Position numbers and translations under genes: made by a program. Below, in pieces: positions 1 to 64,000 of a DNA stretch of 64,000 bases. The stretch's first letter is position 1. Each line of letters starts with the position of its first letter. The notes under the pieces were generated by a model. It saw only the letters and a list, made by a program, of their open reading frames with translations, made no database searches and was not told the DNA's origin. The stretch comes from Prostheceraeus crozeri (Eukaryota; Platyhelminthes; Polycladida; Euryleptidae), in contig CAJQUW010008721.1 of NCBI GenBank assembly GCA_907163375.1, positions 310,001 through 374,000 of the forward strand, given 5' to 3'.

Positions 1-423
1 AACATCAGGAACTTGAAGAACATTAGCAATTTCTTCAATTTTCTCAATATCTTTTTCCCTCTTTTCCTCGATAGAACCACCACCGAGAACTTCAGGTAAC
101 CCAAATATTATTAAGTTGTTTACCCTGTCCTGCCGCTGCTCGACTTCTTTCAGTAAATCATCTGCAGAAGGAACAGAAGCCAAAGCGTCTGTAATATTGG
201 TGATTGCTTTTTCTTGTTCATCTTGAATCTTTCTAACTGAACTAATAATATCGTCAAGTCGATCAATTCTGGCTAACATGGAATTTAAGTTCTCGTTTAC
301 TTTATCAAGTTTCGCGGAAATAGAACTTGTAATATCGTTTTTATTGTCAACGAGGGCTTGTTTTAAAATGTCCAAAGTTATATTGCCGCTAGAATTTGAT
401 CGCGTGTTCCTGGTTGGAGTCAT
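1..423 (-). CDS. LINE ORF1 N-terminal fragment, open at the window edge
   Basis: Reading the minus strand from an ATG at 423-421 gives 141 codons with no stop, running off position 1. The product has a charged, asparagine- and serine-rich start, then a heptad-like stretch over roughly residues 20-85 that fits a coiled coil. The segment VNNLIIFGLPE follows at about residues 100-110. The ORF1 at 46216-46893 has the matching block TNIVIFGLKE directly after its own coiled coil, so this is the same class of ORF1 (nucleic-acid-binding protein of an APE-type non-LTR retrotransposon). The C-terminal half lies outside the window. About 40 bases upstream of the ATG (424-460) show nothing to define a promoter. 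It could also be a solo 5' relic with no ORF2 attached. Confidence 0.72.
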   Translation of the reverse strand, partial: MTPTRNTRSNSSGNITLDILKQALVDNKNDITSSISAKLDKVNENLNSMLARIDRLDDIISSVRKIQDEQEKAITNITDALASVPSADDLLKEVEQRQDRVNNLIIFGLPEVLGGGSIEEKREKDIEKIEEIANVLQVPDV

Positions 424-1004
424 TTGTGTACTTTATAGGTTACTGAGGAAATCACAATAGACAATACGTTGAATCAAGCCAGGTGCTTTCTGCAGGTTAG
501 ATATCTATTGACGTAATTGTGTTGAAATATAATATAATATATTCTAAAAGATGAAAAAATATGTAAATTATATGTATACTTTGCAAAGTTTCTAAGGATC
601 CCTGTTTATTTGTACTCAAAGCCTACCGCGTTCATCTATTATCTGCCCATAGGTCTTTAAATAGATAGGCTTTACAGCCGTATTGTAGACTCTTATGCAT
701 TAGCAGACACATAACCAAGTGTCTGATAGTTCAATAATAAATCAAATTAACACTTACCAGAGCGAACGAGAATTACTGGTCACCATCATCAAATGCCAAA
801 ACAACTTGAAATGAAGTCAACTTTGAATAGTAGCTACGTGCGTATCGAATACTGTCTTGCTCTTCAGATAACTATGACGTTGATGTAGGGTGCAAACAAT
901 AAATGATGACTCACGATCGCTGTGATGTCGGGAAAGTAGTTTATGAGATTGCTATTCTTTAGAAGCGACCGCACGAGCATAGTTTGTCATTCTTTGATTC
1001 ATGG
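424..1004. other. no gene seen; 5' flank of the LINE fragment
   Basis: AT-rich sequence with no reading frame of interest. The part next to 423 may be 5' untranslated LINE sequence, but no boundary is visible. Confidence 0.4.
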
Positions 1005-1205
1005 TTTTGTAGATACACGATTATCGTCGGACAACTTTTAGTGCAAAGTTGAATTGTGCGATTAGAGAATTGTGAAATTTTCTAAGTTCCCGTTAGCTTT
1101 TAGACTTAATATCATAATACATTGTGTAAAAGGTGTAAAGGATTTAGAAAGCGCAAAAAAACGAATTTTGAAAATTTTGTAGATACACGGTTATCGTCGG
1201 ACAAC
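1005..1205. repeat. direct repeat pair, 31-bp unit
   Basis: A 31-bp unit beginning TTTTGTAGATACACG occurs at 1005-1035 and 1175-1205 with one base different. The second copy runs into short CGTCGG repeats. No coding content. Confidence 0.7.
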
Positions 1206-2280
1206 GTCGGTCGGACTAACATCGATGTCGGTTTAACATCGTCGGATTTATTAAATCGCTCAGATAGCCTATAATCACTCTTGAAACTCGTGTAATTATG
1301 CGTACATGAAAAATGCGATTTCTCATGTAATTAACCTAGATTTTATGCATTATGCGATATAAAAGAAGTAGCCAAGCAACGCGTTCTAGACTTAAGGTGT
1401 AAAACAAAATTATGCATTTTTCGCTTTAAATTGCACAACAAAGTAAACCTACTCAAAGTTATGACTACCCTATATTGTGAACGCTGGACACAACAGTCCC
1501 CCTCAGCATGGAAGATTAGAAGCATTACAGTACATGATTTTGTGTGAAGCTATTTTGCCATTAATGAATAAGACAGACAGTTGCAATTTTAAAGCCTGTG
1601 TGTTTTCAATATTTCTGTTTTCACTGTCAAACGAATGACCGATGGCTTGACTTTGTGCAATTGCCTATTTCGCAATAATTTATAATCTCCTTTTTAATCT
1701 GCAGTTCTATAGTCTACATGTACTTTTAGTTCTGCAATTCTATTTCATCGAACATATTAGCTTTGAATATTCTTAAGGATATTCAGCGATGAAGTCAATA
1801 AAATAAAACAACACTATTGATGCTCCGACCACACTCGCCTTGCACCCGTTTCAATAGGCAACGCTGAATATGCTACTTCGGTTCGATTCCCGGGTTAAGC
1901 GACTGAGGTCGTGGAATCAAGGGTGTTGCTGTTCTTTATTGACTTAAAGTTGTTATTCTCTTGAGATATTTATTATATTACGTCAGACCTTTCCTGTCAA
2001 TTTTAGCCATGGATAGTGGACTGTAATAATTCTTTAGCCATGAAGGCATGAAGATTTGGAGTTATCAGCATTTGTCAGACTTGTTAATGTCAAGCTCATA
2101 AGCTCGATATAACAATGGCATAAGGACTCGACACTAATGTAGCGTTGGTCTATTATATGATGCAGCAATCACTGCCAATGAAACAATAAATCGAAGTTGG
2201 AAAAAATCTGCCTTCGACTCCGATAGTGACATTTTTATGACTCCAACCCCGCACTTGTCATATTGAAACTATCAGAGTTT
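1206..2280. other. no gene seen; one B-box-like motif
   Basis: No supported gene. At 1880-1890 the sequence GGTTCGATTCC matches the RNA polymerase III B-box consensus, but I find no convincing A box upstream and no tRNA fold. It is at best a remnant of a tRNA-derived SINE. Confidence 0.35.
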
Positions 2281-2490
2281 CGACCTCGATAGAAATTTCT
2301 ATCGAGGTCGAGGTCGAGGTCCGGTCGAGGTCAGGATTTTCATCGAGTTCGAGGTCGAGGTCCGGTCGAGGTCAGGATTTTTATCGAGGTCGAGGTCCGG
2401 TCGAGTTCAGGATTTTTATCGAGGTCGAGGTCCGGTCGAGGTCAGTACTTTTATCGAGGTCGAGGTCGAGGTACGGTCGAGTTCAGGTTT
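2281..2490. repeat. GAGGTC-rich minisatellite opened by a 30-bp palindrome
   Basis: 2281-2310 is a perfect palindrome (arm CGACCTCGATAGAAA). From 2301 there follow about five tandem units of 35-42 bp, each made of ATCGAGGTC, GAGGTC repeats, a CGGTCGAG core and a TCAGGATTTT tail. Units differ mainly in the number of GAGGTC hexamers. A short island of the same hexamers recurs at 3000-3080, where it produces spurious Val-Glu and Arg-Gly repeats in translation. Confidence 0.85.
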
Positions 2491-3137
2491 ATTTTTTTCT
2501 TTATTCATTCGATACTTTGATGTTGTTGATATGGCGCATATTAAGAACGATGCTAATAGGACTAGAGGTAACTTTTGGGGGGGGGTATGCCCCTATGATC
2601 CATTCCGATACACTTGGTAGATATGTGGTGTAATAGGCTATCCATCAAATAGTAAAGTTAACACATTCGTTCGCAAAACTATATACGCATCCTTGACCTG
2701 GTGAGACAGGTCGGAACACATTTGCTCATGAATACAAGCTTCTCAATGGTTTAAGACGCAAAAATGACTTATTTTCTCATTGTGGTACAGAGGAATTTAA
2801 ATTGCAAACTAATACATGTAAATAATGGATTCATATATCTACATAAAGGTGGGGAAAATTGTCAGAAACAGAATAACAAGATCTATTGAAGACAATTATT
2901 TGATTTCAAAAACAATATTGCCTGTACTAAATCAGACTTCATTCGGGTTCGCCGATCAGTCAGCAGAATTTTCATTACATAAGTTTCAGCAACCGACTGA
3001 CCTCGACCTCGATATGCTTCATGTCGAGGTCGAGGTCGGGAAAAAGTTATCGAGGACGCAAGGTCGAGGTCGAGGTCGAAACTCTGGAAACTATGGAGCA
3101 GTTAAAGTGCAGGGATACAGGGCAGAATTATTTGCGC
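2491..3137. other. no supported gene; second GAGGTC island
   Basis: It contains an 11-G run near 2577 and the GAGGTC island at 3000-3080. A 105-codon frame at 2825-3142 crosses that island but has low-complexity content and no recognisable domain, so I do not call it a gene. Confidence 0.4.
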
Positions 3138-3265
3138 TCTAGAATATTAGGGGAACTGAAAATATCACATCGTCATCGTTATTTGACAGGGTTGACGTGG
3201 GGATTGAAATTTGAGTCCCCAGCCCACCTCATGCGCACACAAAAACCTGTGGGCATCCCCACAGA
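3138..3265 (+). repeat. 128-bp direct repeat, copy 1
   Basis: The segment starts TCTAGAATATTAGGGG and ends CATCCCCACAGA. It is repeated, by eye without a difference, at 3815-3942, 677 bp downstream. Both copies contain the same GGGGATTG...AGTCCCC and TGTGGG...CCCCACAG complementary stretches. Confidence 0.85.
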
Positions 3266-3510
3266 ATTCCCATGCCCCACAGGATAAGAAACGTAATTTA
3301 TATGCTACTTTTCTTCATATTATGGAATAACTGATATCCGTTATTTCAATTTCAATGGAACTTAAAACATGATACGATCCAGCACCTGCCTTCGCTGATT
3401 AGATTATAACGTAATGATTTTCACTGCAATTTCCTTTTTGTCGCCTCATCAACTCATATATTACTTTCATAACACAACCGAACTCAGACGAATGCATTTG
3501 TATTGAAATG

Positions 3511-3610
3511 GCTCTTCAATGGTTGCCAGGCCGTCAAAAAGAGGGTACCAATTAAATTTATGATATTAATTGGTACCCTTTTTTTGATGACCTGGCAACC
3601 ATTGAAGAGC
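3511..3610. repeat. 100-bp foldback between the two 128-bp repeats
   Basis: Arms GCTCTTCAATGGTTGCCAGG and its complement lie at 3511 and 3610, and pairing continues inward through GGGTACCAATTA to an 11-bp loop around 3554-3566. The shape is that of a small MITE or foldback element. I see no clear target-site duplication at the edges. Confidence 0.85.
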
Positions 3611-3814
3611 GTATGATTATTTGCTCGTACGTGGGCAAAATCACGGTAGCGCTCGCTACATTTAATAGCAAAGCTCGATCATTCCAACGATCCTCGATCA
3701 TTCGATCAAACTAACATTCTCTATGATACGATATTCTTTTTGAATAATCTGAAGATACAGTTTGATGGAACACAACATCGACTTATTACATACAAAATAT
3801 CAATTTCATGATAT

Positions 3815-3942
3815 TCTAGAATATTAGGGGAACTGAAAATATCACATCGTCATCGTTATTTGACAGGGTTGACGTGGGGATTGAAATTTGAGTCCCCAGC
3901 CCACCTCATGCGCACACAAAAACCTGTGGGCATCCCCACAGA
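3815..3942 (+). repeat. 128-bp direct repeat, copy 2
   Basis: Second copy of the 3138-3265 segment in the same orientation. Homology stops at 3942, where the sequence changes to the presumed 5' region of the LINE that follows. Confidence 0.85.
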
Positions 3943-4496
3943 GGTAACTTGTCCATTGTAAAATGTCCATATCAGGCATTGTGATCGGTTGGTCGTTTTC
4001 TGTCTCGTGTCTGTTTTTCGAGTTTTGCCTCTCCCTGTTCGCACATCGTCGTTGATTTGGCCGTTTTTGGTATCATTGTGATTGTTAGACGGTCCTGATT
4101 TTCTTTCGGCTGTTTTCGGGGCCTGATTTTGGCCATTGATTGGAGTTTTTTGTGATTTTTTGTCCATCCCATCCTATGAGTGGTATTCATCAACGAATTC
4201 TTGGTGATTGCTTGCATTACACAAGTTTGGATTTTCTCAGTGTCCCTCCGTTTCTATTTTTGGCTCCTGTTACCGGAGCCGTCTCTAAGCGATCATCGAT
4301 CTTTGTATTTCGAAGTGTGTTTCAGTTGTCTGATATTGTAAGTCTGCACATCATCTGTTTTGCGATCAAATCAGCTGTTCGCTTGTGGCTTCTGTAACAC
4401 CCTCCTTCACAAAAGTGTCTGTTAGTATCGATTTTTTGCACGTGACTTATTACGTATAACTTGACGTTTCAAGATGACGGATACAATTTCAGCTGA
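3943..4496 (+). other. presumed 5' region of the LINE at 4497; no ORF1 found
   Basis: Pyrimidine-rich sequence with moderate GC. Frames here (for example the 85-codon one at 4140-4397) resemble no ORF1. It may be LINE 5' sequence or the site where ORF1 was lost. Confidence 0.35.
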
Positions 4497-7124
4497 TCGA
4501 CTGTGTTTTTCAGGTTCCCAATTTTTCTTCTCCTGAATGCGCGCTCAATTGCAACTCCCGGAAAAATTGACGAACTTAGACTTTCTTGTGCTTCCCATAA
4601 ACCCGATATTGTAATTGTTACAGAATCCTGGCTCAACGAAACCCACGAAGATTGTCTTTTTCATGTTCCTGGCTATAATATTTTTAGATGTGATCGAGTC
4701 AATCATCGGGGTGGAGGTGTTGCTACTTGGATTAGCTCCTCCTTGAATGTTCGGCGCCTTTTTGCTGAAATAAATTTTTATGAAATTGTTTGCTTGCATA
4801 TAAAGCACAGTAACACCAATTATTTTTTGGCTGCTATTTACATTCCTCCACATTTGAATAGTGAAGAATTGTTGTCAATTTCAGAATCACTCATTGATAT
4901 TATTGATGAAGTTTTAAACGATTTTCCTGACGTGCACATAATCATAGCTGGTGATTTGAATCATTTTGATTGCGCGTATCTAAAGAATGTTTTTGATTTA
5001 TGTGATAAGGTTGTCACTCCTACTCGCGGTGATGCTATTCTCGACAAGTTCTTGGTTAGTCGGTCTTTAGACATGTACTATCCCAATGCGACTGTAGGTT
5101 CGCCCTTATCTTTACATCGCAGAGGCTCACATTGTCAAGTGTTGTTAAAGCCATTACATGGAGATGTAATACAGGACTTTCAGAGAGAACACTTTGTATA
5201 TGATACACGTAAAAGATATGTTTTTGATTTTTTGACCAAACTCAAAGATTGCTCCTTTCATGATTTGTATCTTGAAAATGATTTAGATAAGAAAACAAAT
5301 TTGTTCTATTCTAAATTTTCTGATTGTCTATCTGTCATCCCTTGTAAAGTTGTGTCTATGTCATCACGTGACAAACCGTGGATGACCCCATTTTTGAAGG
5401 ACCTCATTAACAAAAGATGGTCAGCTTTTCGCAACAAAGATTTCCTATCATACAATTTTTACAAGGAAAAGTGCAAGGTTGAAATAGCCAATTGTAAGAG
5501 CAGATGGGTGCAAAGATCTATAAATTCAAGCCGCAGAGTGTGGAACATCGTTAATGATTTGAAGGGAAAATGTACTAACGATCCGCTGAGATCAATCATT
5601 TCCAACTTTCCGGACCTTGAATCAGCTGCGAATGCAATTAACGAAATATTTGCCGAATCTTTTACACAGACGGATTTCTCATATGAATACGCAGACGACA
5701 ACTGGTGTCCATTGACTGAGCCTCATGATGTTTTCAATTTTTTAGAGAAGCTATCTGTCACCAAAGCAACTGGTTCCGATGGTATACCAAATCGTTTTTA
5801 CAAGCTTGCATCTCCGTATATTTCTGAGCCTCTGTGTAATTTGATAAATTGTTCTATCATTCAACGTAAAGTACCATCTGTTTTCAAATATTGTGTCGTA
5901 TCTCCTGTTCCTAAGAATTCTCCGCCTAGTATTGATCAACTTCGTCCAATCAATTTGTTAAGTGCACCAGCCAAAATGTTGGAGTCTCATATTTTGAGTG
6001 TAATGCGGGATAAGTTTGAAACCAATATCCCATGTTTCCAATTTGCTTATAAGAAGTTTTCTGATACAAATTGTTGTCTTGTTTCTATGCACAATGCCAT
6101 TACAGAAATTTTGGATCGCACAGACACTGGTGCGTGTATGGTGTTAAACTATGATTTTTCTAAGGCGTTTGATAGAATTTGCCACAAAACATTAGTAGAG
6201 AAGCTGTGCAAACTTTGTTATCCAGCTGGTTTTATTAAATGGCTCTGTTCTTATTTGACCGACCGTTTTCAATGTGTCAAGCTGGGTAGTACTTTTAGTT
6301 ATCCAGTCGCTGTTACAAGTGGTGCCCCACAGGGTTCTTTGTTAGGGCCATTTCTATTTGTCTTGTATTGTAGCGACATCAAACCATTGTCATCAAAAAC
6401 TTATATTTCGATGTATGCTGACGATATTTGTGAGATTTGTCCGATTTCCAAGTTCGAAAGTGACAATTCCATTGAGCTTTTGCTATCAGAATTTTATAAT
6501 ATAAAGATGTGGTCTTCTTCAAATAATCTACTATTGAATGAGACGAAAACTAAGGCTCTATGTATCGGTAAGAAGTGTTTCGACGTGTATTCCCCTTTTC
6601 CTTTCCCAATGGTCACAGAAATGAAGATCTTGGGTGTTACATGGTGTGACAGTTTGAGTTGGAGCATTCATTTTCGTAATGTGTTCAAAATTTGTTCAAG
6701 GCGTTTGTACATGATTAGAATACTTAAACGTTTGCTAAACCATGATGATCTGTGGATTGTTTTTAACAGCGTTGCACGTAGTATTGTTATGTACTGTTCT
6801 TCCTTATTTGGCATTCTAAACGCGGAAATTGTTCAGAAAATCGAAAGACTTTTTAAGCGTGCGAGAAAGATTATTTGTATGCCCAACTGTAAATGCAACA
6901 ACAATGCCGCTAACTTTCATCAAAAACGTCTCCTAAGTTTCAAGACCTTCTTCGAAAAGTGCCAGTTGACAAATCATCCACTACATTCAATCGTTTCTCA
7001 CCCACGAAATGGAAGGCTGACAGTCCCTTACTGCAGAACGACTTTGCGACAGAACTGTTATGTGATAATGTCAATTTTAGTTATGAATAACCTCACTGAT
7101 CTCACATGTGCCATTCCTTATTGA
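4497..7124 (+). CDS. LINE ORF2: APE endonuclease plus reverse transcriptase
   Basis: One open frame of about 875 codons encodes an APE-type endonuclease followed by reverse transcriptase, the enzyme pair that nicks target DNA and primes cDNA synthesis. The endonuclease (about residues 10-210) shows LLNARSI, VTESWLN, RGGGVATW and AGDLNH. The last block, which should contain an S-D-H triad, reads GSHCQVL, so the catalytic aspartate appears lost. The RT (about residues 420-700) shows LRPINLLS, YDFSKAFDR, SGAPQGSLLGP and the active-site box MYADD. A C-terminal tail follows (ILGVTWCDSLSW, KIERLFKRARK). No ATG opens the frame: the nearest in-frame stop is at 4494-4496 and the first residues match the start of the nuclease, so the 5' end is probably truncated or mutated. 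It belongs to the CR1/Jockey-like assemblage; I cannot fix the clade. Confidence 0.88.
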   Translation, partial: STVFFRFPIFLLLNARSIATPGKIDELRLSCASHKPDIVIVTESWLNETHEDCLFHVPGYNIFRCDRVNHRGGGVATWISSSLNVRRLFAEINFYEIVCLHIKHSNTNYFLAAIYIPPHLNSEELLSISESLIDIIDEVLNDFPDVHIIIAGDLNHFDCAYLKNVFDLCDKVVTPTRGDAILDKFLVSRSLDMYYPNATVGSPLSLHRRGSHCQVLLKPLHGDVIQDFQREHFVYDTRKRYVFDFLTKLKDCSFHDLYLENDLDKKTNLFYSKFSDCLSVIPCKVVSMSSRDKPWMTPFLKDLINKRWSAFRNKDFLSYNFYKEKCKVEIANCKSRWVQRSINSSRRVWNIVNDLKGKCTNDPLRSIISNFPDLESAANAINEIFAESFTQTDFSYEYADDNWCPLTEPHDVFNFLEKLSVTKATGSDGIPNRFYKLASPYISEPLCNLINCSIIQRKVPSVFKYCVVSPVPKNSPPSIDQLRPINLLSAPAKMLESHILSVMRDKFETNIPCFQFAYKKFSDTNCCLVSMHNAITEILDRTDTGACMVLNYDFSKAFDRICHKTLVEKLCKLCYPAGFIKWLCSYLTDRFQCVKLGSTFSYPVAVTSGAPQGSLLGPFLFVLYCSDIKPLSSKTYISMYADDICEICPISKFESDNSIELLLSEFYNIKMWSSSNNLLLNETKTKALCIGKKCFDVYSPFPFPMVTEMKILGVTWCDSLSWSIHFRNVFKICSRRLYMIRILKRLLNHDDLWIVFNSVARSIVMYCSSLFGILNAEIVQKIERLFKRARKIICMPNCKCNNNAANFHQKRLLSFKTFFEKCQLTNHPLHSIVSHPRNGRLTVPYCRTTLRQNCYVIMSILVMNNLTDLTCAIPY

Positions 7125-7196
7125 CCTATTCGTGCTATGTTACTTTTGATTTTTATTTGGACAATATATATAATTTATTCTTATTCTTATTCTTAT
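7125..7196 (+). repeat. LINE 3' end with TTATTC repeat tail
   Basis: After the stop comes a short 3' untranslated segment ending in (TTATTC)n at about 7175-7196. Simple-repeat tails rather than poly(A) are typical of CR1/L2-like LINEs, and the element at 45621-49660 ends the same way with a different unit. Confidence 0.7.
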
Positions 7197-7859
7197 ATCT
7201 CTACATTTGTGCACAGAGATCATAATATGGTAACGCTCGTGACAGAGATAAATATTTCATTATAGATTTTTTAGGTTGCACTGATATTTTATCTAAATGA
7301 CAAAACCTGTTGTCTCAAAAACGAAATGATAGATAAATAATGAATAGTCGATGATTTCTTCATGCTTGAGTACATGTAGATTACTGAAAGCACCGATTGC
7401 GAGATGTCAATCGATCTTGACAGCAACGCTCGCGACATTATCTTATAAAATTACAAATAACACAAATTTTGCCATTAAATTTGCCATCACAGAGGATAGT
7501 AATGATGAATATTATAAGATTGAACGTTTAGTTTAGAAATAGCACACCAAACATTTCATTTGTATCGGAATCATAACACAGAAGTTAAGCATAATGTAAG
7601 CTTAAGATGAACGTCAACATCGGAGAGTACTTTATCTTGGTAGCTATAGCCATAGAATCATGAACAAGCTTTTGTCACTGGAGGAAGAAAATTCGCTTGA
7701 CTCAACGAGTCTTTCTCTGACTTAGGACAGGAAATGGAACTTCTTTATTAGTCCTCGTACACATACCTCGCTTCGATGTAGGCACATGAATTAATTCTGT
7801 CTGTGTTGTAGGTTAAACAACTTCAATAAAGGATTGGGCGCATTAATGAATGCCAAATA
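7197..7859. other. no gene seen; two copies of a short GC-rich motif
   Basis: AT-rich. The motif TAACGCTCGTGACA at 7231-7244 and CAACGCTCGCGACA at 7424-7437 recurs at 9758-9771 and, as TAGCGCTCGCGACA, at 9937-9950. The 61-codon frame at 7351-7536 has no support. Confidence 0.4.
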
Positions 7860-9493
7860 CAGATTGTTTCATAAAAAATGGATCACCCTTAAACATCGCC
7901 TTAACTTCAACTTTGTCTAGCTCCGCCAAACTTGAACGAATTTCTCTGAAATTTGGAAGATATGTCAGTTGTGATTATTAATATCATTGTTGGAAATTTC
8001 AAGCATGAATATTGAGTTGTTTTCCTGTTATAGATAAAAAAGTAGTAGATAATTTGATCTTCATTTAGCAATGTTACACAAAATCATACCTCACTCTTAT
8101 AAAATTACATTTGTTTCCTTTGTTATGTAATATGTTGTTCTACAAGCCAAAAGCTATCAAGCAAAAAAAAAATAGAGAAAATCGGTCAATCAGAGCCAGT
8201 ATAGCACCATTATTCATCAACAATAATGTAACTGCTACATGTGATTAACTGGACTTCATGTTCCATAGCTTCCTGACTTCGTTGCGGTGGTGTTGGCAGT
8301 ACTCCTGATTGCTTTCAGCTATCTCTTACCGGTTGAAAACAATACAAAGCAGAAATGAACAGTAACGAGATCGCATTCACAAAAGGCAAAGTCTCAGCCT
8401 TCTAGAACTAGGGTCTTCTTTGCGAGCTGCAAGCAAGCGACTAAATGTCCCTTACACAAATGTGCATCGATGGCATGATGATGCTTTTCGACTCTGTTGT
8501 AAAGAGGGCTCTGGCCGTCCACGCAAAACATCCAAACGTAGAGACCGCTTAATTTTGAGATTTGTTAAAGTTGATTCAAGTCTCTCGTTAACTGAGATGG
8601 CTGCACTAGTCTCGTCTATTTCTAAGTCCACTATTCGTAGAAGACTTATTGAGTCGAATTTCAAGAGCTGTAAGAGGCCCTCTCAGATCGAATCATCAGA
8701 TCAGCATACAAAAAGACGTCTCAGATGGGCAATGAGTCATTGTCACTGGCGAAATCAATGGGATCGGGTTGTCTGGTCTGATGAGACATCAGTCCGTCTG
8801 AAGGATAGTGATGGTCGATTGAGATTATGGATAAAATCTGATTAGGAAATTCCGAGACATTTACATCGTCCCCGGGTACAAGGTGGTGCGACTCTACTGA
8901 TTTGGGCTGGCATTTGGACCAATGGCCGCTCTGAACTTCACATACAGCAAGGAACCATGAATTCTGAACGCTATGTGAATGTTTTACGAATGAACATTGG
9001 CCAAATGACAGATCAACTTGGTGATCCATCGACTTGGTTATTTATGGATGATACAGGAGTAGTAGAGTCAACTTATGCAAGTCTCAATTAGGACTTAGGA
9101 CATTATCTTGGCCAGCTCGTTCTCCTGATCTGAATCCCATAGAAAATGTATGGAGCATTCTAAAACGTAACGTTCGTCGTTAACTGCTACCTACAGATGG
9201 CATATCACAACTTACGTCACTGTTAAAAAGAGAGTGGAGAAAGTTAGATCCGTCAAAAATCAACGATATCATCGAATCAATGCCTAGACGAATTGGTAAT
9301 GTCATTGACAATAAGGGTAGGTCCACAAAATATTAGCTTCTTAAGAACTGTTACTGTATCATAGCTTATCAGATTATATAAGGACATTTAAATATATTAG
9401 GGACATGAAATAACATGAAAAATGCTTTCTGTATCATACTTATGTTTTATTTAGTCAAATTTTAGGATGATCCACTTTTTATGAAACGGACTG
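7860..9493 (+). mobile_element. Tc1-like transposon, degraded, TA flanked
   Basis: The ends are inverted repeats: left CAGATTGTTTCATAAAAAAT at 7860, right (complement) CAGTCCGTTTCATAAAAAGT ending at 9493. TA dinucleotides flank both sides (7858-7859 and 9494-9495), the target duplication expected for the Tc1/mariner superfamily. Total length is 1634 bp. The interior holds the broken transposase at 8355-9336. Confidence 0.88.
8355..9336 (+). pseudogene. Tc1-like transposase pseudogene
   Basis: An ATG at 8355 opens a short frame (NEIAFTKGKVSAF) that hits stops; the helix-turn-helix then resumes in another frame (SLRAASKRLNVPY, SGRPRKTSKRRD). The catalytic core follows: VVWSDETS carries the first aspartate. 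The second block reads FMDDTGVVES, where families normally have a D-N-A-P-like motif, so that region is eroded. The third block WPARSPDLNPIENVW, with the final glutamate, is in a different frame again. It ends at a TAG at 9334-9336 after SMPRRIGNVID, a typical Tc1 C terminus. At least three frame changes and several stops make it non-functional. Confidence 0.85.
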
Positions 9494-10584
9494 TATAATT
9501 CAGATTGGCATTGCTATCTTAATTTCAATAACAAATAGAGCTAGATAATTGCAACTAGGCCAACAATCAGACTACTATACAGTGATTTGCAGCTGTCCGT
9601 AATTAATTACACTTTCTGAGTATTTGGCACAATCTGGTATAGGCCTACTTGTAAGTAATATCGAATTAGAGATCTCGAGATCTCGGTATTCGACAAATAT
9701 TGATTCTGGAGATTGAGATTCGAGATCGAGATTAAATTCATTAAGTGTATGTCATGGTAACGCTCGCGACAGATACTAAATTTATTATCTACTGTACCAT
9801 AAAGTAGACTTAGAATAACTTTGTTGATTACATGCTGATTAGTATTCATGGAAAGTCGGTCATCTTTGGTAGTATAAACTGGAAAACTGGATAATCATTC
9901 ATGTCTGCGAGGAAAACGCTTTTTCTATATTTTAGGTAGCGCTCGCGACATTTTAATATAGAAATTTAATATTTTCTAAAGAGTCATAATTAACTTTGAC
10001 AGGAAGTTGTCTTTCAGATACATTGACTAACGTGAAATTTTCTATCATAACGATTTTTCAACATAATATTGACAGAATATTGAACTGAATATCCATGCAG
10101 ACATATTTCAGCTCTTTAGTTGGCATGCGTCTGAACTTCAGACTATATATTATATCAAAGTCATCGGCATAATTCGTTAAAAACTGATTTGAAATTTTAC
10201 GTCGGTGCAACCAACTCGTAGTTTGACCCACGTAGCCAACAGTAGCGGTTCCGGCACTAGTTGACATGCCACGCTCAATCACGCGTAATTCACGCGTGAA
10301 CCACGCCTAATTACACATGATCCCAAACATCCGTGGCTATGCGGGACATTGCTGCAACATCTGTCGGCAGTCATGTTATAAAGACATTGTGTCTCATGTG
10401 TCTGCATGTATCAGAGGCTAAACAATGTGATAGTACCTCAATTTCATGCTCAGGGAAGACAGAACATGCTTAGCGGTTCATCCGTAGTTCAAGCGGCAAC
10501 GCAGACAACCGTAGACGACGCGCAAGCTATTAACTATTGTCTTATGCATCGGATTTGCTGAGAATTTTGAATTGCATCTATGGG
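9494..10584. other. no gene seen
   Basis: AT-rich sequence with a nested palindromic patch (GAGATCTCGAGATCTC near 9669) and two further copies of the CGCTCGCGACA motif (9761 and 9940). Around 10270-10320 a run of ACGCGTGA/CACGCGTAATT motifs raises the GC content. No coding support. Confidence 0.4.
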
Positions 10585-10865
10585 GACACGTTGCACCACC
10601 GACAGGTCGTTTACTTGAATATTATACATTGAAAAGAGTTCAGAACCGCTTCGTGGATATTCTGATAATCCACCGTAATCGAAACAATGAACATTGAAAC
10701 ATTGAAGACACGTCGCACCACCGACAGGTCGGTTACTTAAATGCAATATATTGAAAAGAGCTCAGAACTTCGTGCGGGCCTAAATTGTTGTTATACATTA
10801 CAGATATTCTCTATTTTGATAATCCTGTGCAGTCGAAATTATGAATATTGAAAAGTGGCTTCAGG
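10585..10865 (+). repeat. imperfect tandem duplication, about 122-bp period
   Basis: The segment starting GACACGTTGCACCACCGACA at 10585 is repeated at 10707 as GACACGTCGCACCACCGACA. Both copies continue through GGTCG.TTACTT.AAT and TTGAAAAGAG.TCAGAAC. The second copy carries an extra insertion before the shared GATATTCT...TGATAATCC tail. Confidence 0.75.
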
Positions 10866-11246
10866 ACACAAAATTTCAAGCTTTCTGTGATCCATTTATT
10901 ATCTACTTTATGCATAAAGTTTGATAGAGATGCTTTATTAGGACTTCTTTTATATCTTTAAAATGGCTTATCATATTTACATATCACGCAAGCATAATTC
11001 ATATTACATAATCATTATGAATCAATGTGACTTTATCTGCATGCACATAAGGGATTTACCGGCATATAAACTCCGGAGTTACCGGCGATTATAGTCGCAT
11101 AAAAAGGCGTGCGAATCAGCCTCCATTCATTTCCACCATAAAACCAGCTTATAGCGTTCTTCCCTTTCAGGCGTCCCTCACACGCCGATGGAAATTATTA
11201 GACATTCAAAATCATTGTCAATGTGGATCAGCCAAGGTGTTTGATG
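10866..11246. other. no gene seen
   Basis: AT-rich spacer. No frames, repeats or motifs that I can support. Confidence 0.4.
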
Positions 11247-11632
11247 CAGCGATGCGGAGTCCTTACCGACTCCGACTGCGGTGGTTGATAGGACTCCGAC
11301 TCCGACTGCGGGTGGCCAGTATATAAAGCCTAGTTTTTTTTGAAAAACAAACTGGTAACCTACATCATAGACATAGGCTTACCTGAACCTATCTTTAGTG
11401 ATTATTGCTGTATCAATAATCAATCATTTTCAATGAAAGTTTATCAAACGTCGCTTTAAGTTGGATGCATGCGACCCAGCTCCTCCCATCTTGTTGATGT
11501 GTGCTTCACACGGTTTTTCTCCAGTCTCTACCCGGCAGGAAAATCCTCCATCCTTCTCCAGAAAATATGAATGAGTACACTTTCGATTTTAATATGCGCT
11601 TTAGAGGAGCCATCAAATACACGATTAAGGTG
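11247..11632 (+). mobile_element. hAT-type non-autonomous element, 3'-truncated copy
   Basis: It starts CAGCGATGCGGAGTCC, one base different from the CAGGGATGCGG ends at 19605 and 36673, and carries the same GACTCCGACTCCGAC subterminal repeats. The body then follows the 19605 element closely (TATAAAGCCTAG, TTTAGTGAT..TTGCTGTATCA, CCTCCCATCTTGTTGATG, TACACTTTCGATTTTAATAT) up to about 11632, where homology stops abruptly. No right end or target duplication remains. Confidence 0.75.
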
Positions 11633-12659
11633 AGGGCAGTGGTAAAGACCTCTGCCTTTACAGCTCTGCAGAGGTCAGCTTGCTTCTTGAATATCGTTTC
11701 TCAAAGTCCAAGTAATTGATTTCCCTATCATTATATATATATATAAAGCCGGCCGATTTAGATGACGACGGCCGCCGGCCAGGCCCCGGCCGGTTCCAAC
11801 CCTGACGCACACGATTGCTGAAAATATAAACATCACTGACACTACAGATGGGCAGGCCTAAATAGTAATTACAATAAGTCTTTCAACGCACAAACGTGAG
11901 AAATAATTTTTTGTGTTGAAGGACTATGTTTTATTAATTATAATTTGATATGCTTAATTCAGCAACGAGAATATCACATTTTCTGGAATAGGCTTAATTA
12001 AGTTTACGCCAGTTTCATTGAATAGGACTACAATACAAGTGGTAGGGTATAGTCGAAGGCAGAATATAGCCAGTACATGGAAAAGGTTTATCTTAGCTGA
12101 TTTCAAGAACATTTCAATTAGGATATGCAAGTCTACATGCCGCCATCTTTTTGTCAAGTTATCTTATTTCATTCGCTTAATCAAACAAAGGCTAAATTAA
12201 TTAGTATGTGTTTTGGAAGAGAGGACACTTCGAATCAAGAAGTAGCATTGAAAGATAAAAATCATCATTCTCTTGAATGTCTTGATTGATAAATCCTTTA
12301 ACAGCCTCATTTTTATTTGTCAAATTTTTATGAATTGAATGTCATAAATTCGACCATGCGTGCTTTGAAATAATTGGAAACTGGGAAGAAAAACGTTAAT
12401 GATGCGTTTCAGAACTTGCTCAATTGAGGTTGTTATGTCTATTATACAAACCTCATCATCATTGTGTAAATAAATATTCAGTCGTACAGGTATTTTTCGG
12501 TATTACTTTGTTAGAACGACCAGAAGTTGCGCATATGAGTTGTGTTATATTGACAAGCATGACATAGAAACTTTAGGTAAAATGAAGAATCACATTATGA
12601 CAATCGAATAATGTTCATTTAACGTAAACCCCAAACCACTGAATAACATCTATTGTCAA
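11633..12659. other. no gene seen; GC-rich element end near 11750-11807
   Basis: A GC-rich stretch with repeated CCGGCC blocks (about 11750-11807) ends ...GGTTCCAACCCTG, which resembles the right end of a CAGGG-type element, but no matching left end is visible. The rest is AT-rich with no coding support. Confidence 0.4.
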
Positions 12660-12957
12660 ATGTCAAATTGGAAAATAGTTGTTCATAACTGCCGGAAATA
12701 GACACAGTATATTAATCCAGGGAATAGTAGGCTATTTTAAAATGAAACAATGTCACCATCTCAGGAAAAATTCTCTTCATGAAAATCCTGTAATTTGCTG
12801 TCAACAACTTTCACAACCAACTTGGCAAATGGTTTGACTATGATACAATGTTTTAGATCGAAGCAGGTCTATAAACCAAAGATTTCTCCATGTGCCATTA
12901 TTGCACATAGGCAAAATATCAAACTTCCATTCTAGTGCACTGTTATCCAATTCTATG
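12660..12957 (-). mobile_element. fragment of the CATAGAA element family, inverted
   Basis: On the minus strand this matches the first ~300 bp of the elements at 31656-32685 and 55039-56082, including the terminal CATAGAA at 12957-12951. The far end is missing. Shared blocks include GATATTTTGCC.ATGTGCAAT and AAATCTTTGGTTTATAGA (minus-strand sense). Confidence 0.75.
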
Positions 12958-13261
12958 TACTGACGTCTCCATGCCAAAAGATGAGTGACATGAATTTTGA
13001 ATTGATCATTACCACAGTTCGAGCACTTGGATGGTCAGATTCAGGATTCACGCACTAATAGAAATTTTGAAAATTTTCGCAGCATTGGAGATTCGTTGAA
13101 TGTCGTCATCGCACTAGCATAGTTACTTCGAAACCGATTCTGTCCAATGATATGTTTTTAGCTCATTTCACTCCGAGATGTAGCTTCACACACAGACTTA
13201 AGTAGAATACACAGAGGATCAGACATCACATTTAGTGAGTTGAACAATCAAGCTGCTGAGG

Positions 13262-16200
13262 ATGTTGACAATGGTATTAGAAATCATGCTATTAGGCCTC
13301 TGTGGTGGCCTATTTTGCGAAGCCGAAGTATGCTGCACTCCGAATCGTGCTTCCTATGTTGTGATTTTTAAAAAAGGATTTTTTAATGTAAGTATAGTGT
13401 CTTCCAAACTTTTCACTGTTTATTTAAGCCACGGCGTTAAGGGGTGCTATTGCAATTAAATTCATGCAGCTAAATGTATACATATTCATAACAAAATGCA
13501 TAAATAGAACAAGAAAATCATTATAATTGCATCATCTGCATATCTAATCTTTTGAAACGCCTCAAGATTCATGAGCATACTTTTTATCTTAACAGTTTTC
13601 TTATGCACATTCATATTTCATGCATCTGTTTCTATTTTTATTCATTCTTTTTATAAATGCTAGGGAGTTTAATCGAAAACTAAATGTATTTTTGCCACAG
13701 TATTTATGTATAACTGAACATTTGATCGGGTTCATGTGAACAGCAGTTGTGCTGCACATGCAGAGTGATTTTATTTCAATTTATCGCTCTGGCAATCTTT
13801 ATCTCTATTAGTCTAAAGGCTCGTCCACATTGGATCGATAGCTACAACGATGAATTGAAATAAAATTGCTCTGCATGTGCAACATGGCTGCCCTTCACAT
13901 CAGCCCGATTTTCTCAACGATGTACACAGAGCTAAAAAGCTCTGCGATGTAATAAAAATTGGAAACGATTCTACCGCTTTCGTTTTCGATCTAATGTGAA
14001 CGCGCTTCTAGAGCAATATCGATAGCTAACGACAGATGACAACAAAATCGCTGCATTGCTCTGATGCATTATGCTGCAAGTGCATAATCAAGATCGCTAG
14101 TGGGGTCGAAATTTAGTGCGGTAAAGCTCTAACAGCCACAGTTCACTTTTGATGACAATGCTTCTTGCGACTTTCGAGGTCGGCCATTACAGGAAGGTGC
14201 AAAACTTGCTTGCTGAATGTAGCCAACGTTATGCAGTGGAAGATTATAAAAGCGCCTTACTGGAATTTACACGTTGATATTTAAATTTATGTATGTACAC
14301 AATAACAAATATATCGTTGTTGAATAACCTTATGACGTTGGCACCACACCGGAAGAGTATTGACCAATGTTGATCGTGTTCGAGAAAATGCAGTTACTGA
14401 TTTCTTGTTTTACAGGGTTATTTAAAAAACCTAACTTTCTACGAGGATTATCATTTACGCAAAAGAGTGTACGCCAAATTTCATTCCACGAATGAGAGCG
14501 TGCTGAAGGTGGACATATTAAAAAGGGTACGAGACTATCATGCACAAAAGATCTACGACATTTACGATAATGAAGCTTGCTTATTTTCGGAAATGAATCC
14601 GCCAGAAGAAATGATAAAGCCTTGTCATAGAGAAGGTGAGCTTGAATCATTATTATACTATGATTTTTAAGGGCGGTATCCTGTCTGGAACCAATTGCCA
14701 TCATAAATTCAAATTTTGAAACTGAAAGAGGTTTTCTTGGCTCTATTACAGCAATGCTCTTTCCCAAAAGCCAATTGGATTATTTTTGTCTCCATGTCGC
14801 ATCAATGAGCATTCTGTGCAGTTTTGAAGTGAACTATAATTGACTGTTTAAAGCAAACAAGCAATTTGTGATAGCGAAGGCGAGTAATACAAACATATCA
14901 GAAATCCACAAAGATAAATAACATTGGGAGATATCCAGTAACTTTGTAGGCCAAACTGATGACAAAAAATAATTCAATTTGAATATGCACTGTATAGATA
15001 CCTCTGTAGCAAGATGACTCGAAGTGATGGGCTAGAATGAAGCATTTATTTTAAAAGCCACGACGGGCCTTTTTCTTTCTATTTTCGTTTTTACTGCATC
15101 CGTTCAAAAGAATGTTTGAAACTTTCTTTCACTTTCTACTTTTCCTTCAGAATCACAACAACTGAGTCAATGCAAAATCTCCAAAGGATCTAAAGTGTAT
15201 TGGCAAATTCCTTCAAAGAACAAACGACTTACGACAATCTACTAAAGAGAGACAATTTATTAAAAGCTAGAGAAAAATTTAGATTCTGATTATTCCCCTC
15301 TCGTTGGGGATCATTTCTTGATGTCGTTGAAATTAACCGCACGCTTGAAAATACGTGCATACATTTCGTACATTGCTACATAGTCCGATCAATGGTTATT
15401 CCTTTGTGTTTTCCAATGCGTTTGGAGGTATACATTTATTGGCTTACACCTCATCTCTATATCGGTAGATATTTTCTTGAAGAATTATGCTTCACATGAT
15501 GTGGGACAAGAGAGCATTTTCTTAATGTAATATTGAAATAAATATTTTGGTACCACGAACATCTCATTTTTTTAAGTGAATCTTTCATACAATGTAGTTT
15601 AATAATTTAACTGATTTGTTGTTTTATTCTATTTCATCCACAAATATAATGGCAAAGATTCGTGAAAAATGCGCTCCCATTGGTGCGTCGCCAATTTGCT
15701 TATAGAATTTATTATCATAACCAATTATGTGCGGTATTTGAAACACATGAACGTCAGCATTAATTATATGCTGATACCAAACGTGTCGATTTTACCCCAG
15801 TTGTCTTTTAAGCTCGAAATGAGTGAATGAGGCACCAGTACAGAAAGTAAAAGAAAAGCAGCTCAATGTAAGAAAAAATTAAACAAACAAGAAAATTTAA
15901 GCAAGTTGGGAAACGGCATGGGAAAGTCAATTTCAATGTTATAGCGTGAAACCGTCATTGAATAAGCGATACATTTGAGTGAAAAAAGAATTTGACCCTA
16001 GCTGCAGTCGCACACAGTGGTAGTTGAAATTTATGGGTCCGTGGAAAAATGTGATGGAGAAGATAGTACATTGGATGGGCCACATCATTCATAATCGTCA
16101 TAAATAGCTGGTATGAAGCGATGGTTCTACAATAGTCCAATGGCGAAATGTTGTATCAGAATCCCATCAAGTTGGGATGATAGGGTACAACTGCTGTACA

Positions 16201-19146
16201 TCTAAGGAAACAATATTTCTTTATTTTCTTGTTGCTCTAAATTATTTGAACTACGAATTAACTCTGAATTATTTGCCAAATTGCTTAAAGGTAAGTAATT
16301 ATTTATGTAAGAGAGATTTTGACACAGAAATCTCGATAAAACCCAATCAATTTTTTCTATTTATGTATTTTTAGCGGATTCTATCGGGCGCACCGGATAA
16401 CCAATTTCAATTTAATTTTTATGATCCTTTATGAAAGAGAACAATGCTGCTTCTCTAGTGCCCATACTTTTAGGGCTTCTTCCGAGCTGAGCGAGCTATT
16501 TTCAATTATGTATTAATTTTCGTTTGTTTTCCTGTTGATTCTATTTTACTACTTTTCTCGAGAAGTACATAGGTTTTATCATTGGAAAGAAGTTTTCTTA
16601 TCGCAATCGCAAAGACGCTTTCTTATCAGACATAACACATTTCGCATTATTAAATTTCAAGAAATCGTCTACTTTGTTAAATTGGTTTTGCATAGTCTGA
16701 TAAATATTTGATTTTTTCAACTAATTAGACTCTGCTTCTAAAATAGATTTAGTTTCGCTAACAAACCAATGATTTTGGTTTCCATATTATCGTTTGCTTT
16801 TGGAGGAAGATGGCAGAAGTTTTGATCAAAAGGAATATAACTTCCAGCTGTACTAATATTACCATCTTTAAGTTTGTCTCTCCATCGGAGACTGTAAACA
16901 AGATTATCAAAATTCAAAGAAACTCTTTCCTAGTGATTCTTATTTACATGACATGGTAAGCGAAAATTAGGTCCTTTATTTAAGATGATAGCTTGCAGGG
17001 GCGTAAATGAATGTAACTGCAATGATAAGTATAGTCTATAAATGCACCTGCCACATTTGTGGTGAATTTCATATTGGTGCGACGGTCCGAAAATTTATCA
17101 CGAGGCATCTCGAACACAAGAGAATCATAAATAACCGTTCATCGACCAGCACTTTATATAAACATTTTGCACAAAAGCATAATACTGTAGCATAGACAGC
17201 ATCGGGAATTACCGGGTCAATGTCATTGATAAACTCACGAACACTCGAGATACAACATTCAGTGAAGCAAAAGCAATCACACAGCTTAAGCCTACAATCA
17301 ATAGGAAACATGAATTACCTTTCTACAGTCTGGCATCACATTTCGATCACCTCACATTAGCGAGACAACACACTCCCTAATAACACTCATGTCTCTTTAT
17401 AATCACCTTCACACAAAGCTTACAGACGCTACCATCGACTTCAAAAGTCGCAGAACGTCGTAGGCCCGTCGTGACTTTAAAAATAATTTTTTAACGAAGA
17501 GATCGGAAATTTTCTTTTCTCTCAGGATTATTCATTCAGCTTGGCATCCTTTAGTGAAGGTGGGACAGGAATTTCGTGCCCATTACCTCTACTTCTATTC
17601 AAAGTGAAAATCTAACCATTAAAATCATTTGATTGATTCATATAATTTTCTAATATCACTTTTGATATGGTAATAAATACTTCTATCTACCATGGAACTC
17701 TCGATGTTCATCTTTGTTATAAGAAGACGACACTATCATGGATGCTGTACCGTTGGTGATCAGCTTTTTCCAAATGAAATTCTACTAATTTAGCTCTGAA
17801 CAATTTACTTCATTTGTGTTTCTGTTGCAAACAGATGTTTACAATTATTTAGAGCTATTCAGACTTTTTTATAATATCTGAAATGAAAGTCCAGTTTGAT
17901 CATAAAAATCATCATGACTGAAGTCTGCATTTAACTGATCGATCTCTTTCTACATTTTTGTTGCTGCAATGGATGGGTTATCGGGCAACTGCTTCTTTTC
18001 GAGCTTCTTGCTCATAATGCTAAACAAGCATACGCCAGATATGCTACATGTACTGAAGATTCAGTTTATTGCTTTCAATGTCAACGTCGCTAGTTAAGTG
18101 GAGATCCCGGAAACATTGAAAAGCTTTCTTTCACTTTATATTACGGCAGCCAGAACGAGATTCTGCAGGTAAAGAGGTCGAAAATGAGACTTTCACAGAA
18201 TGATGTGCACCCTGTGCCTACTACGAATCTGCGCGTCTACCTAGTTCTACTAGGTTTCTCTCCTTGTCTCCTTGAGATTTTCTATGTCTTCTCCTTTCAA
18301 TTGAATAGTAATAACTCTCGAACCTCAATTTTTTACATGAAATGTCATCAGTAATTTCCCATCATGTGCATGTGCTGTTATCATGCTTCTGATCGGCGAT
18401 GTAAGCGAGCATGTGGTTCAAAGTGGGTCAGCATGTTGCAGCTTCCCGAAAGTGGAAGGCTTACCAAATCTGAATGTGTGTAGTTTCATAGATATGACGT
18501 TCATGAACATTATCTCGCTAAGTGTATAGTGAAATTATTTGCTTTTTAAGTAACAGTAGCGAACAAAATGACAGAGAAGAGAGTAAAATCATTTTTAAAA
18601 TGAATTCGACATTTTGCGGTTAACGTGCTTTCTATTTTTCGTCTAGTTTCCATAAACAATTTGTGTGACTAAACATAACGTTCAGTTTTAAGTATACAAT
18701 TAATGCATATTGATTACTTCATGTGATTATTTCTTTTTACCAAGGCGTCAGCGTGAATCGTGAGGAGGACATGATTTACTTGAATGAAATGCGTCACGAT
18801 GAAGAAAGCTTGAATTATTTCAACTTTGATGATGCCAATGACACAATTTTTATGGCCACTTCAACTGATGGTAATTGCTTCTTGAAGTATTTCAGCGCAA
18901 CTTGTAAGTTACATGAATATTAGTCTTAAATTGATAAATCGGCTTGATGATCAAATTGTTGCTTCCAGCCTCCGGGGGATCTGCCGCGAAATATGTAAAT
19001 CCTGAAATCAACTTCGACAACAACGTATTTCAAATTCCTGACAGCTGTACGAAATCAGGTAGGTTTCGCTTTTTGAATAGGATTAATATTATTTGCATAT
19101 GACTCTCTCAGGTCCTATTTATTCCAATACTAAACCACAGAATTAG
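13262..19146 (+). CDS. ependymin-related secreted glycoprotein, five exons
   Basis: Exons are 13262-13387, 14416-14635, 18745-18903, 18969-19058 and 19112-19146. Every junction is GT-AG and the phases agree (0, 1, 1, 1), giving 630 bases and 209 residues. Residues 1-21 form a signal peptide with a hydrophobic core (MLLGLCGGLF). The mature part has cysteines at 24, 25, 97, 112, 160 and 195 and glycosylation sequons at N47, N68 and N147. The layout fits the ependymin family of secreted, calcium- and lipid-associated glycoproteins: an N-terminal Cys-Thr-Pro, a central acidic segment with a cysteine, a GNCF block late in the protein, and a closing FQIPDSC, at the usual family length of about 200. 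Introns are 1028, 4109, 65 and 53 bp; the two large ones carry transposon debris. The short last exon (PIYSNTKPQN, stop at 19144) is the least certain part. The family call rests on pattern memory, not on an alignment. Confidence 0.74.
13755..13885. repeat. inverted repeat in intron 1
   Basis: TGCACATGCAGAGTGATTTT near 13755 is complementary to AAAATTGCTCTGCATGTGCA ending near 13882. The arms are about 36 bp and are separated by about 55 bp. Confidence 0.7.
13816..14009. mobile_element. MITE-like element in intron 1
   Basis: The left end AGGCTCGTCCACATTGGATC and the right end (complement) AAGCGCGTTCACATTAGATC are imperfect inverted repeats about 194 bp apart. The same short blocks (CGATAGCTA, TCAACGATG) recur inside. 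The target duplication is unclear. Confidence 0.55.
14207..14290 (+). repeat. dispersed repeat, copy in intron 1
   Basis: The segment TGTAGCCAACGTTATGCAGT and the following ~65 bp match 43912-43990 with scattered differences (GGAAGATT.TAAAA, TTACTGGA.TTTACACGT). It lies just upstream of exon 2 of the ependymin-like gene. Confidence 0.6.
14636..16559. other. intron 2, first part; nothing else recognised
   Basis: AT-rich intronic sequence. Frames here are short and lack codon structure. Confidence 0.45.
16560..16985 (-). pseudogene. Penelope-like element, N-terminal region relic
   Basis: The minus strand reads ILNKGPNFRLPCHVNKNH, then LVYSLRWRDKLKDG, then FCHLPPKANDNMETK with scattered stops. 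An L-x-K-G-x-N-F block followed by an aromatic/basic R-W-R motif and a proline-rich linker is the usual region ahead of the RT in Penelope-like elements. No RT core follows on this strand. Confidence 0.55.
17007..17380 (+). pseudogene. Penelope-like GIY-YIG endonuclease fragment
   Basis: Frame 1 (from 17007) reads VYKCTCHICGEFHIGATVRK followed by FITRHLEHK and STLYKHFAQKH. This is the GIY-YIG core with the paired cysteines typical of Penelope-like elements. After a frameshift near 17200 the C-terminal part continues as VNVIDKLTNTRDTTFSEAKA, then ITQLKPTINR and a stop at 17378-17380. It lies inside intron 2 of the ependymin-like gene, head to head with the minus-strand relic at 16560-16985. 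Confidence 0.78.
17381..18744. other. intron 2, last part; nothing recognised
   Basis: AT-rich intronic sequence up to the acceptor CCAAG at 18740-18744. No repeat or coding support seen. Confidence 0.45.
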
Positions 19147-19604
19147 ATTCATCTGCGAACGCTTCAGTTTCCTAGAAAGGAAGGGTTATATGCACAGAAT
19201 TAAATATTTTGTTTATCTGCTTCGGTTTGCTAGAAGTGTGATTAATACGAAATTGACGGCATATCGAGGAACCTATTAGGTGGGCAAAAAGGAATTCCTT
19301 CTACCTTACAGAGATAGGCAAAAAAGTCGTGCGTCGCTTGCGGATTAATGTGAGTTCCAGCAAAGTGCTTCGATTGCCACAATTCCTTCAGATTCGAAGA
19401 ATTCAGATCATTGCGCACAAGTTTTCTCCATAATGTTGGCCCTTCCGATCATTATTAAAGAAAGTAGCAGGCATACGAAAATTAGTTCACTTGATGATTT
19501 TACATCCTCTCCTCGACATTGCTCACTGCATAGTGCATACATTGAATCGAAACCAGGCATCGATGTGTGTTTTGGTGTGTGCGAAGTGATATCACAGCAC
19601 GCAC

Positions 19605-20454
19605 CAGGGATGCGGAGTCCTATCAGTTTGATAGGACTCCGACTCCGGGGTTGATAGGACTCCGGCTTTTGATAGGACTCCGATTCCGGGTGGCCAGCAT
19701 ATAAAGCCTAGTTTTTTTAAAAAACTGATAGCCTGCATCATGGATCATTATAGGTTTTCCTGAACTTATTTTTAGTGATCATTGCTGTATCATATCAATT
19801 ATCAATCATTTTCAATTAAAGTTTATCAAATGTCGCTTCACGTTGGATGCATTCGACTGGGCTCCTCCCATCTTGTTGATGTGTGCTTCACACGGTTTTT
19901 CTCCAGTCTCTACCAGACATGAAAATCACCATCCTTCTCCAGAAAATATGAGTACACTTTCGATTTTAATATGCACTTTGGAAGAGCCAGCATACAAGAT
20001 TATCGTCTGGGTAAGAGGTAATGTTCTGAAACAAACTAGCATTTCATTTTTGTCTCTGATGTGACCTTTGGTGCGTAAGTGTGATCGAGGCTAGGAAGGC
20101 TTGTCTTCTCCATTAAATCACCGAGTGAAAGACAATACTTTTTCAATATCATGGTTCATTCCCTCAACTATTACAAGCTTTGAATGCAGCAATGTCTCTG
20201 TACTTTTGTTTGACGGAGAAAGCTGACATCAAGACGATGACAACTATGCACGAGAATAAATAATTTGTTTGTACCCAGTCAACCCGTACACGTGTGATAC
20301 ACGTGTACTGGTTGACTGGGTATTATACTGCGGGTCTAGTTATAGGCCGGAGTCCGGAGTCCTATCATTTGATACGACTCCGACCCCGAACCCGACTCCA
20401 GCAAAAATGATAGGACTCCGGAACTCCGAATCCGACTCCGACTCCGCATTCCTG
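19605..20454 (+). mobile_element. hAT-type non-autonomous element with 8-bp TSD
   Basis: The left end is CAGGGATGCGGAGTCCTATC and the right end is the complement of CAGGAATGCGGAGTCGG. Both ends carry arrays of GACTCCGACTCCG. The element is flanked by an exact 8-bp direct repeat GCACGCAC (19597-19604 and 20455-20462), and the paralogous site near 23420-23440 lacks the insertion. CAGGG-type ends with 8-bp duplications are what hAT elements make. No transposase is present; the 73-codon frame at 19843-20064 is not recognisable. It shares its body with 11247-11632 and 36673-38183. Confidence 0.9.
20274..20320. mobile_element. 47-bp palindromic insertion with TA duplication
   Basis: CCCAGTCAAC...GTACACGTGT is followed three bases later by its near-perfect complement, ending GGTTGACTGGG. 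TA flanks both sides (20272-20273, 20321-20322). The related element at 36673-38183 reads TTTGTATTATA at the same place with one TA and no palindrome, so the hairpin is an insertion. Confidence 0.8.
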
Positions 20455-20592
20455 GCACGCACGCATCTCTCACTGGCTATGGTGTCCTCTGCTGACAGCT
20501 TGTTGTTTCCCATTTCAAATAGCAAGCGATACACGAATTATCCATTCGAGAAGGAGCAAGATGTCTAATTCTGTGATATGCCATTTCAATGT

Positions 20593-21495
20593 TAAGGCTA
20601 CATATAACCATAGAATTAGATTCATCTGCGCGCGCTTCGGTTTCCTAGAAAGGAAGAATTGTATGTAGCTTTAATCATGCGCACATGTAGAAATAAGGAC
20701 AACACATGGAATTCCTTCCAGCATTTTTTCGAATTGAACCCAATTACGAAGTAAACCAAATTTCATCGCAATTGAATTGAGGTTTTTGAGTTTTTGAGGA
20801 TTTGAATGTATGTTATAACATACATTGCGCATTACGTTAACAAATCGTGTTGGAAAAGATGAAAAGAATCTTATTTTCAAATGACCAGAATTTTATCATT
20901 CGGGCAGATCATAACAATTACAAGTCTACTTTGTATGGAAATGCTCATAGCATAGATTTGGATGCAAAGTATTTCATCATTGATATGCGATTCATACGAA
21001 TATGTGCGATCCATATCCACAACTCACCAATGCGTCGTGTCTATTTTCTCCGCTTGGATGCTGGCCCTTGGTTTGCCGTTTCCATAGTAACCTGTTCGTC
21101 TGGCACATGAAGATGAACTTGTACAGGAGCACACAATTGAGCACGCGACAAATGTTGGAAAGATAGGCTTTCTTCGTCATCAGATTCAGCTGCAGATCCT
21201 AATCAGTCGCAGGGTGGTTCCAATTACATCAGTCGCTCCATTCAATTTGTACTCTGCGTTGAAGTCATTAGGTCGTTCAATCTGAAATCGAATGCATGTA
21301 TTTAGCAGCATCAAGTCATTTCAAACATCTATTGTTTCGTCACATCTAATGACACAAGAATATCTCATACCTAGTATACTAAAATCAGGAGTGTGAGTTG
21401 GAATGAATCTGACTCATGGGGTTATCTGTCTTATTCTGTAATTCGAAAGCAATATCATCAGTCATACATTACAAGGTCATCAAAAGCAGCAGAAG
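20593..21495. other. no gene seen; one short internal repeat
   Basis: About 50 bp at 20607-20660 (AATTAGATTCATCTGCG.GCGCTTC) repeats the sequence at 19141-19190, which overlaps the end of the ependymin-like gene. A TATGTTATAACATA palindrome lies at 20810-20823 and has a relative at 23250. No coding support. Confidence 0.5.
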
Positions 21496-21502
21496 TTTGG
21501 CA

Positions 21503-22424
21503 CAAGGTTGGATCTTGGGTCTTGGGTTTAATCTTGGGTCTTGGGTGATCTTGGGGGGTACCCAAGAATCTTGGGGTGCCGAAACAAGATCTTGGGTGAC
21601 ACCCAAGATTTAAAACCCAAGATTAAAAAATATATAGTGTAAAAAAATACAAGTGTAATACATACTTGTAGGCCTATGTAGAATTTACCCGGGAAATCAA
21701 AAAAGTCGTAGTCCTTGAAATCAGTATGTTAGCACCTGCAACCAAATTAAAGAATCTAACATTTTGAGTACTTTACAATATTTGGCCTAAATGTGTATTT
21801 GTTGTCTACACTTGATTATTGTAGTCGTTTTGAGTCAAAATTATATCTACACATGGTAATCAAACATATGCCTATGTTTTACACCATCTAATAATAATTA
21901 GCCTAATTGTCATTTTTGTATAGGCTACCGTTATTATATTTATAAAACCGTTAATATTATTTAGGCCTACACTGTACTTCATTTATGCTGCATATGTAAA
22001 AACTAAGAAATGACAAATGCTTAATACAATGTTAAGCTTTTTATCATTTGCTTTTATTAGCATAAACATTTAAAGCCTTGTAAAATAGGTCAAGTTCTGA
22101 CAGAAAACTATAATAATACATTAATGAAGTATTTGGCTATCAACATTAAATCAAAGCTGAATATCGGCCGAATATTGTAAGCCAATGACGAATATCAAGC
22201 CAAGACGATGGATAAATATGCTAATAGAAAAGTATGCTTCGTATCAGCAAAATAAATTTCAAAGTCTGTCTTCAAGAATTGCCAGTTGTACATCTTTTAC
22301 TGAAATCTGGTCAATCTTGGGTCAAATCTTGGGTGACACCCAAGATCAATCTTGGTCTTGGGTCTTGGGGTGTACCCCAAGATTCAATCTTGGTCTTGGG
22401 GGTACCCAAGAAGACCCAACCTTG
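21503..22424. mobile_element. 922-bp element with CTTGGGT-repeat inverted ends and 7-bp TSD
   Basis: The left end CAAGGTTGGATCTTGGGTCT and the right end (complement) CAAGGTTGGGTCTTCTTGGG are inverted. An exact TTTGGCA flanks both sides (21496-21502 and 22425-22431). Both ends consist of many CTTGGGT and ACCCAAG units, so each end can also fold on itself. The interior is AT-rich without a transposase. The TSD length suggests a hAT-like element that has lost one base, but the superfamily is not certain. Confidence 0.78.
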
Positions 22425-22431
22425 TTTGGCA

Positions 22432-23282
22432 GGGCACTTTATATCAGCAAATATCTGCAGCTATTCTACATGCGTGTTGGGATAGCTGTGTGGTAAGGAG
22501 TTGGTCGTCCAAGTATAAGGTGCTGAGTTCACCGGTCTACGGTGACTTCTTTTTCGCTCGTGATATAGCTCAAAAGATGATTTAACGGATGTATTGAGTC
22601 TCAAGAATCTTCATATTTTGTTCATACTGTCGCCGTAGAGAAGTACATACCTACTTACGATTACTTCACGCTACGTTTTTGCATGATTTTTGTTTTCTCT
22701 GTATTTGACGATAATTCTAGAGTAGATTATTCCAGCCATATTATCATAAGTATATTGAAGATCTACATCATGTTTTAGAAGAAAATGTAATCGTTCTTAA
22801 TCCTTGATGTCAGAATCATGTTACACGGTAAAATTAACTAGCATTCTCCAGCACCATTTTCTATCTAAAGTTTATGGATTTACGCAATGTATGTTTAAAC
22901 AGTATTTTTATTTTACATGATTTTTTTTAAAAAAAATCTATCTTCAATCGTCATCTATTCAATGCTGTAGCAAAACTATGGTCATCGCACAACTAATGCG
23001 TATCTAAAAAGAAAATAGAAATCAGAGAACGTACCTCTGCAGAGCATGCAACTTTGCCTTCCGAGCCACTTGGAAATTTGAAATTTTGTCCAAACAGATC
23101 AGGCTTCATAATCAAGCTATTCAAGCAAACAACTATGTTTCATCGCAGATTTCTTAAATTAGTTCATGAACAATCATTTGATATCGTATTAAGTCTGAAA
23201 AATACAATGCATTCAAAATGACAGTTGAATATTAAGTAGTACGTATTTGTATGTTGTAACATACATTGCGCATGAATAGGTC
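22432..23282. other. no gene seen
   Basis: AT-rich sequence between the 922-bp element and duplicated copy B. No features supported. Confidence 0.4.
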
Positions 23283-23817
23283 AATATCGAAATGGAACAT
23301 CAGAGAACTAGACAACTTGCCCTTTCTCGAATAGATAATTCGTGTATCTCTTGTTATTGGAAATGGCAAACAACAAATTGTCAGCAGAGGACACTAGAGC
23401 CAGTGGGAGATCCCTGTGTGCTGTGGTAACACTTCGCACACAACAAAGCAAACATCGTCTGGTAACATTCGAGGACTGGCTGAGAAGATGATAGTGAAAT
23501 CATCAAATGAACTAATTTTCGTACGCCGGCTACTTTCTTGAATAATGATCGGAAGGGCCAACATTATGGAGAAAATTTGTGCGCAATGATCTGAATTCTT
23601 CGAATCTGAAGGAATTTTGGCAATCGAAGCACTTTGCTGGAACTCACATTAATCCGCAAGCGACGCACGACTTTTTTGCCTATTTCTGTAAGGTATTAGG
23701 AATGCCTTTTTACCCACCTAATACGTAGGTTCCTCGATATGCCGTCAATTTCGTATTAATCACACTTTTAGCAAACCGAAGCAGATAAACAAAAAATTAA
23801 ATTCTATTACTTAACCT
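23283..23817 (-). repeat. duplicated segment, copy B (empty hAT site)
   Basis: Inverted copy of 19196-19604 plus 20455-20592. On the minus strand it reads through CACAGCACACAGGGATCT at the place where copy A has the TSD-flanked 850-bp element, so this copy preserves the pre-insertion state. Confidence 0.85.
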
Positions 23818-25664
23818 TCTCAATGCGGAGGGCATGGCAGACATGGTCATGGAATCATGATGCTGTAAGACGATGAGGTTTCTTGCTAAAATGGAACTGA
23901 CGTCCAATTGGGTGTGAAGAAAAGGGACAATAAGAGACAAAACTTGGTTATAACAATTATTTACACATAAAAAGTAACTTTAAGCAGGCAGTCCTGAAAA
24001 CACTTTCTGTTGCGTTCCTGGGTTGAAACTGGCCTGCCGACCACTCATTACGCCGGCCGGTCATTCTAATAAGTCTCTTGTCGACGATTGACGCATTCAT
24101 TGCAATATCAATTGTGTATAGTCAGCTAAGATAGAATTGCAACATTTTAGGAGAATGACAACATTGTTATCATGACACAAACGTTGCGAACTGTTTCTTG
24201 AAAATTATTCCTCAAATCATATTCAAGGCGGCTGACATAATCGTGCAATAGAACTGAAAGTTGGCGATGATAAAGCAGCTTAGGTACATCGACTATAACT
24301 GCTACAACTCATGATGAAAATTTACTAATTTATGTTGTCTTTTCGTTTTGTAGGGAGTAATGCTCAAAGACACAACTGTTTGGATTAAATTAATAAGTCT
24401 AGGTAATAAGTCTATTCATTACTGAATTCATGGCTGTTTATGCTCGAGGATTCTGAATGTGGTTAAGTTGGTTTTTCGTAATGAGAAATACGAAGTTTCC
24501 ATTTGCTGACGGCTGTGAAGGCACGCCGATACTGATTAGGTACACAGAGACGATTGCTTACTTACACAGTTTTAGTGCTAGTGAAAGCCATACTAGAACT
24601 ATATACTTTATCGATCTCAAATAGAATCTCCGGAATCTCATGTTCAGCATTAATGAATTTTGTAAGAATCATATGTTCGCTTATCTACCGCAAAATTATT
24701 CCATATCTTAAATGGGTTATTACATGTATTGCTATTCAATCTTTTTCATACGTGTACAAACTTTAATGTATGATGAAAGTATATGAATATTTGTCTAATT
24801 ACCTGATGGAGGATCAATTTGAATAGAAATTGATGAAAGTTTGAGTCGTTGCACTTCTTCGGGAACTCTTGATTATATATTATGAAAATAAGAAATCGAC
24901 TGATGTCTAACAGTCAAAGTTGAGCAGCTGTCAGCATCCTGAACGATTATGGGTGCAGACGCGTGCCCCAAAACAATGATAAGCGTAAAAAAGGGCAGAT
25001 CAACTTTAAGATGTCAACACAGGCTTTAATTTTGCTTAATCAAATCACATGGTGCTGATAATCTGTTGAAGAACAGCCCGAACAAAAGACTAAAATGTTA
25101 TTTAGAAGTTCTTCAATGCAAACCATTAGATCATGCATGTCATGGACTTTTTCTGTAGTTTTGTTTGTTGGAGAAGTGGTGTAGCCATGCATCCATTTGC
25201 TGTAGCCCACTGAACGGGTATAAAACAGTTTCCATACCGTGGTCAAAAGGTTAAGAGGAGAAGCGTCAGAAATTGATAGAGGTGACCTACAGGAAAACGT
25301 TTCAACAAGGAAAGCCTGCGGTTCTATACAATGATCCTTTCAATTTATGGGAATATTTTGTCTCAACTACGTACTTCGATTTTCAATGCTTGTCCTAGCG
25401 ATCTTTCGGTCCAGTCGTCGAGCCCCAAAGGGTGTTATTGGAAGTCATGTAGCAGGCTAATCAAAAGTAGATTCCTGATGCCATGTCTTCGTTGCTCCGA
25501 TTGTACGAAAGTAATAGACTTGAACACCATTTTTCAAGGAATGGATATTCTAAGGCTTTTTCATGTGAATTTACTAGGCATGAAAAGTATGTCATTTACT
25601 GTTGAATAAGTATTCCTTGTTACAATATATTAAAATTATTGAAATTTCTATTATATTCAATATG
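23818..25664. other. no supported gene
   Basis: AT-rich. A GC patch near 24010-24070 contains GGGTTGAAACTGGCCTGCC and CCGGCCGG. A 48-bp exon-like stretch at 24352-24399 is flanked by AG and GT but has no partner exons. Short frames at 24554, 25040 and 25331 are not recognisable. Confidence 0.4.
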
Positions 25665-26278
25665 CAGTGAACTCTCGTTACAAGAATAAACTCGTTATTA
25701 GAATCAAATCCATTTTCCCGAAACATTTCTATACAACGTTATAGGTTTTCCGCTCGCTTTAAGGATCAATGTCTAAATAGTCATTCAACAAATTGGTATG
25801 AAATACTAGTATGCATTTTGCACACATTATAAGAATAAATAAGGACACACTTTCGGTATAAGAATTAGTGAATGACACTCAAACTTTCATTGGCTGAAAT
25901 ACTAACCAATGATGTAATCCTACTTTTTGTTGATTATATTTGCCAATGAACGTCAGATAAAAGCGTCATGATATCACGATTAACCTTGAGAAGATGAAAT
26001 CCACTGAAATCCTCACCAACTGAGTTATCCTACTATACCAATCGATTAGAATTGACAATGTGCGTCATCAGAACTATGACACGAGATGGAGATGACCACA
26101 AGGGAACATATTATTTAATAGTTACGTAAGCATTTATCTATAGGTACTGATTACTAATAAGGATGTATGTATCATCACTGCTAAAATAAAAGTCATGAGT
26201 GCTCATGATAATAAAAACTCCCGTTTTAAGAATCAAAACATAATTTCCCGATGTGATTCTTGTATCGAGAGTCCACTG
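25665..26278. mobile_element. pogo/Tigger-like MITE, 614 bp
   Basis: The left end CAGTGAACTCTCGTTACAAG and the right end (complement) CAGTGGACTCTCGATACAAG form inverted repeats, with a second shared block AAGAATCAAA further in. The right flank is TA; the left flank reads TG, a one-base change from TA. The CAGTGGACTCTCG start is of the kind seen in pogo/Tigger-like MITEs. No transposase frame. Confidence 0.8.
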
Positions 26279-27639
26279 TAATTAGCCTAATAATAATTTA
26301 CTATTTCATTATCAAGTAATAGAAATTAAGTGCATTTCTCCACAATTGGTATTTATTGTAAATCTATTGGACATGATAATATTTGTAATTTACTTTCTAA
26401 AAGATATAACATATTGTCTACATTACAGAGAGAGTTTGACGTAGGGCATTACAGACAGTTTCATCTTGTCACATTCATTTTATGCCGGATTATGCGCAGA
26501 ATAGAATTTTGTGGAATAACATTTAAAGACTGGATATTTTGTACTTGCCATCTTTGTTCTGCTTTAAGAGAGATTTTTATTTCATCCAAGCTCACCCGTA
26601 TGATTCATTTAAGACCAGCGACCATGTGTGTGTGTTAAAAGCAGTTATCTCAGAGCCTTCACCGAAGTCCAAGTGAACGGAGCAACCAACAAATACGATC
26701 AATGAGTTATGCCCCAGCCTTCAACATTATCTTGAAGCTGAGCACATATTCCCACTTACATCCAGTGACGATTTGACGATTTGTAATTTGCTTGAACTTT
26801 AGCATCGAATCGTTCAGCCCAATTGTCAACTTGGCTCCACGCCAATTGTGAGTTATAAAACTGAGAACAACCTGAAGCATGATCCGATCACGTGAAGTTC
26901 CATAACTAACATGATAAAGAAATTCGAAGAAACATGCTGTGAAATGCGCATTGAAGTAGCCGCTCATCGTTGAAAAAAAAGTAGGAACACAGGTTGGATT
27001 AATCGCGAGCGCTTGCAGTTTCTTCTCGGTGCTGCTGTATCTAGGAAAGCGATCGTATACATGTAGTTATACCATCGAGGGTTTGTTAAATCATTAATCA
27101 GACTTTCAAGCTGACTTTTACGCAGACTGGCATTCGCAGAAGATCAGTTGGCGCCTCAATATATTATTGAGAACATTTTGTGGCCTATTACTCATTAGAC
27201 AACACAGATCTCATACACAGCTGTGTAATGCCGGCAGCGTAAAAGGCAACAATAAAGTCAACGCGAAGAATGGCCAACATTGTTGATTCGATCGGAGAAT
27301 CTGACCAATTCTTCTGTGAAGAACATTATCACTAGACTTTGATTGACTCGGCAAGAAAGCTTTGTATTTTGAGAAGGTGTTCATGTGAAATTTTTGGAAG
27401 CAATGAACCTTTTACTTTCGTTGGTCTATGTATCATTAATACTGCAAATGTAGAAATGTTTCATGTCTGATAAATATTCATGAAATAACATTTATAAATA
27501 TATGTACTTTGTGCATGTTACTAAATAACAAAGTAGTATATAATTGTTTATCATATTGAAAACTACATATAGTTAATAAATTGATAGTTTTGAAATATTG
27601 AGTAACATATATATTTTTATATTGAAGGCTTGGACGGTG
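26279..27639. other. no supported gene; one orphan minus-strand frame
   Basis: An 86-codon minus-strand frame at 26707-26967 starts with ATG and contains a consensus donor (GAT|GTAAGT) near its end, so it could be a first exon. I recognise no domain and no second exon. The remainder is AT-rich. Confidence 0.35.
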
Positions 27640-27713
27640 CTGACATATTCAGGAAAGAGTCAGGAGTATTTTATGATGTTACTATAATTAGTTTTAAATG
27701 CTTGTACAAAATT

Positions 27714-27743
27714 TTTCGACTGCTATCCGGCAATCATCTTCAG
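27714..27743 (-). ncRNA. hammerhead-like stem-loop at the Penelope 3' end
   Basis: The minus strand reads CTGAAGA, a spacer base, GATTGC, a short loop, GCAGTC and GAAA. This matches the CUGANGA - stem II - GAAA core of hammerhead ribozymes, which Penelope-like elements are known to carry. In the second copy (39444-39474) the stem becomes GATTAC/GTAATC, changed on both sides but still pairing. Flanking stems I and III were not folded. Confidence 0.5.
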
Positions 27744-27963
27744 GTACAAAAGAATCTATTGATGTTAGTAGGAGTTTGAATGATTAGTTTGAAAATGATA
27801 TTTTCAATGAGGACATATGGTATAATACAATGTAATGTAGAAATGAACAGGTTGCACTGGATTACATATCATTGCCAGTATACTAGTAGCAAAAGGAGAA
27901 TTGACCTGACATGAAAGATGATGAATGATGAAGTATGTTAGTAGAGCAGGCTAGAAAAGGTGG

Positions 27964-28669
27964 TTAGTAAAAGAGAAATTCACGATAACTGTCAAGTTCA
28001 GTTCTATTATTAATGGAAGGATTAAATCTACATGTATGTATGAAGAATGCCTCACGTAGTCGCAAATTAGTGCTGTCATTGTCGTGAGCTAGAACGTCGA
28101 TAGCAATGTTGGTGTGTTCCACTTGACAATTTCGAACATGCTTGAAAATAGATGAAGTTGGGGTTGAGAGGTGCTCTTTAAAGCGGACATGAAGTGGTCT
28201 TATAGTACTGCCTATATAAAATTGGTTACATTTCTTGCAGCTTATTTTAGATACAACATTTTTTCGATTACATAATTGTTTGTTGATCATTGCACAGTTT
28301 CTAAACGAACATGGCTTCATATTTGCTTCATTCTTTTTTAGTAGTTGACGAAGAGTTTTGTTGCGTCTAGTTAATCGAACGTTGAGTTTGTGTTTATGGG
28401 AAATGTGTTTTATTCGAGAATCAGTATTGTCCGTAATGTATGAAAAAGGAAATGCAAAACATCCTTATTGACCCATTGATTGCTTTGTTTTCTCGTTTTC
28501 TTTCGTCGTTGGAGTTTCATGTTCGAAGATCTTATGACTTGTTCGTTATATCCGTTAATGCGTAATATTAAATCAAATTAATGCTTTTTGAGAGTAAAAC
28601 TGTCTGAGCATCGTTCAGTGATTCTCTTCTTCTCATTCAGGATGAAGTTCATTTTCGTCTTTGTTGGTA
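27964..28669 (-). pseudogene. Penelope-like element, linker and GIY-YIG domain
   Basis: The region from the TA insertion site at 28670 down to the stop at 27964-27966 is the C-terminal third of the Penelope protein. The last 118 codons are open: CKKCNQFYIGSTIRPLHVRF gives the cysteine pair and the GIY-YIG core, FKEHLS and SSIFKHVRNC follow, and RLREAFFIH with FNPSINNR closes the domain, including the glutamate (REA) expected for metal binding. The linker carries SRIKHISHKHKLNVRLTRRN and frame breaks. The domain nicks DNA at target sites. Confidence 0.85.
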
Positions 28670-28671
28670 TA

Positions 28672-30439
28672 CAGCTATGGACAAAAGTCACCGGACACTT
28701 GATATTTTTTCATTTTACTCTGTTATTTCGATGTGTAATGTAAACTCGTCATCTTTTATTGGAGAAACACAATATAATACACAGATAACCATAGTCATAT
28801 GATGTAGTCAATGAAGCTGACGTCTTATCCCTATTTAGAGGGCATAATAGCGCAAATGTTCGAATTGGACAAAAGTCACCGGACACCTTATACTTCATAG
28901 TTTTTTACTTGCAAATTGCCTTAATAAGCACAGAGACGAACAGTTAAGTCAGATATCTATGATGGGAAGCTTTCTGAATCATTTCACATTCACTTGCCTT
29001 GTGTTAAGCAGGCAGCCTTGAATCGGCAGATTTGAAATTCAAATTCAAATGCTGTGACTCACTGTTGTTTCCGATATTCACCTGAAGACTGACGCTATGC
29101 TATCATTTTTATCACACACTCGCATCTCATCGGTCGCAATTTGCTTGACATCTCAATCTGGAAGATGAGGAAAGAAGTATCGCCGAAGAAGAGATCAGAG
29201 ATCATAACTCTCGTGAAGGAGGGATATAGTGTTCGGAAGGTGTCCCAGAAGACCGGTGTTCCCAAATCGACGGTATCAGACATACGGCGACGTTGGCAAA
29301 AGAATCCTTCCGGTTGCGGGTCACATAAGAAGAAAAGGACTGGCCGTCCATGTAAAACAAGTGAAAGACTTGACCGTCAAATTGTTCGCATGTGTTAAAC
29401 TAACCGTTTCTTGTCAGCAAGGATGATTCGAGCATCTCTTGGTCCTATGGGAGCTTCCTTCACTGACCGCACCCTCAGTCGACGACTGCGTGCTGCAGGC
29501 TTCTATGCCAGAAGACCTGCTAGAAAACCCTTCGTAAATGCTTTGCAACGACGACGCCGTGTGATATTCGCAACTAAGTATTCGCAAAAGTCAATGGACT
29601 ATTGGGAACGGACTTTATGCTCCGATGAGTCTTCATTTGATTTATTTGGCAATCGGGGAGTGACTACAGTCCGACGACGCACTGGTGAGCGCTTTGACCC
29701 GAGATGCACGATGGCGACGATGAAGCACCCCACAAGCATGATGGTTTGGGATGCTTCTCATTCAATGGTGTGGACGACTTCGAGTGTTGGAGAATGGACA
29801 AAGAGTGAACCAAAAGTGTATCTGGACATTCTGAATCACGAAATGCAGCAAAATCTTGCCGTGCAGTTCCCCGATGGTCACGCTGTATTTCAGGATGACA
29901 ATGCCCCCTGCCACCGAGCAAAGACGGTCAAGGAATGGCTCTCAAGTTCGGAATTTGATCATATCAACGACTGGCCAGGGCAAAGTCCCGATATAAACCC
30001 AATTGAAAATTTGTGGACGGAAGTTGGTCGAGTGATAAACGAAAGAGCTCCAACTACGCGAAGTGGAATCATCGCATCAATAATTCATGCATGGTACCAT
30101 GTTATAACCCCAGAAAAGTGTCAGCAGCTGATCATGAGCATGCCACGCCGCTTGAATATTTGTGATTCGTGCAAAGGATTTCCTACAAAATACTAAAAAA
30201 TTATGTTTTTTGATCAAAAATCACCCGATTTTAGGTGTCCAGTCACTTTTGTCTAAAACGAGAATCTGGAATAAATAGACATCAAAAACGAGAAAATTGT
30301 TTTTCAACACTTTCTGTATAAAAAGGAAACATATTTAGGCTAATTAGATGTATTAAACTGTATCACAATATTTTCTTGTAGACAATAGAAAGAATCTTAG
30401 CAAAAAGCTTTGCTGTCCGGTGACTTTTGTCCATAGCTG
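28672..30439 (+). mobile_element. Tc1-like DD35E transposon with IR/DR ends
   Basis: The outer ends are CAGCTATGGACAAAAGTCAC at 28672 and its complement ending at 30439, flanked by TA (28670-28671, 30440-30441). A second copy of the core GGACAAAAGTCACCGGACAC lies about 190 bp inside the left end (28867), and a slightly altered complement (GGTGTCCAGTCACTTTTGTC) lies near 30235-30254. Four transposase-binding-like sites in this arrangement are the IR/DR structure known from Sleeping Beauty and relatives. Total length is 1768 bp. Confidence 0.92.
29165..30196 (+). pseudogene. Tc1-like transposase, one internal stop
   Basis: A single frame of 344 codons runs from ATG 29165 to the stop at 30194-30196, interrupted only by a TAA at 29396-29398. 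Residues 1-80 form the paired-like helix-turn-helix region (VRKVSQKTGVPKSTVSDIRR, then a TGRPCKTSERLD hook). The catalytic core has LCSDESSFDLF, FQDDNAPCHRAK and SPDINPIENLW. I count 35 residues between the second aspartate and the glutamate, so DD35E rather than the commoner DD34E. The end MSMPRRLNICDSCKG is a normal Tc1 C terminus. Apart from the one nonsense codon the gene looks whole, so the insertion is fairly young. Confidence 0.92.
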
Positions 30440-30441
30440 TA

Positions 30442-31587
30442 TGTGATTTAGAATGTACAAAAATGTTCTTCTTTGCAGCTTTCTTATAGAATTCAAACTG
30501 AAAATCATTAGATGAATTTATAGTGATTGTGAAGTCGAGAAGACTCAGAGTTTTATTATCATTATTAGGATGGTCAATTTCAAATTTTATGTCTGGATGT
30601 TGAGCATTTAGAGATTGTAAAAGATCCAGAGCCATTCATTGTTCATTGTTTGCTAAGGCAAAACAATTATCTACGTATCGCTTGAATAAGGGCAGATGGT
30701 TGATATTTTTGATGAAAATTGAAGCCAATAATCCAGAATGGGAGTTACCCATCGGTAGGCCTTTTGATTTGTTGGTAAATGGTACCTTGATAGTGAAAAA
30801 ATGTATTATGAAGAATTATATTCAAAAAGGTCTTGTATGTTGTTCAACGATAGACCTTTGATATAGAGAATATTATTGTCTTCAAGCTTGGCAATTACGG
30901 CCGATATAGCGTCATCAATTGGAATCGAAGTATACATTGATGCGATGTCATAACTGCAGGGATAAAGTTGCTCACTTGTAGTCATATTGAATTGATTAGC
31001 TATCGAATTGATTAGCTGAAGACTTGATTCAAGTAGGTGTGATGGAATATTTTTGAGCATAGGCGATAGTAAGTTTGTCAATAACCATGATAATTTCTCG
31101 GTTTGTCCTTTTATGTTTGAGACAATGGGTCGGATTTTCAATTGGTCACTTTCTTTGTGTGTTTTTATCAAATGGTAAAATTGAGACATTGTTGAGTTAG
31201 TTTCTATATAACTTTTAGTGATAAAAGTCGAAAAGTGCCTATCTTTGGCGATGTTTCTCCAAACTAGGTTTAGTTTTTGTTCAATTGTTGAAGTGGTTAA
31301 ATGCGGAATTTGCTTGTAGGTAGAAAGATCTTGTAAGATCTTGTAAGAGTTTTGTAATTCTTTAGTCTCATCTTGACTGAGTCCAGCATCTTCTTTCAAC
31401 AGGTTCTCTGTGTGAATGCGTGCATTAGAGTACATGTATTGGATAATTGCTTACAGCTTGTTTTACGGTTTATCCAGATGTGCACAAACTGTATACCGTC
31501 ATTAATCAAGTCCACTAAAGTCACTGGCCTCCAGTCCAGGACATGGTATGTTAGCTGAACATCCCTTAGATACCTTAGACTAATCAT
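30442..31587 (-). pseudogene. Penelope-like reverse transcriptase region, frameshifted
   Basis: From the 5' side the minus strand gives ISLRYLRDVQLTYHVLDWRP (first frame). After a shift comes YSNARIHTENLLKEDAGLSQ, with FYHLIKTHKE, KIRPIVSN, LSWLLTNLLSPMLK and SYDIASMYTSIPI, the finger and palm motifs of Penelope RTs. After another shift it reads GLPMGNSHSGLLASI and KRYVDNCFAL, where the usual YVDD box reads YVDN. A further shift leads to HPDIKFEIDHPNNDNKTLSL and LLDFTITI. At least three frameshifts, plus the altered active-site box, mean no activity is expected. The protein is cut by the Tc1-like insertion at TA 30440. Confidence 0.85.
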
Positions 31588-31607
31588 AGATGTCCCTGCT
31601 GTAAGTC
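31430..31607 (-). repeat. Penelope 5' terminal segment, reference copy
   Basis: This 5' part of the element is also present at 61330-61590 (opposite strand) and 62834-62939 (same strand). All three share the outer boundary AGGGACATCTATGATTA. Confidence 0.7.
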
Positions 31608-31655
31608 ACAGCTATAAATACGAGCTCGTATATCTACACAGCAGTCAGAGTCAAA

Positions 31656-32685
31656 CATAGAAGTAGATAATAATACACTGGAATGGAAGTTTGATATCTT
31701 GCCTATGTACAATGATGGCACATGGAAAAATCTATGGTTTGTAGATCAGATTCGATCTAAAACATTGCATCATAGTCAAACTATTTGTCAAGTTGGTTGT
31801 GGAAGTTGTTGACACCTAATTACAGGATTTTCATGAAGAGAATTTTAAGTGAGATGGTGGCATTGTTTCATGTGAAATAGCCTACTATTCCATGGATTAA
31901 TATACTGCGTCCATTTGTAGCAGTCACTGACAACTATTTTCCAATTTTTCAATATTGGAATGCGAATTAAAAATTGGTTCACAGTCATAACTGAAAGTGG
32001 TCGGTGTACTGGTTGTAAGAATATCTGAAGAATTCACAGATAGAATTCTAATTGTTGGATAATTTCTCCTTCAAGCGGTGCTTCAACTTAGTGCTTTTCT
32101 GGAGTAAACACACTGAAAGTTTCTTTACCTACAATCGTTTCTCAAATAAATGAAATGTCGCTGGAACTTTTCAATTAATCATTGAATGACACATGTGATA
32201 TTTTCGAAGCTGATATTCGAAAGCATGCAAAGATTTTGAAAATTGTTCAAATATGATGAACAGGAGAACCCTTTAGAGTAAAATGGATAATCGAAGATTT
32301 TTTGGCCTCTGATTTCATGATCTCTGAATGCATGATCTGTAAATCGACATTACAAGTTGCATATTGTCTGATTATACTCATGATAGATTATAGGAACGAT
32401 ATTTGAAAATAATGAACGTACAGAACGTTTTAAAGGATTTCCTTCTTTATCATCCTGTCGCCGCAGTATTTCGTCAATTCTTTATTGCTTTTATGTACAT
32501 GATCTTTGGACAAGGAGTAGCAATCCAGATCACAAATTGGCTTCATAAACATAAATGCTAATCAGAAAACAAGGAAACCAGCTCGTGCAATTTACATTTT
32601 GCCCCAACTAAGTTCCCCCGGAGTGTGCCATAATTTTCATGCAATTTCCATTCTAGGACTTTCTATGGTATTGTTAATTTCTATG
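31656..32685 (+). mobile_element. CATAGAA-ended element with exact 8-bp TSD, copy 1
   Basis: It starts CATAGAAGTAGATAA and ends TTAATTTCTATG, so the ends are short inverted repeats (CATAGAA). An exact GAGTCAAA lies on both sides (31648-31655 and 32686-32693). Length is 1030 bp with no transposase frame. Copies are at 55039-56082 (direct) and 12660-12957 (inverted, partial). An 8-bp duplication is made by hAT and P-type transposases; ends beginning CATAG are not typical hAT, so P-like is possible. Confidence 0.85.
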
Positions 32686-32743
32686 GAGTCAAATGCTAGT
32701 AAATCAATAAATATATTGCAATCTGAAGTATGATGTGTAAAAC

Positions 32744-34190
32744 ATGGTTGACTTGATGCAGACATTTCACAAGCATTCGCCTATTTGTCACTGGAGGAAA
32801 GGCACAACACAAAGTGACTCAGTAGCTATATCCATGTATGCTCTCGCTATTTTACCGCTACTGACCTCGCAATGTGGCAATCAGGTTGATAATGTCAAAA
32901 AGGTAGCCTTTGCAGATGATTTTACAGGTGTTGGCACTTTAATCCAATTAAAAGAATGGTGGAACATGATTGAAAATTTTGGACCCTTCATCGAGTATTT
33001 TCCTAACCCTTCTAAAAGTGTGTTAGTTGTCAAAGACGCCCATTTTTTGAAAGCCATTGAAGTATTTTCAAAAAGCAAAATACAAATTACAACCGAAGGT
33101 AATAAACATCTTGGTGCTTTTTTCGGCAATGCTAATTTCAGGCGAGAGTATGTCAACAAAACAGTACGAGATTGGGTCGATGAGATTAAAGAGCTTTCAA
33201 AAGTTGCGAATTCATTTCCAAATTCCACTTATGCTGCATTCACTCGAGGTATTCAACACAGGTATACCTACGTCATGAGAACGATTCCTAGTATCTCAGA
33301 ACTTCTGGAGCCTTTGGAATACAGTATCCGACATACTCTTATTCCGGCGCTATTCAATGGATATGAATACAGTGATATTGAAAGACAGATGTTTTCGCTT
33401 CCACTAAGGCTAGGAGGCCTTGGAATCCGCATTCCAACCAATCGCTGCAATAATGAAGCTTCAAGAAAGAAAGACAAGAAAGACATGAATGAAGGAGTGT
33501 AATCTCAGGATTTTCAATATGATAGAAATGTGAGTCAGATGCGAAGTGAAGCATTAAAATCAAGAAAAGAAAAACATTTACAATACAAAGAAAATTCAAA
33601 CGAAATCAAAAACGAACAATTAGTGATCAGATAACTTTGCGAATAATTGAAACCGCCAATAAAATTGGAGCGTCCAGTTGGCTCCCATCAATGCCCTTGA
33701 AAGAACATGGGTTTTACTTAGAAAAGCAAGTTTTTTGGGATAGTCTTCGTATAAGATACAACAACCCACTTCAAGATTTACCAAGCAAGTGCGTATGTGG
33801 ACATACTTTGACATTGAACATGTATTCTCCTGTAAAAAGGAGGATTCATCTCATTGAGATATAATGAAATCAGAGACTTCACTGCTGGGTTATTAAGTGA
33901 ATGCTACAAGTGCATCAGGGTAGAGCCTTGCTTAACTCCACTGTCAGGAGAATCATTCCCGACGAGCACTGAAATCACCGATGAAGCTCGTTGAAATAGC
34001 AGCCAGGGGGGTCTGGATCGAGGGACAAATGGCGTATTTTGATGCAAGGGTGTTCAATCCGCTAGCCAAGACGTACCTGGATTCCGAACTTTCCTCTACT
34101 CATCATGGTCTTCTCATGTACCGCTGGAATGGCGAAGGAATGTCGTGCATTCTACAAAAGACTATGCGAAAAATTATCTGAAAAAGGAAT
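32744..34190 (+). pseudogene. reverse-transcriptase relic with nuclease-like C terminus
   Basis: The first frame (32744-33502) starts inside an RT: GTTQSDSVAISMYALAI precedes VAFADDFTGVG, whose FADD box is the active site. PNPSKSVLVV, TYVMRTIPSISELLEPLEY and LPLRLGGLGIRIP follow. A second frame (33637-33864) gives GASSWLPSMPLKEHGFYLEK and a C-x-C-G motif (SKCVCGHTLT). Then come RYNEIRDFTAGLLSE, EIAARGVW and YFDARVFNPLAK, which may be a restriction-like nuclease. I recognise this layout from repeated proteins of marine invertebrates but cannot name the clade. The 5' half of the protein is missing and there are at least two frameshifts. Confidence 0.7.
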
Positions 34191-34826
34191 GTCGAATACA
34201 GCAAGACCATAAGCTGGGTGAGGAATAGACTGTCCTTTCACTTGTTGTGTTCTTGTCTTTTATGTCTGCGTTGATCTTGATCAGTCTATTTCAATGATGA
34301 TTCACAAAATGTTGATATCGAATTTGTCAATCGAGAAGCTGACTTTAGAATGATTGATTGTTAGATGTTTCTCAAATATTTTCTTAAATTTATAACTCAT
34401 AATTGACTATTCTTAAGGGTCCTAAGCATTTGTCTTATACTGCTAATGATTAGCATGTAGCCTACTACTTACCGAATACTAGCCTATTCTTACTGAAATG
34501 AATGTGTATTCCTGCATTTCACAGGTAAAGTTTTGAGGACATTGCAAAATTGTAAACATCGCAACTAACTGAATGGTCTCTCTCATCTCTATGAATTCCC
34601 TGAGGAGACATCCATGCTGCCATTATTACTTTCCTGAGAATCGAAATGTTCCATCACTTAGTGAAAGTTATCACTTTATCCATCTATTAGTCTACCATGA
34701 ATTGACGATAATTGGCACTAACACTTTGGTGTCGATAACGACAGCTCAGTAAAAATAGGGTTTCCTTCCTAAACAGTGGCCCTCTCACTGTCCTAGGGCA
34801 TCAATGTCAAGTATTAGTGCATCAAG
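34191..34826. other. no gene seen
   Basis: AT-rich spacer between the RT relic and the minus-strand LINE end. Confidence 0.4.
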
Positions 34827-35620
34827 TAATAATAATAATAATATCTTTATTAGTCTCACAAAGGAGCAGTCGGTGAGAGCTTTACAATAGAAAACTAGCG
34901 CGGCGCTCGCGTAGGGTCACAAAAAGTAATCGGGAGAAGGCAGGACATAAACACGTCACACTGCGTTGCAAGCACGCAAGCGATGTTGAGATAATGTGCA
35001 GGCGATAACGGTGACAGAATTCTAAGAAGGAATAAATGTACAATGGGAAGTCGGAGGCGAGACGATGACTAAGCATTGACGGCTGAGGAAGGTTGCAAAA
35101 TGAAAGGAACAGCCTTGTAAATATAACCGTATAGCGTAAATATAGCGTTGTAAAAATATATCATAAGCGCTGTAGTCCGAGAAGCGAATGTCGAAATCAC
35201 TTAAGTAAGTCGAAGCAGGTGACGATGTAATCCGAATATATACAGCAGCAGATATCATTATCACGAAGAAAGCAGCATACTTAAGAAAGCTGAGGCAACA
35301 AAGCAGATAAGCAAGCCGCAGACAGGAGCTGTACGTCAGCACGGCAGCCTGTCTAAGTGGCGAATGTAAGTACAAGCTCATACCGAATTATGGAAAGTCA
35401 CGAATACCTGAAAAATTAGCAATGTACAAAATTTTGTTGATGTCGAAAACGACACCTCCGTAATTCTAGTGTTAAGAAAGGCGTGGCAAGGTAGTGGTCG
35501 TGGGAAGATTTCAAATAGCAGCGGATGAGACGAAGAGGGAGAGAGAACAATGCATACACGAGTAACAATAATCCGTCGTACAGACGAAGTCACATCAAGC
35601 TATTGACATCGCTACACTTC
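34827..35620 (-). mobile_element. probable LINE or SINE 3' end, minus strand
   Basis: On the minus strand the sequence ends in GAGACTAATAAAGATATT followed by (ATT)n at 34842-34827. This matches the 3' end style at 44860-44901 (GAGACCTAATAAAG plus ATT repeats). The upstream 700 bp has higher GC than its surroundings, and frames in it are not recognisable, so I call it 3' untranslated or non-autonomous sequence. Confidence 0.55.
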
Positions 35621-35814
35621 ACGTCTTCGCCTCTAATGCATAAAGTACTTGTTCAATCAGCAGAAATTTTGTATGTGGATAGGAAATATGCTAAAGTACT
35701 TCTATCTGAAATTTGGTGACGATTGATTCATTTTTGAAGATTTTAGACAAATTTGAAAATGTGGTGGGGAGATAACCCATAAGTACCAAATAGCCGAAAA
35801 ATAAGTAAGTAAGT

Positions 35815-36073
35815 ACAGCGACTATTAAGGACGATTTTGTACAATGTCTCTTGGTGATCATCACCTAGTTCAATTGGCCTGCCTGTCGACTTGCGATCCA
35901 TAACATCCGTTCGTCTATTCTGAAATTTTATTTTCCAATTGTAAACCGTTGCTCGACATGAATGGTGTATCATCGCCATAAGCAGCAAACAGCTTATTTA
36001 AAGTTGCTTGCCGGCCAAAATTCCGAAGCAACAGGAATCGAGTGATACTTCGATATTCCAAGGACGGTATCAT
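35815..36073 (-). pseudogene. mariner-family transposase N-terminal fragment
   Basis: The minus strand from an ATG at 36073 reads IPSLEYRSITRFLLLRNFGR, then NKLFAAYGDD. A shift of frame then gives RATVYNWKIKFQNRRTDVMD and RKSTGRPIELGDDH. This is the tandem helix-turn-helix of a mariner-type transposase (first helix set with RSxIRFL, second with A-T-V-Y-N-W-x-x-x-F). The catalytic half is absent. Confidence 0.75.
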
Positions 36074-36672
36074 GTCTTGAATAGAAACTGAGTCATGATA
36101 ATGAATGACTTTTCCATTAGTGGTGGAATGCCACTGACTAGTGAACACTCTTTATTGTTGTCTGTGTTGCATACACGTTATCTCTACCGTGAACGTAATT
36201 CTATCTCGAAATGCTTCTTTTTGATGGTATGACGATATTGTCTTCATTTAAATGCCTTACAACAAATCTGTTATTGATCAGCTTGTGTCTTTCAAACTTC
36301 CTCTTTTTATCACTTTGGATTTTTGGTTCACTTAACCTAGCTGTTGACCATGTCAATCCTACTTCATTTTGCTTCAGTATTTTATTTTTTGGGTATAACT
36401 TTTGCATTACTGTTCCCTTAAGGGAAACACATTTGTATATTCAACAACTACATGTAGACTAAAGGCAACATGACCTTATGAAGATGTTGAGATGAAATAT
36501 CAATACCAGTGTGTACTTAGTTCTCCACAACACTCGAGCATTGCACAGTTCGCTATTTTGAAATTTCGATATTTCTTATATTCGCCTTTACCCTTCATCG
36601 TTTTGAGATTCGCCGTTATGACTCGAAGCAACTAGTTAACATCAGGAAAAATCAAACGTGATAAGCTTACAG
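36074..36672. other. no gene seen
   Basis: Spacer of mixed composition; short frames on both strands without domain content. Confidence 0.4.
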
Positions 36673-38183
36673 CAGGGATGCGGAGTCCTATCATTTTGAT
36701 AGGACTCCGACTCCGACTCTGGGTAGCAAGTACATCAGCCTAAGCTCAGTTAACTACATCATACAATGTAAATCGCTGAATACGAAAATTACATACAAAC
36801 ATATACCAAAATTACATACAATTTGAAACTAACATCTGATACGAGATTCTCGTATGTTTACAAAGATCTGGTATGTTTTTCACACGAAATCTCACTTACT
36901 TTCGTATGTGATTGGTATGTAGCGATACGAACTATTCTATCTGTGATTGGCTGTTTTACAATGAAATACGAGTTGTTGGCATGTTTTATATACGAGACCC
37001 GATGCAAATTGGTCCTCATTCGTATGTGTTTCGTATGAATAGCTTTAAGTCACATAGCAAAAAACTTGTCTTATGGCATTCACAAGACTCATAATTAGCT
37101 CATTTCCTTGAACTAAGTTGATAAACATCATTTCAATAAAACGATTACTTCCGAGCAACCATGTTGACTTATATAACTCAAACATAACTCTTTTTGCGTT
37201 CATGAATTATAATGTGTTTTTATTTTGGATAAATAATATGCCTAGTTCCAAAATTACATATTGCATAATTGTTGATGGTCAATGAAATGCCTTAGACATA
37301 CATGAATTCAGAATTGTGAGTTTGACTATTAAATTTTATTATCTTACTATTTACAAAACAGAAGCAACATTAGTGTGATCTTTATTGATGAAAGGTCTTA
37401 AATCAACATATAGTAGAAATCATTGATGCTTTCCGTTAACATTGTGCTGGTATGTCTTTAGTATGTAAAGCATACCCCATTTGAAATCACATACGAAAAG
37501 CATACAAATATATACCAAGAGAATACAGAAATATGCCAAAAAATATTTTGGTATGCATCCTTCGTATGCGATTGGTATTGAGCGATTTACAATGTACATG
37601 TAGATCATTACAGACTTACCTGAGCCTGATTTAGTGACCATTGCTGTGTCAAATCAATCATTTTCTATAAAAGTTTGCCAATTTAGCACATCACTTGTTG
37701 GTGATACCAGGCAGGAAAATCCCCATCATTCTCCAAAAAATATGAGTACACTTTCGATTTTAATATGCGCTTTGGACGAGGCATCACACACGATTGACGT
37801 TGTGGCAAGAGGTAATGTTCTCAAGCAAACTAATATTTTACTTTTGTCTCTGATGTGACCTTTGGTGCGTAGGTGTGATCGAGGCTAGAAAGGCTTGTCT
37901 TCTCTATACTAAATCACCGAGTGAAAAGACAATCCTTTTTCACTATCATGGTTCATTCCCTCAACTATTACAAGCTTTGCATGCACTTCTGTCTCTGTAC
38001 TTTTGTTTGACGGATAAAGGTGACATCAAAACAGTGGCAGCTATGCACGAGGATAAATAATTTGTTTGTATTATATTTCGAGTCACTATTATAGGCTGAA
38101 GTTCAGATTCCTATCATTTGATGCAAAAATTTGAGGCAAAATTTTTAGAACTCCGAGACTTCGACTCAGACTTCGCAACCCTG
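36673..38183 (+). mobile_element. hAT-type element, second full copy, exact 8-bp TSD
   Basis: It starts CAGGGATGCGGAGTCC and ends with the complement of CAGGGTTGCGAAGTC. It is flanked by GCTTACAG on both sides (36665-36672 and 38184-38191). Without the 831-bp insertion it is 680 bp and collinear with 19605-20454 (shared blocks AATATGAGTACACTTTCG, TTTGTCTCTGATGTGACC, CATGGTTCATTCCCTCAACT). The right end is more eroded than the left. Confidence 0.88.
36764..37594. mobile_element. 831-bp TA element nested in the hAT-type element
   Basis: The left end CAATGTAAATCGCT and the right end (complement) CATTGTAAATCGCT are inverted and flanked by TA (36762-36763, 37595-37596). The interior is full of TACGA and CGTATG words. 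There is no transposase. Comparison with 19605-20454 shows the insertion is absent from that copy. Confidence 0.82.
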
Positions 38184-38191
38184 GCTTACAG

Positions 38192-39281
38192 TACATTACA
38201 TCATAGCCTACACATTTATGCGAAGCATTCTCAGGAAATATACACATATTCACTTCAAAGGATCAATACTTGAATTCCTCGCTGTAGAGAATCGTGATTA
38301 AGTATGTTTCACAAAAGCAAGCATGAATATTCATCAATACATGAGATACATGAAATCAAGATATATATCTATTGAAATTTTAACTGTTTGTTTAAATCCT
38401 TAAGGACCTTAAAGTCCCCACAATATTATCAGTCAGCTGCTTTTCGTGGATAATTGACTTTTACTGCAAATAATTTTAAGCGTATGTATTTGGCTGTTTT
38501 GATAGATTTTATACCAGTTTCACTTGTTCCAGTTGTGAGAATAGAATGCTGAGCTGTCCTGTAAGTTGGTATTATTTGGGGTTCCTACTGAGAGGATTTT
38601 TCATTCGTTTGGTTGCTTATAGTGGTGCTATTTCTAAACCATAGGAAGTCCATCAACATACCAAAGACAGGATTGAACATAAATAGAAAATATTCACATG
38701 TTGCTACACTACCAGTAATTCAAAATGGTCACTCTGTCACAAAAAAGTCACATGTCAAAATTTCCTTTATAGGCCTTCACTATATGTTCGCGGCCTACCA
38801 ATGTGCCCTGATACACCATTTTTGACCTCCTTGCCCAAAATTCGTTCCGGCATCCCTGTTTAAAAGGTAGTAATCCTAAAAATGTAGAAAGCCAAATTTC
38901 ATGCATTTATCGCTTTCGAAATAGTTTACAACAAATTTGCAGATGTCAAAGCCACCTCAAGCTACTGTACGTAAAACCTGTACTTGAATGACGCAAATTC
39001 AGGAAGATGCTGAAATCTCCTTCATCTGAATTCATTTTGCGTGTGCGGCATATTTTGTTTTGCTTGTAAGATATTCCGGCACTAGGAATGGCTATCTCAT
39101 GATACCACTCACCCACAGCTAAACTGTTATCTTACTTGGTATCACTCTAACTAAAAAACTAATACTAAGACATGATTTTTACACTTATACAATTTCTATT
39201 AAGTAGGATTATACAGGCATAATATGAGAAATAAGATAACAATCATAAAGTGCAGTTTAGGAATATGCTTATCTTTCCATA
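38192..39281. other. no gene seen
   Basis: AT-rich sequence without supported frames or repeats. Confidence 0.4.
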
Positions 39282-39540
39282 CAAGGTTGGGCAGAAAAGT
39301 TGGGTTTTGACCCCAATTTTTTCCACAAACTTGGTTCTGAAGCCCAAGACCCAAGCACAAGGTTAAAATAAGATATTCTTGAGTTGGAAAGAGCCAGGAA
39401 TTTTTTAGATGTCAATTATTATTATGAGTTATGATGTACAAAATTTTACGATTACCATCCAGTAATCATCTTCATGTACAAGGTTAAAAAACCTAAGCTT
39501 TGAAACCCAAGTTTAATAAATCTGCTCTCTCGTTGCAGTC
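39282..39540. mobile_element. degenerate CAAGGTTGGG-type element
   Basis: It starts ACAAGGTTGGGC and contains CTTGGTTCTGAAGCCCAAG and AAACCCAAG, the same word set as the 922-bp element at 21503. It is interrupted by the short Penelope piece at 39369-39477. The ends are too eroded to define. Confidence 0.5.
39369..39477 (-). mobile_element. 109-bp Penelope 3' end with 12-bp TSD
   Basis: The sequence matches the 3' end of the Penelope element near 27650-27745, including the stem-loop. It is flanked by an exact 12-bp repeat ACAAGGTTAAAA (39357-39368 and 39478-39489). This looks like a strongly 5'-truncated insertion into the CAAGG-type element. Confidence 0.7.
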
Positions 39541-39711
39541 AGTTGTCAGTCAGTTCTCCCGTTGCAGGTATTCTTACTCCTATCAGTAGCAAACGAAGAG
39601 CAGATTACGCATGTTATGATGCACATTTACCGTATTAAACTTATCATTGAGATCAAGGTATTTTAAGAAAAAATTACAATTGCACAAATTTGGTATTACG
39701 AATTTTTTCAG
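39541..39711. other. short spacer
   Basis: Contains a CAGTCAGTTGTCAGTCAGTT simple repeat near 39537-39556. Nothing else seen. Confidence 0.4.
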
Positions 39712-40624
39712 TTTTCTGAAGTCAGAATGTGAGTTTCGATAAGCCAACATGACAGAGACAAAATGAGAAAATTAGAATATTGGGATGGTGGACTTTAATT
39801 TGGACAGGTCGATGGAAGTAAAAATGATAAATAGTGGTGTATTATGATGTAATTTAGAGCAACAGGAAGAACGACTTGTGAGTAACTTTTTTGGTGAAAA
39901 CTGTTATGATATTTGTTTTTGTGCTAGGTTAATATTTTGATTATCTCATTTTGTTAGTCACGGTGTCACGGAGATGGCGGTTTCATTTTTGAAATTTCCT
40001 AAATGATTTTTCAACGCTAACCCATGTAATTTGACCCTAGATTACGATTTTGATGGTTAAAAAATCATCGATCGAGGGTTTTTTGAGAAAAATGCAAAAA
40101 TTCAAAATGGCGGACTCTGAAATCGAAACTGCGCTCTACATGTACACACTTCCATATCAATTTCCTAAGGAATTTCTCCATGCATACCCATGTAATTTAA
40201 CCTCTAGATTACGATTTTGATAGTAAGAAAATCATTGATCGAGGGCTTTTTGAGAAAAACGCAAAAATTCAAAATGGCGGACTCTGAAAATTCCATATCA
40301 ATTTCCTAAAGGATTTCTCAGTACATTCACATGGCTATCACAATTAACAATTTCATCTCCGTATTGCATATTAGAAAATTAAAAGATTATATATATTTTT
40401 TCCGACAAACTTGCGACAGAAAGTTTCGTACCGGTATAACAGATTACAAAAGTAAATTATTTTGTAATTCCCGAGGCGCGTAAATTTACCGTTTAAAATA
40501 GTTTTACCAATCTATGCTATACGCTATGGAACTGTGCATGTTACTCTTGCATAGGCATATTGAATGAAGAAAACAGCTTAATTTCCAAATGGCTATAATA
40601 CCAAACAACACTTATCAACAACTT

Positions 40625-42539
40625 CTACAAATGCCTAGCATTGTAGGCTCGCACTGTTGCAAGAAATCTTCCAGGAAAGTTGGGATTGCTGGTGTCTTTC
40701 ACCTTGTAATTTTCCTGAAAGAATCAAAATTGGAATGTAGGGTCTCGCTTACCTGCTCACTGTACATTCCCAAGCCTTGGTGCTTAGAGAAACAGAATTC
40801 CGGCACATGATGAAATATACAGTGTAACTTGGGTGTAATGGGAATGTTCAATGCCAATACATCATCGCGGAATTTCTCTATGAAATCGCAAAATCTGCTG
40901 TCCAAATTTTTCACGAAGCAGGCATTGACTACGTTGTTCAAGCTGTGGAAAGCTGACACAAATGGCAATGCATCCAATGTTGCAATCGCACTCAATTTAT
41001 CCACATTTCTCAGAAGGCTGCGTGCGGCATTCCCATTGAACGTGCCTCCATGATACTGATCTTTTTTTATGTGGCATTGAGCCAACCACTCAGTCGCGAT
41101 TTCTGGAGCTGCATTTTCCAAAGTGCTAAATATCTTAGCCACCGATCCGATCATGAGATGTAGTTCAGGGGGAGGAACTACATCCAGAATAAGTTCTTTC
41201 GACTCTCCTGTCACGATTGATGGGTGCATGACATTGCCATAATTTTTTGCTCGCGACTTTTCCTCTTGGGAATCAAAGTATGACCAGAACAGCTTTGATA
41301 GGTTTTCCCATGTCCTACTTGCACCGACATTCAACAAATCTCGTTTGTGTGCATTACACCACGGACATGGATGGGAACTTCCGCTGCTCATTAATCCTAG
41401 CAATAGGTTGCACACTTTCATGTCTGCAGAAATCATGAACTTCGTGGTCAATTTGTTCACACCAACTGCATGCCACAAATATTTAAAATTTGGGTAGCAC
41501 TCGATGATGTCAGGTCCTATTGCGACGATGAAGATATCATTGATTCCACAAACTTTGCTAGATTGAGCGCCAGAGGCACAATCATTCTCAACCAATTGTA
41601 GGTTAATCTTCAGAAATCCCTTGCATTGTCATTACCAATCTTTGCAAAATGGTCTGAGTCAATCTGTTTTCGTATTATAAAATCGTCAATGAATGTCTGA
41701 ACATCGGTACAAATGACAACAGGCATAGTAACACGATCCTGTTTAGCATCGAAGCAGTCAATGGTGCGATATTCAAAATGTTCATCAAGTATGTGATCTT
41801 TCATACGTAATTTTTCGCGGACACTGTACTCCACAGAGTTTCTCCCGGATGCTCCATGGATTTTTCTGGTGAAGTTGTACGTCTGTCGGCCACTAAGGCC
41901 TAAATCTCTCTGTATTTCAGCAACATTGTCAAGCGATAGCTGACGCTCGGGAGTTTTGATGCTTACACTTAGAGTGCCACTCTTCATTGTTTGAATTTTA
42001 GATGAGCTTCGCATTTTATAGCCATATCTTGATGATAGAGTTGATGCAGAAAAGCGTTCTGGTTCGTTAGGGGACTGTGTTGATATTAACTCAGTCAAAT
42101 GGCCAAATTTCTTGGCCTTAGAGCACGAATGTGATTAAAATTCCTCTACCAATTTGGCAAAAACATTTGGCACAGACTTTTACATGAAGATTGTCGGGCT
42201 CGGCAGAGCCTTTCGGCTTCGAAAAAGGCCTGCCCGCAGGAGCTTTCAACGTCGACTGTTTTTGATTTATCGAGGTTCTTGTCATTTCACAAATGCTGCA
42301 GTCACAAACAGTAGTGCTCCTTTGACGAGTACTTGGCGGAAAGATGAGCTGGTCTCTGTCAAACATGAACAAATTACGGTTGGATATAATCCATCAATCC
42401 GGTTATAGTTCGGATAAATATTTGTCTTTATAGAATTTTCGATCGCCGATGATACATTTTGCAGACTTCCATTCTTACAAAAACAAATTGTGCACAGCGC
42501 TTTCAGTGATTCAGCATGAGTTCTCGATGTATGCGGCAT
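40625..42539 (-). pseudogene. RAG1/Transib/CMC-like transposase, frameshifted
   Basis: From ATG 42539 the N-terminal part has zinc-finger-like cysteine pairs (LCTICFCKNG; then in another frame CDCSICEMTR and VKVCAKCFCQIGRG). The next frame (42098-41610) has SGRQTYNFTRKIHGASGR and KIGNDNARDF. A shift leads to the core (41595-40699): HPCPWCNAHKRDLL (CxxC), VVPPPELHLMIGSVAKIF, GGTFNGNAARSLL, KLHCIFHHVPEF (HxxxxH) and GMYSEQVSE. After one more shift comes VKDTSNPNFPGRFLATVRAY and a stop at 40625-40627. This motif order matches the RNase-H-fold core of RAG1 and Transib/CMC transposases. The position where RAG1 has its second aspartate is not acidic here, so the catalytic triad is not resolved. At least three frameshifts. 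Confidence 0.72.
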
Positions 42540-42689
42540 GCTTCAGGTTAGTTGAATGATTGCACTGCACCCTTTCTTCTCGATTGTATATTCCCTGCCA
42601 CACATCGATCGTAAACGCACCACGCTTGATTGCGCGAACGCTTAATTACTCGCTGCAGATCATGCGAAGCACACACATCACGCATAGAG

Positions 42690-42902
42690 ACCTAGCTGTT
42701 TCACGTGATTCGTCGCTATGTGGCTACCAAGTAAACAATAGTTATAGCGGATGCATGTATTGGTGTCTTGATGAAGACGTGCCTCAGATCCTTGCCTTAG
42801 ACTGTCTAACAACGGCAATCAAGACAGGGATACATGCATTCCCTATCGTACTATTGTATACTCGGTCGCCACGCAGCAACGAATCATGTGACATAGCTAG
42901 GT
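42690..42902. repeat. imperfect inverted repeat upstream of the transposase
   Basis: ACCTAGCTGTTTCACGTGAT at 42690 pairs with the complement ending at 42902 (ACCTAGCTATGTCACATGAT). Arms of about 88 bp continue through GAATGCATGTAT-type sequence to ATCAAGACA. It lies between the transposase start and the right inverted repeat, so it could hold the promoter or be a nested foldback. Confidence 0.75.
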
Positions 42903-43721
42903 CGCCCTGCATACAGTTTTGATGATGGCGGATGAAACCAATGTGTGCAAAGTAAACAATCATTTGCACAATAGAGTGTACTTGACACTGAATAATTCGT
43001 TCATATGAAGGCCTACAATTACATGTATAACCCCACATGTGTATGTAGAATTTCCATGCCCTGCGTTTTTCTCAAAAAGCCCTCGATCAATGATTTTCTT
43101 ACTATCAAAATCGTAATCTAGAGGTCAAATTACATGGGTATGCATGGAGAAATCCCTTAGGAAACTGATATGGAAGTGTGTAGAGCGCAGTTTCGATTTC
43201 AGAGTCCGCCATTTTGAATTTTTGCATTTTTCTCAAAAAGCCTCGATCGATGATTTTTAACCATCAAAATCGTAATCTAGGGGTCAAATTTCATGGGTAT
43301 GCATAGAGAAATTCCTTAGGAAATTGATATGGAAGTTCGTAGAACACAGTTTCGATTTCAGAGTCCGCCATTTTGAATTTTTGCATTTTTCTCAAAAAGC
43401 CCTAGATGAATGATTTTTTAACCATCAAAATCGTAACCTGGGGGTCAAATTTCATGGGTTAGCGCTGAAAAATCATTTTGGAAATTTCAAAAATGAAACC
43501 GCCATCTCCGTGACACCGTGTACTATGATAAGGATTTTTGTGAAAACAGTGAAAGCATAAAAGTTTTTTTACTCAATATTTTAATTGTCTCATTTCTCTG
43601 TTTCATCCTTATTATTTGCATCGACCTGTCCAAATTAAAGTCCACCATCTCAATATTCTAATTTTCTCACTTTGTCTCTCTCATGTTGGCTTGTCGAAAC
43701 TCACATTCTGACTTCAGAAAA

Positions 43722-44150
43722 GTGATTTGAAGATATCTAAATAGCAGTGTGTTGATGCATTGGGATTGATGCAGGATTGATGTCGGTGCTTATCCACATT
43801 GGTCTGATTCCGATAAATCAATGTCAATGTAAAAATCGAATTTGAAAATTCAAATAATCTCTTCTGAGACAAATGTCGAATTCTCTTGTGTAATACATGT
43901 TGTATACACTAAACATGTTGTAGCCAAAGTGACGCAGTGGAAGATTGTAAAAACACTTTACTGGATTTTACACGTAGATATATTTGAATTCATTTACAAT
44001 ATTTGTCATTCAACAGATATATGATTGGTGCATACAAACAACATGTGCCATATGCACATAATCACATGACGCTACCGCGACACTCCCGCCACGACAATAT
44101 CAGGAGGATACTCGTGATACACTCCTGGTGAAGTCAAAATTGTTATGTAA
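43722..44150. other. no gene seen; dispersed repeat at 43912-43990
   Basis: AT-rich. The part at 43912-43990 is the relative of 14207-14290 in intron 1 of the ependymin-like gene. Confidence 0.45.
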
Positions 44151-44729
44151 TGCCAGCTCATCGATTGGTCCTTCAATAACCACCTTCCAATCAATAAATC
44201 TAAGTGCTGTGTGATGGATATCAACACCAAAGGTCCATCCTTAACTACGGTGACCGTTGATGATGGAACTCCGCTACGTCAAGTGAACAGTGTACGCCTC
44301 CTGGGTGTAACCTTGTCATCTGATTTAAAATGGGACGTTCATGTCAACTTGGCTATCAAGAAAGCATCAAAGAGAATATTTGTCCTCAGGAATCTTCGAA
44401 AATCAAATTGTCCATCTGCCCTGATTTATAAAGCTCATACGTCTTTGGTTCGCTCCGTACTCTTATATGCATTTCCGAGTTTTTGTAATTTACCGTACAG
44501 ACTTTTCGCAAGGCTTGTACGTCTCGAGCGCAGGTGTTTCCGTTTTATAGGCAACACTAATTTCACTACCATCTCTACCGCTGGCAACAGCATGTGTACT
44601 AACCTCTTTCGACAAATTGAACAGTGCTCCGACCATCCGCTCAGAGAATTATTCGATTGTAGAGCAACACGCATTACTCGTAATCATCGACAGCTGCGAC
44701 CACCTAGACCAAGGTCAACGAGACTTTGA
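44151..44729 (+). pseudogene. LINE ORF2 C-terminal fragment
   Basis: An open frame from about 44151 to the stop at 44727-44729 begins inside the RT thumb: WSFNNHLPINKSKCCVM is the N-x-x-L-N-x-x-K-C/T block that follows the YADD box. VRLLGVTLSSDLKWDVHV and RSVLLYAFPSFCN follow. The tail LVRLERRCFRFIG and CSDHPLRELFD resembles that of the two larger LINEs in the window. The catalytic motifs are absent because the copy is 5'-truncated, as is common after incomplete reverse transcription. Confidence 0.85.
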
Positions 44730-44901
44730 AATTCCTTCATCCGCTTTGGTATTTGATATATCTCCGTTTTTTTTCACTTTCTCCTTCTCTCATAGTTTCT
44801 TCTTCTCTTTATTGTATGTTCTTCTGTTTCCATGTTGAGTGCTCGACCCATGCACAACATTATGAGACCTAATAAAGTTATTATTATTATTATTATTATT
44901 A
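44730..44901 (+). repeat. LINE 3' untranslated end with (ATT)n tail
   Basis: Pyrimidine-rich 3' sequence ends GAGACCTAATAAAGTTATT followed by ATT repeats to 44901. AATAAA is at 44870-44875. Confidence 0.8.
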
Positions 44902-45298
44902 AATTTTACATTCTGCATGCAATCATTTTTGTAATATGTGCAATTATAGTTCTTAAGCTTTGGTGAATTCATTTCAGTTTCAGAAAATGTTTAAGTCAAT
45001 TAGCTGCGCTGTTAATTATGTCAATTAACCTTACCTAGGGCCATAGCTCAAAATTTTCCCCTATTCAATACTATGAAACTTTCATCACCAGCCATGACGA
45101 CATGCTTAGTCATTGATTGATTCATATCGTATCATCTTCAATTGAGAACGTCAAATTAATCAGCCTTCATGGCATAGAATTGCCATATCCCATATCTATG
45201 ACTTTATGTTTTCGCTAACCAATGACAAAGACGCGTGTGTCATGCTATGTTCGAAATCTCAATGTGAAGTGGTACGATCGCTGCCTATCTTATTAACA
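44902..45298. other. no gene; left terminus of the DD41D element not found
   Basis: The left inverted repeat of the DD41D element should lie here. I searched for the sequence matching its right end (CAGGGTGTCCGTAAAGTCGC) and did not find it. Confidence 0.4.
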
Positions 45299-45620
45299 AT
45301 GGATCTTCAGACTCGGATAGAGATAGTTCAGTGCTTCTATGGATGCAATAGAAGTGCTACAGCTGCCCTTCGAATGTTTAAGACTCAAAGACGCATTCAC
45401 AAACATCCTTTTACAACAACATCGATTCCAAATATCATCAAAAAGTTTGAAGAAACTAGCAGCGTTCATGATAAACCTCGCAGTGGCCGTCCTACAATGG
45501 ATGACATGACAATTGCAACTGTGAATCGCGTCGTCGAGGAGAATAGTTCAAAATCAAAGCTAGGAGTCACGTCAGTTCGCAAAGTGGCTGAAGAGGTTGG
45601 TATCATTTCAAAAGTATCAC

Positions 45621-46215
45621 CAACACCTCTGTCGGTAGCGGACGGTTGTGTTCTGTTGGTTCTCTCGCGTCTGTGCATTACTTGCTCCAGCAGTGCAGCC
45701 ATTTTGTGGTCTTTTGCTATAATTTTGATATCAGAGTGTTTGCCCTGTCATCCTCATTACTAATATCTGGTTCCTGAGTTCACTGTATCATCTGGTCACA
45801 TGGTTTTTTTGCGTTTTTTTCTTGCCATGAAGAATTAATGTGAATGGTCATCAGTTTCCAGTTGCCTGTCTGCTGAATCGATCATAGCTATCTTATCTAT
45901 CTCGGATTTGCTGCAGTGTTTTCATTTTCTATAGTCCGCATACACAACGTGTATAGCCGACTGGTGTTGTACATTGCTTATTCAAGAGGTTTTAGTCTTT
46001 TGTTTGACAGACTGTCACGCCAATTTTCCGTCAAGTAATTGATTTTGCACTACATCATTTTGCACGACTTATCATTTGTGTTGATAGTCCATCTGTAAAG
46101 TGACAACTTTCATTGCTCGAGGTACTTGGTTCAATTTCACAAACCATCACATTTTTTTCACGAAAATCACTTGTCCTTTTTTTCCCTTTTCTCCTGTGAT
46201 TATATTGTTACAGCA
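45621..46215 (+). promoter_or_regulatory. LINE 5' untranslated region, presumed internal promoter
   Basis: About 595 bp between the host break and the ORF1 ATG contain no conserved frame and several T-rich runs. A full-length LINE must carry its promoter here; no specific element can be named from sequence alone. Confidence 0.45.
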
Positions 46216-46893
46216 ATGTCTAGAGAAACTCGTTCTTCTTCTCTGACAAACAGTATGTTCAATGAACTAAAGCTGCTAATCCAAGAGTCAAAGGAGGAAG
46301 TAGTAGATAGGCTAAAGGTGGAAATCAATGACCTCAAAGACACAATTGGGTCATTGAGGGCACGTGTGGAAGAATTAGAAGAGCAGAATCTATTTTTCCA
46401 GACCCATATAGCGAATTCAAATGAGCCTGCTGTCATGGAAGCAATAATCAAAGAAATCCACCGGCGAAAACAAAGGGAAACGAACATTGTCATATTTGGC
46501 TTGAAGGAACTTGAAAATGGCAGTCCTGTAGTAAGAAATGACTTCGATGCAGAGAAAATAAAGGAAATCATGAGCTCCATAGAGGTTGACAATGATGTAG
46601 ACATCATTGATCACAGACGCCTGGGAAAACCTAACTACAAGACTAAGTCACGACCTATCCGTTTGAGGCTGAAGGACGTTGGACAAAAATTCAAGGTACT
46701 TCGAAATGCAGCTAAACTGAGAAAAGTGCCATCTCTCTCAAGAGTGTTTGTGAAAAGTGACTTGACACCAGCTGAGCAACTGATAAGGAAACAGCTAGAG
46801 GATAATTTGCGTGAGCGTCGAGGTAACGGAGAAGATGTCGTTATACATCGGAACCGCATTGTGCTGAGAGAGTCATTGCAAAATTTTCACTAG
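46216..46893 (+). CDS. LINE ORF1 protein, intact
   Basis: From ATG 46216 (MSRETRSSSLTNSM) there are 225 codons before the stop. Residues 15-65 have leucine heptads and strong charge (LLIQESKEEVVDRL, LKDTIGSLRARVEELEEQN), predicting a coiled coil for trimer or oligomer formation. ERRKQ-like basic residues lead into TNIVIFGLKELENG, the start of an RRM-like fold. VDIIDHRRLGKPNYKTKSRP and ADLTPAEQ-type residues (SDLTPAEQLIRKQL) make up the C-terminal domain that binds RNA. In-frame sequence upstream to 46126 lacks an ATG and is untranslated. ORF2 follows in another frame about 20-75 bp downstream, so it is probably reached by reinitiation or an unconventional start. Confidence 0.85.
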   Translation: MSRETRSSSLTNSMFNELKLLIQESKEEVVDRLKVEINDLKDTIGSLRARVEELEEQNLFFQTHIANSNEPAVMEAIIKEIHRRKQRETNIVIFGLKELENGSPVVRNDFDAEKIKEIMSSIEVDNDVDIIDHRRLGKPNYKTKSRPIRLRLKDVGQKFKVLRNAAKLRKVPSLSRVFVKSDLTPAEQLIRKQLEDNLRERRGNGEDVVIHRNRIVLRESLQNFH

Positions 46894-46967
46894 AATTTTT
46901 ATCCAGAAAGAGTGCAAGCTGTCCGAAGTCTCATCCATGCAATCCTCCCTCAATATTCCTATCCAAT

Positions 46968-49547
46968 GTGCGATCATTATTCAAGAAGATGGACGATCTG
47001 TACTGTGCTGCCATGAAAACACAAGCGTCAATAATGTGCATAACGGAAACTTGGTTGAACAGCTCTATTCCGGATAGTCTTATCAACATATCGTCTTTTT
47101 CTCTTTTTAGAGCCGATCGTTCAAATCGCGTTGGTGGAGGTGTTTGCATCTATCTAAATGACAGAATAAAGGTTGTCAACTTACAAGCTTCACGACATAG
47201 TTTGAATTTTGAATCTGTGTGGCTCTTCCTTCCTTCACATGGAATACTTTTGAGCTGTATGTATATCCCACCAGCCATCAAAGCGGATGAGATGAGCAAA
47301 TTGCATACTTTTATTGTTGATGCAGTTGACGATTTTCTTGTGAAAGGCTATGGTCCTCATGTCATCCTTGCTGGTGATTTTAATAAACTCAATGTCAACC
47401 GTATTTGTTGTAGTCTTGGTTTATCACAACTCGTTAAGTTACCAACCCGCGGGAGGAACATTCTGGATGGTGTTCTAGTTGATCAGAACATCGCCTCATT
47501 GTATAAGTGCGAAGTTGTGTCTCCAATTAGCTCTTCTGATCATTTTTCACTACTTTGTGAAGCTGTGCATAAGCTTGCATGTCATTGTGTCCCAGTCATT
47601 TCATCAAAGAAAATTCTGGATTTGAGCCCACGTAATATCATGTCATTTGTGTCTGCATTGCAAAGTGTCAACTGGAGTGAATTTTATCACATGTCCTACA
47701 GCATTGATGAAAAATGTCAGATTTTTTATGATATCATTAATCTGTGTGTATCAGAGAACATCCCATTCAAGATGGTTCAATCATCGGTTAATGACAAGCC
47801 TTGGATGACCACTCACATAAAAGAATTGATCAACAAGCGTTGGACTGCTTTCAGATCTGCTGATATGGTTCAGTATGTGAATCTTCGGAACACAGTAAGA
47901 GAGGAGATCAAAAAAGCCAAGTTAAAGTGGGGCAAGAGATCCAAGAACTCTCCCAAGGAATTATGGAAAGTGACGAATGCAGTAATTGGAAGGATGTCAA
48001 GTGATCCTCTGCAAAGCATACTTGTGAACTATGAGACCATTGATGATGCTGCAAATGCCATCAGTTTGCAACTATGTGCTAGCTTCCAAGAAGAAGAGTT
48101 TTCCATGCCCAGCATTGATTCCGAAAATTTTCGTGATCAGTGGAACTTTGACGTAACCGTGGAAGAAGTTGAAAGAGAATTGTCTAGGCTAAACCCTGGT
48201 AAGGCCATTGGATCTGACCTCATTCCAAATACTCTCTATAAGAATGCATTTCTCGAGCTGGCACCTCCTTTGACTCACATTTTCAATGAATGCATCCGAA
48301 AGAGCTATTTTCCACGTGCATGGAAGCATGCCCACATATCCCCCGTTCCGAAAAAAGCCTCTCCAACCATCTGTGACTTGCGACCCATTTCGCTACTACC
48401 AGTACCTGGTGTAATTTTTGAACGCTTTGTTGTTAACTCGCTTCGTGACAGGCTTGAAAATGCAGCCGGTCCCTCGCAGCATGGAGCTAGGAGGCAAGCA
48501 TCTACCACCACGGCCTTGATTTGTCTTCATGATCAGGTGACAAAGTTGTTAGATCTTGACTCTGTGTTAGGTGTTCAATTGTTGATTTATGATCTTGCGA
48601 AAGCATTTGACAAGATAAGCCACAATTTGATTATTAGACGTCTCCTGCAATGTAATTTTCCTCTGGATTTTGTTCAATTTGTAATTTCATATTTGTGTGA
48701 GAGAACCCAAAGTGCTCGAGTTCGCTCTGTCATCAGTGAACCGCAGCGTGTAGTGTCTGGTGTGTCACAAGGTTCTGTGTTAGGACCGCAACTGTTCAAT
48801 TTGGCCATCGGAGATCTTAGACCAGTTTTTCCTTCCACCACCATTGTTCAGTATGTTGATGATGTTACTATCTGTGTACCTATTTACAAAAATAACACTA
48901 CCAAAGGCAATGTATTGCAAGAACACAACAATTTTATGTCATGGGCAAATGCAATGAATCTGAAGGTCAACACTCAGAAATCAAAGTGCATGTATTTTAA
49001 CAAAAGAAATGATTGTACACCTTGTATTGTTCCAGATTGTGAACTTGTCAAAGAGCAGCGTATACTTGGTGTAATTTGGTCGAATGATTTGCGTTGGCAG
49101 CTACATTTTGACCACATTTCTAAGCTTTTTGTCAAAAGATTGCACTGCATTAGAACTCTGAAATGCTTTTTGTGTAAGCCTGATTTGATCACTGTTTATA
49201 ACTGCATGTTGAGATCTTTGCTTGAATATTGTTCTCCTCTCTTTGTTGGCATGCCAAAATATCTGTCTAGTGACCTCAGTAAGTTACAGCGTCGAGCACA
49301 CAGAGTTATCTGCGGTATGGAGTGCGATTCGTCTTGTCTGGAGAACTTGGATGTCAGGAGACTCAGAGCTTCATTGAATCTGTTTGAAAAGTGCTCATCA
49401 CCAACTCATCCCCTGCATGACCTGGTTCCGCTCATCAGCACTCGAAGTGGACGGCCAATTCTATCATTCACAAGCACATCTCAACGACTCAACTCCTTCA
49501 TTGTATATGTGTCCTCTTTGCCGTACAGACATTTTGCTGACTGCTGA
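46968..49547 (+). CDS. LINE ORF2: APE endonuclease and reverse transcriptase, intact
   Basis: The frame is open from before 46968 (first ATG at 46989) to 49547, about 860 codons. The endonuclease blocks are all present: SNVRSL, ITETWL, GGGVCIYL, ILAGDFNKL, LPTRGRNILDGVL and SSSDHFSL, so the metal-binding and catalytic residues look unaltered. RT motifs are CDLRPISLLPVPG, IYDLAKAFDKIS, SGVSQGSVLGPQLF and VQYVDDVTI with the YVDD box. The thumb and C-terminal tail read RILGVIWSNDLRWQLHFD and LSKLQRRAHRVICGM. Residue order and tail match the ORF2 at 4497-7124 but the two are clearly diverged. With ORF1 and 5' region present this is the best candidate in the window for a recently active element. 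Confidence 0.93.
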   Translation: MRSLFKKMDDLYCAAMKTQASIMCITETWLNSSIPDSLINISSFSLFRADRSNRVGGGVCIYLNDRIKVVNLQASRHSLNFESVWLFLPSHGILLSCMYIPPAIKADEMSKLHTFIVDAVDDFLVKGYGPHVILAGDFNKLNVNRICCSLGLSQLVKLPTRGRNILDGVLVDQNIASLYKCEVVSPISSSDHFSLLCEAVHKLACHCVPVISSKKILDLSPRNIMSFVSALQSVNWSEFYHMSYSIDEKCQIFYDIINLCVSENIPFKMVQSSVNDKPWMTTHIKELINKRWTAFRSADMVQYVNLRNTVREEIKKAKLKWGKRSKNSPKELWKVTNAVIGRMSSDPLQSILVNYETIDDAANAISLQLCASFQEEEFSMPSIDSENFRDQWNFDVTVEEVERELSRLNPGKAIGSDLIPNTLYKNAFLELAPPLTHIFNECIRKSYFPRAWKHAHISPVPKKASPTICDLRPISLLPVPGVIFERFVVNSLRDRLENAAGPSQHGARRQASTTTALICLHDQVTKLLDLDSVLGVQLLIYDLAKAFDKISHNLIIRRLLQCNFPLDFVQFVISYLCERTQSARVRSVISEPQRVVSGVSQGSVLGPQLFNLAIGDLRPVFPSTTIVQYVDDVTICVPIYKNNTTKGNVLQEHNNFMSWANAMNLKVNTQKSKCMYFNKRNDCTPCIVPDCELVKEQRILGVIWSNDLRWQLHFDHISKLFVKRLHCIRTLKCFLCKPDLITVYNCMLRSLLEYCSPLFVGMPKYLSSDLSKLQRRAHRVICGMECDSSCLENLDVRRLRASLNLFEKCSSPTHPLHDLVPLISTRSGRPILSFTSTSQRLNSFIVYVSSLPYRHFADC

Positions 49548-49635
49548 TTTCCAATTTTTGAACTACTCACTGACAAGATTCAGACCTCATTTTTTTCTTG
49601 ATTTGTATGATTTTTATTCAACTGAAAATATATCT

Positions 49636-49654
49636 TTCTATTCTATTCTATTCA
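49636..49654 (+). repeat. LINE 3' pentanucleotide tail
   Basis: (TTCTA)n directly before the host DD41D sequence resumes at about 49662. Confidence 0.8.
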
Positions 49655-50239
49655 AGGACTAGTGTCCATAAAATCCTTCGGCATGAACTAAAACTTTACC
49701 CGAACAAATTACAAGTCGTGCAAGCACTTGAGCCGGCCGACAAGACAAAGCGCTTAGAGTTTGCGAGATGGCTTCTCGACAATCAGAATGTAATCGATGA
49801 CATTGTCTGATCTGACGAGGCGCATTTTTCACTCGATGGGATCGTTAACACGCACAATTGCCGTATCTGGTCAGATGTTAAGCCATCAACATGCATCTAA
49901 AAATCCCTTCATTCATCTAAGTTATGTGTCTGGATGGGATTTTCTGCTAAATTTGGACTACGACCTTTTTTCTTCTCCAACACAGTGACAGCTGATTCCT
50001 ATCTCCAGATACTTAAAGAGCAAGTGCGTCCTCAACTTGCGCAAAAGCGCAAATTGTCCTCCTGTATATTTATGCAAGATGGTGCCCCACCCCACTTTGC
50101 AACAAAGGTACGAAACTTCCTCGTCCAGACATTTGGTGATCGCGTGATAAGTCGAGGATGTGACCGAGAGTGGCCTCCACGTTCACCTGATTTGAATCCT
50201 CTCGACTTTTGGTTCTGGGGATGGATGAAAGCGAAGATA

Positions 50240-51553
50240 CGAAGGGTGATTGATAAGTTCGCGGCCTGACATAGAAAGCTTAAAGCCAGGCCATTATGCA
50301 CATGTGGATTGATACAATGGAATGTGCTGACGGCGCATGACGAGTGATCAGTCGATCCGGTGAACTGTTGGTAAGCCATAGCTACTTAACTCCAGTTACT
50401 AACTTATCAGTCAGTTAGTCAGATAAGTGTTGCGTAAGATGGATCACGTTTCAAATGGAGCTGTCATTCGTTATCTCGGCTTGAAAGGACTCACACCAAA
50501 GGAGATTCATGATGATATGGTTGGAACACTTGGTGAGAAAGCTCCGTCCTACACCACAGTCAAGAAGTGGGCTTCAGAATTCAAGCAAGGAAGAGAGAGC
50601 TTGGAAGATGATCCCCGTTGTGGAAGACCAGTGACAGTGAGCACAGAAGATGTGATCGATCATGTTCAAAAGATTATTCTTGATGATCGCCGTACAACCG
50701 AGCGAAAGATTGCCTTCGAACTGAAGATTTCACAAGAGCGTGTCCATAACATCATCCATCATGAACTTGGCATGAACAAAGTTTCCGCTCGATGGGTGCC
50801 ACGACTGCTCACACCAGAGAACAAACGAGCCCGCTTTCTCATCTCAAGGGACAACCTGGCGCTGTTCGTGAGAGATCCTGAAAATTTCATGGACCGGTTC
50901 ATTACGATGGATGAGACTTGGGTTCACCACTATCAGCCAGAGTCGAAAGAACAATCGAACCAATGGAAGCACCCAGGATAACCAACTCCGCGGAAACCCA
51001 AGGTCACCAGGCCCGCTGGAAAGGTCATGGCCTCCATTTTTTGGGATTCGAAGGGAGTTTTGTTGTTGGACTTCCTAGAGACTGGTCGGACAATTACTGG
51101 CGAGTACTATGCTCATTTGTTGCAGCAGTTATGAGTGCAGATCAAGATCAAGCGGAGAGGGAAGCTCACGAAAGGCGTGCTCTTCCATCAAGACAATGCG
51201 CCTGCTCATACCTCCGCTACCGCCATGTCTGCCATCCAAGTTTGTGAGTTTGACATCATTTCCCATCCACCCTATTCTCCTGATCTGGCACCATCGGACT
51301 TTCATCTCTTCCCAAAAATGAAATTGGAGCTCAGTGGTCAGCACTTCGCATCCAACAGTGACGTCATGGAGGCCGTTGAGGAGTATCTGGACTACAAAGA
51401 CTCACACTTCTATGAGCAAGGGATCCGCGCATTGCAGCACCGTTGGGTTAAGTGCGTTGATTGTATGGGCGATTATGTCGAAAAATAAATATGTATCGTA
51501 TGCGAAATATGCTTTTTTCTATATCGGGCCGCGAACTTTTCAATCACCCCTCG
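50240..51553 (+). mobile_element. mariner (DD34D) element inside the DD41D transposase gene
   Basis: The left end CGAAGGGTGATTGATAAGTT and the right end (complement) CGAGGGGTGATTGAAAAGTT are inverted repeats of at least 27 bp that continue into CGCGGCC. TA flanks both sides (50238-50239, 51554-51555). Length is 1314 bp, the usual size for mariner. Excising it and one TA restores the host reading frame (KAKI then YHHGK). Confidence 0.95.
50439..51488 (+). pseudogene. mariner transposase with two internal stops
   Basis: One frame of 350 codons runs from ATG 50439 to the stop at 51486-51488. TAA at 50979-50981 and TGA at 51132-51134 interrupt it, and there is no frameshift. Residues 1-110 form the two helix-turn-helix motifs (HVSNGAVIRYLGLKGLTPKE; SYTTVKKWASEFKQG; CGRPVTVSTED). 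MDETWVHHYQPESK carries the first aspartate, FHQDNAPAHTS the second and YSPDLAPSDFHLF the third. I count 34 residues between the last two, DD34D, as in classical mariner. The HQDNAPAH and SPDLAPSD blocks and the length (Mos1 is about 345 residues) make this a confident call. Confidence 0.93.
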
Positions 51554-51897
51554 TATACCATCATGGTAAGCCACACAGCCTGGACCAGTTGAGTGAGAAG
51601 ATCACTGATATCTGCAATGAAGTCACACGCGAAGAATTTGCCGCTGGTGTTTTCGATATTATTCGGCGATTGACTGCAGTGATTGATTGCGATGGCAATC
51701 ATTTCGAACACTTGATTTGAACATTTTAATCATCAAATATTGGCTTCTTACTGTTAGATTCGTAAATTCCCCTTTATGTTGCACAATATAACATGGCTTG
51801 TGATAAAAAAGTTTATTGCTTGCTCATGTAGATATTCAATTTAAAAGTCAAGCGACTTTACGGACACCCTGTATAAACGACTTTCATAGAAAAATTA

Positions 51898-52425
51898 CAG
51901 TTATATTGGTCTGACAACGAGATGTCTTGGTATCCGAATCAAAGAGCACTATCCCAAGTAATAGGTCCGTCAAGAAAGAAAGTGTATCTTGGAATCCCAT
52001 TTCTGGGAGACAGATTTCATTCATTAGTCTCGAAAAAACTAAGTGAATCAATTTCTAGAACAATTTACTCATCACAGCTTGTTGTTTTGCCTCAGACAAT
52101 GAAGATCGCTTGTGGTTCTTTGAAGGATCCAATTCCTCTCGTTGATCGATCAAACGTCTGTTACAGTTTCAAATGCGACTGCGGATGCAGTTACATTGGT
52201 CTGACAACGAGATGTCTTGGTATCGGAATCAAAGAGCACTATCCCAAGTGGGAAGCAACAAGATTGAGAGACACCAAAGATCAAAGCAGCTCAATATGCA
52301 AGCATCTCCGGACATAACATCGAGTCCCATTTCTCTGTCACTGCATGCTGCACAAATGCGCAACATGTGAAGATCACTGAGGTCATTTTACAAAAACGAT
52401 TCAAGCTTTCATCTCCTCTATGTTA
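51898..52425 (+). pseudogene. Penelope-like element, RT C terminus and GIY-YIG
   Basis: The open frame reads KVYLGIPFLGDRFHSLVSKK, then IACGSLKDPIPLVDRSNVCY (the L-x-K-D...R-S-N-V-V-Y-like link between RT and nuclease). The GIY-YIG core YSFKCDCGCSYIGLTTR follows, with IKEHYPKW and SSICKHL. After a shift near 52315 the end continues IESHFSVTACCTNAQHVKI and ITEVILQKRFKLSS. The RT catalytic half is missing. The first 62 bp (51898-51959) duplicate 52188-52249. It begins 26 bp after the right end of the DD41D element. Confidence 0.82.
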
Positions 52426-52657
52426 ATTTTCTGTAGTCCTGCAATGTCTCGATTTCAGTATACTCGATTTCTTTACTTAAAGTCATTGGAAGAAAAGGCT
52501 GCTTTAAATTTTTGAAATCTCGTTTGCCGAAATCTGCCGTCAAAGATTTAGATGCGCTTTTGACGTTGAGATGCCGCATTATTAGAACTAATTTATCAAT
52601 TTCATTCTTAAAGAGGCGTATTTCCTTCGAATTGGTTCCCAAATGTGTTATATACAC
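52418..52657 (-). other. minus-strand frame next to the Penelope fragment
   Basis: An 80-codon frame (HLGTNSKEIRLFKNEIDKLV, then LTADFGKRDFKNLKQPFLPM) lies tail to tail with the GIY-YIG fragment. It is charged and could be the N-terminal part of an inverted Penelope copy, as in intron 2 of the ependymin-like gene, but no diagnostic motif is visible. Confidence 0.3.
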
Positions 52658-55038
52658 TCGTGATTGTATACACTATCGAGATACAAACTACTCAGAATTT
52701 TACTCGTGGATTTACAGTTAAGATATCTAGATTATCAGCCTCTGTAAACTTTTGCCGCAATTCCCCTAGTTCTGCGTCCTGAGCCATGCCTGAGATATCA
52801 TAGTTATTTAGAAGTCTATGGTTATAGCATGGACTTCTATATTTACAGAAAAAGTGTGAGTACAAAATTATTAAAATATTACAGACACGTACAAAAGTGA
52901 AGGGTAATCAGGAGTAAGTTACAGATTCTCGGGATAAATTTCTAATAATAATAATAGACTTCTAAATTTCTCTGGACAGATAGGCTGAAATTGGCCTCAT
53001 ACATGATCAGGCCAGCAATCCTAAATTAGACTACTGCAAATAGACTGTCATCAAGCGTTATCAAAATTTAGAGATCGTATTTCTAGAACAATGCAGGTAA
53101 AGCACAGTATGTGTGCATATTTATGTGCATTGAGAGTAAGGACGAATGAGAATGCATGGTTATGCGTTGAATTCATGTGCTAGACCTTCGCGTTATTTGC
53201 TAATTTTTGCGATTTTTCTTCTAATAACTCTCAGAAATGAGGCATTTGAGATGTCATGAATAAATTTCTTGCACATGCTGTTGAAATATTTCATTGAAAT
53301 TCGGTAATCTGCTTCATGCACGCTTGTGCAGCGAGATTTTGCGAAGAATTAATCGGAAAAGTCACCAAGAGAAATGATATATTGATATACTATTCTGAGA
53401 ACCATCTTTTCATCTTTTAAAGGAAGAAGCTATTTTCTTAGACAACTATTCAGCTTGATCTCATAGAATACCCTCCAGCAAAGAATGCATGGTTGAAGAG
53501 CAGATGCGTTTGGACCCCATGATAAATTCTTTTCAAAAGTTTTGCGGTTTCAGGGATGTCAAGCATTGCCAACTTTATATTTCTGACAGTGCATTAACAA
53601 CAGGAATCACATTTTTTACATTTCAGAGGTGATTGAATCAGTCCTTGCTTGCAAGCATTTACATCCTCGATGCACTTCATCTTCTGTGGTTGACTGCATG
53701 ATATTCTATCATCAACAATTCTCAGAGTCCAAAAAAACTTCAATAAAGAAATTGCTTTTCTTTCATATTCACTCTCTGTGCGATGACGCAAGGAGGTAAA
53801 TAATTTGTTCCAGTCATTTGACGTGTCCAGTCAAAACACTCATAAAAATAATCCGATTGCACTTTCTCGAGTACTGGTCATTGGTCTCAGAAGGGTCTCC
53901 ATCACAGGTCGGATCGCTCCATATCTGTTCCAACCTCCTCACAAGTGGCTGTTCAGGTTGGGAATGCTTATCGAGTCCATCATCATTGTTTTATTCGAAA
54001 TAAATGAAGGATCTCCGTTTTCTGTTCCTCTTGATCAAGACATTTAAAGTGTGGGAATCGGCGGTTTCTCTTTTCCTCTCGAAATTATCCCTTACCATGT
54101 TCAATAATAAGGGGTGGATCTAGCGTTAGCCTTCCGTCCGTAGACTTCGGCTTCACCAACAACTTTGTCAGCCTTTCCCAAATATTACATAACTGAATCC
54201 GATTTCGAATTTCTATTACTGACTGGTCATTCAGATATTAAACAAAGGTCATCTGATTGATTACTTTGGAAAACTTGTGATACATGATGTGTGGTTGTTG
54301 GAATGGATTTCTCTCTACGTGCTAGATGCGAACATTCGCAGACGACGTTGAAGGGAAGATTTCAACTCATGTTCGCCATTTTTAGTACATGAACTCTTTG
54401 AGATATCACAGACCATGATTTTCTTACAGATTTTAGACAAAATCTTCATACCAAAGAACCTTCCGAATGTGTTTCCATTGCCAGGACATGCACTTAAAAA
54501 CGTGGCCATGCCGAATCGCAGCTTTGTAGTTGTTTGGAGTAGAATTTGGACAGATAAAGGAATTTTGATGGCACAGTCCTTTAGATTACGCTTTTTCATT
54601 TTTTCAGTTTTTCTTCTTTGGACCTTCATTTTTTAGTTTTGTACTCTCTTCAAGCGACAATGATCTATGTACTTCGTGGTGGTATTGTCGTCAGGTTCGT
54701 GGACGTGGAGGTTGCACAAGACGGAAAGTTTAGTTGGGGTATAATACTTTCAACTAACTCGATGCAATTATACAGATTCAAAATTCCTTGTTATGCAGAG
54801 GAATGCATTGATATAACATTATCATTGCATTTAGGTTAACAAACAGCAGCGGTATATTTGTTTGGTATTTTGCACTATTGAATCACACAAGAGACACATC
54901 AAATAGTCATCTATCTCTTCGATTAGCTACATGATTCGATCTTCTGTAACATAAATGTTGGCTGACCTGAGCATGTAGAAAATGATTTCAAATTTTAGTC
55001 ACCTATCTGTCCAGAGAAATTTAGAAGTCTATGGTTAT
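52658..55038. other. no supported gene; dispersed TTAGAAGTCTATGG words
   Basis: Short related segments (TTAGAAGTCTATGGTTAT at 52809 and 55022; its complement with TCTCTGGACAGATAGG at 52965-52990) recur here and at 56385. A minus-strand frame at 53594-53791 is cysteine-rich (LKCKKCDSCC) and flanking frames are charged. These may be an eroded protein gene but I do not recognise it. The minus-strand frame at 54315-54629 is basic and unrecognised. Confidence 0.35.
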
Positions 55039-56082
55039 CATAGAAGTGGATAATAGTACACTAGAATGGAAGTTTGATATCTTGCCTATGTGCAATGATG
55101 GCACATGGAAAAATCTATGGTTTGTAGATCTGCTTCGATCTAAAACATCGCATCTTAGTCAAACTATTTGCCAAGTTGGTTGTGGAAGTTGTTGACAGCA
55201 AATTGCAGGATTTTCATGAAGAGAGCTTTAAGTGAGATGGCAGCATCGTTTCATGTGAATTAGCCTAGTATTCCATGGATTAATAAACTGTGTCTATTTG
55301 TAGCAGTTATTGACAACTATTTTCCAATTTTTCAATGCTGGAATGCGAATCAAAAATTGGTTCAGAGGCATAATCGAAAGTGGTTGGTGTGCTGTTTGTG
55401 AGAATATCTCAAGAATTCAAAGATAAAAATTCTAATTATTGGATAATTTCTCCTTCTAGCGGTTGAGAAACCTAGCGCTTTCTGGAATAAACACATCGAA
55501 AGCTTCTTTACCGACAGTCATTTCTCAGATAAATGAAATGTCGCTGGATCCTTTCAATTAATCATTACTTGACTTATGTGATACAGTGTGATGATATTTT
55601 GGAAGCTCATATTCGAAACCATGCAAAGGTTTTGAAAGTTGCTCAAATCTATTGAACAGGGGAACCCTTTTAAGTAAAATGAATACTCTGAGATTTCTTG
55701 GCCTCTGATTTCAAGCTGGAGCAATGCATGCTCTTTAAATCGACATTTCAAGTTGCGTATGTGTCTGATTATACTCTTGATTGATTATAGGAGCGATATT
55801 TCAAAATGATGAACGTACAGAACGTTTTACAGGATTTCCTACTTTGTCATCCTGTCGCTGCAGTATTTTGTAATTTCACTTTTGCTTTTGTGCACATGAT
55901 CTTTGGACTAGTGGCAAAAATCCAGATCACAAATTGACTTGATAATTAAAAATGCCAACCCGAAAACAAGAAAGCCAGCTCGCAAAATTTGCTTCTTGCC
56001 CCAACTAAGTTCCCCCGGAGTGTGCCATAATTTTCATGCAATTTCCATTCTAGGACTTTCTATGGTATTATTAATTTCTATG
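55039..56082 (+). mobile_element. CATAGAA-ended element, copy 2
   Basis: It starts CATAGAAGTGGATAATAG and ends TTAATTTCTATG, is 1044 bp long and is collinear with 31656-32685 throughout (for example GAACGTACAGAACGTTTTA and AACTAAGTTCCCCCGGAGTG). The flanks are ATGGTTAT (55031-55038) and ATTGTTAT (56083-56090), a 7-of-8 match, consistent with an 8-bp duplication plus one mutation. Confidence 0.85.
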
Positions 56083-56090
56083 ATTGTTAT

Positions 56091-56309
56091 CACTCTAAAC
56101 CAGCACCTCCTAAATCACACACTGAAGCGAGACACTATTCGTAACTAATAAAAAAATCCTAAAGCAAAGCGTTTTAGGAGGCTAGCGCACTAGTGTTATT
56201 GTTCTCTTTAGTATGTCAGCATTCTATTTCACGCAACCTCCTAAAATTCTAGTGTCTCGCGCTTTAGGATGCAGATTTCGTCGATTTTAGGAGGTGACAG
56301 TTTACAGTG
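56091..56309. mobile_element. MITE with CACTSTAAAC inverted ends
   Basis: The left end CACTCTAAACCAGCACCTCC and the right end (complement) CACTGTAAACTGTCACCTCC are inverted. TTTTAGGAGG and CCTCCTAAAA words recur four times inside, so it can fold into several alternative hairpins. It abuts the right flank of the CATAGAA element. No convincing TSD. Confidence 0.7.
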
Positions 56310-56337
56310 ATAGTTAGCTTTTTAGGTATACAGGCCC

Positions 56338-56369
56338 ATGGACTCCTAGATATATATCTAGGAGTCCAT
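56338..56369. repeat. 32-bp perfect palindrome
   Basis: Arm ATGGACTCCTAGATAT and its exact complement with no loop. Related words (GGCTTCTAAATTTC) follow. Confidence 0.85.
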
Positions 56370-56504
56370 AATAGGCCATAGGCTTCTAAATTTCGCAGGA
56401 CAGACTTTATTTTTACTGCTTTTATTGACTAGCTATATAGAGTCAAATCGGCCGTCTTTTGCAGAAATGAATTTCAGATTTCAGTCCATGTGTTATATGT
56501 ATAG

Positions 56505-56602
56505 GATATCAAACGATATTTGAAAGCATTATCAACATAACAAACGACGACCGCAGGCCGGAGTTTGTTATAGGATAATGCTTTAAAATATCGTTTGATA
56601 TC
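56505..56602. repeat. foldback 1 of an adjacent pair
   Basis: GATATCAAACGATATTT at 56505 pairs with AAATATCGTTTGATATC ending at 56602, and AGCATTATC pairs with GATAATGCT. The centre carries GACCGCAGGCCGGAG. The relative at 61234-61264 retains only the left arm. Confidence 0.85.
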
Positions 56603-56670
56603 TATCATGACACATAGTTTTACCTGTAATTCGGAGTGTGATTTCTTATGGTTTCCGTTTGTTATGTAAT

Positions 56671-56772
56671 AGATAATGCATAGATTTGAGGTCATTATTG
56701 CTATAATTACCGAGAGCCGAAGGCTCGAGGTTATTATGGCAAATAATGACCGAAGAAATCTATGCATTATCT
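56671..56772. repeat. foldback 2 of an adjacent pair
   Basis: AGATAATGCATAGATTT at 56671 pairs with AAATCTATGCATTATCT ending at 56772, and GGTCATTATTGC pairs with GCAAATAATGACC. The centre GAGAGCCGAAGGCTCGAG is itself self-complementary. Confidence 0.85.
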
Positions 56773-56919
56773 GTTATAATGCATAACTTTTTTCATAGAA
56801 GTCTGCACCAGGTTAATAATTTCCATCCAGAAAAATAATTACCTGCTTCGTGGAACTTATTAACCTGTGGACATAGAAAGCCTTGCAAAATCATGCATTA
56901 TGTACACAATACACGGAAT

Positions 56920-57081
56920 ATACCAGGCAGTAACCATGGATTTCTAAATGCTATGGAAATCCATGCAGAAGTCCATTGAATTATCCAAATCCATTCATTT
57001 CCATTCGAGTCATTTAGCGCATGAAGACGGCGTGAATTTCCATCAATTCTGTTAATAGCATGCCACATACATTTGCATTAA
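56920..57081 (+). repeat. left flank of the piggyBac insertion, paralogous to 62944
   Basis: ACACGGAATATACCAGGCA through CGCATGAAGACGGCGTGAAT matches 62944-63090. Together with 59669-59895 it forms the interrupted copy of a duplicated unit. Confidence 0.8.
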
Positions 57082-57430
57082 CCCTTGGATTACCAAAAGG
57101 GGTGCACATGCACCCCACGTATATATATTGTTGCAAAAAATTATGATTGGGAAAATGTATTGCTCTCTGGGGCTATATGTTTAAACATTATTATATAGAG
57201 AAGGAATTGACCACGTTAACAACCAATTCTATAACCATCGCTTAACGCAATAGCTAAAGAATGTGCTCTGGGGTGCACCTGCACCCCTTTTGGTCATTCG
57301 CGTGGCTTTTTTTTTTATGAAGCTTCCTTTTTGTTTCAATCTGGCTTAGACTTTGACTAACCTTCACTTTCTTATGCACGTGTGCGTTCGTGTGCACATG
57401 TACGGCTTTTCAGAGAAAGTAGCGACTTCC

Positions 57431-57477
57431 TCTCTCTCTCACACACACGCACGCACGCACGTGTGAATACGCATGCG

Positions 57478-57532
<55 letters not shown>

Positions 57533-57536
57533 GGAA
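57431..57536. repeat. CT/CA then GT/GA microsatellite, near-palindromic
   Basis: (CT)n(CA)n at about 57431-57450 is followed, after CGCACGCACGTGTGAATACG, by (TG)n(AG)n to 57534. The two halves are complementary and can fold on themselves. It sits in the 5' region of the piggyBac element, and the neighbouring frames on both strands are artefacts of it. Confidence 0.9.
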
Positions 57537-57638
57537 CCCATGTCCTACAATCGATTTCGCTTGACGCCACGAGCTGAAGTCAGTCAGACCTTCGAATTGC
57601 AAAGGTTGGCACAGAGACCGCATTGTATTGTGCGCGTA

Positions 57639-59341
57639 ATGGCAAGTAGGTATTCGGCGGCAGCAATTGCAGATATCTTGGCAAATGAATCCGACTTTGA
57701 AGAGATTGATGATGAGAATATCGAGCACAGTGACGAAGATGACAATGCATCTTATGAAGAGGAAGAAAGCATCGATGAGACAGAGAGTGAAGAAGATACA
57801 GATATGGACGAAAGAAACTCGAGCGGAGAATTCTACTACGGCAGAGATGGGTCACGTTGGTCTGAGACATCGCCACATTCTTCAGCGTATAGACAAAGAA
57901 ATATCGTGAACGTGCGATCGGGACTGACGGCTCAAACTTATCATTTAGAAGATCAAAAGGACTTTTTTCAAAGTCTGTTTACTCCATCCATGATACAGCA
58001 CATTCGTGAAACGACTGAATGATGATATCCCAGAAATTACCGAGAACGAAATTTGGGGCTTTATCAGCATTCTTCTGATACTCGGAGTGACGAAGAAGAG
58101 AAATGTTATGATACAGGAAGTCTGGAGTCCAACATCTCTCCATTATCAAGAATTTGTGACGCTCATCTTATCGAGAAATCGATTCCAGCAACTTAGCAGG
58201 TATCTAGCTTTCGATGACGTTCATGGACGATGGTCAACGGATTCAAAATTTCGCAAGATGGAGTTCGTGTTTTCCTTATTCCAAGAAAAAGTGCGCAGTG
58301 CATTTGAGCCGGACTCTCACGTAACGATCGATGAAACGCTATATGCTTTTAGAGGCAATTGTTCATTCAGACAGTTCATGCCTTCAAAACCCGCCAGATA
58401 TGGAGTGAAGTATTTTTGTATGTGCGACGTGAAAACTGCATGCCTATGCAACGTTGAGATATATTTGGGGAAAGATCAAACTGAGGAGCGACAAAAAGAT
58501 GTTGGCATGAACGTTGTACTCCGCTTAGTGAAGACAATTGAAGGAACAGGAAGAGGTGTCACGACAGACAACTTCTGTACCGCTATGCGAGAAGTTGTGG
58601 GAGAAAAGACTGACCCTGACTGGCACTCTCAGAAAAAACAAAGCGGCAATTCCGGTACAATTCACGGGCGGAAGAAGACGTGACATTCATTCTAGTTTGT
58701 TCGGGTTTTCGAAAGAAAAACACTCGTTTCCTATGTTCATAAAAAAAGAACAAAACAGTCGTGCTCCTATTAACAGAACATCACAGCAAGAAAGTTATCG
58801 ATGAAAGAGGAGATGGCTTGAAAAAGCCGGAAATAATCCACTCGTACAATGCAACAAAAGGTGGCGTAGACACTTTTGACATGATTATTGCACAATATTC
58901 TTGCCGGAGAAACACCAGAAGGTGGCCGCTGAACATCTTCTTTTTCATGCTCGACTCTGCTGCATACAACGCGTTTGTGTATTTTTCAACCAAGTATCCA
59001 GCCGTATTGGAAGTGAATGGACCAAGACAAAGGCGATTGCATCTCGAGGCTTTGGGAAAGGCCTTGGCTGAAGAACAAATTTCTGATCGTGTTCGAGTTT
59101 GGAAACAAACAAATTCCAAGGTGTTTCATCTCTGTTGAAAAGCACAGCAGAGAAACATGGTTTTCTGAAGGCAGCAACAGCATCAATGATTCAGCAGAAG
59201 ATGCAAGGCCGATGTTACATGTGTCATCGTCAACGTGACCGAAAAAGCCGAAATAAATGTGTGAAATGTTTCAACTTTGTTTGCAGCGAACATGCTGCTC
59301 CAAATTCCGTTTTGTGCTCTTCGTGTCATCGCAATTATTGA
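57639..59341 (+). pseudogene. piggyBac transposase, four frameshifts
   Basis: ATG 57639 opens an acidic N-terminal region (SDFEEIDDENIEHSDEDD), usual for piggyBac. After a shift near 58005 the DDE domain continues: VTIDETLYAFRGNCSFRQF, with the first aspartate, and PSKPARYGVKYFCMCD. GVTTDNFCTAM carries the second aspartate. A shift near 58580 gives LTLTGTLRKNKAAIPVQFTG, another gives NATKGGVDTFDMIIAQYSCR with the third aspartate, then RRWPLNIFFFMLDSAAYNAF. The last frame (59099-59341) has the C-terminal cysteine-rich zinc domain: GRCYMCHRQRDRKSRNKCVK, CFNFVCSEH, LCSSCH. All domains are present in order, so the loss of function is due to small indels. Confidence 0.93.
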
Positions 59342-59668
59342 ATTTGTTTCTATGTTGAATATAGCGAAATAGTTTTGAACTCTTCCCATTTCTACCAGAA
59401 ATAAAATTAATCATATAACATCTTTTGTAGCTCTTGTTTTATGTTTGAATTTAGTTCGTGATTTGAAGAGAATTAACGTAAATATTCAATAATAGATCAC
59501 ATCATGTCACCTAATTACATAGGCACTGGTAAGTTAATAAGGAGAATTTCTTCTAACTTTATAGTTAAAAAAAAAATCCTAGCATTTCTTAAAAAAAGTG
59601 ATGGGGTGCACGTGCACCCCTATTGGTCATTGACGTAGTGAAAAATGTTTTGGTAATCCAAGGGTTAA

Positions 59669-59895
59669 TGGCGTCAAATTGTTTTTTTCTAACTTACTAC
59701 ACAGATCCCAATGACGGGCATGGAAAGCATGAAAATTTTGAATCTCGATATCTTGAAAAATAGCATGACGTATCATATTCAAGATGGCATGACTCAAGCT
59801 TGATAAAATGCATAAATGGTTCAATGGTCCTTCTAATTCTGATGGCATTCAAAGTTTGTCAGCTAAGAATTGTGCATTTTATGGCTTCCTCTAAG
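59669..59895 (+). repeat. right flank of the piggyBac insertion, paralogous to 63090-63325
   Basis: GGCGTCAAATTG onward through CATGACTCAAGCTTGATAAAA and TTTTATGGCTTCCTCTAAGA matches 63098-63323. Confidence 0.8.
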
Positions 59896-61223
59896 AATGA
59901 CATGCATAAGAGGTTGATGCTTTCTATGAGCAAGACGTGCAATACGCAATTGCCTAACTGCTCCAAAGCCATTTTCAATTAATATTATTTGGATAATCGG
60001 ATATATTCATACAGACTTAATTGAATAATTTCAATCAAAATCACAGTAGGCCCATTCCACGAATTGTGGAAAAGAGGTAGAACAATATCGATATCGATAA
60101 GATGATGTGATATAAGCATGAAAATGGACTAAGGATCTTATTATGAGCTGGTGCTGTAAAGGGTAATAATTAACGATAAGCTTTGAAGCCTCGGTTTGAT
60201 TTCAGCAAGCTCATTCTGGTTAGCATGCTTTGTTTTTAGTATTTCATCCGTAATATGATATCACTTATATCCGAACTTTTGTTGTATTTTAGCAATTCGT
60301 ATCAATTACATTCTTAGACATGCAATTGAAAAGTAATTGCAACTGCTTTACAGTCAGTGTAAGTGTTCAATGTCACGCAATTTAAATCTCCTCGTCATTT
60401 ACCCGATACCGATGTACAGCGCAGCCATTTATTAAAAAATAAGCTTGCAACGAAACGTATTATCAAAATTATTGGTGTAATTCTCTCCATCAATCCATAT
60501 TGCTGATCGGAAAATCTAATAGGATATTCGACACTCCCTAAATTGCAAGACAACTGGAATAATAACTAAAGCATCGTCAATCTACTGATGTTGCGTTTCA
60601 ATCTACAAACAAAATCAGTACACGACACTCGCGTGAGTTTAGCTAGAAAATGCCAGTAACTCTCGAACAACGGTTGCTGAATTTGTTGGACTTTATTGAA
60701 TTTCTTGCTGCCTACTGACTTGAAATCGTTGCTATAAAGTACCATCTGCCGCTGTCCAGCTGGTTTTCCGCCATTTTTCTGTTAAGTCAGAAATTACTAT
60801 TACTATGTTAATAAAAAAACAATTATAACAAAAGCATGAGATAAAGAAAAAAGTTTTAGCCTTAACACCGGCTAGGCCAACACTTAGGGCGTTACCCCTG
60901 GCAATGGCGATGCCGATGCCGATCCGCTGTTTCAGCCAAAATGTTTCTCATGGCTCTCCTGTGGCCTCTGAAATACGACTGCCGATGTATTTGAAGAAAA
61001 AGGTAGTGCAGTTAGTACAGTTCTACGGCCACTGGTTCGAATTGGTATTGACCATTTAATTCTGCGTATTTGCGCCGCTTTGATGTTTCTGCGGAAGTAG
61101 CTGCGGAACCGGTCTCCAATAACGAGTTAAGTTGTAAGTTGACAAGTTATAGCTCAATTGTTTGACCATTCTTGTTTTCCTTCAGATTTTTCAAATGATG
61201 CCGAAAATAATTGGCAGCCTTTA
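59896..61223. other. no gene seen
   Basis: AT-rich; a short GCGATGCCGATGCCGATCC repeat near 60906. No frames with support. Confidence 0.4.
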
Positions 61224-61329
61224 TGTATAGGATATCAAGCGATATTTGAAAGCATTATCAACATCAATTATAGCACATAGTTTTACCTGTAATTTGGAGT
61301 ATGATATCTGATGGTTTCCGTTTGTGATG
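61224..61329 (+). repeat. collapsed relative of the 56490-56670 foldback region
   Basis: TATAGGATATCAAGCGATAT and AGCATTATCAACAT match the left arm of foldback 1; the sequence then jumps to ATAGCACATAGTTTTACCTG, which follows foldback 1 at 56607. The right arm and centre are missing. Confidence 0.75.
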
Positions 61330-61590
61330 TACATGATACCAGGGACATCTATGATTAACGTAAGATATCTAAGGGACGTTCAACTCCCAGAGCATGTACT
61401 GGACTGGAGGCCAGTGACTTTGGTAGACTTGATTGATGCCGGTTGTTTGTGCACATCTGGATAAAACCGTGAAACAAGTTGTAAACAATTATCCAGTACT
61501 CTAATACGCTCATTCATACAGGGAATCCATTGAAAGAAGATTCTGGACCCAGTCAAGAAGTGACTACAGAATAACAAAACTCCCGCAAGA
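61330..61590 (+). mobile_element. Penelope 5' terminal fragment
   Basis: The plus strand matches the complement of 31607 back to about 31370: AGGGACATCTATGATTA, TGGACTGGAGGCCAGTGACT, TTTGTGCACATCTGGATAAA and GTACTCTAAT.CGC. It stops after the N-terminal codons of the Penelope protein. Confidence 0.75.
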
Positions 61591-62825
61591 ATAAGCAACT
61601 ATCAGTAACAGCTGCAATATCAACTGCTAGTGATTGAAATTGTTCACGTACGGCACGTAGCATCAATGGCTATTGGTGTGGATTCTGTAAATTTTATACA
61701 TGCTTTGCAAAAATCGATTCAGTAGTGTTTGTTTCGGAGAATTGTGGAGTCTTTCTGGAAAATTTTTGGTGATCTATTTCCTTTGCTAAAAGCAGTCAAG
61801 GATTAGGTGATAACTGATCAGTAATGATTTTACTTGCTACTACAATCATTGCAGCAATATGGCCCATGCCTTATTCATTGTTAAAGGCTACAAGTAAAAG
61901 ACATGATTAAAATCTAAAGAAAATCTACCGATGATGCAATCAGAAACGAACAAAAAACAAATTGATACGTTAAAAATTTATAATAATTTGCTTGTTATTA
62001 CTAGCGAAAATGCTAAAAGTTAAACAAGAATCGTTTGAATATCCATTCCTTCGGAAGATCCTTCATCAGAATTTAGGTGGAAAAGAGCAGCCAGTGCTGT
62101 CTTTTCAAGTACGCCTCCTCGTAATGAGTAGTTACCGATGTCAATATATTTTTATCTCTTACGAGTATTAGACACCTCGTGATTATAGAGCATCATCTGT
62201 GAGGAGACCTTGAATTTATAATCAAACTCCGAGGAACAAATAAAATGTGATCATGATGTCAGTGATTCATAAAATGCGAAGATCATATTGAATAAAAAGC
62301 AAACTAAGCGGTGGTGATTGGTGACTTTCCACGATTTTAGGGTCCTATCATATTGGACAATTCAGGAACAGCTATTAAGGATTTAGGTTGACTACGAAAT
62401 CCGTATAAGTTTCGTCGGTGAATATGAAAACATTCGTGCATCACTGTGACGAAAGTGGCCATCGATTTTCGTTTAATGAAAGTTGAGTAATACAAGGCCG
62501 GAAATAAACCACACATGTTACATCTCTTCATTGCCTATGAATTCTCGAATAAAGTCCACCAGTGGTCTACATTATTATACAGGAGTAGGTTTTAGATAAG
62601 ACAATGGGAAAATCAATGAAAATAGAAAGTCTCAATTTATTTGAAATTGACCATCCTGTATCCGTACATGTATCCGTACATGTAAACTGCACAGATTCAC
62701 CCGACAATTTCCCTGCAAGACTAGGCCAGGCGTATTAATTAGTATGTTCAGCAATCAATTCAGCTGGATTCTGATGTACTTCACAATAAGGAAGTGAATT
62801 GTTTGCCATTTGGACCATGGTTCTA
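61591..62825. other. no gene seen
   Basis: AT-rich; no supported frames or repeats. Confidence 0.4.
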
Positions 62826-62833
62826 TCCAGATA

Positions 62834-62939
62834 CACACTATCGTCATTAATCAAGTTTATCGAAGTCACTGGCCTCCAGTACATGGTATGGGAGTTGCAC
62901 GTCCCTTAGATATCTTATATTAATCATAGATGTCCCTGA
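62834..62939 (-). mobile_element. Penelope 5' terminal fragment
   Basis: Same orientation as 31430-31607: GTCACTGGCCTCCAGTACAT and TCCCTTAGATATCTTA, ending at the shared boundary TAATCATAGATGTCCCT. Confidence 0.7.
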
Positions 62940-62943
62940 TGAT

Positions 62944-63325
62944 ACACGGAATATACCAGGCAATAACCATGGATTTCTAAAAGCTATAAAAAAGATATGA
63001 ATATCCAAATCTATTCGTTTCCATTGGGGTCACTTAGCGCATGAAGACGGCGTGAATTTCCATAAATTTTGTTTATAGCCGACCACTACATCAATTGTGT
63101 CAAATTGTTGTTTTCTAACTTACTACTCAGATCCCAATCACGGTCATGGAAAACAAGAAAATTTTGAACATCGACATTATTGAAAAGTTGCATGACGTAT
63201 CATATTCAAGATGGCATGACTCAAGCTTGATAAAAGTGCATAAATGGTTCAATGGTCAGTCTAATTCTGATGGCATTCAAAGTTTGTCAGCTAAGAATTG
63301 TGCATTTTATGGCTTCCTCTAAGAA
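62944..63325 (+). repeat. duplicated unit with an empty piggyBac site
   Basis: It matches 56920-57081 joined to 59669-59895 and reads CTACATCAATTGTGTCAAATTG where the other copy has TTAA, piggyBac, TTAA. Confidence 0.82.
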
Positions 63326-63809
63326 TGAGTGAACTTATTGTAGCATCAAGAATCAAACTTGGCCATCGGGGCTGCACGATGATTGAAGGAAATTCTGCGC
63401 AGGATTTAAATTTAATTTCGGTTAAATTTAACCGAAGTCGTAAGATCTTGCTGTTGCAGGTTATGGAGCGTAACATGCCACCAAGCGGTGTATCAACATC
63501 AATGGACAGTGGCAGATTACAGTATGCGCTGCCAAGCTTCTATTTCGCAAAACTAAGAAGAAATTCATTTATGTGCTTATAGCGACACACTAACAGACCT
63601 TTTCCGTTGACCCCCGGTTCTTCAAACTATGTACACTCTTTAGCAAAATTAATATTACATGCGGTATTATCACTTGTGAAATTTAATTTACTTTTCTTTT
63701 CCTGTCTTATAATGTAATATTATGTCTGTTCTTTGATACGCTGAAGTGAAAAAAACATTTTGCGATGACTAATGTATATATTTTGAAAATGCTTTAAGTC
63801 AATAGGTAA
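63326..63809. other. no supported gene
   Basis: A 94-codon frame at 63298-63582 and its antisense partner have no domain content. The part near 63600-63800 is probably the 3' end of the Tc1 fragment that follows, but its terminus is not identified. Confidence 0.35.
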
Positions 63810-64000
63810 TCAGAATCGAGTGATACCCCCACGAGCTGCGATCACTGCTGAGATGCGATCATTCATGCTCTTTATCAATGAGTCAACAATAGATTGTGGC
63901 ATCAATTGCTATGTTGCCAGGAGCCAATGTTTCATCTCTTTTATTGTTTTTACGGGAGTGGAACGACAATTGATTCCCACCGAGGAAATCCCACACATGC
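63810..64000 (-). pseudogene. Tc1-like transposase C terminus, cut by the window edge
   Basis: The minus strand from 64000 reads VWDFLGGNQLSFHSRK, then after a frame break PQSIVDSLIKSMNDRISAVI and AARGGITRF, with the stop at 63812-63810. W-D-x-L-G-x after the catalytic glutamate and the A-R-G-G-x-T-R-Y/F end are typical of a Tc1 subgroup. The rest of the element lies outside the window. Confidence 0.8.

Follow-up and report, generated by a model that had tools for sequence, protein, structure and literature searches.

The 64,000-bp stretch of the Prostheceraeus crozeri genome analysed here, referred to as the window, carries a mobile element at 39959..43520 on the minus strand (3562 bp), delimited by the boundaries common to the genomic copies fetched for DNA alignment. 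It has long terminal inverted repeats, encodes a broken transposase and lies within a dispersed repeat (Table 1). The window as a whole looks dense in mobile elements. Two plus-strand open reading frames, 4503-7124 and 46968-49547 (873 and 859 aa), appear by eye LINE-like, with an endonuclease and a reverse transcriptase, and three further plus-strand frames (58006-58683, 29411-30196 and 50427-50981) comprise, also by eye, one piggyBac-like and two Tc1/mariner-like frames. In another fetched sequence, L039 (G000:C6227), COX1 lies in a run of 612 codons that is free of stops under code 5; the usual COX1 is shorter, and the extra length may be due to chance.

Table 1 Features of the element and of its immediate surroundings (positions in the window)
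Feature	Position	Strand	Basis
Very probable Chapaev-type DNA transposon, non-functional copy, transposase on the minus strand	39959..43520	-	shared boundaries, CACGGTG/CACCGTG ends, 4-bp duplication
Long terminal inverted repeat, left end (375 bp): two units, spacing 167 bp	39959..40333	+	repeat analysis
Long terminal inverted repeat, right end (459 bp): three units, spacings 159 and 161 bp	43062..43520	-	repeat analysis
Transposase 5' piece with ATG and first Cys cluster (CTICFCK)	42282..42539	-	resemblance to the N termini of other copies in the alignment
Transposase piece in the other frame, further Cys clusters (CDCSIC; KVCAKCFCQIGRG)	42118..42372	-	ORF list and alignment
Transposase piece with DLGLSGRQTYNFTRKIHG, up to the region of the first catalytic Asp	41610..42098	-	ORF list and alignment
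Transposase catalytic piece, 298 aa	40699..41595	-	Asp 58, CPWC 77-80, PPPELH, NGNAAR, HCIFHH, SEQVSE
Left target duplication TAGT (one difference from TACT)	39955..39958	.	related element-free loci read TGTTACTATG
Right target duplication TACT	43521..43524	.	flank comparison and element-free loci
Outside the element: parts of the dispersed repeat, among them an inverted fragment (39708-39831)	39708..39958	-	among fetched copies shared by L009 only
Not element: dispersed repeat continuing past the insertion	43521..43850	+	alignment to six related element-free loci

The boundaries were drawn by comparison with 20 copies fetched from the window's own genome, whose DNA matches span 39959 to 43520, give or take some bases. 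A sequence-only reading of this DNA had set the limits at 39712 and 43721 and had counted the outer inverted repeats as part of the element, which the copies do not bear out. The outer repeats (39708-39958 and 43521-43725) were found in a single fetched copy, L009, which is 98.7% identical to the window over 39501-43900; as this identity extends into the flanks, L009 is a duplicate of the whole window locus. The outer repeats are foreign to the element and occur elsewhere in the genome without it, so that the limits drawn earlier mix two repeats. Used as a genome query, 39712-39958 gave 51 matches; leaving aside the window locus and its duplicate there were 47, with identities of 78-94%. The dispersed repeat (39708-39958 and 43521-43850) is seen at some 30 or more other genomic places, and in the window its left arm is an additional piece of this repeat in inverted orientation.

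When joined, the flanks of the window element align across the junction to all six fetched element-free loci, and the junction was read in five of these (L044, L045, L046, L048 and L049). It is TGTTACTATG in L044, L045 and L049 and TGCTACTATG in L046. In the window, TAGT precedes the element and TACT follows it, and these four loci have 4 bases fewer; L048 shows an equal net difference of 4 bases, with the gap set a few bases further left. The related element-free loci support a 4-bp duplication at the window insertion, and the window copy inserted into an older dispersed repeat and decayed afterwards.

Both ends were recognised in 11 sequences, ten of which were used for flank comparison after L009 had been left out as the window duplicate. 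A perfect 4-bp duplication was found in six of the ten (L011 AAGT, L012 AGTG, L015 AACT, L017 TTTG, L024 TACA and L028 AAGT) and one with a single mismatch in two (the window, TAGT/TACT, and L026, CCCC/TCCC). At L026, 4 of 5 bases agree for a length of 5 bp and 3 of 4 for a length of 4 bp, so that this copy does not discriminate between the two lengths. No duplication of 2-8 bp was detected at L014, and none was present at L025 (G000:C382), where the 20-base flanks are exact reverse complements of each other; such mirror flanks suggest a palindromic assembly artefact or an inverted duplication. Over the same range of 2-8 bp, a perfect 5-bp duplication was found in none of the ten copies. In a second subfamily, all three copies (L050-L052) are flanked by perfect 4-bp duplications (CCAA, CACT and AACT). 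The target duplication of Transib and RAG elements is 5 bp. The length of the duplication had been proposed as a check on the affinity of the element, and the 4 bp observed fits Chapaev (CMC), for which 3-4 bp is a hallmark, and not Transib/RAG.

The inner ends start with CACGGTG, as had been noticed from the window and as is borne out by other copies: most of the ends listed read CACGGTG...CACCGTG, with the right ends of L024 and L028 altered to CACCATG, and the element has the 5'-CAC...GTG-3' ends of Chapaev. The ends of the second subfamily are CACGGTGTGTCGG, the right end of L052 being altered. Long inverted repeats with internal units of about 170 bp had also been described, and repeat analysis recovered them with spacings of 167 bp on the left and 159 and 161 bp on the right. 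The terminal units of the second subfamily are of about 162 bp, and comparison of the unit sequences did not demonstrate kinship between the two subfamilies. A 24-bp perfect palindrome recurs in second-subfamily units (L050:1659-1682 and like places in L051 and L052); in the window's own ends, perfect palindromes of at least 12 bp were looked for and none was found. The end units of about 160 bp are probably arrays of transposase-binding sites. These long, internally repeated ends are real, yet alone they do not define a new superfamily.

The transposase of the window copy, from 42539 to 40699, lies in four or more pieces that switch back and forth between two reading frames, in agreement with the earlier description of a broken protein, and this copy is dead. 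The minus-strand motif order CPWC, VVPPPELH, NGNAAR, HCIFHH and YSEQVSE, also described earlier, was found again in the frame 41595-40699. The statement that the second catalytic aspartate is not where RAG1 has it was wrong: this residue is the Asp of ISADMK (residue 58), 19 residues before CPWC (77), and D708 and C727 of RAG1, with the letters at both positions checked, are likewise 19 residues apart, so that equal spacing and a common alignment column speak against any misplacement. No other open reading frame of 150 aa or more is present within the window copy, and hence no RAG2 partner is seen in it.

A search of the window's own genome (2.05 Gb, 14,165 contigs) with the catalytic frame gave at least 134 scored protein matches, a lower bound in that only the best candidates were scored. 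Twenty-seven of them, the window included, are at 85% identity or more and the rest at 43 to 82%, many with long open frames; so many genomic copies, together with the conservation of key residues, exclude chance. The L033 frame, 687 aa long and with residue 36 as a plausible start Met, is open throughout, so that no intron is needed. Its putative catalytic and zinc residues and conserved motif positions are D352, D422 (19 residues ahead of C441), C441-x2-C444, ELH510, N553, H622-x4-H627 and E648. Conservation was assessed in an alignment of 13 genomic frames, some of them close relatives, so that the rows are not 13 independent lines. The C(2)C, LH and H(4)H hallmark of Chapaev is found in nearly all rows: C441 in 12 of 13 (S in L029), C444, L509, H510 and H622 in all 13, and H627 in 12 of 13 (D in L032). 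The putative DDE residues are similarly conserved, with D352 in 12 rows and a gap in the window frame, D422 in 12 of 13 (R in L020, which is frameshifted there) and E648 in 12 rows and a gap in L036. The second-subfamily transposase, L030, is about 43% identical to the window frame, and L030 itself has six more full-length matches at 98-99% identity, of which four lack internal stops. In the window's own subfamily, the terminal 79 bp are 100% identical to the window left end in 26 of the 40 genomic matches scored among 268 candidates, a count that includes both ends of some copies. The near-identical ends and the L030 copies suggest that the amplification was probably recent.

Fold modelling had been proposed as a further check, and in the predicted model the catalytic region superposes on the RAG1-like RNase-H fold. 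The best structural alignments of the model are those with HzTransib, RAG1 and the lancelet RAG-like transposase; HzTransib (PDB 6pqx, 6pqn), the best VIA-align match (L033 residues 247-687), appears with VIA-align only and is absent among the best 50 Foldseek matches. In a profile alignment to mouse RAG1, weak as a match (hhalign probability 60), the RAG1 residues D708, C727/C730, H937/H942 and E962 are matched by the second Asp, the Cys pair, the His pair and the Glu, respectively, and the alignment agrees with the predicted fold in pointing to an RNase-H fold of the RAG1 type. The mean pLDDT of the transposase model is 58; the putative zinc-site Cys and His are conserved and aligned with those of RAG1, but the C(2)C stretch lies in a part of the model below 50, so that confidence in the modelled zinc site is low. 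Sequence searches of the PDB returned no RAG1 match. As the RNase-H fold is shared with Chapaev by motif, it is not diagnostic of Transib/RAG, and as no structure titled Chapaev is among the listed structural matches, the top PDB match does not discriminate between Transib and Chapaev. N-terminal Cys clusters are present and look like the Chapa zinc finger. Against RAG1 110-239 the N-terminal region scored 20.6, above 100 shuffles (maximum 17.8), but 2 of 100 shuffles that kept Cys, His and Trp scored higher (maximum 25.3); against RAG1 110-508 the score was 20.8, with 3 of 100 shuffles higher. This region, modelled at pLDDT 44 and thus too poorly for structural searching, resembles that of RAG1 little beyond the cysteines. 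The link to RAG1, Transib and CMC transposases that had been drawn from motif order is supported by the fold and the profile alignment.

For the Chapaev superfamily of the CMC group, PMC4079192 and PMC4411706 cite Kapitonov and Jurka 2007. In PMC4411706, Chapaev is ranked as one clade within an enlarged Transib superfamily, and the Chapa zinc finger is placed in RAG1 as well. In PMC12730594, EnSpm, Mirage, Chapaev, Transib and RAG1 are grouped by C(2)C and H(3-4)H, and EnSpm is given a 3 bp duplication and CAC..GTG ends. The element shares with Chapaev the terminal bases, the 4-bp duplication, the C(2)C, LH, H(4)H and DDE residues and a Cys-rich N-terminus, and its inverted repeats of 375 and 459 bp, with two and three units of about 160 bp, are a candidate difference. 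Judged by hallmarks and fold rather than by a tree, 39959..43520 is very probably the dead copy of a Chapaev-group DNA transposon of the cut-and-paste type. This group belongs to the CMC/CMCT clade, which includes Transib as well and, by way of Transib, RAG1.

Three other assignments were weighed. That the element represents an undescribed CMCT lineage of its own, marked by 4-bp duplications, is improbable: no named relative was found above the Pfam cut-off or, with two peptide patterns, in IMG/VR, and long ends with units of about 160 bp characterise both subfamilies examined, but the Chapaev hallmarks tested fit, apart from the N-terminal zinc finger, for which the comparison with RAG1 was ambiguous, and no new lineage is required. 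The reasons given for one in the sequence-only reading fall away: the second Asp sits where RAG1 has it, and the outermost repeats do not belong to the element. Slightly less probable still is an assignment to Transib or to the RAG-like elements (TransibSU/ProtoRAG). HzTransib, which lacks the Cys-rich N-terminal region, is the best VIA-align match of the catalytic region, and RAG1 and BbRAGL (ProtoRAG), at 10-16% identity in structural alignments, share with the element the fold, the active-site and zinc-site equivalents and the LH and GN.AR blocks; against this stand the duplications, perfect at 4 bp in six of ten and three of three copies and never perfect at 5 bp among the ten, the weak RAG1 profile match, the fact that no RAG2 partner is seen in the window copy and a RAG1-family search of the genome that gave no match, its control searches being equally empty. 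An EnSpm/CACTA or Mirage element, despite the shared CMC motifs of PMC12730594 and the CAC start, can practically be dismissed, as the duplication is 4 bp against 2-3 bp and the ends are CACGG against CACTA.

From the Chapaev assignment, a hypothesis regarding the transposition mechanism may be put forward. One transposase, about 650 residues long and intronless in the related open frames, would bind the long terminal inverted repeats and cut at the 5'-CAC/GTG-3' ends with a DDE active site of the RNase-H type, which, by fold and conservation, would carry a zinc-binding C(2)C...H(4)H insertion. Joining of the element to staggered cuts 4 bp apart would then give the 4-bp target duplications seen in the flanks and against the related empty loci. 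Such transposition would be of the cut-and-paste type, with the ends recognised through the units of about 160 bp. It is conceivable, if rather unlikely, that these units, occurring across transposases about 43% identical, mark a recently active Chapaev radiation of several subfamilies, with possible multi-site end recognition in the RAG1 clade and the rank of a separate Chapaev sublineage.

The kinship of Chapaev and RAG1 is real but already in print, in passages of PMC4411706 and PMC12730594, and the element adds one member to a known group. The Transib/RAG1 line, which includes the enzyme employed to build antibodies, is only distantly related to Chapaev, and the many near-identical copies and open frames in this genome may serve as material for establishing which features of RAG1, among them the zinc insertion, the spacing of active-site residues and end recognition, predate the RAG branch.
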